DNA of 64,000 nt from contig NC_021846.1 in the NCBI RefSeq assembly GCF_000439435.1, positions 992,001 to 1,056,000 of the forward strand, given 5' to 3'. The notes below the pieces were generated by a model. It saw only the letters and a program-made list of their open reading frames with translations, did not search any database and was not told the DNA's origin. Source of the stretch: Spiroplasma taiwanense CT-1 (GTDB lineage: Bacteria; Bacillota_I; Bacilli_A; Mycoplasmatales; Mycoplasmataceae). Below, piece after piece: positions 1 to 64,000 of this stretch (within the stretch, counting starts at the first letter, position 1; every line of letters starts with the position of its first letter). The translations under genes and the position numbers were made by a program.

Positions 1-115
1 GTGAAACCACTGTATCATAAATTGCTTGCTGATGTGGTTCAATTCCTCAAACTTTGTCATTTAAATTAATTTCTTTAAGAGCTGATCCCTTAACATCTAA
101 AACTTGTGCTTTCAT
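1..115 (-). CDS. rplD: 50S ribosomal protein L4, 5' part (cut by window edge)
   Basis: Only the first 38 codons are visible, starting at the ATG at 115 and running off the left edge. The peptide begins MKAQVLDVKG and contains IEPHQQAIYDTVV, the conserved start of L4, which binds 23S rRNA and lines the exit tunnel. Codon 24 is TGA where L4 has a tryptophan-like position, one sign of the mollicute code. AGGAGG lies upstream of the ATG, just beyond the rplC stop. The gene follows rplC as in the standard S10 operon order. L4 is the autoregulator of this operon in enterobacteria; whether that applies here is unknown. Confidence 0.93.
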
Positions 116-134
116 GTTAGCAATTTCCTCCTAA

Positions 135-851
135 TTATTCAGCATTTGATGATGTTTCTTCTTGTGATTGTATTGAATTTGATTCAACACTTTTTGCACT
201 TCTTGATAATAATGAAACTGCATCATTTGCCTTTCTTCCTTTGACATTTTGTTGGATTACAACAAATCCTTTTCTTGGACCAGGAACTGATCCTTTAACT
301 AAAACTAAATTTCTTTGTTCGTCAACTTTAATTACTTCTAAATTTTGAATTGTCACTTGTTCATGACCCATGTGACCTGCCATTTTCTTTGATTTGAAAA
401 TTCTATTAATAATTGCACCCATTGATCCAATACCACGGTGATAACCTGAACCGTGAGCCATTGGCCCTCTTGAGTAATTGTGTCTTTTAATAGCCCCTGC
501 AAATCCTTTACCTTTTGATATACCTGTAACGTCCACAAATTCACCAGCATTGAATACGTCGGCTGCATTTATAACTGCACCAATTTCGTATCCTTTCATA
601 TCTCTGATTTCTTTTACGAAGCGCTTAGGTTCAGATTGAGCTTTTTTGAATTGACCCATATCTGGTTTATTAATTAAGTTAGCCCTTTTATTGATTGTTC
701 CAAGTTTTAAAGCTTGATAACCATCTTTCTCAACTGTTTTAACTTGCAAAACATTGTTTGGTTCTACAGAAATTACAGTTACAGGAATTAACTTACCGTT
801 TTCGCTAAAAATTTGAGTCATTTCTAACTTCTTTCCTAAGATTCCTTTCAT
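135..851 (-). CDS. rplC: 50S ribosomal protein L3
   Basis: This 238-residue protein is an early-assembly large-subunit protein. The start [15 protein letters not shown] and the central GKGFAG...[12 protein letters not shown] segment are the L3 hallmarks; the central loop reaches toward the peptidyl transferase centre. The last 25 or so residues (Ser/Gln/Glu/Asn-rich) form a tail longer than in most bacterial L3 proteins. AGGAGG precedes the ATG. The gene lies between rpsJ and rplD in the S10 operon. Confidence 0.98.
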
Positions 852-901
852 TTGATATTTCCTCCTGCATTATATTGTTATCATGTATATCTTGTAAAAT
901 T

Positions 902-1210
902 TTATAATTTAATTTCGATGTTAACACCTGTAGGCAATTGAACTCTTGTTAATGAGTCCATTGTTTTTGGTGTTGGTTCAACTATTTCAAGTATTCTTTT
1001 ATGTGTTCTCATTTCGAACTGCTCTCTACTATCTTTGTATTTATGAGTAGCTCTTAAAATTGTTATAATTTGTTTTTCTGTTGGTAACGGAATTGGTCCA
1101 CGAACTTTTGCTCCAGTTGACTCAGCTGCTTCAATAATTTTAGCAATTGACTGGTCAACAATAGCATGATCGTAACCTTTTAATTTGATTTTAATTTTTT
1201 GTTGAGCCAT
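902..1210 (-). CDS. rpsJ: 30S ribosomal protein S10
   Basis: The 102-residue protein starts [19 protein letters not shown] and contains GPIPLPT and THKRILEI, all typical of S10 (small-subunit head, also NusE). Length matches the family. The reading frame stays open upstream to an earlier ATG at 1264, but AAGGAGG sits just before the ATG at 1210 and the family begins with this sequence, so 1210 is the start. It is the first gene of the S10 operon, reading toward rplC and rplD. A hairpin lies directly upstream of its Shine-Dalgarno site (separate entry). Confidence 0.97.
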
Positions 1211-1229
1211 TTGATCCTCCTTCAACATT

Positions 1230-1253
1230 GACAACCCTTTCCAGTGTGTTGTC
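1230..1253 (-). promoter_or_regulatory. Leader hairpin before rpsJ
   Basis: GACAAC (1230-1235) and GTTGTC (1248-1253) form an inverted repeat, extended to 7 bp by a flanking T-A pair, with a 12-nt loop. It ends about 12 nt before AAGGAGG of rpsJ. A hairpin between promoter and Shine-Dalgarno suggests translational control or mRNA stabilisation. This is inferred from position and symmetry only. Confidence 0.45.
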
Positions 1254-1266
1254 ATTATGAACACAA

Positions 1267-1275
1267 AATATACAT
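1267..1275 (-). promoter_or_regulatory. Possible extended -10 box of the S10 operon
   Basis: Read on the minus strand this is TGTATATT. It lies about 60 nt before rpsJ and just upstream of the leader hairpin. No convincing -35 hexamer is visible, so this is a weak assignment. Confidence 0.3.
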
Positions 1276-1325
1276 GCCTCTCAATTATTGCATTTTAGAT
1301 AATTAAAATCAATAGAAAATCAAAA

Positions 1326-1347
1326 AAAAATGAAATTAATCATTTTT
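1326..1347 (-). terminator. Rho-independent terminator after the permease pseudogene
   Basis: AAAAATGA (1326-1333) and TCATTTTT (1340-1347) form an 8-bp stem with a 6-nt loop. On the minus strand it is followed by further T residues. It lies just past the stop at 1359. Confidence 0.6.
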
Positions 1348-1358
1348 AAAAATATAAG

Positions 1359-4300
1359 TTATTCATTTCCAATTAATGATGAAAGTCTAATTCTTTTAAT
1401 TAAAATCATTACTATTGTATATGCAATTGCAAATATAAAAACCCCCGCTAACAGTACAACTGGAAATAAAGCAATATTTATTGTTAAGGGTACAGCTATA
1501 TTTAAATTTAATAACACAGAAGGAACTAAATATTTTGTAATTAATCATATTACTATAATTCCTAAAGAAACTGCAAGAATCGCTATTGGTAAAAAAATTC
1601 ACAAAATTATAGAATTAATTTCTTTCATTGTATATCCTTGAATTCTCATATAACTCATAAATTTTTTATATCGTCCAATAAACAAATCTGTTATTAAATA
1701 AATAACAATCATAGCTGTTATCATTGAAATTGTTATAAAGATTGTTGAAATTAAAATAATTGATGTAATTAAATTTTCAATTGCTTCTTTTTTAACTTTT
1801 ATATAATCTGTATAGCCAATAGCTGAATTAAAATATTTATCAAATGAAACAGATGCATTATTTGAATTAATAGAATTTAAAATTAATCTTTGCATTTGAT
1901 CTGAAATCTGTCTATTTTTACTCATTTTTGCATTACTTCAAATATTAATTGAATTTCCATTTTCAAATTTTTGTCTTGAATCAAATGATTTGTTAAAACC
2001 TAAAAGTTGATTTGCATACAATTGTTCTAGATAAATTTTATTACTATCATAAAGTTTTTCAATACCAACAACTTTTAATTTTTTTTGTGATTTGCTTGTT
2101 ACAAAATTATTTTTTAGTAAACCTTCATTTAAAGCAATATTTATTCAATTATTAGTTCCAGATGTTAAATCAATAAAGGAAAATTCTATAGGTTTTCCAT
2201 CTTTATCATATTTAAATATATTAAATGGATGAATTACACTATCTAGTGATGAAGTTGATGATATATTACTATATTCATCATATTCCTTATTTACTTTATT
2301 TAGTATTTCTTGATTAAAGTTATCAATATCTAAAATTACATTTTGTAAATTTAGATATTTTTTATAACTATTTGTTTCATAGTCATAGTAATAAAATTTC
2401 TGAGTGTCTAAATCTGTAATTGAATACGACATTTTACTTAAATCAAACTTATATAAATCTAAATCTTCATTTTCAGAATCTTTATATTTTCAATCATCTT
2501 CTTTTAAAATTTGTAAACTATTTTCATTATTCACATAAGATAATTTTTCGGATTTTATATTAATATTAAATTCATCTCCAATTTTAAATCCTTCAAGTTC
2601 CATTTTTTTATTTATCAAAATTGGAATGTAATCTAAATTGTTATTATATTTAATTGAGTTTTTATTTAATAAAGATAAATTATTTGATTCATTTTCTAAA
2701 TCTATACCATAACCGATTATATCTATATTATTTTTATCTTCAATTTGCCCATTAAATCTTGTATATAATTGGTCTTCATTAAAATTTACTAGAACTTTTG
2801 AAAAATTAAAAGTAAATTTTTTAAATTCATTTTCATCATTGTTTCAATTTTGTTTTACTGTTGAAGGAAGAATATTATTTGAAATACTCTTTATGCAATC
2901 ATTATATTGATTTGGAGAATCATTTAATTCAATTACTTCTTAGCCAAATAAGGTTGGCATTACTTGACAAGTAAAATTATTAAAATTTGTTTGAATTCAC
3001 TTACTATTTGTAGTATTTTTTGAAATTGAATCAACTTGTTTTGCATAATTTAAAAAGTCTTCCATAACTCCTGAAGAAATTAAACCACCTTTAAATGTAA
3101 GAAGAATATTTGTAAGAACATTATCAAATGAACTTCTAAAAACATTAGACTTATTTGCTCAATACTCAATATTTTCTGTTGAAATTAAATTTTTATAACT
3201 ATTTAAATCTTTAATATTTACATTAAATATAGAAGCTTTCATATTACTTTTTCTTATATTTTCATCACTTTGATAAAATGAATATCTTGTAAGTGGATTA
3301 TTTGAAATTGTATTTGTATAATTATAATCATTATTATACTTAATATTTCTATAATATTCATTTGACATATTTGTAAAAATGCTAGGAACTATAGAACAAA
3401 GTGTAATTACAAGACTAGAAACAATTAAAACATTTGCAAAAAACAAATAAATCCTTAACGGATGAAGAAATTATAATTCCTCTTAATTTTGAAGTAAAAT
3501 TTAAATATTTGATTTTTGAAAAAGCTCTCGTCAACAAAAGATTTGGTTTCATATTCTTACTTGGTGATAATAACTCTAATGGTTTTTGTCTAATTGTGAA
3601 ATATGTAGTTACTATTACCATCAAAGAAACAATTGAAATGAAACTAATTCATGAAATTATTAAAATTTGCCAGTCAATATTAAATATTGTTGGTATATTA
3701 AAATACCTTTCAAAAATATTCATTAATGGTGTCTGTAAAAATAAACTAATTATTCAACCTAATGGCACTAAAATTATCACTGGTATTAACATATAAAAAA
3801 ACATAATTAATAATAATTTTTAAATTTAAAATACCAAGAGATTTTAAATTTCCAATTTGTGATCTTTGAAAAATTAAAATTTTCCTAAAAATATTATAAA
3901 TAACAAAACACAAAGATAAAGCAAATATTAAACAAAATACAATTGCTATTATATAAAAGCCTGAAACTATTGATCCATAAAATGTACTTCTAAAATTTAA
4001 TGAATAGGTATCATCAAAAGATTGAATATTAATTGATGATAATTTATTATTTGTCATATTTGAATTAATAGTTTCTGATACACTTTTCAATTTATATACA
4101 TTATCTGCAAAATAGGTGCTAAAAAGGGCTTTATCTGCTTCTAAATTTAATTTATCACTATTTTTATAGGTTAAATATGCTCTACTTACATCTTGATATT
4201 GTTCATTATTTAGTTCAGTATTAAAAACTTTTGAAATAAAGTATTACTTATATAAAATACGGCTTCATTTTCTTGATTAATTAATAAATCTTCTTCATAA

Positions 4301-5286
4301 ATTGTAGGATAGACATTTAAAGAATCAACCCCTGTTGCATCAAGTCTATATTTTTTTGTTGTATTTGGAAATAATTCATATTCTTGACCTAATACTAAAT
4401 TATTAAATTTGGCATAACCATTTGAATCCATAAAACTATTTTCAGTAAAAATATTATCAGATTCATTTTTTAAATAAATTGTATATAAATTTTCATTGTA
4501 AAAATGCACACTGTAATTTTCATTACCTGGTTCTTTTTGGTTATAAAAAGCTGATATATATCTAAATTTATTTCCATTTTGAGTTCACATTACAGTTTCA
4601 TTTGTTGTTTTAACTTTAAAATTGCTTAAGTCCCCTAACAAATTGAAATAACTATCAAATCAACTTCTTTGAGTAAGTGAATTTTCTAAAATAATATATC
4701 CATTTAAATCAATCCCAGTTTTAAATATATCTCTTGAATCATGTTTCTTTATATTAAAGCTTGCATAATTTTCATAGAGATTTTTTTCCACTATTTGAGA
4801 TTTATTTGATTTAAATAAAGAATAAATATTTTTTGAAAAATAATATTTATTATCTTGATCAAATTTTCCAACTCTTCCAATAGATTCATTTGATGTTGAT
4901 AAATTCAAGAAATCTTCAATATTTTTTCCATCTTCATTTTTATTATATTCTTCAATTAAATCTTGTTTAATTGAATAGGTCAATGCTGAATTATTTAAAT
5001 AAAACATAAAATTAAATATATCTATAGCAGAATCTATTTGAGAATTTGTTAAATTTTTTTCTAAAAAATAATTATTTTTTAAATAAATTTGACCAATTAG
5101 TGAGTTTTTAAAATACTTTGATGAAAAATTAAATCGATAAAAGTCTCCAAATAACGAAATAAATATTTTTAGCAAAATTGAAAAGATTAAAAAATTATAA
5201 TTTATAATTAAAGATTCAAAAAAAGAAAATGAAAATAAAATACATAAAAAATAATGTACATTCTTAAAAGAAATTATACTTTTCAT
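1359..5286 (-). pseudogene. Decayed FtsX-type ABC transporter permease
   Basis: This would encode a roughly 1300-residue permease of the MacB/FtsX type, related to the intact neighbour at 5392-10419. It starts at the ATG at 5286 after AAAGGAG. A four-helix FtsX-like domain is visible around 3.4-4.0 kb and another at the C-terminus (1359-1800), with long extracytoplasmic segments between. Four lesions break it. Near 4220 the frame changes in an A/T tract (one base missing). Near 3797 a T7 run has one T too many. Near 3435 a T6 run has one T too many. At 2940-2942 there is an in-frame TAA between PTLFG and EVIELND; TAA is a stop in this code. Sequence on both sides of every lesion still reads as permease. 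Homopolymer assembly errors could explain the shifts but not the TAA. Confidence 0.85.
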
Positions 5287-5356
5287 TTTCTTTTGCTCCT
5301 TTTTAATAAAAGTTAAGAGCTATTCCCGACTCTAAATTTTATATTTCTATTTTAAT

Positions 5357-5391
5357 GAAAAAAAATAAAAATCAATTAAATAATTTTTATT
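5357..5391 (-). terminator. Terminator of the giant ABC permease gene
   Basis: AATAAAAAT (5364-5372) and ATTTTTATT (5383-5391) form a perfect 9-bp palindrome with a 10-nt loop. A run of A on the plus strand (U in the transcript) follows at 5357-5363. It lies directly after the stop codon at 5392-5394. Confidence 0.65.
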
Positions 5392-8300
5392 TTAACCCAT
5401 TAATGTAATAGGAGATTCTGTTCTTATTTTTCTTGTAGTAATAAGTATTGATGAAATGTAACTAGTAATAATTAAAATTGATGAGGCTAATGGTGACCAC
5501 CAAGTTAGTCCAATTGGAATAGAAATTAAATTGCTTTGAACGAAAGTGGTTGTTAATCAAACTAATCCAAAACTAGTTAAAATTCCTAAAGCTAAACAAA
5601 TTGTTGCTAAGAAAGTTAGAAAACCAAATGAATATTTAATTATTTTTCAGTTTGAGTATCCTAATGATTTCATAACAATCATAAATCGTTTATATTGATT
5701 TGCATATAAGTCAGTAATTATTATCATTGATAATGTTGCAATAATTATAATTACAACAATAAAGGTAATTCCAATTGTTAGCACTAATGAAGTAATTTGA
5801 TTTATTAGAGATTTTTGCTCAGTTAAAAATTCAACTTTTTCCATTTCTAAACCATCATAATATTGACTATTACCATTTAAACTATATTCACCAACTCTAA
5901 CTGATTTTGAAAATGAAGCTTGAGTAGTTAAAAATAATGGTTCTTTTTCTTGAGAATATATTCCATTATTTCATTGTAAAGGTTTATAAGTTTTTTGAGC
6001 TTCATTGCCCCAAATTCAATTCTTTTCATTTTCTGTAGCAATTAAATCTTCAGGTGTATTATACTCATAAGTTTGAATTTCATTATTATTTAATAAGTAT
6101 GAACTTTTTTGTTCTTTTTCAAAAATATAATTAAAAGGAATATAGATATCATCTGAAAAACCATGTAATAAATTAATTAATCTTTGATCTGCAATTATTA
6201 AATTTTTTCCAAAAACATCTAACTTTGAAATAGGTACTAAGTTTATTTGCTTAATTCCTTTTTCTTTTCAATTCATATCTGTATATTTATCAATAATTGC
6301 TGGACTCAATTGTAAAAAATTCATTTTGTAAAAAGAATTATAATGATTTAATAAATAATCTAATTCTCCTCCTGAAAAATTTGTTTCGACAGGTTTAAAA
6401 GTTGAATCAAATCTTAATGAATATGGCCTAATTCAAATAAATTCATCTGTTTTGTTTGCACCTCATGCATTAATAACTTCATCTGGTGCACTATTTGTTT
6501 TCCCATGTCATTTTGAATTATCATTATTTGAACCCATTTTAAATAATGAAGAAAAATCTTTTTCATATTTTGTTGGTACAAAAAGCAGTAAGTTTTCATA
6601 CTGATAATATGATCTAATTTCTGTTTTTAAATTATTTTCATTATCATAATCAACATTTATAAAACCATAAGAATTATTTGTTAATTTTAAACTATTGCTT
6701 GTGCCATTTCAATCGTAATCATAATCATAATTACTTTTATCAAATATTTTTGCAAATGTAAATTTTGATATATCCATGTTAAAAGGATTTAAAAATTTAT
6801 TTAAATTTTCATTTTTTAACGTTTTCCAATCACTATCATCATATATTCAAGCACCATTTGGAATAGATTTTTTATCACTAGATAGAACAAGTCTAGTTGA
6901 TTGAAAATCATTAACTTCAATTTTTTTTCCACTTTGTTTTAAATTTAATTTAGCTTGTTCATTTAAATTAACTGGGATATTTAATACACCATTATTATAA
7001 AGCTCAAATCCCGTATTTGTTTTAATCGAACTAATTGAGGAATTATTCCCCTCATTAATTACTTTTTTTAATTGTTCTATTTGCTCGTTACCAATAAAAA
7101 TTTCATCACCATTTTTTTCAAATTTATATGCCTTTTGGTTTGACAACAACCCTAAAATTTTTGAGTCTTTTCCATTGATTGTATTAAAGTCTGCTTCTGT
7201 ATAAAAATCATCTTTTCCTGGAATATAATTTGAATAAGTTCAACCAAAATTATATTGATTAAATCTATTCTCACTTTTATCAAGAAAATTTTTAACATAA
7301 GTTGGTGCTTGTGAAAGAATTATATTTATTATATTTTCTTTTCATGAACCATTAATATTTCCTTCACTTTCAACTAAAGGAAATAGTTGATCCATTACTT
7401 GAGGTAATCCTTCAGTTAATAGGCCTGTAATATTTTTTACATCTTTTTTAAAACTTTCCATATTATTAGATTGATTTCTTCTGTAATCATGTGCCATTCA
7501 TTCAATTATTCTTTGTATTTCTGCAATACTAATTCCCTTCCCCAAACTTTGTGCAAGACCTGAACCAAATATTGAAAAAATAACACTTAATAATGCTGAA
7601 TTTTCCTCAGTATTTAATTGATTACTTGAATTTGTAATAAAATCAAATAGTCATTCAGATTTTATTTGCTTATTTGGGTCTTGATTTAAAACTAACTTTG
7701 GGAACATTGAAAAGTCACTTATGCTTGTAGTATTAGTTACAGAATTACTTAAATAGTTAATTCCATCAAATTCATTATTTATATTAATTAAATAATTTTG
7801 ATAATAATCCGCCCCATTTCATGGTGACAATGCTGTTTTTGCCATGGGAGCATTTCCAATTGGTTCAATATTTTTAATTGAATTTGAATACTTAACATTT
7901 TTATAATATGAAGTAACAGCTTTACTTACCATTCCAGGAATTGCCATTGAAGAACTAATAAGTAAGCTTGTAATTAGTATTGTAATAGATGCAATAAGTG
8001 TTGGTTTCATAGTGCTTGTTGCAAGTTCAATACTAAATCTAACTGTAAATTTTGTTCTTCTAGTAATTTTAGTTTTTAAATTATCTAATCAGACTATTCT
8101 TTTGACAACTTCTTTTTTTTCAATTATTTTTAAAACAGGTTTATTAATTAAATAAAAAGCAGTAAAATATGAAACTAAAATAACTGTTATTCCAAAAGTA
8201 AATAATAAAATAGCAAGTGAATAACCATTAAATGTGACCTGTTTATATGCTCCACCCATATATGATATAAATAGGCTTGAAAAAGGATCTTGTAAAAAAC

Positions 8301-10419
8301 CACCAAGAAATCAAGAAATTGGTATTACTATTAATAATAAAATTAATCCATATGAAATATATCCAAATGATATTTGTGAATTTTTAGCACCTAATGCTTT
8401 TAAAATTCCTATTTCTGGAGAATTAAAATTTATTGTTTTTCTAACACTTATAATAATTGTAATTAAACATATTAATAAAATTATTGAGCAAGTAGAATAT
8501 AAAATTATTGAAAAAGTTTTTAAAACAATTGGTGTTAAATCCCAATTTCAAGAAAAAAAATGTTCATTATAAGAAACAAGTTTTGTTCCATAATCAATTG
8601 TTAAAGTTCCCTCACTTTTAATATTATTTAAATCATCATAAATTTTATCTTTATATGAAAATGATAATGAATTATATAAGGAAATATCTTTTTTTACATC
8701 TGTTTTATTTTTACCTGTAAAAATTGTATATAAATTGGTTGTTGATATTTTTGCATCAGCAGTTTTTATTACTAATTCTAGTGCTTCAGGTGAAATAAAT
8801 ATTATGGCTCCTTTTTTATTATTTGGAAATGGAACAGATAAATCAGCTAAAGGAAAGTTTGTATATGGATCTGCTGCATATCCCGAAACAGTTAAGTCAA
8901 AGTCACCGACTTTAATATTTTCTCCAAGTTTAATTTTATTTTGTTTTGCATACTGTGGATTTATTAAAATTTCATTTAATGTCCTTGTATTTTGTCCCTG
9001 GTATATCGTAAGGTTTGATTTAGTTTGATTATCCATTAGAACAAATCTATATTGTTTTTCTTGATTATTATCTGGTAAGTTTAATTCTAATCTTGAATAC
9101 ACATCTAAATTAGTAACAAATGATAATAAATTAGTTCTATACAGATAACTCGTTGGAATTGAAGCATTTTCATTTAAATAATTGCTTTTATCTTTAAATG
9201 CCTTTTTATATCTAAGTGTATTTGCAATATTTCCTTCTTCTTTTAAAAGAGTTAAAGCAGCACCACTGTCATTTGCTTTCACCAAATCATTTTCATATGT
9301 AATTTGAATTAATGAACCTCTTGCACCATTTTCATAAATATTGTCTCCATTTTTTAAGATATTAGCAGTTTGTAAATTAGAAGAATTAACTTTTTGATCT
9401 CATTCCTTATTATTTTCATTTACTATAAAATTTTCATTTACATTATCGTTAATATCTAATTTTTTACCAAATAATCAACAATAAATAACTGAAGCATTAT
9501 TAATATTTGATTTAGATAAGCCACTGTTTGTAGTAAAGTAATCTTCTCAATTTATTTTTTGCAAAATTGCTTGATCCATTCAATACTGTACATAATCATG
9601 CATCATTTTATTTAATTGAGCAATTATTGAAACTATTGAATAATTTATATATACATCTAACTCTTTAAGAATTGTTTCTTTTGTAAAACCACTTTGAATT
9701 TTTTTATTAATAAATTGAGAAATTAAACTATTGTCATTAAATTCACTTATTTCAAGCTGATTTTTAATCAACTTTATTGTTTCTTGAACAAAATTTGCAA
9801 AACCATTTAAACCATTTTTTGTTGATGTATAAACAAGATAGGGAGATTTATATTCATAATCATTGTATTTATTTAATGAATCGAATCTATATCAAAAATT
9901 TGTTTTATCTCTATTTGACATTGTTTCATCCATACCATATGCATTAAAGTATATTGGTTTAGATTCATCATAGTTAAAATCAAACCAAGATTTTGTAAAA
10001 TCCGACGAAATTAACTTTTGAAATATTTTTTTAAAATTATCACTTTCAAATGCTTTTGTAAGAAAAGTTGATTTATAATTTTCATTATTTTCAAAAGATG
10101 AAATATTAAAATTATAAGCAATAGATTTATCATCAAATTGCAAAAATTGATTTGAAATAAAATCCACAAATGGAGTAAATTCTTTTGATTCACTTTGATT
10201 TGATGATTCAAGAGTTTGCGTCTCTATATAGTCAAACTTAGCAGTATTTCCCATTGTTCTGTTATATTCATATTCTAATCTATCATTAATTGAAAATGTG
10301 ATACTTAATATTAAAGATGCAAAAAAACCTAAAATAACAATTAAAACAAATTGTATTTTGTATTTAAATATTCCCTTGACACCTTGTTTGGTTAACAAAA
10401 AAGCATTAATTTTTTTCAT
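5392..10419 (-). CDS. Giant FtsX/MacB-type ABC transporter permease (1675 aa)
   Basis: The frame is open from the ATG at 10419 to the TAA at 5392, with many TGA codons read as Trp; I checked it for TAA and TAG. One membrane segment lies at about residues 18-44. A first FtsX-like domain with several helices spans about 625-770 and contains EIGILKALGA, the usual coupling motif. Another helix lies near 805-830, and a C-terminal FtsX domain at about 1525-1670 contains KRFMIVMKSLGYSN. The two long Asn/Ser/Lys-rich stretches between are probably extracellular. Such proteins pair with a separate ATPase and move lipids, peptides or lipoproteins; the substrate here is unknown and no partner ATPase is adjacent. 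GAGGGTG precedes the ATG. The related gene just downstream is a pseudogene. Confidence 0.85.
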
Positions 10420-10497
10420 ATTTTCACCCTCTACTAAAAACTATTATAAGAAAAAAAGTAAAAAAATACAAATATTAGCTTTTTTACTTATAAACTA

Positions 10498-13173
10498 TTA
10501 TAAAATTTTTCCTTGAGCAAAAGTTTCATTTCCTCCACCTTTTACTTTAAAGTCTTTTGTATTTTTAAATATTTCAATTGCTTTAAATTGTGAAGAAATA
10601 CTTTCACTAACTGAAACAATATAAATACCATTTTGTTTATTAACAAATTTAATTATTAAGTTATCAAATTTATTTTGGAGTTTATCGGCTAATGCTTTTA
10701 ATTCTTTCATATCCAAATCATTAATTTCTAAGGAAATTTCATTTATACCTTTATCTAAAATTGGAGAAATGTTATTATATTTTATTAATTTTTCTTCTAA
10801 CAAAATATCTTCGATTTCTTTTTGATAAATTTTAAAAGAATTTTTTAATTCATTAACTTTAGTTTTTAATGAAAATAAATTATTTTTATTAACTGATATA
10901 TTATTTATTTCATTTATTGCTTCTTCAATCTCATAATTTTTTAATCTATTTTTTCAATTATCAAATTTATTTATTAATCCTGATATTTCATTTTTTTGTT
11001 TTAAAAATTGTTCTCTTAAAAACAAAGAAACTCCACTATGACTTGTAACTGCATGATATCTATAAACACCACTTCCCTTTGATTCAACTTCTGTTATAAG
11101 TAAATCTTCAATATCTTTAGAGTTTTCAACATGAGTTCCTCCACAAAGTTCACAAGAAAAGTTACCAAACTTAATAACTCTAACTTCAGAACCATATTTT
11201 TCTGTAAATAAAGCTAATGCATTATGTTTTTCAACTGCCTCATCTAATGAACAATAAATGATTTGTCTAGGAATTTGATTATTTATTTCCCTTGTCATTA
11301 CATTATGAATTTTTTCAATTTCTTCTTGAGACGGTAATCTATTATAACTTATATCAATTCTTAATCCATTTTCATCATTATAACTACCTGATTGAAGTGC
11401 ATTTTTGCCTAATACTTCTTGAATTGAAGATTGCAATAAATGTGTTCCTGAGTGATTTTTCATTGTATAGTATCTTTTTTCACTATCAATTTTTGCTATG
11501 ACTTTATCTCCAATATTTAAAATGCCATTTATCTGAACTTTATGAATATGTTGTTTATTTGGTCCTACCTGAACATCTAAAACATTATGTCTATTCATAT
11601 TATCATCTATTAAAACACCTGTATCTGCTGCTTGTCCACCTTTTTCTGCATAAAATGGACTTTCATCTAATGTCAAAAATACAATTTTATTTTCTGCACT
11701 ATTTAAAATTACTTCTTCTTCAAAAATAAAATTAACTTTTGTTATGATTTCTTCTAAATCATAACCAACAAAATCACTTTTAATATCTAAGTTAGTTAAA
11801 ATTGCAGATTGTTTATTTCAAGCTTTTTCATTTTTTCTTGAATTTCTTGCCAATTCTTTTGAGTCTTCTAGTAATTTTTCATAACCTTTAATATCAACTT
11901 CAATATTTTTTTCGGTTGCCAGTTCTACAGTTAATTCTATTGGAAATCCAAATGATTCAAATAATAACAATGCATTTTTATCACTAATTTTTTTTTCTTT
12001 TTCCATTATTATTTCAAGTGAGTCATAACCTTTTGATAAAGTGCTTAAAAATCTGATTTCTTCACTTTTTATAACTTCTTTAATAGATTCACTTTTTTCT
12101 TTTAAATAAGGATAAAAAAAAGACATTGTATTAATAACTTCATCTACTAATAAATATAAAAATGCATTTGCTATTCCTAATTTTCTTCCATATACAGAAC
12201 TTCTTCTAATTAATCTTCTAATTATATAACCTCTATCTTTATTTCCCGGAAATACACCATCACTAATTGCAAAAACTGTTGCTCTAATATGATCAGCAAT
12301 TACCTTGAAAGCAGTATTAATTTTAGTTTGTTCTATTTTTTCATTAAAATAATTATCGATTGAATATTTAAAAGATTTATCACATAATTCTTCTATTTTT
12401 TTTATTGTTGGTAAAAAAATATCTGTTTCAAAATTTGTTGGAGTTTCTTGAAAGACAGAAACAATTCTTTCTAAACCAGCTCCCGTATCAATATTTTTTC
12501 TTGGTAATTCTGTATAGTTATTATTACCATCATTATTAAATTGTGAAAAAACAATATTTCAAATTTCAACATAGCGATCATTTTCAATATCATCTTTTAA
12601 TAATTTTGAACCAATATTTTTTGGGTCTCATCTAATACCTCTATCAAAAAATATTTCTGTATTTGGACCACAAGGTCCTTGACCAACATCTCAAAAATTA
12701 GTTTCTTTTGTTCCTTTAAAAATATGATCTTCTTTTATTCCAATTATTTTAGTTCAAATATTATATGCTTCTTTGTCTTCTTCAAAAACTGTTATATATA
12801 AAAGTTCAGGGTTCATTCCAAATCATTTATTAGAAGTCAACAATTCTCAAGCCATCTCAATTGCTTCTTTTTTAAAATAATCTCCTATTGAAAAATTACC
12901 AAGCATTTCAAACATAGTTTGATGTCTTGCAGTAACTCCAACATTTTGAATGTCATTAGTTCTAATTGACTTTTGTGAGTTTGTAAGTCTTGGTGAAGGT
13001 GGATTCATTCTCCCATCAAAATATGGTTTTAAAGTGGCCACTCCTGAATTAATTCAAAGCAAACTTGGATCATCTACAGGTACTAAACTTACTGGCTCAA
13101 GAAAAAAATGATTTTTTGATTTGAAAAAATCTAATCACATTTTTCTTATTTCATTTGATAAAAGTTTTTTCAT
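10498..13173 (-). CDS. alaS: Alanyl-tRNA synthetase
   Basis: The 891-residue enzyme charges tRNA-Ala. The N-terminal class II core has motif 1-like [32 protein letters not shown] and GLERI. The editing domain keeps its zinc/active-site pairs HSGTH (about 573-577) and CELCGGTH (about 672-680). A C-Ala domain ends in [13 protein letters not shown]. Length is normal. The start [13 protein letters not shown] follows AGGAGAATAATAAA. The preceding region has an extended -10 motif but no T-box-like leader was seen. Confidence 0.97.
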
Positions 13174-13202
13174 TTTATTATTCTCCTATAATTAACAAAG
13201 TT

Positions 13203-13213
13203 ATTTTAGCATA
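13203..13213 (-). promoter_or_regulatory. Extended -10 promoter element of alaS
   Basis: On the minus strand this reads TATGCTAAAAT, an extended -10 (TGn before TAAAAT), about 30 nt before the alaS ATG. It resembles the TATGCTATAAT elements at 38275-38285 and 38434-38444. No clear -35 is seen. Confidence 0.45.
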
Positions 13214-13231
13214 TACAATTTTAGAGATAAA

Positions 13232-13489
13232 TTAAATTAAACATTCCTTATGTACAGCCATGGTTATACCACTAAAATTATTTTCATTATAATTTTCATT
13301 ATTATAAAATTTTATATTTCAACTTTTTGAATTATTTTCCACAGAATAATGACTATTAAAATCCATTGGTTCTTGACAAACTAAACAAATTCTATGAGCA
13401 TCCATTATATCTTTTTCATCACCACAGTGACATAATAATGCATTACTTCAAGCATTTAATGCAATATCATCTAATTTAATTTTTTTCAT
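13232..13489 (-). CDS. Small cysteine-rich protein, possible zinc ribbon (85 aa)
   Basis: I do not recognise this gene. It starts MKKIKLDDIALNAW after AGAGGAAAAGT and stops at TAA 13232; two in-frame TGA codons make it invisible under the standard code. Residues 20-39 carry a CHCG...HRICLVCQ cluster, a plausible zinc-binding knuckle, with another His-Lys-Glu-Cys near the C-terminus. The protein is rich in Asn and has no membrane segment. It lies between the pdh terminator and alaS and may share transcription with alaS. Confidence 0.7.
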
Positions 13490-13518
13490 ACTTTTCCTCT
13501 TTATTCTTAAATATTGTA

Positions 13519-13552
13519 TAAAAAAAACTACTTAATATAAATTAAATAGTTT
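13519..13552 (-). terminator. Terminator of the lplA-pdh operon
   Basis: AAACTA/TAGTTT (13525-13530 and 13547-13552) encloses TTAAT/ATTAA, giving a stem of about 11 bp with single mismatches and a 4-nt loop. A-rich plus-strand sequence beside it gives a U-run in the transcript. It lies just after the pdhD stop. Confidence 0.6.
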
Positions 13553-13560
13553 ATATTCTA

Positions 13561-15450
13561 TTAGAAATTAATAGGTTTCCCCGATTCAAGAGCTTCTGCT
13601 GCTTCACCAATTGCTTCACTTAATGTTGGGTGAGGATGAATTGCTCTTGCAATTTCTGTAATTGTTCCTTCTGATTCCATCAATGTTGTTATTTCAGAAA
13701 TCATATCTGTTGCTGTGTTTGAAATAATGTGACATCCTAAAACTTGCTTATATTTTGGTTCACATATTAATTTAACAAATCCTGTTGTATTACCATCTGC
13801 TAATGCTTTTCCAATTGCTGCAAATGGGAATTTAAATGCTTTATATTCAACACCTGCTTTTCTAAGTTCATCTTCTGTTTTACCAACAGAGGCAACTTCT
13901 GGGTGAGTATAAATACAACTTGGTACTCTTTCGAAGTTCATTGCCAAATCTTCAGCATGTTCTTTTTGGAGCCTTCTTGCAATTCTGTTTGCTGCAATAA
14001 TTCCCTGATGTGAAGCAACGTGTGCTAACATCATTTTTCCAGTAACATCCCCAATTGAGTAAACTCCATCAATATTTGTTTCACAATATTCATTAACAAC
14101 AATATGACCACGTTCATTTATTTGTAATCCTATGTTTTCAAATCCTTCTGTAACAACTTTTCTTCCAACAGATTGTAGACAATAATCGGCTTTTAATTTA
14201 ATTTCTTTACCATCTTTTTCATATATTACTTCATTTTTTCCAAATGATTTTGTTGTTGCTTCAGTAATTATCTCAAGATTTCCCCTAGAAATTAATTCCT
14301 TGGTCATTTCTTTTGAAACATCACTATCTAACATTTCTAGAATTGTTGGTAAAAACTGTAATATTGTAACTTTTGTGCCTAATCTTTTATAAACACAAGC
14401 AAATTCGACTCCAATTACTCCCCCACCAATTATAACCATTGATTTTGGAATTTTTGGAAGTGATAACGCTCCAGTTGAATCAATTAATCATCCAGATTCA
14501 ATTGCTTCTTTTGCTCCTGGTATTGTAAAGTGATTTGGCACACTTCCTGTTGCAATTATCATATTATCACAAGTATATTGTTTTTTGTCAACTTCAACTG
14601 TATTTTTATCAATTGCTTTTGCAAAACCTTCAACTGTAGTTACTTTATTTTTCTTTAATAATCCTTTTACTCCTGTTGTCAATTTATTAACAACATCAGC
14701 TTTTCTTGCTTGAATAGCTTTTCAATCTGCTTTAACTCCTTCTTGAGCCACTTTAATTCCATATTTATCAGCATGTTTTGTTATTTGTTCATATAAGTCA
14801 GCTGATTTTAATAACGTTTTTGTTGGAATACACCCAATATTTAAACATACTCCCCCATAATTTCCTTTTTCAATAATTAAAGTATTTAAACCAAGTTGAG
14901 CACATTTAATAGCACAAACATATCCTCCAACTCCTGCACCAATTACAATTACATCATAATGATTTGCAGTATCTTTTGGCGAAAATTTAGGTGCTGGTTT
15001 CAATGTTCTCCCATGTCCACTAACTATTCCTGGCATAGGTGTGTTTCCACTTACTGCTTCTATTACTTTTGCAGCAATTGATTCTTTTGGCGGAACAGTT
15101 CTTCCTGCTCTACCCCTTGATAATAAATCATTTGAAACTGGTGTTGCACCAACAACTGATGCATTTTCCTCAGCAGTTTCTGCTTTTTTTTCTGGTTCCG
15201 CTGTTGCTTCACCTTTTCCATCATCAATTTCGATAACAACATCTCCAACTTTAATTTCTTGATTCGCTGAAATTAAAATTTTTGCTATTTTACCATCTAC
15301 TGGTGCATAAATATCTGAAGTAACTTTATCTGTTTCTACATTAAATAATCTATCTCCCATTTTTACTGAATCTCCAATTTTTACAAGAACTTCAGTAACT
15401 GTTCCCTCTGTTAAACCTTCTCCAATATCTGCGAATTTTACTTTAAACAT
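13561..15450 (-). CDS. pdhD: Dihydrolipoamide dehydrogenase (E3) with N-terminal lipoyl domain
   Basis: This 629-residue flavoprotein reoxidises dihydrolipoamide in the pyruvate dehydrogenase complex using NAD+. Residues 1-80 form a lipoyl domain with the ETDKVTSD attachment motif. A linker of about 75 residues follows. The FAD-binding GAGVGG motif lies near 172-177 and the redox disulfide in [13 protein letters not shown]. The NAD-binding [10 protein letters not shown] and the C-terminal [14 protein letters not shown] with the catalytic His-Glu pair are present. The pdhC stop TAG is part of the AGGAGG ribosome site of this gene. The lipoyl domain is almost identical to that of pdhC. Last gene of the operon. 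Confidence 0.97.
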
Positions 15451-15463
15451 ATTTTATAACCTC

Positions 15464-16807
15464 CTAAACTAACAAAGTTGCAGGATTTTGTAGATAATAT
15501 GCAACTTTTGTTAAAAATCTTCCAGCATCAGCACCATCTATTACTTTATGGTCAGCTGTAATTGAGAAAGGCATGAAATCTCTAATTTCAATTTTATCAT
15601 TAATAACTCCAGGTGCTCTTGTGATTGTCCCAACCCCAAGTATTGCAGACTCTGGGAAATTTACTATTGGTGTTGCATAATCAAGTCCTACAGCTCCAAA
15701 ATTAGTTACAGTAAAAGTTGCTCCAGACATTTCATTTGAAGCTAACTTTTTACTTCTTGCTTTCATTGCAAGATCATTTATTTTTACAGCAATTTGTAAA
15801 ACACTTAATTTATCTGCTCCCTTTATAACTGGAACCATTAATCCATCAGGTGTGTCACAAGCCATACCAATATTTATTTGTTGTGCAAATTTAGTTGCTT
15901 TATTTTCTTCATCAATTCTAACATTTAAATTTGGCATATCTTTTAATGCATTTGCGCAAGCTTTAATAATAAAAGCAAGATATGTTAATTTAACTCTTTG
16001 TGAATCTGCAAAAGCTTTTAATTGTTTTCTAATATTTACAAGTTCTGTGACATCCAAATTTCTTAAACCTGTAAATCCTGCAACTTTTTCATGTGCTGTT
16101 GTCATTGCTTTTACTGTTGCTTTTCTAATTGGATTTCAAGGTTTTGATTCAAATGTTAATGGCTCATTAATTTCAGGAACTGAAATTAATGGGTTTGAGT
16201 AATCAATTTGTTGTTTTGCTGATGCTCCACCAACAAAAGCAACTGGTGCGCTTTTTGCAGGATTTGCAGCAAAACTTTGAATATCATTTGCCAAAATTCT
16301 TCCGTTTGGTCCTGTTGGTGTTACTTTTGAAAGATCAACACCCATAACAGCAGCAATTTTTCTTGCTAATGGTGACGCTTTTACATCAACATGACTATTA
16401 TCAATAATACTTGCCTGATTTGAAATTGTTTGCTTTGTAGCGACATTTCTATTTGTATCTCTTGAAATTAAATCATTTGAAACTGGTGTTGCACCAACAA
16501 CTGATGCATTTTCTTCAACTGGTTGTACATTAGATGAAGATTTTTTTTCCGGTTCCGCTGTTGCTTCGCCTTTTCCATCATCAATTTCTATAACAACATC
16601 TCCAACTTTAATTTCTTGTTTTGCAGAAATTAAAATTTTTGCTATTTTACCATCTACTGGTGCATAAATATCTGAAGTAACTTTATCTGTTTCTACATTA
16701 AATAAGCTATCTCCCATTTTTACTGAATCTCCAACTTTTACAAGAACTTCAGTAACTGTTCCCTCTGTTAAACCTTCTCCAATATCTGCGAATTTTACTT
16801 TAAACAT
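15464..16807 (-). CDS. pdhC: Dihydrolipoamide acetyltransferase (E2)
   Basis: The 447-residue E2 forms the core of the pyruvate dehydrogenase complex and transfers acetyl groups to CoA. Residues 1-80 are one lipoyl domain (ETDKVTSD). A peripheral-subunit-binding domain near 145-180 reads ASPLARKIAAVMGVDL...GPNGRILANDI. The C-terminal catalytic domain has TFTVTNFGAVG and MPFSITADHKVIDGADAGRF with the catalytic His-x-x-x-Asp. Stop is TAG at 15464. A Shine-Dalgarno site (AGGAG) precedes the ATG at 16807, 16 bp after pdhB. Confidence 0.97.
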
Positions 16808-16823
16808 ATTTCTTATTCTCCTA

Positions 16824-17813
16824 TTAGAATTTGTAATTTAACAAATCTTCCATTTTAACTAATATTTTTTTTGGATGAGGTTGGTGAAATGCTTCACCTG
16901 AATCAAATGGTATAACAATATCATAACCTGTACATCTTGATAAAGGTGCTTTTAAGTATTCAAAACATTCTTCATTAACTGAAGCAATGATTTCAGCTGA
17001 TACTGAAAAAGATCTAATTGCTTCATGAACAACTAATAATCTTCCAGTTTTTTTAACTGATTCAAAAACCATTTCTTTATCTCATGGTTGAATTGAACGC
17101 AAATCAATTAACTCAATAGTAATATCAGGGTTTTTACTTTCTAATTCTTCAATTGCTTTTTGGCAATCCACTGTTTGTGCTCCATAAGTAACAACAGTTA
17201 AATCATTTCCTTCTTGAATTTTAAATCCTTTACCAATTTCTACGGTATAAAATCCTTCAGGTACTTCTTGTTTAAAAGCTCTATATAGCTTTGTTGGCTC
17301 AAAAACAATAACTGGATCTGGTGATTCAATTGCTGCTAAAATTAAACCTTTTGTATCATATGGAGTTGAAGGACAAACTACTTTAATTCCAGGAGTATGT
17401 GCATAAATTGCTTCCATTGCTTCTGAGTGAAGTTCCAATGCTCTAATTCCTCCACCCATTGGCATTCTAATAACAACTGGTGTAGGGTATTTCCCTCTTG
17501 TTCTATTTCTCATTCTTCCCATGTGACCTAAAATATTTTGAAGAGATGGTCAACCTAATCCCTCAAATTGTAATTCAATGACTGGTTTCATTTTATTTAT
17601 TGCCATTCCAAGAGCAACACCAGCAAAAACTGCTTCAGAAATCGGTGCATCAAAACATCTTTCCTCTCCAAATTTTGCTTGTAATCCTTCAGTTGCTCTA
17701 AAAACTCCACCTTCAAAACCAGCGTCTTCTCCATAAACTACTACTTCACTTCATTTTTCCATAGCTACTTCTAGTGCTTCAGAAACTGCTTTAACATTAT
17801 TTAAAGTTTTCAT
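16824..17813 (-). CDS. pdhB: Pyruvate dehydrogenase E1 component, beta subunit
   Basis: The 329-residue subunit begins MKTLNNVKAVSEALEVAM and contains VVVYGEDAGFEGGVFRAT and DAPISEAVFAGVALGMA, the conserved E1-beta signatures. With E1-alpha it decarboxylates pyruvate and acetylates the lipoyl group of E2. The C-terminal domain includes RLLVVHEA. Its ATG overlaps the pdhA stop (TAATG), with GGAGGA inside the last pdhA codons, so the two subunits are translationally coupled. Confidence 0.97.
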
Positions 17814-18922
17814 TAATGATGTCCTCCTTTTGCTTCAGGGTGTGCTTCAAAGAAAGCTTTAGCTTCTTTGTATTGTTTTTCTAAATCAGGTGTTTTTTTT
17901 GCAAATTGATAATCAAAAATATCTTCAATTGGATAATCTTTATTAGCTTCTGCTCAATCAAACTCTGATCTAATAAATGTATCTTGTTCATTATCTAATT
18001 TTTCTTGTTTTTTATCATCTCATGATTTTTTATTAATTAAGTATTGTTTTAATCTAATTAAAGGATCTTTAGTTAAAGCTTCATCGAATTCATTTTGTGG
18101 TCTATAGATTAGTGGATTATCTGAAGAAGAGTGTGCTCCAAGTCTATATGTATCACATTCAATAAAAACAGGACCATTTCCTTTTCTTGCATACTCAATT
18201 GCTTCACTTGCAACAGCATAAACTGCCAAAAAGTCATTTCCATCAACCTTAATTGATGGAACACCTGAAGCAATTCCTTTAACTGCAATATTAAGTGATT
18301 TTGTTGATTTTTTATATGGAGTTGAAATTGCTCATTTATTATTTTCACATATAAATATTACAGGTAATTCATGTAATTTTGCAAAGTTCATTGCTTCATA
18401 AGTTTCCCCTTCACTCATTCCTCCATCACCTGTTGTAGTAACTGCAACACCTCCAGTTTTTTTATACTTTTCAGCAAAAGCTATTCCAGTTGCTTGTGAA
18501 TATTGTGAACCTATAATAATATTTGGTGGTAATGAATTTACACCTTCAGGTGATCTACCTCCATATTCATTTCCCATTCAATAAAGCATAATGTTTTTCA
18601 TTGGCATACCTACAGTTAATCAAGCCGCATTGTTTCTATATCCTGAAACAAATCAATCTTTTCCTTTAATTAAAGGTAATGTGAACCCAATTTCTGAAGC
18701 CTCTTGTCCAGTAGAAGAAAGAAATGATAAAAGTCTTCCTTGTCTTTGTGCTTTATTTTGAAAATCATCTTGTCTTCTTGAAAGATTCATTAGTTTATAT
18801 GCTTCAATTAATTCTTTATCACTAATTTTTGGCATTAAACTTTCATTAATAATTTTCCCATTTTTATCCATTATCTCTACTATTTCATTTTTTAATGGAT
18901 CAAATTTTCCTATAAATTTCAT
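17813..18922 (-). CDS. pdhA: Pyruvate dehydrogenase E1 component, alpha subunit
   Basis: The 369-residue subunit carries the thiamine-diphosphate motif, starting GDGGMSEGETYE near residue 165 and ending in CENN about 30 residues later. RLGAHSSSDNP matches the phosphorylation-loop region of E1-alpha. SSTGQEASEIGF is conserved near residue 70. Several TGA codons are read as Trp. GGAGG precedes the ATG and the stop overlaps pdhB. Second gene of the lplA-pdh operon. Confidence 0.97.
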
Positions 18923-18937
18923 ATAATTTTATACCTC

Positions 18938-19933
18938 CTATTGAATTAATAAATCTAAAATATCCTGTACAACAAAGTTTGCACCAAAAATTCCTACAAT
19001 ATCAGTTTCATTTAAAACTTTTTCAACTTCTGATGCTTTATACTGCACATTAATTAACTTATTTTCTAATTCTTCTGTTCCTTTAAAACCTAGAAAATCT
19101 CCATATATTTGCGCATTTTTAATAATATTTTTTTCAATTTGTAAAAGAACTTCAACTGTTCCCTTACCCTCAATTCTTTTTTTATTTCTATAATCAAAAT
19201 CTGCATTTTTTGCAAATGTTCAATCTGGATTTGAAAATTTTTCCCTAAATAATTTGTCAATTGCTGCGAGATCATCTTTTTCTAAAACCAATGGATTTAC
19301 TACATCCATTTTTTTATAAGTTTCAATTAGTTTATCCATAAAATAACTAATTTCGATTTTTTCTTCAATTTCTGAATTTACATTTGTTACTCTAGCTGAG
19401 ATTGATTGGATGTTTTTTGCTATGATTTTTGCTCTATCCACTGTTAAATACTGTGCTAATCTATCTAAATTTGCATTAAATAAAACAGTACCATGTTGTA
19501 AAAATCTATCTTCATATTTTCACATAGCATTTCCTGATATTTTTTTTCCATTTAACTCAATATCATTTCTACCAGAAAATACAGCTGGTGCTCCTAATTC
19601 ATTTAATGTATTTATTACAGGTGATAACATGCTTGAAAATAAAGAAACTCCCTTATTTTCAATATCAGTATATATAATACTGAAATTCATATTGCCTAAA
19701 TCTTGAAATACAGTACCTCCACCAGTATTCCTTCTTATAATATTAACACTATCTCTTTCTGCATTTTGCAAATTAATTTCCCAAGCAACATTTTGATTTT
19801 TTCCAATAACAATTGTATTGTCATTTTGTCATAAAAACAATATTGGCTCTTTATACTTTTTTGATTTTACAAGGTATTCTTCTGTTGCCAAATTATATTT
19901 TGGATCAACACAAGAAGTTTTAAAAATTAACAT
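18938..19933 (-). CDS. lplA: Lipoate-protein ligase A
   Basis: The 331-residue enzyme activates free lipoate with ATP and attaches it to lipoyl lysines. It has the LplA motif RRNTGGGTVFQDLGN near residues 64-78 (usually RRxxGGGxVFHD; here Gln replaces the His), then GRNDIELNGKKISGNAM with the catalytic lysine and FLQHGTVLFN. A C-terminal accessory domain follows. It is the first gene of the operon encoding its main substrates, E2 and the lipoyl-bearing E3. The stop TAG merges with the AGGAGG of pdhA. GGGGG precedes the ATG. Confidence 0.95.
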
Positions 19934-19956
19934 ACCTTAAATACCCCCTATTTACA

Positions 19957-19962
19957 ATTATA
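19957..19962 (-). promoter_or_regulatory. -10 box of the lplA-pdh operon
   Basis: TATAAT on the minus strand, 24 nt upstream of the lplA ATG in the divergent spacer to the HAD gene. No good -35 hexamer is visible. Confidence 0.45.
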
Positions 19963-20075
19963 TTTTAAGTCCTTATTTATTTCTACTATATTATTTTTAA
20001 AGAATGAAAATTTTTTTCATATTTCATTATTCTTAATTTAGAATAATATTATGTTGTATAGATAGGAATGATAAT

Positions 20076-20948
20076 ATGCAATTACAACACTTATCAAAGA
20101 AAAGACTTATCTTAGTTGACCTTGATGGTACTGTTTTAGCAGAAAATGGTGAAGAAATTCACCCAAAAACAAAAGAAGTTTTAAATAAAGCAATGAAAGA
20201 TGGCCATGAGGTTTGTATAATTACGGGAAGACCCCACAGAGCATCAATAAGGTTTTATAAAGAATTAGGATTAACAACACTTTTAACAAATTTTGATGGT
20301 GCTCATATTCATGATCCACTTAAGAGAAGATTTAAACGAATTGTCTTGCCAATTAGTGAAGAAATTGTACTACAAATAATTAACAATCCAGCAATAAAAA
20401 ATAAATGTTCTAATATTCTTATAGAATCATATAATAAAGCTATTGTTCAACATAAAGATGAATTTGTTGAAAAATTTTTTCATCTTGATGATGTGGAAGA
20501 TGACGATTATTTTATTTCAGATCCATATAATAATTGAGAAGGACCTGCAACAAATGTTGTTTTATTTTTAAAAAATGATATGGATAAGGATAATGTTTTA
20601 AGAGCATTAGAAAAATTTAAACATACTGTTAAAATTCAATCAGGTAATGCTTATGGAAATTTAACAAAGCAATCAACTGCTATGATAACTTTAACAAATA
20701 AAATTGTTAATAAAGGTTTTGTTTCAGAAATATTAGCTCAATACTATAATAAAGATATAAGAGATGTTATTGCTTTTGGAGATCAAATGAATGACTATGA
20801 AATGATCCAAAAAGTAGGTTATGGAGTTGCAATGAAAAACGGTAACTCTGAATTAAAAAATATTGCTGATGGAATTACAATATTATCAAATAATGAAGGT
20901 GGTGTGGGAGATTATTTAGAAAAACTTTTAAATGGTTTAGAGGTATAA
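20076..20948 (+). CDS. Cof-type HAD-family sugar-phosphate phosphatase
   Basis: The 290-residue protein shows the HAD motifs in order: DLDGT at about 16-20 (nucleophile Asp and acid/base Asp), the motif II region IITGR, a type IIB cap in the middle, and GDQMND at about 235-240 (motif IV metal ligands). Such enzymes dephosphorylate sugar phosphates, flavin or pyridoxal phosphates; the substrate cannot be told from sequence. One in-frame TGA (N-N-W-E) is Trp. A weak AGGAATGATA precedes the ATG. It is divergent from lplA and is followed 35 bp later by a peroxiredoxin. Confidence 0.92.
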
Positions 20949-20983
20949 TTAATTTGACTAATATAGTTATGCAAGGAGAAATC

Positions 20984-21433
20984 ATGAAGTTAGAAAATAA
21001 AAAATATCTTTTAGACAGTAATAAAGAAGTTCAATTAAATGAATTAGTTGGAGAAAAAGGTTTAATAATGTTCTTTTATCCTAAAGCACATACATCAGGA
21101 TGTATTTTAGAAGTTCAAGAATATGAAAAAAGAAATATAGAATTTAAGGATTTAGGTTTCAATATAGTTGGTGTAAGTGGAGATGATGTAGAAAATCAAA
21201 ATAGTTTTTCATGCGATTATGTTCTAAATTATCCTTTAATTGCAGATGTTAATAGAGAATTAATTGCTAATTTTAATTTAGAAGCTGAAACTACAACTTG
21301 AGAAAATCAAACTATTAAAATTACTAAAAGAAATACATATGTATTAAATAAAAATCTTGAAGTTATCAAGGAATTTAGTGATGTAGATCCTGTTGGCCAT
21401 ATTAATGATGTAATAAATTTTTTAAAAAAATAA
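20984..21433 (+). CDS. Peroxiredoxin, AhpC/TSA (Bcp-like)
   Basis: The 149-residue thioredoxin-fold protein contains FFYPKAHTSGC, the Bcp/PrxQ motif with the peroxidatic Cys, followed by VGVSGDDVENQ and YPLIADVNRELI. It reduces hydroperoxides. Another Cys in FSCDY lies about 45 residues later and could resolve the disulfide. In Bcp the usual motif ends TPGCT, so this version is divergent. AAGGAG precedes the ATG at 20984; an earlier in-frame start at 20954 lacks a ribosome site. It is followed by a strong terminator. Confidence 0.88.
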
Positions 21434-21492
21434 AAATAGTTTTTATAAATAAACTAACTATACTTTATTAAGTATACAAAATGTTTTATTTT

Positions 21493-21529
21493 AAAAAAGC
21501 AACATCTTATTTAAATGTTGCTTTTTTTT
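21493..21529 (+). terminator. Strong terminator after the peroxiredoxin gene
   Basis: AAAAAAGCAACAT pairs with ATGTTGCTTTTTT across an 8-10 nt loop, followed by T residues. This is a classic rho-independent terminator for the plus-strand HAD-peroxiredoxin unit. Confidence 0.9.
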
Positions 21530-21559
21530 ATACATTTTTGAAATAGATAATTACAAGGC

Positions 21560-22340
21560 ATTTATGTCTTATAACAATTCTGTCATAGTTATAATATGCG
21601 ATGTAGTATTCAATTAGTTTTTCTAAATTATTAAAATCATTTTTACATTAATGTTTTTTGTTTTTCAAGTTTTATTTGAAAAAGAAAGTTTTACATATAA
21701 CATTGTCTATTAAATTCACTGTGTATAAAATGAATATATTATACTATTCTTATTAAATCTTCTTGCTCAAACTTAATAATATTGATTATCATTGTCGAAT
21801 GAACAATAAGTTTATAATTTCCTTTAAATTTAATAGATTTTTATTTTCTTTGAGTTTAAGTTGTTGTTTCTTAATCCTTAAGGTAGAATAAGGAACCATG
21901 AGTCTCAAAAACAAGAAATTCTTGTTTTACTTACATTTTTAGTTAAGATATTTATTCCTAAAATTCATATAAGTCATTAATCATAATAGAAATTTCTTTC
22001 ATTTCATTTGAAATAATTCTGCAAATTTAATTTGATTGTAGTTTACCACTTTGTGCTCATTGATAATAATCATTTAGTAATCATTAAAGTTCTACAATTT
22101 ATAGATATTAAAGATTCCCTTTTTAACTCATGAATTAATAAGTTTTTAAAATAAATTATTTTTTTAGCTCACTTTTCATTAACACATTAAATTTTTTTAA
22201 CACATTTTTGCAATCGTACTATTTCACAATTTTTAAATCAATAAAGTTACTTCTAATCAATTATTACTGTATTTTGTAATTTTTGATGTTAAAAAATTGT
22301 TTACAAATTTTTAACAATCTAAAATCATTTTATTGGCCAA
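21560..22340 (-). pseudogene. Eroded IS3-type transposase remnant; otherwise empty region
   Basis: The roughly 1.08 kb from 21434 to 22509 has no intact reading frame. Translating the minus strand in several frames recovers pieces of an IS3-family DDE transposase. IIYSF, then NLIDNVICKTFFFK (compare GNxxDNAxxExFFxxLK), lie near 21670-21750. NNLEKLIEYYIAYYNYDRI, the typical C-terminal segment, lies at about 21575-21645. A degenerate HSD-like stretch lies near 21790 and NDYYQW near 22050. Frameshifts and stops separate them and the catalytic Glu is replaced. No terminal inverted repeats or target duplication were recognised. The outer limits are approximate. Confidence 0.6.
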
Positions 22341-22509
22341 AATAGAATACACTATCAATATTTTCTAAAACTAATTTTTGTTTTAAATTGAGCAAATGAT
22401 TAATGTTAAACAGGTTTTTGTTATATATAAAATTCCCTCATATATTTTAATGATATTGATTTTTTATCATTTTGTATATTTAGAGAATTATATTTAAACC
22501 TTTTTATTT

Positions 22510-24282
22510 TTAAATTAATTTTTTTAATTCTTCAATTAAATAAGATATTTCATTTACTAAAGGTAAATATGTTTCTTCCTTTTCAAAATCTACTCCGACA
22601 TCTTTTAAAATATCTAAAGGTTCTTTTGAACCACCTGACTTTAAAAAATTTAAAATATTATTATTTCCATTTTTAAAATCACTGTACAATTTAAAACTTG
22701 CTACTAAATCAATTGCATATTTGTAAACATAAAATGGTGAATGAAAAAAATGGGAAATATACGATCAATTATATACATCTAATTGATTGTCATCAAAAAT
22801 ATCATATCCAAATTCAATTTGTTTTGTTTTAAATAATTCCATTAAAGTTTTTGTAGTAATTGGTTCACTATTTTCAACTAATTTATGCGCAGAGTATTCG
22901 AAATCTGCAAATTGAATTTGTCTATAAAAAGTTGAATTTAAATCAAAAATTCTTTGTTGAAGTAAATAGATTTTTTCATTTTTTTCATTAGCTTGATTAT
23001 ACATATAGTCAAAGAGAAAATGCTCATTTAAAGTTGATGCAACTTCTGCAAGTATTATAGGATAATTATTTAATGGATATTTTTGATATTCATCTGAAAA
23101 AATTGTATGAACTGAATGTCCTAATTCATGTAATAATGTATTTACTGATGATAACTTGAAATCTCAATTCATTAAAATAATTGGTTCAATTCCATTACCC
23201 CCAGATGAATATGCCCCTTGAACTTTATTTTGTGATTCATAAAAATCTATTAAATTTTCTTTTAATGCAATATTTAATTTACTTATATATATTTCTCCTA
23301 AAGGTTTTAAAGCTTCCTTTGAAATTTTTATTGCTTCTTCTACTGAAAAATCTTTATCATAATTTTGAACTAATTTAAGTTTTCTATCTGTAGAATTAAA
23401 TGTCTTTAAGTTATACTTTTCTTTTATAAGTAAATTATATTTTTTGAATTCATTTATATATTTTTTCCCAATTTCTATCAACTTTAAGTAAATATTTGAA
23501 TTTACTTCATCATTAAATAATGCCATTTCCAATATATTATTATATTTTCTAATATTTTTATTTTCAATTTGTTTTTGCAAAATTGCTTCATAAATTTTTG
23601 AAAAACTATGTTTTCTTTTTGTAAAATTTGAAAAATATAGTTTCTCAGCATTTTGTCTTAAATTTTGCTCAAGTATGGGGTCTGAATCTTCCATAATTTT
23701 TTTATATACTAAATTATTTAATTCTTTTATTTCTTTATTTAATTCAATCTTTTCAATTTCATTATCCGCATATGCTAACGAATCATATAAATTACCAACT
23801 GCGCTTCTACTTCTTGATATTTTATTTATTAATTCTTCTTCTGATTCTGATAAAACATATTTTGATTCTTTAAAAAAATGTCTAAAAAAATATGCAAACT
23901 CTTTATATTCAGAATTTAAAATTCAATTCGAAATAATTTTTTCACCAATACTTTTAAGTTCATTTGAAATAAATGAAGTTCTTATATTTGAAATTTGTTC
24001 AAAATTTTCCATAATTGAATTTAATTCTTGAAATTCAAAATTAGTTTGATCAATATCTAATAAATGTAAATAATGACTTAATTTCACAATTAATAGATTT
24101 TTTTCTTTTTCTAATTTCAAGTAATAATAGAAAAAATTTCTTTTTTTCAATTTATTTTTTAATTCTGCAATTTTATTAACTAAAACTTCAGCTTTTGTTA
24201 AGTCATTTTTTCATTCATCAATATTTTTGTAAATATTTGAAAAATCTCATTTATATTTTTTTTCAATATGTTCTCGTTTCAT
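22510..24282 (-). CDS. pepF: Oligoendopeptidase F (M3 metallopeptidase)
   Basis: The 590-residue protein has the gluzincin motif HELGHSVHT at about residues 384-392, with the M3 context. SSGGNGIEPIILMNW precedes it and HFLFDYMYNQANEKNE follows, supplying the third zinc ligand region. It is cytoplasmic and degrades imported oligopeptides. It starts MKREHIEKKYKWDF after AGGAGGAAAG. The neighbouring gene upstream is a leucyl aminopeptidase, so the two may act in sequence, but a terminator separates them. Confidence 0.95.
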
Positions 24283-24293
24283 TCTTTCCTCCT

Positions 24294-24326
24294 AAAATAA
24301 AAACACCATTAGGGTGTTTTTATTTT
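24294..24326 (-). terminator. Terminator of pepA
   Basis: AAAATAAAAACACC (24294-24307) and GGTGTTTTTATTTT (24313-24326) form a perfect 14-bp stem with a 5-nt loop. It overlaps the pepA stop codon and works in both directions by symmetry. Confidence 0.85.
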
Positions 24327-25665
24327 ATTTATTCAACAATTCAAACATTGTTTTTAACATTGGTGCTCTTCCACGTTTATTTCTATCTGCTGTTGCTGCA
24401 ATATCTAAATGTATATATTCTTTTGATTCTGCAAAAGAATCTAAAAATGCTGCAGCTGTTGAAGAACCCGCTTCTCTTCCTGGTTCTGAATTTGCTAAGT
24501 CCGCAACTTTCGAACATTGCATTTCTTTTAAGTGTTCTTCAATTAAAGGTTGTCTTCAAATATTTTCTTGCGCTTTTTTAGCAGCATTACTAAATTCATT
24601 ATGAAAAACATCTTGTTTAGAAAAAGTACCTGTAAATCATCTTCCTAATGCAATAGCTATTGCTCCTGTTAATGTTGCAACTGTAATTGCTCTTTCTGCT
24701 TTTTCATTTCTAATTGCATAGGTAATACCATCAGCTAAAACTAATCTACCTTCAGCATCTGTATTTGTAATTTCAACTGTTTGTCCATTCATTGATTTAA
24801 TTACAGATTCAGTTAAAGTGGCACTTCCCCCAATTCTATTATCAGTTAACATTGCAATTGAAACAACATTACATTTGGCTTTTGCTTTTGCAAGAGCCAT
24901 AACAGTTGAAGAAACTATTGCAGCCCCTGACATATCAAATTTCATATTTTCAAGAAAATTAGATGGTTTTAGATTATATCCCCCAGTATCAAAAGTTATT
25001 CCTTTACCCACTAATGCAGTTCTTTTTTGTGAAGAATCTGAATTATACTCTAAAACTACAACTCTTGGTTCAACATTACTTCCAGCGTTTACTGCTAATA
25101 ATAAACCCATTCCCATTTCTTCAATTTGTTTTTTATTATAAATAGTAACTTTAATTCCATTAATTTCTTTTGCCTTTGAGGAAATTTTATCTGCTATAGC
25201 AATTGAAGTTCCAATATTTGGTGGAAGATCTTGTAAATCTCTTGCAAAATTTAAATATTCCATTTTTATTAATGAAATATTTAAAAGATCATTAAATTTT
25301 TCATCAATTATAAAATTATAAGAAATTTCTTTCACTTCTTCTTCTTTTTTAAAGACTATCGCTTTATGAGAAGCAAAAATAATTGTTTCAATAACTTTTT
25401 GAAAAACTTCTTCCTTATTATTGAAAATTTTTAAAAAAGAATCAACATCTACATTTAAATTATATTTATTTGAATTAATAAATCTTTCTAAATTACTTTC
25501 TAATTGATCAATAGATACATTATCTGCTAAATAGAAATAAATTTTTTTATCTTCGCTTATTAGGGAAGCTACTCCACTTTCTTTAATAACTAATTCATTC
25601 AATTTATCTTTTGAGCTAACAGCAGATAAAGTTAATGAGTGGTTACCCTTATTTATATTTATCAT
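24325..25665 (-). CDS. pepA: Leucyl aminopeptidase (M17)
   Basis: The 446-residue enzyme contains the M17 signature NTDAEGRLVLADG at about 300-312, plus GKGITFDTGGYNLKPS and the metal ligands in MKFDMSGAA. It removes N-terminal residues from peptides in the cytoplasm, usually as a hexamer. The N-terminal domain is divergent, as is usual in mollicutes. GGAGAG lies upstream of the ATG. Downstream is pepF; upstream is the GIY-YIG gene. Confidence 0.96.
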
Positions 25666-25721
25666 TTTTTCTCTCCTTTAAATACAAGAATATAATACAC
25701 CTTTTAATAAGCAATAGAAAT

Positions 25722-26300
25722 CTAATTTATAATAAAAATCTCTTTGCATTCATTATTTTTACATTTTCCATAAATATAAATTAGCAAATTCAAACTATTT
25801 TTATCATAAGTCATATAACTTCTAGTATTACCATGGCCATTTGGACACTTTAATTTTTTATTAACTAATTTAGAATTTAAATTAAAAAATTTAGATTTAA
25901 AAATATAAATATAATAAGTCTCTTTCATTAATCTAAGATTTTGATCTTCAATTTCATCTAGTATTAAAAAATTTATTTGATTTGATGAAATTATTTTTTT
26001 TCTCATTTTAGAATATAACCTATTTTTAGAATTAAAATTTCTTAAATGTTGTTTTATTCTTTGCCCCAAATCTTTTGATTCACCAACATATGTAAAATTT
26101 AAATTTTTATTTTCAATTGAATATAGTAAATATACTCCAGCAACTTTATTTTTTGCCAGTTCCATAATATCAATTTTTTTATTTTTTTCAATTAATTCTT
26201 GAATTATTTTTTTACAATATTGTTCTGAAATATCTTTATATTTCAAATCTCTTGAAGTTTTTATTTTTCAAATTAATTTATATTCATTTTTTAAATCCAT
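25722..26300 (-). CDS. GIY-YIG nuclease-domain protein with C-terminal Cys/His motif
   Basis: The 192-residue protein has a GIY-YIG core: GVYLL (about 55), YVGES (about 71) and a downstream LGQRIKQHL with the conserved Arg and His. This is the fold of UvrC and homing or repair nucleases, but no other UvrC domain is present. The C-terminal 45 residues contain CPNGHG and later CKNNEC, a possible zinc-binding site. The ATG at 26300 needs one TGA read as Trp; no strong Shine-Dalgarno is seen and a TTG at 26246 is an alternative. It lies between pepA and tuf. The role, in repair or restriction, is unknown. Confidence 0.8.
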
Positions 26301-26340
26301 AAATTCATTATATCTTTATAACATAATTATATTTAATTAA

Positions 26341-26372
26341 AATTAAAAAACCCTTTAAAGGGTTTTTTAATT
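26341..26372 (-). terminator. Terminator of tuf
   Basis: A perfect 32-nt palindrome with AAAAAACCC/GGGTTTTTT at its core lies directly after the tuf stop. It is bidirectional by symmetry. Confidence 0.92.
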
Positions 26373-26377
26373 TTAAT

Positions 26378-27565
26378 TTAATCTACAATTGAAACAACAG
26401 TTCCAGCACCGATTGTTCTTCCACCTTCACGAATTGAGAATTTTGTTCCTTGTTCAACAGCAATTGGTTTAATTAATTCAATTACTAATTCAACATTATC
26501 TCCTGGTAAAACCATATCTATTCCAGTTGGTAAATGAACTTCTCCAGTAACATCTGTTGTACGGAAATAGAATTGAGGACGATATTTATTAAAGAACGGT
26601 TTGTGACGTCCACCTTCTTCTTGAGTTAATGCATAAACAGAAGCATTTAGTTTTGTATGAGGTTTAATTGTTCCTGGTTTTGCAAGAACTTGACCACGTT
26701 CAATATCATTTCTGTCTACTCCTCTTAATAATGCTCCAACATTATCTCCAGCTTGTGCTTGATCTAATAATTTTCTAAACATTTCTAATCCAGTAACAAC
26801 AACTTTTTTGCTATCTTCTACTAATCCAACTATTTCAACTTCTTCGTTAACTTTAACAATTCCTCTTTCAACTCTACCAGTTGCAACTGTTCCACGCCCT
26901 GTAATAGTAAATACATCTTCTACAGGCATTAAGAAAGTTTTATCTGTATCACGAGCTGGAGTAGGAATATATGCGTCAACTGCAGCCATTAATTCTTCCA
27001 CTTTTTCAACTCATTTTGCATCACCATTCAATGCTCCTAAAGCTGAACCACGAATTACTGGTGCTCCATCTCCATCGAAATCATATGCTGATAATAAGTC
27101 TCTAACTTCCATTTCAACTAAATCGATTAATTCTTCGTCGTCTACCATATCACATTTATTTAAAAATACTGTAATTGCTGGTACTCCTACTTGTCTTGAT
27201 AATAGAATGTGTTCTCTTGTTTGAGGCATTGGCCCATCAGTTGCTGCAACAACTAAGATTGCACCATCCATTTGGGCTGCTCCTGTGATCATATTTTTAA
27301 CATAATCGGCATGTCCTGGACAGTCAACGTGAGCGTAGTGTCTATTTTCTGTTTTATATTCAACGTGAGAAGTATTAATTGTAATACCTCTTTCTCTTTC
27401 TTCTGGTGCGTTATCGATGTTTGCATAATCTTTAAATTCTGCTCCACCTTTTGCTGCTAATACTTTAGTAATTGCAGCTGTTAAAGTAGTTTTACCGTGG
27501 TCAACGTGTCCAATTGTTCCAATGTTAACATGAGGTAAACTACGGTCAAAAGCTTCTTTTGCCAT
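26378..27565 (-). CDS. tuf: Elongation factor Tu
   Basis: The 395-residue GTPase delivers aminoacyl-tRNA to the ribosome. G1 GHVDHGKT, G3 DCPGHADY and G4 NKCD are present, followed by domains II and III ending in [10 protein letters not shown]. The ATG at 27565 begins [14 protein letters not shown], the family start, with AAAGGA 9 nt before it; an in-frame ATG nine bases earlier lacks that spacing. It has its own promoter and terminator although it follows fusA. Confidence 0.98.
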
Positions 27566-27613
27566 GTTTTTCATTCCTTTCATTTTGTTATTTACGACAA
27601 AATGTCATAAATA

Positions 27614-27641
27614 ATTATAATTGATTTTATTTAAAGTACAA
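27614..27641 (-). promoter_or_regulatory. Promoter of tuf
   Basis: On the minus strand TTGTAC (27636-27641) and TATAAT (27614-27619) are separated by 16 bp, about 50 nt before the ATG. The leader then contains a small GACA/TGTC hairpin near 27595-27605. Confidence 0.65.
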
Positions 27642-27669
27642 TATTTTTTTGTATTTGAGAAATATAAAA

Positions 27670-29739
27670 CTATTTACCTGATTTTTTAATAATTTCTTCA
27701 GCAATACTTTTTGGTACTTCATTATAGTGACTAAAAATCATTGTATAATTTCCACGTCCTTGTGTAAATGAACGCAATTCTGTTGCATAACCAAACATTT
27801 CTGAAAGAGGAACTTTTGATTTAACAGTTTGTGCATTTCCCCTTTGTTCTGAACCCTCAATTAATCCACGTTTTGATGAAATATTTCCCATTACATCTCC
27901 ATAGTATTCATCAGGAACAGTTACTTCTACTGACATAATTGGTTCTAAAAGAACAGGATTTGTTCTTTTAGCAGCTTCTTTTAACGCCAATGAAGCTGCA
28001 ATTTTATATGCCATCTCATTTGAATCGACATCATGGTATGAACCATCAACAATTGTTGCTTTAACATCAATCATTGGAAATCCTGCAATTACACCATTTT
28101 GCAATGCATTTTGTAAACCAACTTTTGCTGCATTAATATATTCTTTTGAAATTTTTCCACCAACAATTTTATCAACTCATTCGAATCCTTTGTCATGGTT
28201 TGGTTCAAATTCAATCACAACGTGCCCATATTGTCCACGACCACCTGATTGTTTAACATATTTTCCTTCAGCTTTAGTAGCTTGTTTTATTGTTTCACGA
28301 TATGAAACCTGAGGAACTCCAACATTAGTTTCAACTTTAAATTCTCGTCTTAAACGATCAACAATAATATCTAAGTGTAATTCACCCATTCCTGCTATAA
28401 TTGTTTGTCCAGTTTCTTCATCTGTATAAGTTCTAAAAGTTGGATCTTCTTCTGAAAGTTTGTTTAATGAAATTCCTAATTTTTCTTGATCAGCTTTTGT
28501 TTTTGGTTCAAGTGCTAAATGTATAACCGGTTCTGGAAATACCATTGACTCAAGAATAATTGAATTTTTTTCATCACTTAAAGTATCTCCAGTTGTTGTA
28601 TCTTTTAATCCTACAGCTGCTGCGATATCTCCTGCATAAACTTCTTCAATTTCTTCACGATTATTTGCATGCATTTTTAATAAGCGGCCTACACGCTCTT
28701 TTTTATCTTTTGTAGCATTTAATACATAACTACCCTTTGTTAAAATTCCAGAATAAACTCTGAAAAATGTTAATTTACCAACAAATGGATCTGTCATTAT
28801 TTTAAAAGCTAATGCTGAAAATGGTTCAGTATCTGATGAGTGTCTAATTGCTGCTTCTCCATTTAATAATGTTCCATTAATTGCAGGAACATCTAATGGT
28901 GAAGGCAAGTAATCAACAACAGCATTTAAAAGTAATTTAACTCCCTTATTTTTGAATGCAGAACCAGCTAAAACTGGGAAGAACTCAGCTGATATAACTC
29001 CTTTGCGAATTGCTGATTTTAATTCAGGTATAGTTATTTCACCACCATCTAAAAATTTCATCATTAATTCTTCATCATATTCAACTGCAACTTCAATAAG
29101 TTTGCTTCTTAATTCTTCTGCTAAATCTTTTAAATCACTTGGAATTTCAATTTTTGTAGCAATTTCATCTGCTTCACCATCAAAACCCCATGCTTCCATT
29201 TCAACTAAATCAATTATTCCTGAAAATTGATCTTCAGCTCCCATTGGTAATTGAATTGGAGCTGCTTTTGCACCCAATCTATCTCCGATTGTTTTCACTG
29301 AATATAAAAAATCAGCTCCTATTTTATCCATTTTATTTACAAAGACAATTCTTGGTACTTTATAAGTTGTTGCCTGTCTTCAAACTGTTTCAGTTTGAGG
29401 TTCAACACCACTTTGACCATCAAGTACTGCAACAGCACCATCAAGAACTCTTAAAGATCTTTCAACTTCAACTGTAAAGTCAACGTGACCTGGAGTGTCA
29501 ATAATATTAAAACGATGATCAGCTCAAAACGCTGTTGTTGCAGCAGAAGTAATTGTTATACCACGTTCTTGTTCTTGTGCCATTCAATCCATTTGTGATT
29601 CTCCCTCATGGGTTTCACCAATTTTATGAATTTTACCTGTGTGAAATAAAATACGTTCTGTTGTTGTTGTTTTTCCAGCATCAATATGAGCCATAATACC
29701 AAAGTTTCGAGTCATTTCTAAACTATATTCTCTTGGCAT
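27670..29739 (-). CDS. fusA: Elongation factor G
   Basis: The 689-residue GTPase drives translocation. It begins [25 protein letters not shown] with the G1 loop AHIDAGKT, then DTPGHVDF and NKMDK. Domain IV includes [15 protein letters not shown] and the tail EEIIKKSGK. Length is normal. AAGGAG precedes the ATG. It follows rpsG in the str operon. Confidence 0.98.
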
Positions 29740-29762
29740 ATTTTTTTCTCCTTATTTAAATT

Positions 29763-30230
<468 letters not shown>

Positions 30231-30277
30231 ATTTTTTAACTCCTTTCCTTTTATACTAATGTGCTAATTTTACACAA

Positions 30278-30697
30278 TTATTTTTTTTCTTTTGGTCTTT
30301 TTGTTCCATATAATGAACGAGATTGCATTCTTCCATTAACTCCTGTTGTATCCAAAGTACCACGAATTATATGATAACGAACCCCCGGTAAATCTTTTAC
30401 TCTTCCTCCACGAATTAAAACAACACTATGTTCTTGTAGATTGTGACCTTCACCTGGAATATATGCTGTTACTTCCATTCCATTAGTTAATCTAACCCTT
30501 GCATATTTACGTAAAGCAGAGTTAGGTTTTTTGGGAGTCATAGTTGCAACCCTTGTACATACACCTCTTTTTTGAGGAGCAGATAATCTAGTAACTTTTT
30601 TAAGTAAAGTATTCACACCTCTATTAAGAGCTGGAGCTTTAGTTTTTCAAGTTTTAGCTTTTCTTGGTTTTCTAACTAATTGATTAATTGTTGCCAT
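30278..30697 (-). CDS. rpsL: 30S ribosomal protein S12
   Basis: The 139-residue decoding-centre protein contains [20 protein letters not shown] and the conserved loops mutated in streptomycin resistance elsewhere (KKPNS with Lys; [13 protein letters not shown] with Lys). It begins [13 protein letters not shown] after AAAGGAGG. First gene of the str operon, directly behind a leader hairpin. Confidence 0.98.
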
Positions 30698-30715
30698 TTA
30701 AGTTTCCTCCTTTCC

Positions 30716-30734
30716 ACAATACCAAGTGTATTGT
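30716..30734 (-). promoter_or_regulatory. Leader hairpin before rpsL
   Basis: ACAATAC (30716-30722) and GTATTGT (30728-30734) form a perfect 7-bp stem with a 5-nt loop. It ends a few bases before AAAGGAGG of rpsL and so could restrict ribosome entry. It resembles in position the hairpin before rpsJ. A regulatory role is inferred. Confidence 0.5.
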
Positions 30735-30744
30735 AAGCACACAA

Positions 30745-30755
30745 ATTATATTATA
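30745..30755 (-). promoter_or_regulatory. -10 region of the str operon
   Basis: Two overlapping TATAAT copies are read on the minus strand, upstream of the leader hairpin. A -35 hexamer is not clear in the A+T-rich sequence. Confidence 0.4.
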
Positions 30756-30793
30756 TATCAAAAAATATAATATACTAAGTTAATATTAAAAAA

Positions 30794-31537
30794 TTAATAC
30801 ATTATGATATTAGGCAATATATTATCGAAAGCTTCTTTTGTCATCATCTCTTCTTGAAGCGGATAAATTAGTATTAACTCTAATAAAAAATTAAATAAAT
30901 AATATGCATTGATATACTCCATCAATAATTTCATTCTTTTAGGAGTAAACTCATCTTCAATGGATGTTGCAAATTTTTGGTAACTTTGTTGGTAACTTTG
31001 ATTAAATTCTATTAAATTTTCCATTAACTTAGTAAACGCCAATTCAGCACTCATTTGAGAAATTTTAATTAAAAAATTATTAGTTGAATTAAATATTTTC
31101 TGAGGATCATTTAGTAATTGTAGTTCGTCAAATTTTTTTAATAATTCATTTGATTTCATACCTAGTGCTTGAACTGAGGTACCTATTATTACATCAACTC
31201 CTGCAGTTGATGTAATAATTTTACTATCAATTTTTTCAGTTTCAAGATTTCTTTGAATTGAAAATAATACAATTAATGAATTTTGTAAAATTGACAGTAA
31301 ATGTGTTATGATGATGCTTTTTTCATTTTGTTGTCAATCATTAAAAGTTTTATCTAAAGAAATTCCTAAGTTTTCAATATCTTCCTTTTTTTGCAATTGT
31401 GGATTTTTTACAAAAAAATCTTTAATAAGTTCAGGAATTTCAAAATCTTTATTTACATTCATTTTAAAATTTTGATATACATTATTTACCTTAGTAATAA
31501 TTAAATTTTCATAATTTATTGGTTTAATTTCCTTCAT
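30794..31537 (-). CDS. Hypothetical helical protein (247 aa)
   Basis: I do not recognise this protein. It starts MKEIKPINYENLIITKVNN (an earlier in-frame ATG at 31558 has no ribosome site, while AAAGAG precedes 31537) and includes one TGA Trp. The sequence looks mainly alpha-helical. A moderately hydrophobic stretch near 215-232 (YYLFNFLLELILIYPL) may be buried or membrane-associated. The pattern of Asn, Gln and short amphipathic helices loosely recalls phage tail or flagellar-chaperone-like bundles, but nothing specific. It lies upstream of the str operon and is divergent from the gene at 31612. Confidence 0.65.
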
Positions 31538-31611
31538 AAAAGTCTCTTTTCTATACATATAAATAATACTATAATTTCATATTATAATATTTAATAAGGA
31601 GAATGATTAAA

Positions 31612-32748
31612 ATGGTATGAGGAGAATCAAATTCACGAGATTTTCTTGATTGAGCTGATTTTTGTAGAAATAACTCTATTAAGCAAAGAGGCATTTTAAC
31701 AACTAATGGACCAAATTTTGCAAATGATAAAAACTCGTCACAATATAATTCTGTAAAAACAACTATTTTAGATGTAATTCAAAAAAATAGATCAATCAGT
31801 ATTCAACAATTATATAATATTTTGCCTGATAGTATAGTTGCCAATCCGACTTCAAAACACGTTATTTTGCAACTATATTTTGAAGATAATTTACAAATTC
31901 AAGGGCAACAAAAAAATAATGATTCTAGGGAATCAAATTTTGTTGTTGTTTTTGTAAAAAAACAACAACAATCTATTCCTAAACCACAAATGAATAAAAA
32001 AGTAGAAAGAAAGCAATCTAACATAGAGGATTTAATAGATAATAACTGAAGAACAACCGGTAGAAAACTAAAATTTGATAAAATGGAAAAAGAGGAAAAG
32101 AAAAATTTAAATATAAATTTAAAAAAAACTAATCCAACAACAACAAATAAACCTGCAGAAAAACCAAATATAGATGTGAGAAATATTAATAAATTTGAAC
32201 CACCTAAAGAGGAAACTATTAGAGCTTTACCAAAAGAAAATAATAAAGTTGAAATAACAAAAAATAATAATATTAATTACATTCAAGTACCAATTTTTAA
32301 ACCAGAACCTGAAAAAATAGTTGAACCTCCATCAATTAATTTAAATTTACATTTTAAGCCTGAACCACCTAAAAAGGAAATTATTTTTGAAGATAAAATT
32401 TTTTATGGTTTAAGTGCATTTGACTTATACTATATTGAAGCATTTCTAACAGATGCAATAATTAAGGAAAGGAAATTTAAAACAAAAATTGATTATATTA
32501 AACAAAAGGTAAGATTAAAGGCGGATATAAAGTATTTAGAAGAAAAACAAAATACAAACATAGCAATAACAATTTTAATTTTATTAAGTTGTCTAATAAT
32601 TATTGGAATAATTATTCTTGCAATAAAAGCAAAAAATAAAATTAGAAAGAAAGCAATAAAAATTTATAATGAAAATTTAAAAATGAAAGGCTATGATAAT
32701 TTAAAAAAAGAGCTTAAAGAAAAATATTCAAAAATTATAGATTTTTAA
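31612..32748 (+). CDS. Membrane-anchored protein with possible N-terminal winged helix (378 aa)
   Basis: Unrecognised. It starts at the ATG at 31612, ten bases after AAGGAG; the in-frame ATG at 31603 is too close to it. Three TGA codons near the start are Trp. Residues about 45-90 (TTILDVIQKNRSISIQQLYNIL...) have helix-helix-strand spacing like a winged-helix domain. Residues 115-255 are a Pro/Lys/Asn/Glu-rich, probably disordered linker. A helical segment follows, then one strongly hydrophobic helix at about 322-344 and a basic tail. There is no signal peptide. The layout suggests a cytoplasmic domain tethered to the membrane. A TATAAT lies at about 31583. Confidence 0.75.
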
Positions 32749-32752
32749 AAAG

Positions 32753-32779
32753 AAAAGGAACCCTCAAAAGGTTCCTTTT
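32753..32779. terminator. Bidirectional terminator between convergent genes
   Basis: AAAAGGAACC and GGTTCCTTTT form a perfect 10-bp stem with a 7-nt loop. It lies between the plus-strand gene ending at 32748 and the minus-strand gene ending at 32786, so it can serve both. Confidence 0.9.
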
Positions 32780-32785
32780 AAATTA

Positions 32786-32986
32786 TTATAGAGACTGTTT
32801 CTTATAATTACTTTTAGCAATTTTTGCTTCACTTGAAATATTTTTTAATTCTCTCTTTTTTATTTTTAAATCTATCTTAGCTCTTTTAATTGATTCTTTT
32901 GCTTTCTCAATTAAAATTTCTTGATCGTTTTTTTTACTTTTAAATTCATTAAGTACTGCTTTAAAGTCTTCTTTTGATTGTGCCAT
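32786..32986 (-). CDS. Small coiled-coil protein (66 aa)
   Basis: A 66-residue Lys/Glu/Ile-rich peptide beginning MAQSKEDFKAVLNEFKSKK, predicted to be one long helix with heptad-like spacing. AAAGGAG precedes the ATG. No family is recognised. It is the last gene of the five-gene operon that starts at 38246 and is followed by a strong terminator. Confidence 0.7.
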   Translation of the reverse strand: MAQSKEDFKAVLNEFKSKKNDQEILIEKAKESIKRAKIDLKIKKRELKNISSEAKIAKSNYKKQSL

Positions 32987-33060
32987 TTTTTTCTCCTTTA
33001 TAAAAATTGTCCATTTTTTATAAGTTAATTTTAAAACTATTTAAATAATTTGTCAAATAA

Positions 33061-33537
33061 TTATCTATTTTTTAAATCAAAAATAATAAAAAAAATAAAT
33101 GTAAAAATTGTAGTTGCAATATATTGAATAGAATCAATAATTAATTCTAAATACATTGCGGATAAATCAAATAATAAATAAACATAAGCTACATATAATA
33201 AAATTCATAAATAGCAAATAAATACTGCAAAATATTGATTTATTATTTTTCTAAAAAATAAAAATGACACTCCTATTAAAATTTTAATTATAATTGTAAT
33301 CGGAATAAAAATTATACCTCCAGAATATAAATCAATTAAAATTCCACTAATAACTGAAGAAGTTATTAATGTTAAAGGGTTAATTATTTTAAATAAAGAA
33401 AGAAAAATAATATCTGAAAATTGCAAAATGCTTTTACCTGTTATATTTGAAAAAGTAATAACTATAAACCCAATTATAAACATTATGGTGGTTAGAAAGC
33501 CACATAAAACTATTTGTTTTGTACTAATTTTTTTCAT
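33061..33537 (-). CDS. Putative ECF transporter S component-like membrane protein
   Basis: The 158-residue protein has five or six hydrophobic helices. The start MKKISTKQIVLCGFLTTIMF and the FSDIIFLSL...VISGILIDLYSGGIIFIPITIII stretch follow the usual plan of ECF S components, which bind a vitamin or other micronutrient and dock to a shared EcfA/A'/T module. No ECF module genes are nearby, and the substrate is unknown. The ATG overlaps the end of the nuclease gene by 14 bp. Two TGA codons are Trp. Confidence 0.6.
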
Positions 33538-34231
33538 TTTTTTCCTTTAATAAATTATTTATCAATGTAGATATCCTAGATTGTTCCTTTTTTATTGGTT
33601 CACTATATTTCATTAAAACTTGATTTTCTCTTGGATTTAAAATTAAGCAATCTTCTACTTTTAAATTTGATGAATATTCAAACATTTTTTTATGTAAAAA
33701 TAATTGAAAAATGTATTTTTCTATAAAATTTACTTTACTAGTTTTAATATCCATTATAAAAATTTTTTCCTCATTTTGTAAAATCAAGTCTATTGTTCCT
33801 ATAAAGTTACTATCAAAATTTAAATATACAAAAGTTTTTTGGCTATAAATCTTTTGAATATTATATTTATAAATGAACGAATTTATTTCTGTAATCATTT
33901 TTTTTGCTAAATTAATATTTTTTAAGTTTTTGCAAAAATTTATTTCTAAAAATAATCTTTTGGATTTTCTATTTTTTATGCTATTAAAGATCATTTTATT
34001 AACACAATTACTCAATTCAATTGATTTATTAACTACTTCAATTTTTAAATTATTATTAATTAAAAAAGGAAATGCTTCTTGTAAAATTTCAGAAACTTTC
34101 GGTAAAAAAATTAACCCATCATTATTTATATAATCAGTAAGTTTATTTAATATAGTATTTTTTTCTTTAGAAATTAAAAAATAGTTGAAAGCTTCATCAA
34201 TTTCTATAAAATCAGTAATATCAAAAAACAA
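33524..34231 (-). CDS. PD-(D/E)XK nuclease, RecB/Cas4-like
   Basis: A 235-residue protein. The motif FIGTIDLIL, then about 12 residues, then IMDIKTSK fits the RecB/Cas4 nuclease core (GxxD...DxK). A downstream Gln/Tyr-type helix (IFQLFLHKKMFEYS) fits motif QxxxY in degenerate form. No helicase or Cys cluster for an Fe-S site is present. The start is a TTG: two in-frame TTG codons exist, and the second (34231) has AGGA at 8 nt. It lies between an acidic membrane protein and an ECF-S-like protein. Its biological role is unknown. Confidence 0.7.
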   Translation of the reverse strand: MFFDITDFIEIDEAFNYFLISKEKNTILNKLTDYINNDGLIFLPKVSEILQEAFPFLINNNLKIEVVNKSIELSNCVNKMIFNSIKNRKSKRLFLEINFCKNLKNINLAKKMITEINSFIYKYNIQKIYSQKTFVYLNFDSNFIGTIDLILQNEEKIFIMDIKTSKVNFIEKYIFQLFLHKKMFEYSSNLKVEDCLILNPRENQVLMKYSEPIKKEQSRISTLINNLLKEKNEKN

Positions 34232-34272
34232 GTGCAAATTCCTACTTTATAATAAAAAATAATGTTTTATTA

Positions 34273-36759
34273 TTATTTTTTATTATACACATGTCTAATT
34301 GTTAAAGAATCAATAATTGATTTTGGATTGCTATTTTCTAATTCATTAATTGTTTTTGAAAGTAACTCAATTTTTTGTGATAACTTCATGAATTCATCAT
34401 GAATTTTTTTATTTTCATACTCTATGTCAATACTATAAATTAATTTTTCCAAAGAAGTTATTCTTTCTTCAATATTTTGCAATTTCTCATTTTTTTCTTC
34501 ACAAAAACAAACTTCTTCTAATTCGCTTGAATTATTAAATTCAATATTTATAAAATTATCATCAAAATCTTCTAATTCAATTTCATTTTCATATAATTTA
34601 TTTTCTTTTTGATCAAGTAAAATATTTTCTAAATTACTATCTTCAATAAACTGTAATTCTGTATTTTCATTTTCAGATAACGAAATATTATTTACTAATT
34701 TTTCTTGAATAAGACTAGTTTCTTTTTTAATTTGATCTAAGTTTTGATTTTCTAATAATGAAGAAGAAGTTCCTTCTTTTATATTTTGTTTTAGTAAAAG
34801 ATCTATTTTATATTTTTTTGTATTTTCCAATTGTTTTATTAACATTTCAGATGCTAATAATTCATCTTCTATTTTAAAATCATTATATATTTCGTGTTCC
34901 TTTAAATTTGAAACATAGCTCTCATTTAATTGATTTAAATCGATATTAATAGCTCTTGCCATATTTTCTATAGCAAATTTATCTTCTGAATTTTCAATTT
35001 TTGATTTTGTTTTTTTTGAATTTGGAATAATAAATTCTTCAAATTCCTTTTCTTCAAATTCTAAATTATTTTGATCTATTATAGGTTTTGCTGTTGCAAC
35101 AAAATCAATTTTATTTGCAAATAAAGATTTATTTACATTTTTTTCTAAATCCTGTTGATTAAAAACATCCAATGTAAGATCTGGCTGTTCAAAATTGAAA
35201 TCCTCATAGATTTCATTTATATTTGAACTAATCAAAGAATTTATTTCTAATTGATTAAAATTAACATTTAATGCATCGTTCTGTTCTTCTTCTATTATTA
35301 ATTCTTCATTTAAATTTTTAATTTCTATTATTTCCGGAAGTAATTTATTATTTTGAATAAACGATTCATTAAGATTTTTTTGTAAATTTTTCCCATTTAA
35401 AACTTCATTATTTTCTTTCAAATTTTCAATTAGTGTAAATTGAAAAGAGTTTTCATATGAATTATTAATTATTTCAAAATTTCTAAATCCAAAATCTTCC
35501 AACATTTCTTGTTCATTTGTAAAAGAAGAATCGATTTTTAGTAATTGATTTAAATCCATATTAATAGCTCTTTTCATTTTTGATAATACAAATTTATCAT
35601 CAAAACCTTTCATTATTGTGCTTGTTTTTACTTCTGAGCTAAGTAATTTGTTAATTTCCTCATCCATTTGTGAATACGAATTGTAAATTTCATCTTCTTC
35701 ATCTATTGATTTTATATCTTGTTCTTTAATAAATGAGTTTGAAGTTGAATTAAATGATTTGCTTTCCAAAGTAATTTCTTCTTGAAAAAGAACATCCTCT
35801 TTTTTATTTGAATTTATTTCACTAACTTCAAAATTTAAATTTATATCATTTTTATTTGATAATTCTCCAATTATAAGGTAACTCATTTGATAAAACTCAG
35901 GAATATTTAAATTTCTTGCCATTTCATTTGAATTTAATACTTTATTATTGAAATCTAACACCTTTTTCAATTGTTTTGGATTTAAGTTTTTTAGGTCCAT
36001 ATTTTCAAATTCTTTTTTTGTATCAATTAAACTTTGTTTTATTTTTTTTCATTTAAAATAATTATTTTTAAGCTTAGAATTTTTGAAATATTTATCTAGG
36101 TCTTTTTGATTTTCAACTGACAGCACAAGATTATCATTTACTTTTTCTTGCTCAATTTTGCTTTGAAAATTTATTTGATTTTTTTGTATCAAATCTGTGC
36201 TGTCAATTAACTTTCCCTCTTTAGATACCTCTCTTTCGAATTTACGTTCTTCTTTATAAATCGCTATTAAATTTCTTTCCTCTGCAAAATTATTTAATGC
36301 CTCAGAATCAAATAATAGAACTTCTAATAAGACAAAAGTAAATAGTAACAGTGTCCCCCCAATAATTAAAATAACTTGCCCTACTAGTAAACTCAATACA
36401 CTTATTATAACTATGTATACTTTTATAAATGGCTTTGAAATTTTTTGAGCTTTTTTCATTCTAAGTAATTCAATTATTGAAATTACAATCATTGAAACTC
36501 CGATAGCACTAATTAATCCAATTGTAACAAATACTTGTCATTCCCCATTTTCTAAATTTGAAGAACTTATTAGAAATTGACTATCATTAGTTAAAAAAGT
36601 TATATACTTTTGTAAAGCTATTGAATTAAATATATTAAGTAATGATTCGCTAGAAGTAGATCATATACTAAATGTAAGTGATAATGCAACAAACATTGCA
36701 ATTGAAGCAGAAGCTGCAATTGCAACAGTCCATGCACTTATTATAAAAAATTTAAACAT
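34273..36759 (-). CDS. Large membrane protein with acidic repeat-bearing tail (828 aa)
   Basis: Unrecognised. It starts MFKFFIISAWTVAIAA after AGGAGG and reads through TGA codons at 36049 and elsewhere, joining what the standard code would split into two proteins. The N-terminal quarter has membrane helices near 5-30, 78-100 and 118-155. From about residue 180 the chain is cytoplasmic by inference and rich in Glu, Asn and Leu. Two closely matching 20-residue blocks (DKF....M.RAIN.DLNQL) lie near 389-408 and 593-612, with a weaker copy (NEMARNLNIPEF) near 277-290. A coiled coil is likely at about 755-808. The gene follows the 491-aa gene by 11 bp, so the two probably work together. Confidence 0.75.
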
Positions 36760-36770
36760 CTTTTTTCCTC

Positions 36771-38246
36771 CTATTTATTTAAATCACTTCAATTTCCTGA
36801 AATTGAAGTTCCTTTGTTATTTATATTAGTATTTGATGATTTATTATTAATATTTATTAAATTATCTTTTCTAAATTTTGCAAAAACATTTTCTTCTTTA
36901 TTATTTTCAACATTTTCTTTTCTAAGAATAAAAGGGTTAAAATTTGAATTTCCATTCTGTGATAACCTATTTAATTGTTCACTTTTTTCTTGTTCTTCTA
37001 ACTCAATTCTTTGTTTTTCTAAAACTGTATTAACACGAATTCTTAAATTTGAATTAATTCCATAATCATTATTTAAATCACTAATTTTATTTTCCTGTTT
37101 TTGATTTTGAAAATAATTAGAGTTTAGAAATTCTAACTCCTCCAAGTATGGGCTCTCGATATTAAAATTTTCTTCTTCCAAAACATGGGGAATATCACTT
37201 TTAAAATAATTTTTATTAAAATCGTTTTTTACAATTTTTACTTCCATTGCTTTTTCAATTAATAAAATATTCTCAATGTTACAATCTAAATCATTAAGTA
37301 AGCTTATATTTTCTTCTTTAAAATTTAAACTAATTCTTATATTAGGAATATTAACAACTAATTCGGTTAAAAAATTAAGAATTAAGAAAATTTTTTCTTT
37401 TGGAATTTTTTCAAAATCTAAAATGAATAAATCTATTGTTTTATTAAATTGATAATCAAAAAATAAATTTTTAAACTCTTGAATAACCATATTTATAGGA
37501 TCATCTGTTAATGATAAGGATTCTATAATAAAGTCAATATCTGAAGTTGTTTTTCCCCATTCTGTTCCTGCTAATAAGAGAGAAGTTCTTTCTCATAAAA
37601 CTTTCTTATCTTCAACAGTAATCTGTTTAGGAAGGGAATTAATTATTTGTTTAAATAAGAATAAACAGGGCAATGAATACATCATTATTTTATTTATTTT
37701 AATAACTATTTTTTCATTAAAAGCATTTTCATAATTTAAATTATCCACTAATTTTTCAAACTTCTGTTTCTCATTAACCAAAATAAATATTTTATTTATA
37801 TAGTCTCTAGTTTTTATTAATTCAGTATAACTATTAAATTCCAAAATTTCTTTATTAAAATTAATATCATTTGTTTTTAAAGAATTATCCAAATCCTCAA
37901 AATCTAATACTAACATATCTTCTTCATTACTATTAATAAAGTCTTCTAATTTTTGTTTATTTTCAAATTCTTCTAATGAGTTAGAATAAAAATTTAAATT
38001 TTGATTTAAATCTACAGAATCCTTTTGAGAACTTCTATCTTCATTATTAATAAATGGAGGTAAATTAATTTTCCTTGGTTCTCCAATAAGGTCTCTTATG
38101 AATGAAGGGACTACTTCTTTATCCTCAGTAAAACCCATTTGTGCACCTAATCTAGCATACTTTTCTTTTTCTTTCTCTACTTCATAAATTTTTTTTTCTT
38201 TTTCTTCTTTTAATTTTTTCATTCTTTCAAATGGATTTACATACAT
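36771..38246 (-). CDS. Hypothetical soluble protein (491 aa), first gene of a five-gene operon
   Basis: Unrecognised. It starts MYVNPFERMKKLKEEKEKK after AGGGGGTG. Residues 1-35 are a charged helix; an acidic linker runs to about 130. The centre looks alpha/beta. Near 222-238 it reads LLLAGTEWGKTTSDIDFII, which superficially resembles the GS...DxD motif of nucleotidyltransferases, although the spacing is shorter than usual. The C-terminal third is Asn/Glu-rich and low in complexity. Its TAG stop forms part of the ribosome site of the 828-aa gene, so translation is coupled. Two promoter-like elements lie upstream. Confidence 0.7.
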
Positions 38247-38274
38247 TTAAAGCACCCCCTATAAGTACATATTT

Positions 38275-38285
38275 ATTATAGCATA
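38275..38285 (-). promoter_or_regulatory. Extended -10 promoter of the five-gene operon
   Basis: On the minus strand TATGCTATAAT, an extended -10 with a perfect TATAAT, about 30 nt before the ATG at 38246. A TAGTGA about 19 bp upstream could be a poor -35. The surrounding 17 nt are repeated exactly at 38430-38446. Confidence 0.6.
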
Positions 38286-38372
38286 AATTTTATTTTTTTC
38301 ACTATTATGATTGCAATACATTAATTTGTTTGATATTATATATTACAATTTTTTTTAATGAATTAAATAAAA

Positions 38373-38417
38373 TTAAAAGTATGACCCAGCTTATATATGC
38401 TGAAATCATACTTTTAA
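38373..38417 (-). terminator. Terminator of the prfA-prmC operon
   Basis: TTAAAAGTATGA (38373-38384) and TCATACTTTTAA (38406-38417) form a perfect 12-bp stem, with an inner AGC/GCT pair in the loop. It ends the minus-strand unit whose last gene stops at 38490. Confidence 0.8.
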
Positions 38418-38433
38418 ATTATTTTATAAATTT

Positions 38434-38444
38434 ATTATAGCATA
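38434..38444 (-). promoter_or_regulatory. Promoter-like element firing straight into a terminator hairpin
   Basis: TATGCTATAAT on the minus strand, with flanks identical over 17 nt to the operon promoter at 38271-38287. The hairpin 38373-38417 starts about 17 nt downstream, so any transcript would be only about 55-70 nt long unless it reads through. It may be a small RNA gene, a second promoter with an attenuator, or a fortuitous duplicate. Confidence 0.4.
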
Positions 38445-38489
38445 AAAAAATTAATAATACACTATTTTAACTATGAAAACAAATATTTT

Positions 38490-39830
38490 TTAAAATTTTT
38501 TGTTTATTTTTAATAATTTAAAACCGAGAATTATATAAACAGTTAATATAAAACTTATACTAATTATTGATTGAGATGCATATTGTAATCCTGATAGTCA
38601 AGGGTTTTTAACAATATTGTTAGAATTTATAAATGTTGTTCCTAACATCTCTTTTAGAGTAAGAAAAATTTCATTGTTTTCAGCAAAATATTTATTTAAT
38701 TCAATTCCTATTTTATTATCATTTCAAATTTCCACTATATGTTGAATTTGGTTAGATGAATATGTAGTAATAGAAATAATTAAAATAATTTCAATAAACA
38801 TAATTAAAAATTGTAATTTGAAAAATAAATTATTTGTATTTCAACCTTTTGTATAAACTAAAAAGAAAATGCATATTGTTCCCATTAAAAAACCAGAAAT
38901 AATTATTGGCAAACTTTTAATAATAAAATTCGAAACATTACTATTTGTCAAAGAACTTAAATTTACATCCTGACTTTTAATTAAATCTGGCGCAATTGTC
39001 GATCAATTTAATAGTGAATTAATCTCTGAATTAAAAATAGACATAATAGAAATAAAAATTAATTGAGGTAAAAAAACAAGAAATGTTGCAGAAATTAATC
39101 AAGCTGAGATATTTTTACTATTATTTATTACTAATTTATTTAAAAAATAGCTCAATTTACTTTGATCCAAATTTTTTCTTATAGAGGTTGCTTCAATTTT
39201 TTCTTGCTTTTTTATCTCAAGTGAATTTAATAGTATTGCAAAATATATAATTATCACCATAATTTTAAAAATACAAATTCATCATGTAAAAGTATCTGAA
39301 GTTCATCTATATTGAATTATATTAATGCCATTTTCACTATAATATATTTCACTAAATTTTTTTTGTAAAAAAAATAATTCTTCCACGAATGGTTTATTAA
39401 TATTTTGTTTTGCTAAAAATATGTAAAAAACATGAAATCTTGAATAGTTGTATTCAGAAATTGAGCTAAAAATTATTGAAAGAATAAGTAATAGAGTAAT
39501 TAAAATTGTAAAAGCTACTTTTATTGTTAATTTTATTTTTTTTCCAAAAATAAAGGGAATTAAAAAAATAAAAATAAGTGTAAGTATAAAAATTGCAAAA
39601 GCAGCTCACATAAAAAATAGCATTGACATTTTAGTAACTATAACTGACGGACCAAAATTTTTTTCAATTAAAATAAAATAATTAAAATAAAAATTAATTG
39701 CTGGATTCATATAGTAAACAATTATAAACGAAATTGTGGGTGTAATAAGAATTAAAAAAATTACTAAAGTTTTAAAAAATTTATCTCATATTTTTATTGA
39801 CTTGTTTTCCACAAATATTTTCTTATCCAT
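38490..39830 (-). CDS. Polytopic membrane protein, about eight helices (446 aa)
   Basis: Unrecognised. It starts MDKKIFVENKSIKIW after GGAGATAGTA, and its first 8 bases overlap the prmC stop. Hydrophobic segments lie near 14-38, 66-95, 100-122, 178-200, 235-260, 295-318, 325-350 and 410-436. I checked the frame for TAA and TAG and found none. There is no ATP-binding or known transporter motif. Last gene of the operon that begins with the ABC-ATPase-like protein, so it might be a transporter partner, but that is speculation. Confidence 0.72.
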
Positions 39831-40653
39831 TACTATCTCCATTTTTTAAAACAAAATACCTTCAATGATTTGAAAAATCTTTTTTAAATTCTAAGTTATA
39901 TCTTACTCCTTTTGAATTAAAAAGTAATTCTATTTCCTCTTTTTGATTAAAACCAAACTCACTTATTATTACTAAATTATTATTTAATAAAAATAATTTT
40001 TCAAGATTTTTAAATAAAACTTTATAAAAAAATAAACCATTATCTTTTGCAAATAAAGCCATTCAAGGTTCAAATAATTTAACATTTTTTTCAATATTAA
40101 TATCATTTTTATTAATATAAGGTGGATTTATTAAAATAAAATCCATTTTTAAATTTTTTTCAAAAATAAAATCTAAAAAATTAGAATAAAAAATTTTTGC
40201 TTTCATTTTTTTTATTCTTAAGTTTTTTTTGCAAACTTTTAAAGCACTTTTTGAATAATCAGATAAGTATAAGTTAATATCATTAAATTCTTGTTTTAAG
40301 CTAATTCCAATACATCCACTTCCACAACATAAATCTAATACATTTTTATTAACCAAATCAAACTTTAGAACTTCCTCTACAATTAATTCTGTTTCATATC
40401 TTGGAATTAATACATTTTTATTAATAAAAAAATCACTCTTATAAAAAAATTTTTTATTAATAATATATGCAAGTGGTTTTTTAGTTCTAGAAACCTTATT
40501 AATAATATTTAAAAATTTTTTAAATTCCTTTGGATTTAAAGTATCATCAGAAATAAAAAAAGCTTTATTTTTAAGGAATAAAATGATTTTTTTAAAATTA
40601 TCTTCTGAAATTATTGAAGGAACATATTTAATTTTTAAATCAAAAATTTTCAA
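39823..40653 (-). CDS. prmC: Release factor glutamine methyltransferase
   Basis: The 276-residue methyltransferase modifies the GGQ glutamine of release factors. It has the SAM-binding VLDLCCGSGCIGISL near 105-118 and the catalytic NPPY at about 177-180. The start is TTG at 40653, one base after the prfA stop, with AGAGG 7 nt before it. One TGA Trp is read in FEPWMALF, and another in the tail NHWRYFVL. Its substrate, prfA, is the gene just upstream, as in many bacteria. Confidence 0.93.
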
Positions 40654-40654
40654 T

Positions 40655-41740
40655 TTAAACCTCTATTTGTTGAGCAATTATATTTTTTTGCTCATTATTT
40701 ATTAATTCTGTAATTATTTCTTCTAAATTACCTTCCATTACTTGATCTAATTTATTTAGAGTTAAATTAATTCTATGATCTGTGATTCTATTTTGTGCAT
40801 AATTATAAGTTCTAATTTTTTCACTTCTTGCACCTGTTCCTACCGCTGTCTTTCTAACACTAGCTGCTTCGCTCTGTTGTTCTTCTAACTTTGCTTCATA
40901 TATTCGAGCTCTTAACATCGTCATTGCTTTATCTTTATTGTCGTGTTGGCTACGTCCATCTTGTGATGCTGCAACAATTCCTGTTGGAATATGAGTAATT
41001 CTAACAGCTGAATCTGTTGTGTTAACATGTTGACCTCCAGCTCCAGATGATCTGTAAGTATCAATTCTCAAATCAGAAGGTTTTATTTCAACTTCAACCT
41101 CACTAATTTCTGCTAGAACTGCAACTGTTGCAGTAGAAGTCTGAATTCTACCTTTGGATTCAGTTTTTGGAACTCTTTGTACTCTATGACTTCCTGATTC
41201 AAATTTCATTTTAGAATATACCTTATCTCCCTTTACCATAAATGAAATTTGACTAAACCCTCCTGCTGTTGATTCACTTTGATCTAATATTTCTACTTTT
41301 CAATTATTTTTTTCTGCAAATTTTAAATATAATCTAAATAAGTCACCGGCAAATATATTTGCTTCATCTCCTCCTGCAGCACCTCTAATTTCAAAAATAA
41401 CATTTTTATCATCATTTGGGTCTTTTGGAAGTAATAGTAATTCAATTTCACCCTCAATTTCTTCGATTTTACTTTGTGATTCTTCTAATTGAGATTTTAC
41501 AAAATCTCTCATTTCCTCATCTTTTTCAGTTTCTAATAAAGACTTTGCATCACTAATATCATTAAATAATTTTTTATACACTTGATATTTAATAACAATA
41601 TCTTCTAGGTTTGCTTTCTCTTTATTTAATTCCTTTAATAATTTTATGTCCTTTAAAATTTCTTCACTTTGTAAATTTTCTTCTATAATAGACACTCTTT
41701 TTTCCATAATATCTAATGCTTCTTGAGTTTTTTTATTCAT
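40655..41740 (-). CDS. prfA: Peptide chain release factor 1
   Basis: The 361-residue factor reads UAA and UAG. It has the [17 protein letters not shown] segment with the universal GGQ and ends normally. It starts [15 protein letters not shown] after GAGGTGATT. No RF2 gene is expected because UGA encodes tryptophan. The preceding tdk and following prmC form one operon with it. Confidence 0.97.
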
Positions 41741-41755
41741 ATTAATCACCTCTAT

Positions 41756-42358
41756 CTATTTTGGTTTAATATAGCAATGTCGGCATCTTGCTTCATATTT
41801 TTCAATTGCGGAAATAACAATTATAGGCTCATTTGCTTTTGCTGGTTTACCATTAATTATTCTTTGCGTTCTATTTGCATTTCCTCCACAAACATGACAA
41901 ATTGATGTTAATTTATCTACATATTCTGCCTGCACTAATAATCTATCTACATTTTGAAAAGGATTATTTTTAAAATCTTTGTCTAAACCATTAACAACAA
42001 CAATTATTCCTTCATCAGCTATTGAAGAAAGAACTTCTACAATATTTGTATCCAAAAATTGAACTTCGTCTACTCCAATTATATCAATAGATTTTTCTTG
42101 GTTTTTCAAATTTACAATTTCCTTTAATTTCTCACTATTTTCCACTGGTATTGATTCAATACTTAAACCTGAATGTGAAAAAACATCATTTATAGAATAT
42201 CTTCGATCAATTAAAGGTTTAAAGACTAAAACATTTTGCTTTGCATATTGATATCTTTTTAATCTTCTTATAAATTCTTCTGTCTTTCCCGCAAACATAC
42301 ATCCTGTTATTAACTCAATTCAACCTCTTTTACTTTTATGATTCATTCTATAGCTCAT
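41756..42358 (-). CDS. tdk: Thymidine kinase
   Basis: The 200-residue type II thymidine kinase has the P-loop GCMFAGKT near residues 19-26, the Walker B-like IIGVDEVQFLD and the zinc pairs CHVC and CRHC. It phosphorylates thymidine for dTTP synthesis. It starts MSYRMNHKSKRGW, with one TGA Trp upstream of the P-loop. GGAGG, at the end of the DHH gene, serves as ribosome site. Confidence 0.96.
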
Positions 42359-42362
42359 TATA

Positions 42363-43313
42363 CTATTCCTCCAAATTAATTAATTTTTCTAAATCTCCTA
42401 CTAAATTTTCTAAATCATCTCAATTTTTAATTTTTGCCCCTGATGCTAATCTATGGCCTCCCCCATTATACATTTTTGCTACATGATTAACATCAAATTC
42501 TCTACTTCTTAATGAAATTTTTATATTTTCATTTTTAACTGATTCATAAGCTAAAAACCAAATTTTTACTTCCTTAATACCTGATAAAACATTTAAACAA
42601 CTTTTAATCTCCTCTTCTCCCAAAACTGTCTTTTCAAAAAAATCTCTTGTTAGTTTAATATACGCAATTTCATTATTTTTAGAAAAAATAGCTTTATTAA
42701 AAATATCAAAGTGAAATCTTGTTATCTCCAAGGTTCTTAAATATAATGAATTATAAACTTCATTAATATTAATTCCCCTTTTAATAAGAATTTGGGCTGC
42801 ATAAAAAGTTTGAGAATTCACTTTATTAAATAAAAACCTTCCTGAATCTGTAACTAAACCATAATAGAGAAAAGTTGCAGCTTTTTTTGAAATTTTTAAA
42901 TTCATTTCATTAGCTCAAATTGTAATTATTTGTGTACATGCAATTGCAGAAATATCAACTAATTTATTTTTTGCAAAATCATCAATTTCTAAATGATGAT
43001 CAATTTTAAAAATTTCCTTAACTTGATCTTTGAATTCAAAATCTATTCTTTCAAAATTTGCAACATCCACAGAAATTAGCAAGGATTTTTTAATTATTTC
43101 CTGATTTAATTCTTTTTCATCAAAATCACGAATTCCTAAATTTAATTGCTCTCCCACAATATAAATCTTTTTGTTTTTAAAATTATCCAAAATAATTTCT
43201 TTTAGAGCTAAAGCACATCCTTGTGTGTCTCAATCAGGAGAAGCGTGTTTTGCTATAATAATAAAATCATTTTTATTAATAATATCTATTAAATTTCTAT
43301 ATTCAACTTTCAT
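42363..43313 (-). CDS. DHH/DHHA1 phosphoesterase (NrnA-like)
   Basis: The 316-residue protein shows HASPDWDTQG (motif I), IFKIDHHLEI (DHH motif III) and the C-terminal GGGHRLASGAKI of the DHHA1 domain. Relatives (NrnA, MgpA) degrade nano-RNAs and convert pAp to AMP. AGGAG precedes the ATG at 43313. It is the second gene of the operon, 13 bp after the ABC-ATPase-like gene and 4 bp before tdk. Confidence 0.92.
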
Positions 43314-43326
43314 CAAAACTTTTCTC

Positions 43327-45171
43327 CTATAATACTTCTAATATTGAGTCTTCAGATATATAAATATTGATTTTTTGATCATCATTTAATTTTTCAGTAG
43401 AATAAAAAATTAATTTATTATTATTTGAAGTGAATTCATATATATTTTTATCATTAAAATAATCTATTTTTTTAGCACTTCCATACATTTGAATAATTAT
43501 ATTTTTTGATTCCTTTTTATGTAAAACTATTTTAAAAGGATCAAAAAGAATTTTTCCACTATTTTTAAAAATAGTAGATTCAATTTTTACTTTTTCTCCA
43601 AAAATATTGATTATTTTTCCATCATATGAATAAGGTATCATATTACCTAAATGAAAAAAATCATTTCCATATGTATTTCAATATTTTTTTAAAAGTTCAC
43701 TGTAACCTATTTCTATAACTGATTTATCATTTAATAAATTAATTTTGCTTTTTAAATCAACTATATTTTTTAAATCTTTTTCTAAAAAAATTATTGAAAA
43801 TTTTTTATTTATTTTTTTTAAATTTTCAATTGCTTTAACTAGTTCCAAAGCTTCTTCTTTTGTTAATTTTGAAAATATATTATAAAAGATAATATTATAC
43901 TTTTTTAAGTATATTGCTTTGAGTAATTTGAATAAAATTATATTTATACTTTTTCATTTCAATGAAATAAAATCAAAAGAGATTTCAAGATTTTTTAATG
44001 TTTCTACAATATAGCTATCTGCTTGACTATAAATACTCCTAATTGTTTTTTTTAATTTATTTTTTTTATTTTTAAATTCAATTGAATTTCCCTCTTCAAG
44101 TTCATTATTTAATATTTTTTTATGATATCTGTGCATAATTTCAACAATTTTCCCTTTTAAAATTGTTGATTCATCTGCAAGACCTTCAAAAAATATTTTT
44201 TCTTGTTTCTGCCTAAATTCAAAAACTTGATCTTTTGCAACTTTTCTTCAAGAAAAAATTTCTTCCAAATCTTTTAGTTTTTTATATTTTAAATTAAACT
44301 TCCCCATTTCAAAAAGTATTTGTTTTTTTAAATTTTTTAAAATGAATTTATTTTTTGCAATTTTTCTTTTTATTGCAGTTACCTTTAAATCAATAATTTT
44401 TAACTGTTTTCTAATAACAAAATTTATTTGATGAAAATTTAACTGAGAAGATAATTTTTTAATAGATTTATCTTTTGTTTTTTTTGCATTATATTCACAA
44501 GTACATAAAGAATTCAACTCTATAAAGACATATACCTTATCTCATAAGTTTTGTAAAAAAGTTTGAAACAATTCAAAATTTAGTGTTTTTTCAACTAAAT
44601 AATAATAATCTTTAATAATTATTTTTATATAATTTTCTAAATTTGGATATTCTTTTTCTAAATTAATTTCATTAAAATTAACAATATTATCCAAAAATTC
44701 GCTTTGTCATTGTTCTTCAATTTCAATTGAACTATTAATAAATTTTGAAACCATATTTTCAATCTTTTTTCTCATCTCAAGGTCTGTTTCATTATTTTTA
44801 GAAGTTGAAAATGATAAATATGAATACTTATCATTAATATAATTTATTTTTGACATATTATAAAAATCTTTATTTAATAATAATGAAGTATAAAGTCAAA
44901 ACTTTTCAGGTCATTTTCTAAATATTAGACCATGTTTAATTATTTCTACTCTTTTATTTGTTCACTGCTTATTAACTTTATCAAAATTATCAATTTTAAA
45001 AATACCATCTTTAACACTATATTTACCTTGCAAAATATTTTTAAAATTTTTTAGTAACTCTGAATCATAACTTAAAACTGTAGTTAAATTACTTTCTAGC
45101 GCCTCAAAAGTTATTACTTTTGGATTAACTTTTTTATTAATAAATTTTGCATTTTTTATAAAATAACTCAT
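43327..45171 (-). CDS. ABC-ATPase-like protein lacking Walker motifs, with TOBE-like C-terminus (614 aa)
   Basis: One continuous frame, checked for stops, begins MSYFIKNAKFINKK. The N-terminal 60 residues line up with an ABC ATPase start (...ESNLTTVLSYDSELLKNF...GKYSVKDGIFKID), but YDSELLKN stands where GPSGSGKT should be. After a basic, coiled-coil-like insertion (about 220-330), LKNLEISFDF...LFKLLKAIYLKKYNIIFYNIFSKL matches the signature-to-Walker-B stretch without LSGGQ or the DEP box. SIIFLEKDLKN replaces the VTHD H-loop. The last 75 residues resemble a PotA/MalK TOBE fold. This assignment is by eye and not proven. It may be a non-catalytic subunit. First gene of a six-gene operon. Confidence 0.6.
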
Positions 45172-45218
45172 GAAAGCCCCCTATTATATATTAATTGTAT
45201 AACATAATGACTTAAAAA

Positions 45219-45255
45219 TAATAAAACTAGACTTTATTATATGTCTAGCTTTATT
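45219..45255 (-). terminator. Terminator of rpmE
   Basis: CTAGAC/GTCTAG with flanking AATAAA/TTTATT arms forms an imperfect stem of about 12 bp between rpmE and the next gene. Confidence 0.65.
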
Positions 45256-45262
45256 TATTAAA

Positions 45263-45547
45263 TTATTTTTTAGTAGATTTCTTAGCATTTTCTGCTTTTT
45301 GAGCAGCTGATTCTTTTTCCACTTCTGCAGCTTTTGCTTCCTTTTTAGCAAATTTTTCTTTGAATTTTTCTACACGACCTTCAGCATTTGCAAAATTTTG
45401 TTTTCCTGTATAGTAAGGATGGCAATTTGAGCAAGTATCAATTCTAACTTCTTCACTTTTTGTTGATCCTGAGATAAACTCGTTATTGCATGTTGTACAT
45501 ACAAACTTAGCTTCAAAATATTGTGGATGAATGTTTGATTTTGGCAT
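45263..45547 (-). CDS. rpmE: 50S ribosomal protein L31, zinc-binding form with basic tail
   Basis: The 94-residue protein starts MPKSNIHPQYFEAKFVCTTC and has CTTC and CSNCHPYYTGKQ, the C+ (zinc) type of L31. The last 30 residues are a Lys/Glu/Ala-rich extension common in mollicutes. GGACGGTGAG precedes the ATG. Confidence 0.96.
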   Translation of the reverse strand: MPKSNIHPQYFEAKFVCTTCNNEFISGSTKSEEVRIDTCSNCHPYYTGKQNFANAEGRVEKFKEKFAKKEAKAAEVEKESAAQKAENAKKSTKK

Positions 45548-45642
45548 AATCTCACCGTCCTTTTAAATAACATTAATTCCAATACAAAAATAATAATACC
45601 ATATTTTTTAAAAAACAATAAATATTTTTAGATATTACATTA

Positions 45643-46479
45643 CTAAATATTTTTATTAACCTGATTTATTTTGAAATACTTAATACATTTTTTAATAAAA
45701 TTTAAAAACATATTTATATATGGTCCTGCTATAAAAGTAAAAGCTATTGTTCCAATTCCAAAATTTTTAGTTAAAAATAGCAATCTTTGATTTCAATTTC
45801 CAGGAATAAAAAATCAAAAAACTATTCCTGGAAAAAAAATGCAAAAATCAATTATAACTCTTGATTTTAAGTAATTCATATTAGTTAATCTCATTAACTG
45901 ATAACAAATATTATTAAATGGTCCCATTATAATTCCTGAATGAACTCAAAGGGCAATACCAAAGCAAAAAATTGTAAAACCTGCTATAAAAATTCAATTT
46001 CTAATTTCTTGAGTTATTTTATCACTCATTATTTTATCCAAAATTATAACATTTTTAAAATAAAAATTTAGTAATAAAGGAGTCAAAAAGGCAATTATAA
46101 TGTCACTAATTATTATTATTAATAAATTAAATCAAATTTCGTTTTTCCTTATTTTTTTATATTCCTTAATTGTCGGTGACAATGCAAAAATAAAAGAAAA
46201 AAATACCATAATAATATATAAAATATTTAGTGCTAAAATGTAAGTACTTTTAAGTACCTCATCACTCATTGTTCCTGTTTCAAAATTATATTTTCCTATA
46301 ATAGAAGATATATTATAAAGTGTTCAATCAATTTGACTTGCCCCAATTGTTGAAGATATATACATTGCTATTCCCAATGTACTCAAAATAAATCCTAGTA
46401 AAAAAAGTAAAATTTTCACTATAACCCTTAAATAATTTGTTTTTAAATATTTCATTTTAGATAAGTATAATATTTTCAT
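45643..46479 (-). CDS. YczE/YitT-like polytopic membrane protein (278 aa)
   Basis: The frame, open only with TGA as Trp, begins MKILYLSKMKYLKTNYLRVIVK and ends at TAG 45643. It has about six hydrophobic segments. The early LGFILSTLGIAMYISSTIGASQIDW and the later WVHSGIIMGPFNNICYQLM resemble the repeated GxGxPxD-type segments of the YczE/YitT families. NCBI uses a name such as SPE_1075/MLC_0560 family for this kind of spiroplasma protein; this is from memory. No transport substrate is known. A weak AAGG lies upstream of the ATG. Confidence 0.7.
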
Positions 46480-46504
46480 TTTTTTTCCTTATTTTAAAAA
46501 TTAT

Positions 46505-46527
46505 AAAAAATAGACATAATTGCCTAT
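46505..46527 (-). terminator. Terminator after the small helix-turn-helix gene
   Basis: ATAGGC and GTCTAT (one G-U pair) with a 6-nt loop, followed by a U-run on the minus strand. It overlaps the stop codon at 46524. Confidence 0.55.
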
Positions 46528-46697
46528 CTTTCATATTTCATTTTAATTGCTTCTTTTCCGCCTTTTTCATAATTTTTCACTCAATTGCGCAAAGAAACAA
46601 CACTAACGTTTCTAGTTGGTGCAAACTGAGAAGCAGAAACTCCACTTTTTTTAAAATCTTCAATTATTTTTATTTTCTCTTCCACATTTAAATGCAT
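46524..46697 (-). CDS. Small helix-turn-helix protein, transposase OrfA-like (57 aa)
   Basis: Begins MHLNVEEKIKIIEDF after GGAGTG and ends at TAG. GVSASQFAPTRNVSVVSLRNWVKNY is a helix-turn-helix like that of IS3/IS911 OrfA and related domains, where the recognition helix precedes YxxGG. It contains one TGA Trp. No transposase core, inverted repeats or partner gene is adjacent, so it may be a domesticated DNA-binding protein or the remains of an insertion sequence. It lies between fba and the YczE-like gene. Confidence 0.65.
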
Positions 46698-46752
46698 AAT
46701 TAACACTCCCAATGTCATACTAACATTAATTTGCATAAAAATATTTTAGGTT

Positions 46753-47646
46753 TTATTTTGCCCTACCTTGACATCCAAAAATTTTTGTTAATTCCATGAA
46801 AGTTTCTTTTAAAGCTTTATATCCAGGAGCAAGCAGTTTGCGTGGATCAAAACCTTTTCTTTCATCATCTAAATCTTTTTTATCTTCTATATAACTTCTT
46901 GTTGCATCTCTAAAAGATAATTGTAATTCTGTGTTTACATTAATTTTTGATATTCCCAATTTAATTGATTTTTCTATTTGATCTTGAGGAATTCCAGAAC
47001 CACCATGTAATACCATTGGTAATTTACATGCTTTTTGTAATTCTTCTAATGTTTCAAAAGAAAGTGTTTTTCATCATTCTGGGTACTTTCCGTGAATATT
47101 TCCAATTCCTGCAGCTAACATTGAAATTCCTGTTGTAGACATTTCTGCAGCTTGATTTGGATCTCCTAACTCACCTTCTCCAACAACACCATCTTCTTCA
47201 CCACCAATTGAACCAATTTCTGCTTCAACTGAAACTTCATGTTCATTTGCAAAATTCATTAATTCTTTAACTTTTACAATATTTTCTTCATATGGTAAGT
47301 GTGATCCATCAAACATTACTGATGAATAACCAGCCTCAATACATTTTTTAGCCATTTCCAATGATTGACCATGATCTAAATGTAATGCCACAGGAGTTGT
47401 AATATTTAAGTCTTCTAATAAACCATTAACCATTCCCACAATAGTTTTAAGTCCTCCCATATATTTTATTGCACCTTCTGATGTTGCAATTATAACAGGT
47501 GTTTTTGACTCCTGAGCAGCCTCTAAAATTGCTTTTGTTCATTCTAAATTATTAATATTAAAATGACCTATTGCATATTTACCTTGATGTGCATCTTTAA
47601 CCATTTTACTCGCATTAACTAATTTTGAGTGATATATTTTTGACAT
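46753..47646 (-). CDS. fba: Fructose-bisphosphate aldolase, class II
   Basis: The 297-residue zinc aldolase cleaves fructose-1,6-bisphosphate in glycolysis. ALHLDHGQS carries the catalytic Asp and a zinc His; MVLHGGSGIP carries another His and the phosphate loop; EAEIGSIGG is conserved. AGGAGG precedes the ATG at 47646. Two TGA Trp codons are adjacent at KYPEWW. Confidence 0.97.
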
Positions 47647-47697
47647 ATAAATTTCCTCCTAAATATGATTATACAACCAAATAAAAATTAAAATAAA

Positions 47698-47722
47698 AAA
47701 ACCCACTATTTTTATGAGTTTT
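47698..47722 (-). terminator. Terminator of pyrG
   Basis: AAAACUCA pairs with UGGGUUUU (one G-U) in the transcript, with the stop codon in the loop, followed by a U-run. Confidence 0.65.
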
Positions 47723-49307
47723 TTGCAATAGCTTTTACAAAGCCCAAAAATAATGGATTAGGTCTATTAGGTCTACTTGTAAATTCAGGATGATATTGTA
47801 CAGCAATAAAAAAATCATTTTCTGATAACTCAATAATTTCTACAAGTTCTTTTTCATCATAAATTCCTGAAAAAATCATTCCTGCTTCTTCAAAGATTTT
47901 TTTAAAATCATTATTAAATTCATATCTATGTCTATGTCTTTCAATGGCAAAATTAGTTTTATATAAATTTGCTGCTAATGAATTTTCTTTTAAAGTAGTT
48001 TTGTATCTACCTAGTCTTAGTGTTCCTCCAATATTTTCTTTATTTTTTCCTTCTAAAATATGAATAATTGGGTGTAAAGTGTTTTCATTTAGTTCTGTTG
48101 TGTTTGCATCAGAAAAATTTAAAACATTTCTTGCAAATTCAATACAAGCTACTTGCATACCTAAACAAATACCTAAATATGGAATATTATTAATTCTTGC
48201 AAAATGTGCAGCACAAATTTTACCCTCAATTCCTTCTTCTCCAAAACCACCAGGTACAAGTATTCCTTTAGCGTCTTTTAAAATTTGTTCAAAATTTTCT
48301 TTTGTTAATTTTCTAGCATCAATTCACTTAAATTTTACTTTTTTCTTTATTTCATAACCTGCTATTTTTAATGATTCCATTACTGATAAATATGCATCAC
48401 TTAATTCAACATATTTACCAACAATATGAATTACAATTTCTTCTTTTGAATTTTCAATGTTTTTTACAAATTTAATTCAATCAGAAATATTTAACTCTCC
48501 TAATTTTAAATCTAATTGTTTAGCTACAATTTTATGTAAATTAGTTTTTTCAATTAATAACGGTACTTTATAAATAGAATTACTATCTGGACAATTAATT
48601 ACATTTTCTTTTGGAACATTACAAAATGATGAGATTTTATCTTTCAATTTATCATCAAATTCCTTTTCACTTCTAGCAACAATTACATCAGGTTGAATAC
48701 CTAACGAAAGCATTTCTTTTACAGAATGTTGTATCGGTTTTGTTTTAAACTCACTAGATATACTTAAAAAAGGTAAAAGTGCAACATGAATAAACATTAC
48801 ATTTTCTTTTCCCTTTTCCATTCTTACTTGTCTAATTGCTTCAATAAAAGGCTGTGATTCAATATCTCCTACAGTTCCACCAATTTCACTTATTATTACA
48901 TCCGCTGCATTTTCTTTTTCGACTTTGTAAATTTTTTCTTTTATTAAATTAGTTATATGTGGAATAACTTGAACAGTTTTACCTAAATATTTTCCTTGTC
49001 TTTCAGCATCTAATGCTTCTGAATATATTTTTCCTGCCGAAGTTGAAGATGTTTTAGAAAGATTTACATCAATAAATCTTTCATAATGACCTAAATCTAA
49101 ATCTGTTTCTCCACCATCATCAGTTACAAAAACTTCCCCATGTTCAATTGGATTCATTGTACCAGGATCAATATTAAGATAGGGGTCAAATTTTTGCATA
49201 AATACCTTTAATCCACTTTGTTTCAATAAAACTCCTAATGAACTACCAGTAATTCCCTTACCCAATCCAGAAACTACTCCACCTGTTATAAAAATATGTT
49301 TTGTCAT
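47712..49307 (-). CDS. pyrG: CTP synthase
   Basis: The 531-residue enzyme aminates UTP to CTP. The N-terminal synthetase domain starts [18 protein letters not shown] with the P-loop; the C-terminal class I glutaminase has GICLGMQ (nucleophile Cys at about 384) and QYHPEF (His and Glu of the triad). Length is normal. It has its own terminator and follows rpoE, whose terminator lies between the two. Confidence 0.97.
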
Positions 49308-49328
49308 AATAAAACTCCTTTTAAAAAT

Positions 49329-49354
49329 AAAAAAGTAGTTAGATAAAACTACTT
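49329..49354 (-). terminator. Terminator of rpoE
   Basis: AAGTAGTT (49333-49340) and AACTACTT (49347-49354) form an 8-bp perfect stem, with a U-run on the minus strand. Confidence 0.75.
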
Positions 49355-49370
49355 ATTTATAAGATAGTTA

Positions 49371-49832
49371 CTAATATTCGTCATCGTCATCATAATCATC
49401 TTCAAAGCTATCATCAAAATCATCATCGTCATCTTCTTCATCATCGTCATCATCTAAATTATCTCTATTTATAAGTTGTCTTGCCTTTAAAATATTTTCA
49501 CCAGTATCACTATCATCATAATCAAATGAATCCTGATTAAAATCTAAATCCTCAAATTCTTCTGTTGTTTCGAATTTATCAACATATTCATATTGTTTTT
49601 TTACATCTTCAAATTTTAAATAGTCTCTTAAGCCTCATTTACCATCCGAAGTTAATGCAAATCTATTATCTAAAACCAAATCGCTGTATAATTCTGCAAT
49701 AATTTCATTTTTACTTTCATTATCTCCGTCAATGTGTTTAGAAATAGCGTTTCATATATTTTCAAAAGAGGAATTTCCTTTACATTCTTTTAGAAAATCA
49801 AAAGCTAATTCTATTGTTGATATTTTGTTCAT
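49371..49832 (-). CDS. rpoE: RNA polymerase delta subunit
   Basis: The 153-residue protein has an N-terminal HARE-HTH domain (MNKISTIELAFDFLKE...) and a C-terminal tail of about 45 residues that is almost entirely Asp and Glu, the hallmark of firmicute delta. Delta improves promoter selectivity and RNA polymerase recycling. The GAT/GAC runs give the plus-strand ATC repeats at 49379-49460. Two TGA Trp codons fall in the folded domain. GGAGG precedes the ATG. Confidence 0.95.
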
Positions 49833-49851
49833 TGTAATTCCTCCATATTTT

Positions 49852-51045
49852 TTATTCTACATTATACTTTGGAAAAATATAAATATTTTTATTAATATTT
49901 TCCATATTTATATTTAGAATTTTTGAGATTTCACTTAATTTTATAAGCTCATTATCACTTCTTAAAATATAAATATTTTCATCTTTTGCAGATTTTTCTT
50001 CCCTATAAATAAAAATATTCTTAGTTTTTATTATATTGAAATAATAACGAAAATCATATTTAAAATTATTTTTTTTGAAATTAAATTCTTCTTCACCAAT
50101 ATCAATTTTTGCAGAAAGAAATTTTCTTGTAATTAATCTATTTGATAAATCACTTAATATAAAATCATCTTCCTCTTTTGTGTTTTTTATAATTTCAAAC
50201 ATCGTGTAATCATCTAATCTCAAATAATTTTCTAATGAAAGTATCTTTTCATCCATTAAGTCCTTTAAAAAAATCAAATAATATTCATTTTTAAATTTAT
50301 ATCCATCCTTATACAAATCTTTAAGTCTTAAAAATCACATTTTAAAGGTCTGATCAAACGCCACAGAAACCTTATGTTCATATACTTGCACAAACATGTG
50401 AAATCTTCCTAATAAGTAATGTTCAATTGCATTTACTGTTTTTTCCAAAAAAACTATTTTATTATTAAAAATTCTAGCATTCCTAATTATTCAATTAAGA
50501 TCAATTTTTGAATAGCTTACACCAATATTTACGCCATCTCTTAATAAATAATCTAATCTATCAGCATCTAACTGACTTGAAACTAATAAATTCAATATTT
50601 GATTTGTATGTTTACCATCAATTATTAAAACAATTTCATTGGGGTCTATAGTATATTTTTTAAGAATTTTATTAATATTTGTATCACCTAAAATAATGTC
50701 CAGAGTATAATTTTCATGCTTTTGATTTGAGATAGATTCAAATGTATGTGAAAACGGTCCATGACCCAAGTCATGTAATAAACCTGCAATTTTCACTATT
50801 CTTTTTTCATGTTCTGAAAGTTGGGAACTGAAGCTAACATTATTTAAAAATTTACTTATAATATGATATACACCAATACAATGTGAAAATCTTGTGTGAT
50901 TAGCGCCTGGAAAAACAAATTGACCTCCACCTAATTGAATAATACGTCTCAATCTTTGAAATTCTGGTGAATTAATTAAATCTAAAAAAATTTTATCCTC
51001 AATCACTATTTCACCATGAACATTGTCTCTAATAATTTTTTCCAT
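49852..51045 (-). CDS. HD-domain phosphohydrolase (dGTPase-like)
   Basis: The 397-residue protein has the HD signatures ANHTRFSHCIGVYH (about 50-62) and KIAGLLHDLGHGPFSHTFE (about 88-105), plus SQLDADRLDYLLRDG, as in the YdhJ/SAMHD1-like family. Such proteins hydrolyse dNTPs or other nucleotides. Upstream in-frame ATG codons exist, but AAGGAG 6 nt before 51045 sets the start. The gltX stop lies 10 bp upstream, so it is in the ispF-gltX operon. Confidence 0.92.
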
Positions 51046-51055
51046 ATGCATCTCC

Positions 51056-52958
<1,903 letters not shown>

Positions 52959-53002
52959 ATATTAACCTCTTTCTTAACATACTTGATTATAAATTAAAAA
53001 AA

Positions 53003-53026
53003 TGATTTATAAAACATTATAAATCA
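53003..53026 (-). terminator. Terminator of ychF
   Basis: TGATTTAT and ATAAATCA form a perfect 8-bp stem with an 8-nt loop; a plus-strand A-run at 52994-53002 gives U residues in the transcript. Confidence 0.7.
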
Positions 53027-53031
53027 ATTCA

Positions 53032-54129
53032 TTATCTATTGAATTTAAAAAGGCAAACATCTCCATCCTGAACTAAATAATTTTTACCTTCTAATCTTAT
53101 TTTTCCACTATTTTTTAATTTTTGCTCATCTCCTAAATCAAAAAGATCATCACATTTATAAACATCCGCTTTTATAAAACCTTTTTCAAAATCTGTATGA
53201 ATAATCCCTGCACATTCTGGAGCTGTTGAACCTTCTTTAAATTGCCAACCTCTTGCTTCCTGAGGACCGCAAGTGAAATACGTTTTCAAACCAAGTAATG
53301 AATAAGATGCTTTTGTTAATAAATTTAAACCTGATTCATTAACACCTAAATCATTTAAAAAAATAGACTTTTCTTCAGCATCAAGCTCGCTTAATTCCTC
53401 TTCTATTTTTGCACAAATTTTTACAACTGGTGAGAATGTTTTTTGTGCATACTCTTTAACCAAATTGACATATTTATTGTCATCAATTAAACCCTCCTCC
53501 CTTACATTAACCACATATATTATTTTTTTTGTTGTTAGTAATTGAAAAGATTTAAGAATTATTTTTTCTTCATCTGTAAAATCTAACTTATTTAATAGTT
53601 TTCCATCAGCTAATTGAGTTTCAATTTTTTTAAGTAAATTATATTCAAAAATAATTTCTTTATCCTTTGTTGATTTAAACTTTGGTTCCACTTTTTGAAG
53701 TCTCTTTTTAACACTTGTTTCATCTGCAAGTATTAATTCTAACTCAATAATTTCAATGTCTCTAATTGGATCTACGCTTCCTTCAACGTGAGTTATCTCT
53801 TTTGAATCAAAACATCTAACCACTTGACAAATTGCATCTGTCTCTCTTATATTTGCCAAAAATGCATTTCCAAGGCCCTCACCCTTACTTGCACCTGCAA
53901 TTAAACCAGCAATATCTACAAATTCGATTGTTGTATATATAGTTTTTTTTGAATTAAAAATCTCAGCCAATTTATCTAATCTAGAATCATGAACTTCCAC
54001 AACTCCCACATTAGGTTCAATAGTTGCAAATGGGTAATTTGCTGCTTCCACTTTTGAATTTGTAATTGCATTAAAAAGAGTGGATTTACCAACGTTGGGT
54101 AAACCAACAATTCCTACTTTTAAACTCAT
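53032..54129 (-). CDS. ychF: Ribosome-binding ATPase YchF
   Basis: The 365-residue OBG-family protein has the P-loop GLPNVGKST at 8-16, then DIAGLIAGASKGEGLGN and VNVREEG in place of the NKxD guanine loop, fitting its ATP preference. A coiled coil and TGS domain follow; YFTCGPQEARGWQFKEGSTAPECAG is conserved. That tryptophan is a rare TGG in a genome that mostly uses TGA. Confidence 0.97.
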   Translation of the reverse strand: MSLKVGIVGLPNVGKSTLFNAITNSKVEAANYPFATIEPNVGVVEVHDSRLDKLAEIFNSKKTIYTTIEFVDIAGLIAGASKGEGLGNAFLANIRETDAICQVVRCFDSKEITHVEGSVDPIRDIEIIELELILADETSVKKRLQKVEPKFKSTKDKEIIFEYNLLKKIETQLADGKLLNKLDFTDEEKIILKSFQLLTTKKIIYVVNVREEGLIDDNKYVNLVKEYAQKTFSPVVKICAKIEEELSELDAEEKSIFLNDLGVNESGLNLLTKASYSLLGLKTYFTCGPQEARGWQFKEGSTAPECAGIIHTDFEKGFIKADVYKCDDLFDLGDEQKLKNSGKIRLEGKNYLVQDGDVCLFKFNR

Positions 54130-54158
54130 ATTATTTTTCTCTCTCTATTTTTAAATAA

Positions 54159-55022
54159 TTAATTTTCATCAATTAATCCTAATATTTCAAATATTCTATT
54201 TAAATCATCTTCGTCAGAATATCTAATTATAAATTTTCCATTATCAATAGTTACTTTTGTTCCCAATTTTCTCATTAAATTATTTTCAGCAAATATGACT
54301 GAAGGTTTTTTATTATTTTCCGTAACAAAACTTACTTTATTTTTATTTTTTATTAGTGCTTCAACTTCTCTAGAGGTTAAATCTTTTTCAATAATTTTAT
54401 TGAAAATATCATCTAAAAGTTCAATATTATTAATAATAGATAACAAAGGTTTTGCCTGCCCCATAGTTATTTTTTTTTCCAACATTGCATTTTGAATTTT
54501 TTCTGGTAAATTTAATAACCTCATTATATTTGCAACATGTGACCTTGATTTTCCTACACGTGATGCAATTTCTTCTTGTTTTAAATTTAAATTTACTGAA
54601 AGTTTTTTATATGCAACAGCCTCTTCAATATCTAATAAATCTACTCTTTGAATATTTTCAATAATTGCAAACTCTTCCATTTGTGTATTTGTAATATTTA
54701 ATAAAATAACTGGTATCTCTTTAAGACCAGCAATTTTTGCAGCTCTTGTTCTTCTTTCTCCTGCAATTATTTGGTGATCTTGATTTATTATTATTGGTTG
54801 AATTATTCCATGAAGTTTAATAGATTCAGCTAATTCATTTAATTCATCATTTTCAAATAACTTTCTTGGTTGAAAAGGATTTGGCTTTAACAAATCAATA
54901 TTAATTGTTTTCTTATTTGTATCTGAAATTTTTTTGTCATTTTCAATTACTCCGACTATATCTGATACTGATTCACCAAAAATATCATCAAGCCCTTTAA
55001 AATTATATCTTTTTTTAGACAT
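54159..55022 (-). CDS. parB: Chromosome partitioning protein ParB
   Basis: The 287-residue CTPase/DNA-binding protein has NPFQPRK (box I), IIAGERRTRAAK (box II, near 86-97) and a helix-turn-helix (QEEIASRVGKSRSHVANIMRLL). ParB loads onto parS near the origin. Two in-frame starts, ATG at 55028 and 55022, both overlap the parA end; I chose 55022 (MSKKRYNFKG). It is followed by ychF. Confidence 0.95.
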   Translation of the reverse strand: MSKKRYNFKGLDDIFGESVSDIVGVIENDKKISDTNKKTINIDLLKPNPFQPRKLFENDELNELAESIKLHGIIQPIIINQDHQIIAGERRTRAAKIAGLKEIPVILLNITNTQMEEFAIIENIQRVDLLDIEEAVAYKKLSVNLNLKQEEIASRVGKSRSHVANIMRLLNLPEKIQNAMLEKKITMGQAKPLLSIINNIELLDDIFNKIIEKDLTSREVEALIKNKNKVSFVTENNKKPSVIFAENNLMRKLGTKVTIDNGKFIIRYSDEDDLNRIFEILGLIDEN

Positions 55023-55788
55023 CGCCATTTTCTTTCAACACTTCCTTTACAAATTCAATATATGCAATAGACCCTGCTCCATTTTTATCATATTCATATA
55101 TTGACTTACCTTCCATTGAAGATTCTGAAATTTTTATGTTTCTTGGAATAACTGATTTATATACTTTTGGTCCAAAAGTTTTCATAATTTCTTCTAAAAC
55201 ATCATGAGCAAGTCTTGTTCTAGAATCAAACATTGTCACTAAAACTCCTTCAATGGTTAAATCAGAATTTAATGTTTCTTTTACTTTTTTTATCGTTCTT
55301 AAAAGTTGCGCAACACCGTGCATAGCATAATGTTCTGCTTGAATTGGAATTAAAACAGTATCTGAAATAGCAAGACCATTTCTGTTAATTAATCCTAAGC
55401 TTGGCGGGCAATCAATAATAATATAATCGTAATTTTGTTTAACAGAATTTATTTGGTCTCTTAATACATTTTGATTATTATTTCTTTGTTCTAATAGAAT
55501 TAAATCTACTGCAGCAACATCAATTGAACTTGGTGCTAAATCGATATTTGGTTTAATTTCCTTAACAATAATATTATTTAATTCCTGTTCACCAATAAAA
55601 ACATGATACATACTTAATGTTTTGCTATCAATTTCATAACCTATACCTGTTGTTGCATTAAATTGCGGGTCCATATCTATCAAAAGAACTCTTTTATTTG
55701 CCAAAGCTAAACCACAAGCTAAATTTACCGAAGTTGTTGTTTTCCCGACACCACCTTTTTGATTTGAAATTGAAATAATTTTTGCCAT
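55015..55788 (-). CDS. parA: Chromosome partitioning ATPase ParA
   Basis: The 257-residue protein has the deviant Walker A KGGVGKTT at 11-18, then DMDPQFNAT and DYIIIDCPPSLG. It works with ParB in origin segregation. AAAGGA lies 9-10 nt before the ATG, and the end overlaps parB. rsmG is directly upstream. Confidence 0.97.
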   Translation of the reverse strand: MAKIISISNQKGGVGKTTTSVNLACGLALANKRVLLIDMDPQFNATTGIGYEIDSKTLSMYHVFIGEQELNNIIVKEIKPNIDLAPSSIDVAAVDLILLEQRNNNQNVLRDQINSVKQNYDYIIIDCPPSLGLINRNGLAISDTVLIPIQAEHYAMHGVAQLLRTIKKVKETLNSDLTIEGVLVTMFDSRTRLAHDVLEEIMKTFGPKVYKSVIPRNIKISESSMEGKSIYEYDKNGAGSIAYIEFVKEVLKENGDV

Positions 55789-55832
55789 TTCTTTAAATTC
55801 CTTTCATGTATATTATTATATAATAAAGACAA

Positions 55833-56528
55833 TTATTTCCCTAGCGGTCTTTTCTTTATTTGACAATATAATCTTGGATAAAAATTTGATGTGCTAGCAA
55901 TTTTTATATAAAATAAATTAATTCTTTTTCCTAAAACTAAATCATCAATTTCTTGAATTTTTTCTAATTTAAGTCCTATCTTATTTTCACAATTATTTAA
56001 ATCATTTATTTCAAATTCTGCATTTTTTCCTTTTAAACAAATAAAATAACCATTAATTTTTAAAGCTTGAACACCTACTTCCAGTAAAATATTCAATGGC
56101 GCCATAGCTCTTGAAATAATTAAATCAAATTTCTCTTTATTTAGAACGGAAAATTCTTCAGCTCTTTTATTAACTGTTCATATATTCTTTAAATTTAGTT
56201 CTTGAATAACTTTATTCATAAAATTAATTTTCTTACCATTTGATTCTACTAGATAAATTCTAGAATTTGGAAAAATAATTTTTAAAACTATACCCGGGAA
56301 GCCAGCACCTGTACCTATATCCATTATTTCCAAATTATCTAAATTAAAAACATTTGAAAATATTAATGAATCATAAAAATGCTTATCAATTATTTCTTGA
56401 TCGTCTGTTATTGAAGTTAAATTATATTTTTCATTTTCCTGTTGTAAAAGATTTTTAAATATAATCAATTTTTCCTTTTGATTATCTTTTAATTCTACTT
56501 TTAAATCCTTAAATTTATACCATTCCAT
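55833..56528 (-). CDS. rsmG: 16S rRNA (guanine-527-N7) methyltransferase
   Basis: The 231-residue methyltransferase has IMDIGTGAGFPGIVLKI (SAM-binding) near 68-84 and the YNLTSI and HFYDSL segments typical of RsmG. One TGA Trp lies in NIWTVNKRAEEF. GGAGAA precedes the ATG. It sits next to parA, as in many bacterial chromosomes. Confidence 0.96.
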
Positions 56529-56543
56529 ATTTTCTCCTAAAAA

Positions 56544-56572
56544 AAATAAAAAAAGTTTTACTTTTTTTATTT
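56544..56572 (-). terminator. A+T-only terminator of the APC permease unit
   Basis: A perfect 13-bp palindrome (arms AAATAAAAAAAGT and its complement) with a 3-nt loop, followed by a U-run; it overlaps the permease stop codon. Confidence 0.6.
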
Positions 56573-58135
56573 TACCTTATTTTTGTTAATATACTTTTCA
56601 ATTTCTTTATTTCTATCATACTTAAATCAATTTTTTGGATGCAATCTCAAATAAAAATCATTTTCTTTTATATTTATTTTAGAAATAAGAGCTTCATTAA
56701 TCACTCAAAATAATGCAATTAGTAATGAAAAAAATATTAACAACAAGGGATCTATTAAATTATTATTTTTTATCTTATTTACAAAAAAATCATAATAAGT
56801 ATAACTCATAACTATTAAGATAAAAATTGCTGCAACTATACCTAATATATATCCACCTTTAATTTTCTGGACCTCAACTTTGTTTGTTCTTCTATTATCA
56901 AGAATTGCAACAATTAAAATAAAATAAACAACAAATGCAAACATAACACTACTATTTGATGAATAATTTGCTATATAAAAATAATCAATTTTTTCTGAAT
57001 TCCATGTTATTAATAATGAAATTATTATAAATACAATATAAATTGACAATGTAACTATCATTCCTATAAAACCAGATTTTTCATAAGATATTTTTTTCTT
57101 TTTTTCAGGAAAAAAAATAAATCCTTCTTGTAATGCAGAATGAACTGTTCTTGGCAGTAAAGTTGTATAACCATTTACCATAGTTAATAAAGTTGCAGCA
57201 ATTATAATTCTGAAAATAAAAATAACTCATGGATTGTTATTAAAAATTGTTTCAAAAAAATTGAAAATATTTCCATCCTCTCTTGAAATAAAAACAGAAA
57301 CTGTTATAAAAATATAAAAAACTGTTACAGCCAATATCGCTGTCATCATTGCTGGAGCAACCACTTCTTTATGTTCACAATCTTTTTTTAATGCCGAAGC
57401 ATATATAAAACCGTCAAAAGCAAACAATATTGGTATCATCGTTGCAAAAACTAATGAAAGTGAAACAGATTCATATGGTTGACTTGGATTAAAAGAATTT
57501 ATATTATTTTTGTTATTTAAGACAATAATTATTCCACCAATAATAACAGTGAAAAGAGGAATAAATTTAATGAAAGTAAAAATATTTTGAATTATTTTAC
57601 TTGGTTTTTTTGTATAAATATTCATTACTTGAAAAGTTATAAGAACAATAGTAGATAATGTTATTTTAATAAAAATAAAATTAACTTCACCTATAATACT
57701 TATCAAACTTTCATTATTTAAAGAAAAATATAAATTATTGATTGCATCAAATAAAGTATCTATTGTAAAAATAGCTCCTATAGCTGCTAATATTGGTAAA
57801 TACATACAAATATATAAAATTGAAAATAATGAAGCTGTTCTTCTATTTATAAATTTATTTGCCCAAGTTTGTGTTGTTGAATGTTCACCATCTTTTGTTG
57901 TTGATGCGGCTTCAATAAAGGAAATCATCATTAAAGCACACATTACTCCAATAAATAATCAAACTCCAAGTGCAATTCAAGGATTTCTACCGGCTTCTCA
58001 AAGAACACCTCCTGGTTCAGTTTTGTTTTTTAAATAAATTCCACCTCCAACAACAATTCCAAAAACCATTGAAAATATTGTTAAAAATTCAAATATTTTA
58101 TTTTTTGTTTTATTCTTTTTTGATATTTTTATCAT
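56567..58135 (-). CDS. APC-superfamily amino acid permease (522 aa)
   Basis: A membrane protein with about 12 helices. TM1 carries VFGIVVGGGIYL, the glycine-rich substrate loop of APC transporters, and FAFDGFIYASALKKDCEH matches the TM6-TM7 region. It probably imports an amino acid or a related solute by proton symport. The ATG at 58135 has AAGGAG before it; an upstream in-frame start at 58189 lacks a site. Several TGA Trp codons. It follows a broken tandem copy. Confidence 0.88.
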
Positions 58136-59693
58136 TGTTATTAATCTCCTTTTTGTTGTTGAACTTTTCAATAATGATTTTTTTATCATATTTAAATCAA
58201 TTTTTCGGATTTAATCTCAAATAAAAATCATTATTTTCTATGTCATGAAATGAAATAATCGCTTCATTTATAATTCAAACTACTGCTATAATAACAACAA
58301 AAACAAATCACATAATAGGACCTAGTAAATTTCCATCAACTAAAGTTTTGATGATATTTAAATAATATATATCATCATTAAAATTAACATTGAAACAGAA
58401 ATAATTGAAGTTACAAAACCACCCTTTACAGGTTTTACTTCAATTTTTTTTGTTTTTCTATTTCTTAATACACTAATTATCATTGAAATATATATTAAAT
58501 AAACCAAAATTATTGATGTATCTGACGATAAATATGATGTTTCTAAATAACTTTTACCCTCTGGATTATCCCAAGTAATAATTAAACTACTTGAAACAAA
58601 ACTTACAAAAAATATTAGAACAATTATTAATGATATATAATCTGATTTTAACTTACTTAAATTAGGATTTTCTTTATTACCCAAGTAAATAAATAAATTT
58701 TTCTTCTATAGAAGATTTTAAAATTAAAGGATAAATTACACTATAAGCATTAACCATTGTTAATAAAGTTAGTGTAATTACTAGTTTAAAAGCAAAATCT
58801 GCTTTTGGATTTTTTGAAAAAAAATCAAGAATATTACCATCTGTTGCACCTATGAAAATTGCAACAGTTATTACTAAATAAAAAATAGCCACCGCTATGA
58901 TTCCTGTCATCATTGCTGGAGCAACCACTTCTTTATGTTAACAATCTTTTTGAATTGATGCAGAATCTAAAAACCCATCAAAAGCAAACATAATTGGAAC
59001 CATTGTTGCAAAAAAACTGTTAATTGAAAAAGGCTGATATGTGTTGTTTGGATTAAAAGAATTTTCATTACCTTGTGCAAAAAAAACTATTCCTAATATA
59101 AGAACAATTAATAAGGGAATGAATTTTAAAAAAGATAAAATTGTTTGCAAAATCCTTACTGGTTTTTCGGAATAAATATTCATTAATTGAAAGCCAACTA
59201 AAAGAAATGTTGCAAAAAATATTTCAATTGTTATTTGAATATCAGGTTTTAAAAATAAATCTCAACTATCAATTCCATTATTTAATTCATATATAACCTT
59301 TATTGCATCAAATAAACTACTAGTTGTAAATAAAGAACCAATAATAACTAATATAGGCATATAAATAATTGCATATAAAATTGTAACTAATGAGCCATAT
59401 CTTCTGCCCACAAATCTTCCTGATCAAGAAGTTAATGTATTGTGTTCACCTTTTTTAGATGAAGAGGAAACTTCAATAAAAGTTACCATCATTAAACAGC
59501 AAAACACACCCATTAAGCTTCAAACAGATAATGCAACCCAAAGATTATTACCTGCCATAGCCAAAACACCATTTTCTCCAGCGTTTTTTAAATAAATTCC
59601 ACCTCCAACAACAATTCCAAAAACCATTGAAAATACTGTTAAAAATTCAAATATTTTATTTTTTGTTTTATTTTTTTTATTAATTTTTGTCAT
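58110..59693 (-). pseudogene. Broken tandem copy of the APC permease
   Basis: About 1.58 kb with strong similarity to 56567-58135, including an identical-looking TM1 (VFGIVVGGGIYL). Starting at the ATG at 59693 after GAGGTC, the frame is ended by a TAA at 58938-58940 where the intact copy has GAA (DC-E-HKE becomes DC-stop-HKE). Near 58680 one extra G shifts the frame, and near 58370 the frame shifts back. The original C-terminus (WFKYDKK...) runs to TAA at 58110 and overlaps the start of the next gene. Residual homology is continuous, so the decay is recent. Confidence 0.85.
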
Positions 59694-59696
59694 AAA

Positions 59697-61568
59697 TTAG
59701 ACCTCATTATATTTCTTTTTTAAATGAAATAACAGCATCTGAATATCTGCAGGATTAACTCCAGTTATTCTAGAAGCTTGACCGATTGAAACTGGTTTAA
59801 CTTTTTCAAGTTTTTGTCTTGCTTCTAACGCAATATTTTCTACATTTCTATAATTAATATCAATTGGAATTTTCTTATTTTCCAATTTTACAAATTTTTC
59901 AATCATTTCATTTTCTTTTTTTATATAACCATGAAATCTAATCATTATTAATAAAATTTCTAATTGTTGTTTTGATAAATAATTTAATTGCTTTACATGT
60001 TTTTTAAAAATTTTCATTTCAACTTTTGGTTGTTTTAATATTTCATATGCACTAAATCCTTGTTGCAAATTTGCTTGGTCTTTTTCTTTTAATTCAACTG
60101 CCAATTCGCTTTTTGGAGTAAATCTAATTGTTTTTAAAAGTTCAATCGTATCATAAATTTGTTTTTCAAAATTTAGAAAATCTTTATAATCTTTTTCAGA
60201 AATTAATCCCATTTCATACCCATATTTTTTTAGTCTAATTTCTGAATTGTCATTTCTTAGTGTTAATCTGTTTTCAGCTCTACTTGTAAGCAATCTATAT
60301 GGTTCAACAACACCTTTATTAATTAAGTCATCTATCATAACACCAATATATGATTCACTTCTTTTTAAAATTAAAGGTTCTTTAAATTCTAATTTTCTAG
60401 CAGCATTTATTCCTGCAATTAATCCCTGACCCGCTGCTTCTTCATATCCACTTGTTCCATTTATTTGACCAGCCAAAAATAAATTTTCAATCATTTTTAA
60501 TTCCAAAGATAACTTTAACTGTTGAGGATCTATACAATCATATTCAATTGCATATGCTCACTTATCAACAATAACATTTTCAAAACCTGGAAGACTTCTT
60601 AACATTTTATCTTGAATTTCAATAGGCATTGATGTTGAAAAACCTTGAACATAAAAAGTATCAAGTTCTTTTGCTTCTGGTTCCAAAAATATTTGATGTC
60701 TTTCTTTTAAATTAAATCTAACAATTTTATCTTCAAAACTTGGACAATACCTTGGACCAACTGACTCAATTTCACCCGAATACATTGCAGATTTACTCAA
60801 ATTATCTTCAATTATTTTTTTAGTTTCTAATGTTGAATGAATTAAATAACAAACCTCTTGTTTTTCAATTGGAGTAAATTTTGATGTTGAAAAAGAAAAA
60901 GCTAATTTATCATCAGTTCCAGGTTCAATAGATGCTTTTCTTAAATCAATTGAGCTTTTTTTTACCCTTGGAGGAGTTCCTGTTTTGAATCTAAAAGTTT
61001 TTAAATTTAATTTTTGAAAAGTTTTACTAAGTGATTTGGTCGTTATTTCTCCATTTGGGCCACTTTCAAATTTTTCTTGTCCTCTGTGAATCAAACTTGA
61101 AAGATAAGTTCCTGTTGTCAAAACAACAGCAAAACAATTTATTATTAAACCACTTTCCAATAAAACACCTTTAATTTTGTTTTTATCATCTAATAAAATA
61201 TCTTTCACAATGTCAACAACAAGCTGAAGATTTTTTTGACTTTTAATCTTACTTTGCATATATTTTGAATATTCAATTTTATCCGATTGTGCTCTTAAAG
61301 CTCAAATACCGGGTCCTCTTGAAGAATTTAATAATTTTATTTGTAGTGCAGTTGCATCTGCTGCTTTTGCCATTTCCCCACCGAGTGCATCAATTTCTCT
61401 TACAACTATACCTTTAGCTGGTCCTCCAATTGAAGGATTACAGGGCATTGTTGCTATTTTATCCTCATATAAGTTTATTAATATAGTTTTTTTACCCATT
61501 CTAGCTGATGCAAGAGCTGCTTCAACACCAGCATGACCAGCACCAACTACTACAATATCAGCTCACAT
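59697..61568 (-). CDS. mnmG: tRNA uridine-5-carboxymethylaminomethyl modification enzyme MnmG
   Basis: The 623-residue FAD protein modifies wobble U34 with MnmE. It starts [25 protein letters not shown]; codon 2 is TGA. The FAD motif, [13 protein letters not shown] and [11 protein letters not shown] with the catalytic Cys are all present, and the C-terminal helical tRNA domain includes [11 protein letters not shown]. Length is normal. AAAGG precedes the ATG. Confidence 0.97.
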
Positions 61569-61589
61569 AAAAGCACGCCTTTCTATATA

Positions 61590-63630
<2,041 letters not shown>

Positions 63631-63631
<1 letters not shown>

Positions 63632-64000
63632 TATTTTGTCATTACCTTTCTAAACATTTTATCTATATTTCTTGTAAAAATACTCAAATTAAATAAATTA
63701 TTTAATTCATTTTCTGAAGAAATAAATTTTAAAATTCCCTTTTCTAAAAGAATTTCTTTAAATTCTTTATTTGTTTTTTGACATTCTAAAGTGCATTCTT
63801 GAATAAAATCATAAATTTCTTCTCTTGAAAAATCATATTTTATAAGTATATAAGTTAATATTCTTTGACTAAAAAATATTCCTTTTTGCTCTGAAATATG
63901 TCTAGTAATATTCTCATGATTTATAACTAAATCATCTATAGTGTTTGTCATTCTTTTTATTACATATACTATTATATTATAAATATCTGGTAATATTAAT
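63631..64000 (-). CDS. purB: Adenylosuccinate lyase, C-terminal part (cut by window edge)
   Basis: Only the C-terminal 122 residues are in the window. LPDIYNIIVYVIKRMTN and ISEQKGIFFSQRILTYILIKYDFSREEIYDFIQ are the C-terminal domain of PurB, which cleaves adenylosuccinate to AMP and fumarate. The frame is open through the edge at 64000, so the ATG at 63951 is internal and not the start. Its TAA overlaps the ATG of the HPRT-like gene. Confidence 0.88.

Follow-up and report, generated by a model that had tools for sequence, protein, structure and literature searches.

The degenerate-site ABC transporters CFTR, TAP and TM287/288 retain one consensus site per NBD pair. In 2019, MMSYN1_0138 of Mycoplasma mycoides was described as homologous to ABC proteins but lacking conservation at its ATP site (PMC6629657). 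The synthetic minimal cell JCVI-syn3.0 keeps this gene (PMC6629657), which is followed by 0139, encoding NrnA/YtqI, and 0140, encoding thymidine kinase (PMC6609329, PMC4993169). The gene considered here, which we call X, fits that description of an ABC-like protein with a non-conserved ATP site and heads the same X-NrnA-tdk order; by gene order and the description in the literature, it is the orthologue of MMSYN1_0138.

X lies at 43327..45171 on the minus strand of the window, the 64,000-nt stretch of the Spiroplasma taiwanense CT-1 genome that was analysed, and encodes 614 amino acids from an ATG start under table 4, with 8 TGA codons decoded as Trp. Its sequence alone gave zero Pfam, NCBIfam or PDB sequence matches, while X-family members of other genera matched models of the MalK/PotA/UgpC class (best E 1e-18). 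An AlphaFold2 model of X, built with a 29-sequence alignment, had a pLDDT of 88.7 and a pTM of 0.79. The top Foldseek matches of this model were ABC ATPases of the MalK/MsmX/UgpC/PotA class (E about 1e-7); among solved structures, it comes closest to MalK/MsmX/GlcV/PotA-type ATPases. With VIA-align, the NBD matched PDB entries at Z about 18-19 across about 225 residues, and MalK-type chains aligned over about 320 residues spanning 1..614, including the C-terminal OB domains. By all three approaches X has the ABC NBD fold of the MalK/CUT1 type. It also has the C-terminal OB/TOBE regulatory domain of this type (residues 491-614; 43330..43701, minus), as indicated by the model, by VIA-align and by a TOBE profile; this part alone matched the UgpC profile at E=2e-5, and Pfam OB_MalK found no match in X. 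An earlier, sequence-only reading of this DNA had proposed a PotA/MalK layout ending in a TOBE domain and had named AlphaFold with Foldseek against ABC ATPases as one check. The ABC fold was indeed obtained, and the Foldseek and VIA-align matches rule out the non-ABC fold that would have spoken against that layout.

The positions of the ATP motifs were located by profile alignment of X to intact UgpC. The Walker A sequence GPSGCGKS aligned with SYDSELLK, which has no P-loop (residues 34-41; 45049..45072, minus), and the signature LSGGQ with WKSIN (residues 406-410; 43942..43956, minus). Walker B, LLLDE in UgpC, is IIFYN in X (residues 427-431; 43879..43893, minus), such that Asp and Glu become Y430 and N431, and the H-loop VTHD is LEKD (residues 463-466; 43774..43785, minus). 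The sequence-only reading had called these replacements correctly to within one or two residues. All four motifs of the MalK/CUT1 type are missing from every orthologue examined; the most distant members keep faint traces (LSFLERR and ILLLENPF; compare LSGGQQQR and ILLLDEPL in UgpC), which fit the expectation for an old loss. Judging from the alignments, the loss is not a matter of chance, since it is common to all orthologues at aligned positions and is accompanied by purifying selection. X is almost certainly a pseudo-ABC protein that is not an ATPase, and these results would explain the probable failure of ATPase assays on it.

With Walker A and the signature both gone from X, pairing it with an intact NBD would leave each of the two composite ATP sites incomplete. 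This bears on the idea that X is a regulatory pseudo-NBD, which would still bind to a permease of the ABC type, be it UgpAE, PotBC or a different one, and inhibit or modulate transport with no need for ATP. Such a role would suit the full MalK-type architecture with its OB/TOBE regulatory domains, the presumed paralogue UgpC adjoins UgpA/UgpE, and the genome contains a PotA operon with its permeases. However, in addition to the incomplete sites, permease genes stand beside X at none of the loci examined, the UgpA/UgpE permease operon typical of mollicute UgpC included, and UgpC is missing, at a threshold of E<=1e-60, from many of the genomes that carry X. We consider permease docking unlikely, and a role for X as a transporter motor is disfavoured. 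The 'ATP-independent subunit' of the earlier reading is thus not supported in the sense of an ABC-transporter subunit.

Full-length orthologues of X were found, one per genome, in 37/37 sampled genomes of the home family, with identities of 43-57% inside the genus and 27-36% outside it. More distant orthologues occur in two further families, so that X spans three families of the order. Four named relatives emerged from a sub-alignment search, namely Mesoplasma seiffertii, M. lactucae, M. grammopterae and Williamsoniiplasma lucivorax. No orthologue with intact motifs was found in the order; a wider-class sample searched with the X profile yielded partial matches to ordinary ABC ATPases only, and a single-protein scan of genome contigs with X found nothing. 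The outcome that would have marked X as a recent decay, an orthologue with intact Walker motifs, therefore did not occur. In close pairs, dN/dS was 0.02-0.24 across the whole gene, indicating purifying selection; this bears out the earlier claim that X is under selection, which the open frame by itself did not show. Together with the full-length presence of X in three families, it rules out a recent pseudogene.

In two genomes of one Spiroplasma-like genus, one frameshift breaks X, whose overall identity is high (L189:2772-4693 and L190:3220-5116). In L190 the NrnA gene also appears frameshifted, and in L189 about 1.8 kb lie between rpmE and X. These cases reflect recent decay or sequencing error, and X may be dispensable there. 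The frameshifted copies, and the loss of the core motifs, are what one would expect if X were a decaying remnant kept by its operon position through translational coupling to NrnA. However, the low dN/dS, the full length kept in three families, the invariant residues described below and the retention of the counterpart in a minimal genome all argue against this, and leave it very improbable indeed.

Where X came from is suggested by a helical insertion of about 270 residues between the Q-loop region and the signature (residues 101-378; 44038..44871, minus), which is apparent in the model and has a counterpart in UgpC. An intact UgpC is encoded in the same genome (L105:2213-4096, 627 aa) and has a large insertion between its Q-loop and signature regions; across the order, the gap from Walker A to signature in UgpC orthologues is 311-388 aa. 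The X and UgpC profiles aligned end to end in hhalign (E=1.1e-24, 599 columns), and the X profile matched an intact UgpC of another genome over its full length (1-620, E=1.5e-27). Against the ABC core of X alone, UgpC, RnsB and PotA score alike. Assigning the parent from the core was therefore dropped, and only the insertion points to UgpC. An insertion-only X profile matched UgpC insertions collinearly in an HMM search (E=5.6e-6 to 1.3e-4, in one genus only; best decoy E=50), and an insertion-only hhalign comparison was weak (E=0.04 versus 0.48-0.92 in controls). With the insertion added, several UgpC proteins scored higher (in one case 122.8 instead of 67.5 bits), whereas PotA and certain other UgpC proteins scored lower. 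X thus shares the large insertion of mollicute UgpC, and homology of the insertion itself is supported, although less strongly. From these comparisons a UgpC-type parent seems likely, which would make X an ancient paralogue of mollicute UgpC.

A second NrnA-like DHH gene (L105:4109-5038) adjoins UgpC in this genome and in two related ones. The NCBIfam NrnA model gave this copy 301.8 bits and the X-linked NrnA 202.8 bits, both below the cut-off of 350. The UgpC-NrnA pair was dropped as a duplicated ancestor of X-NrnA, being confined to this genome and the two relatives and in the opposite order; published work on the uptake of oligonucleotides through Ugp-type systems offered nothing decisive. 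Four oligopeptide-type (OppD/OppF-like) ATPases of this genome, of 561-728 aa (L106:8180-10366, 1429-3582, 10341-12050, 3595-5280 (minus)), also have very large insertions; these lie after Walker A and ahead of the Q-loop region, not where the insertion of UgpC and X is found.

The distribution of conserved residues sets X and UgpC apart. Mean entropy of the ABC core is 2.2-2.3 bits in X versus 0.7-0.8 in UgpC, and that of the insertion is 2.16 in X versus 2.51 in UgpC. UgpC has a near-invariant ATPase core and a variable insertion, whereas X has a variable core and carries its family-wide conserved residues mostly in the insertion. Conservation in X is inverted relative to UgpC; in this ABC NBD, selective constraint has shifted away from the ATP site and onto an accessory insertion.

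When conservation was counted over 66 X sequences, D211 (44539..44541, minus) and both cysteines of C223-x-C225 (44497..44505, minus), presumed metal ligands, proved invariant (66/66). In the motif H347-x-Y349-H350 (44122..44133, minus), H350 is likewise invariant (66/66) and Y349 is present in 64/66. W308 (44248..44250, minus) is conserved in 64/66. His347 occurs in all home-family sequences; in one other family it is Tyr, and there C-x-C becomes C-x-C-H-x-x-H, and in the remaining family it is Lys, and C-x-C becomes C-x-C-x-C. H347 is thus replaced solely where an extra Cys/His arises beside C-x-C, and this coincidence matches the prediction for a four-ligand, zinc-type site. In the model, helix 180-214 comes back to the base just ahead of C-x-C, which precedes helix 246-292, while helix 309-354 begins at W308 and ends just past H350. 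From this helix order, rather than from distances, the Cys/His set is presumed to lie at the base of the insertion and W308 at its tip. Structure searches with the insertion as such found nothing significant in the PDB (lowest Foldseek E 0.14; highest VIA Z 8.7, in the generic helical-bundle range), and of five models made of the insertion by itself only one was confident. On the conservation pattern, we think it likely that the invariant Cys/His set forms a metal site. The earlier suggestion that X binds a different ligand would then survive in altered form, as a candidate C-x-C...H-x-Y-H metal-type site in the insertion, which that reading had not seen. It had likewise passed over the insertion as such, the kinship with UgpC and the 2019 description of MMSYN1_0138.

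The second constant feature of X is its neighbour. An NrnA-like DHH/DHHA1 phosphoesterase gene with intact catalytic motifs (42363..43316, minus) follows 10 nt after the X stop, and its ribosome-binding site overlaps the end of X. Then come tdk, for thymidine kinase (41756..42358, minus), prfA (40655..41749, minus) and prmC (39823..40653, minus), the last two named by sequence and conserved order, and a 450-aa protein of membrane-protein appearance. On the other side, rpmE (bL31; 45263..45547, minus) ends 91 nt upstream of X and forms the upstream boundary of the X-NrnA pair. The gap (window 45180-45260, minus) holds a weak hairpin, CTAGAC...GTCTAG, a T-rich run and then a promoter-like stretch, so X probably starts its own transcript. 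Both the gene order and these upstream elements agree with the placing of X, in the sequence-only reading, at the head of an NrnA-tdk-prfA-prmC operon. Further upstream, between an ORF for a 278-aa membrane protein (45643-46479) and fba, a short ORF (window 46524-46736, minus) shows weak similarity to a transposase helix-turn-helix (PF01527, E=2e-4, below the cut-off) and is possibly an insertion-sequence remnant.

The order rpmE-X-NrnA-tdk-prfA-prmC is kept in three families, although genes adjacent to rpmE vary at some loci. At all loci examined in these families, X and NrnA occur together between rpmE and tdk; in 22 loci the distance between the X stop and the NrnA start is -14 to +33 nt, and the NrnA DxD, DHH and GGGH motifs are intact in 22/22. 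Mesoplasma lactucae has two tandem NrnA genes between X and tdk (L167:7905-9836). In two other families (G043 and G070) rpmE-tdk-prfA is contiguous without X-NrnA, so that the pair resembles a two-gene insertion; families without X keep DHH paralogues.

This arrangement also bears on whether X might be an RNA- or ribosome-associated factor, with an ABC-like head and a helical hairpin, co-expressed with prfA and prmC and next to rpmE. The neighbourhood is indeed translation-related, and ABC-derived proteins act on ribosomes elsewhere, as the ABC-F proteins do. X, however, has a single ABC domain with its ATP motifs gone, and the existence of rpmE-tdk-prfA without X-NrnA in two families implies that X joined the neighbourhood later, together with NrnA. 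Such a factor appears improbable, somewhat more so than a permease-docking regulator.

Taken together, the data point to X as an ancient and fixed non-ATPase that derives from an ABC ATPase of the MalK type, probably as a paralogue of UgpC, and that would have entered the genome jointly with the NrnA gene, between rpmE and tdk. At the junction of the ABC head with the base of the insertion, the invariant Cys/His residues would form a site of zinc type with four ligands, and the head would be kept as a rigid scaffold without an ATP cycle. X could then be a partner, structural or regulatory, for the NrnA encoded by the next cistron. This NrnA would break down oligonucleotides and pAp and so supply salvage, the adjoining gene being tdk; X perhaps holds NrnA or presents nucleic acid to it. 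A metal-stabilised scaffold without ATPase activity, plausibly for NrnA, is the most likely description of X. For the whole explanation, a non-ATPase MalK-type derivative with a metal-type site and tied to NrnA, we regard the case as evenly balanced. The identification of NrnA as the partner is tentative, and we would sooner doubt it than assert it: operon neighbours need not interact, NrnA works alone elsewhere in bacteria, and families without X still have DHH paralogues. Rather unlikely is the most specific version, in which X, depending on zinc but not on ATP and working through the insertion instead of the core, is an ABC-derived adaptor for the NrnA nanoRNase/pAp phosphatase. If true, an ABC transporter motor would have been recruited into nucleic-acid turnover and retained in a minimal cell.

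How, then, does X compare with known systems? Like CFTR, TAP and TM287/288, it is an ABC NBD with altered ATP motifs. Unlike them, it keeps neither Walker A/B nor the signature for one working composite site and, being without Walker A and signature together, contributes to neither site. With Rad50/SMC-type heads it shares long helices inserted between the lobes of an ABC head, and phage SMC/Rad50-like models turn up with X in structural search. However, Rad50 keeps its ATP motifs and has C-x-x-C at the coiled-coil tip, a zinc hook that X does not have, whereas X has C-x-C at the presumed base, has lost all the motifs and ends in a MalK-type OB domain. Mollicute UgpC has the same domain order, a large helical insertion of similar length at an equal site and the MalK-type OB end, but retains all ATP motifs, sits with UgpA/UgpE and has a variable insertion without the C-x-C/H site.

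MMSYN1_0138 of JCVI-syn3.0 and M. mycoides resembles X in its gene order with NrnA and then thymidine kinase. The comparison is by description, the cited text being silent on the insertion, the metal-type site and the relation to UgpC, and a literature search, which lay mostly outside subscription papers, found nothing on the insertion, ligand pattern or partner of X or 0138. New here are the link to UgpC, the inverted conservation, the ligand pattern with its compensation and the fixed X-NrnA pairing. The function of 0138 had been left open since its ATP site is not conserved; there are now specific residues for direct tests (D211, C223, C225, H347/H350 and W308) and a candidate partner, NrnA.
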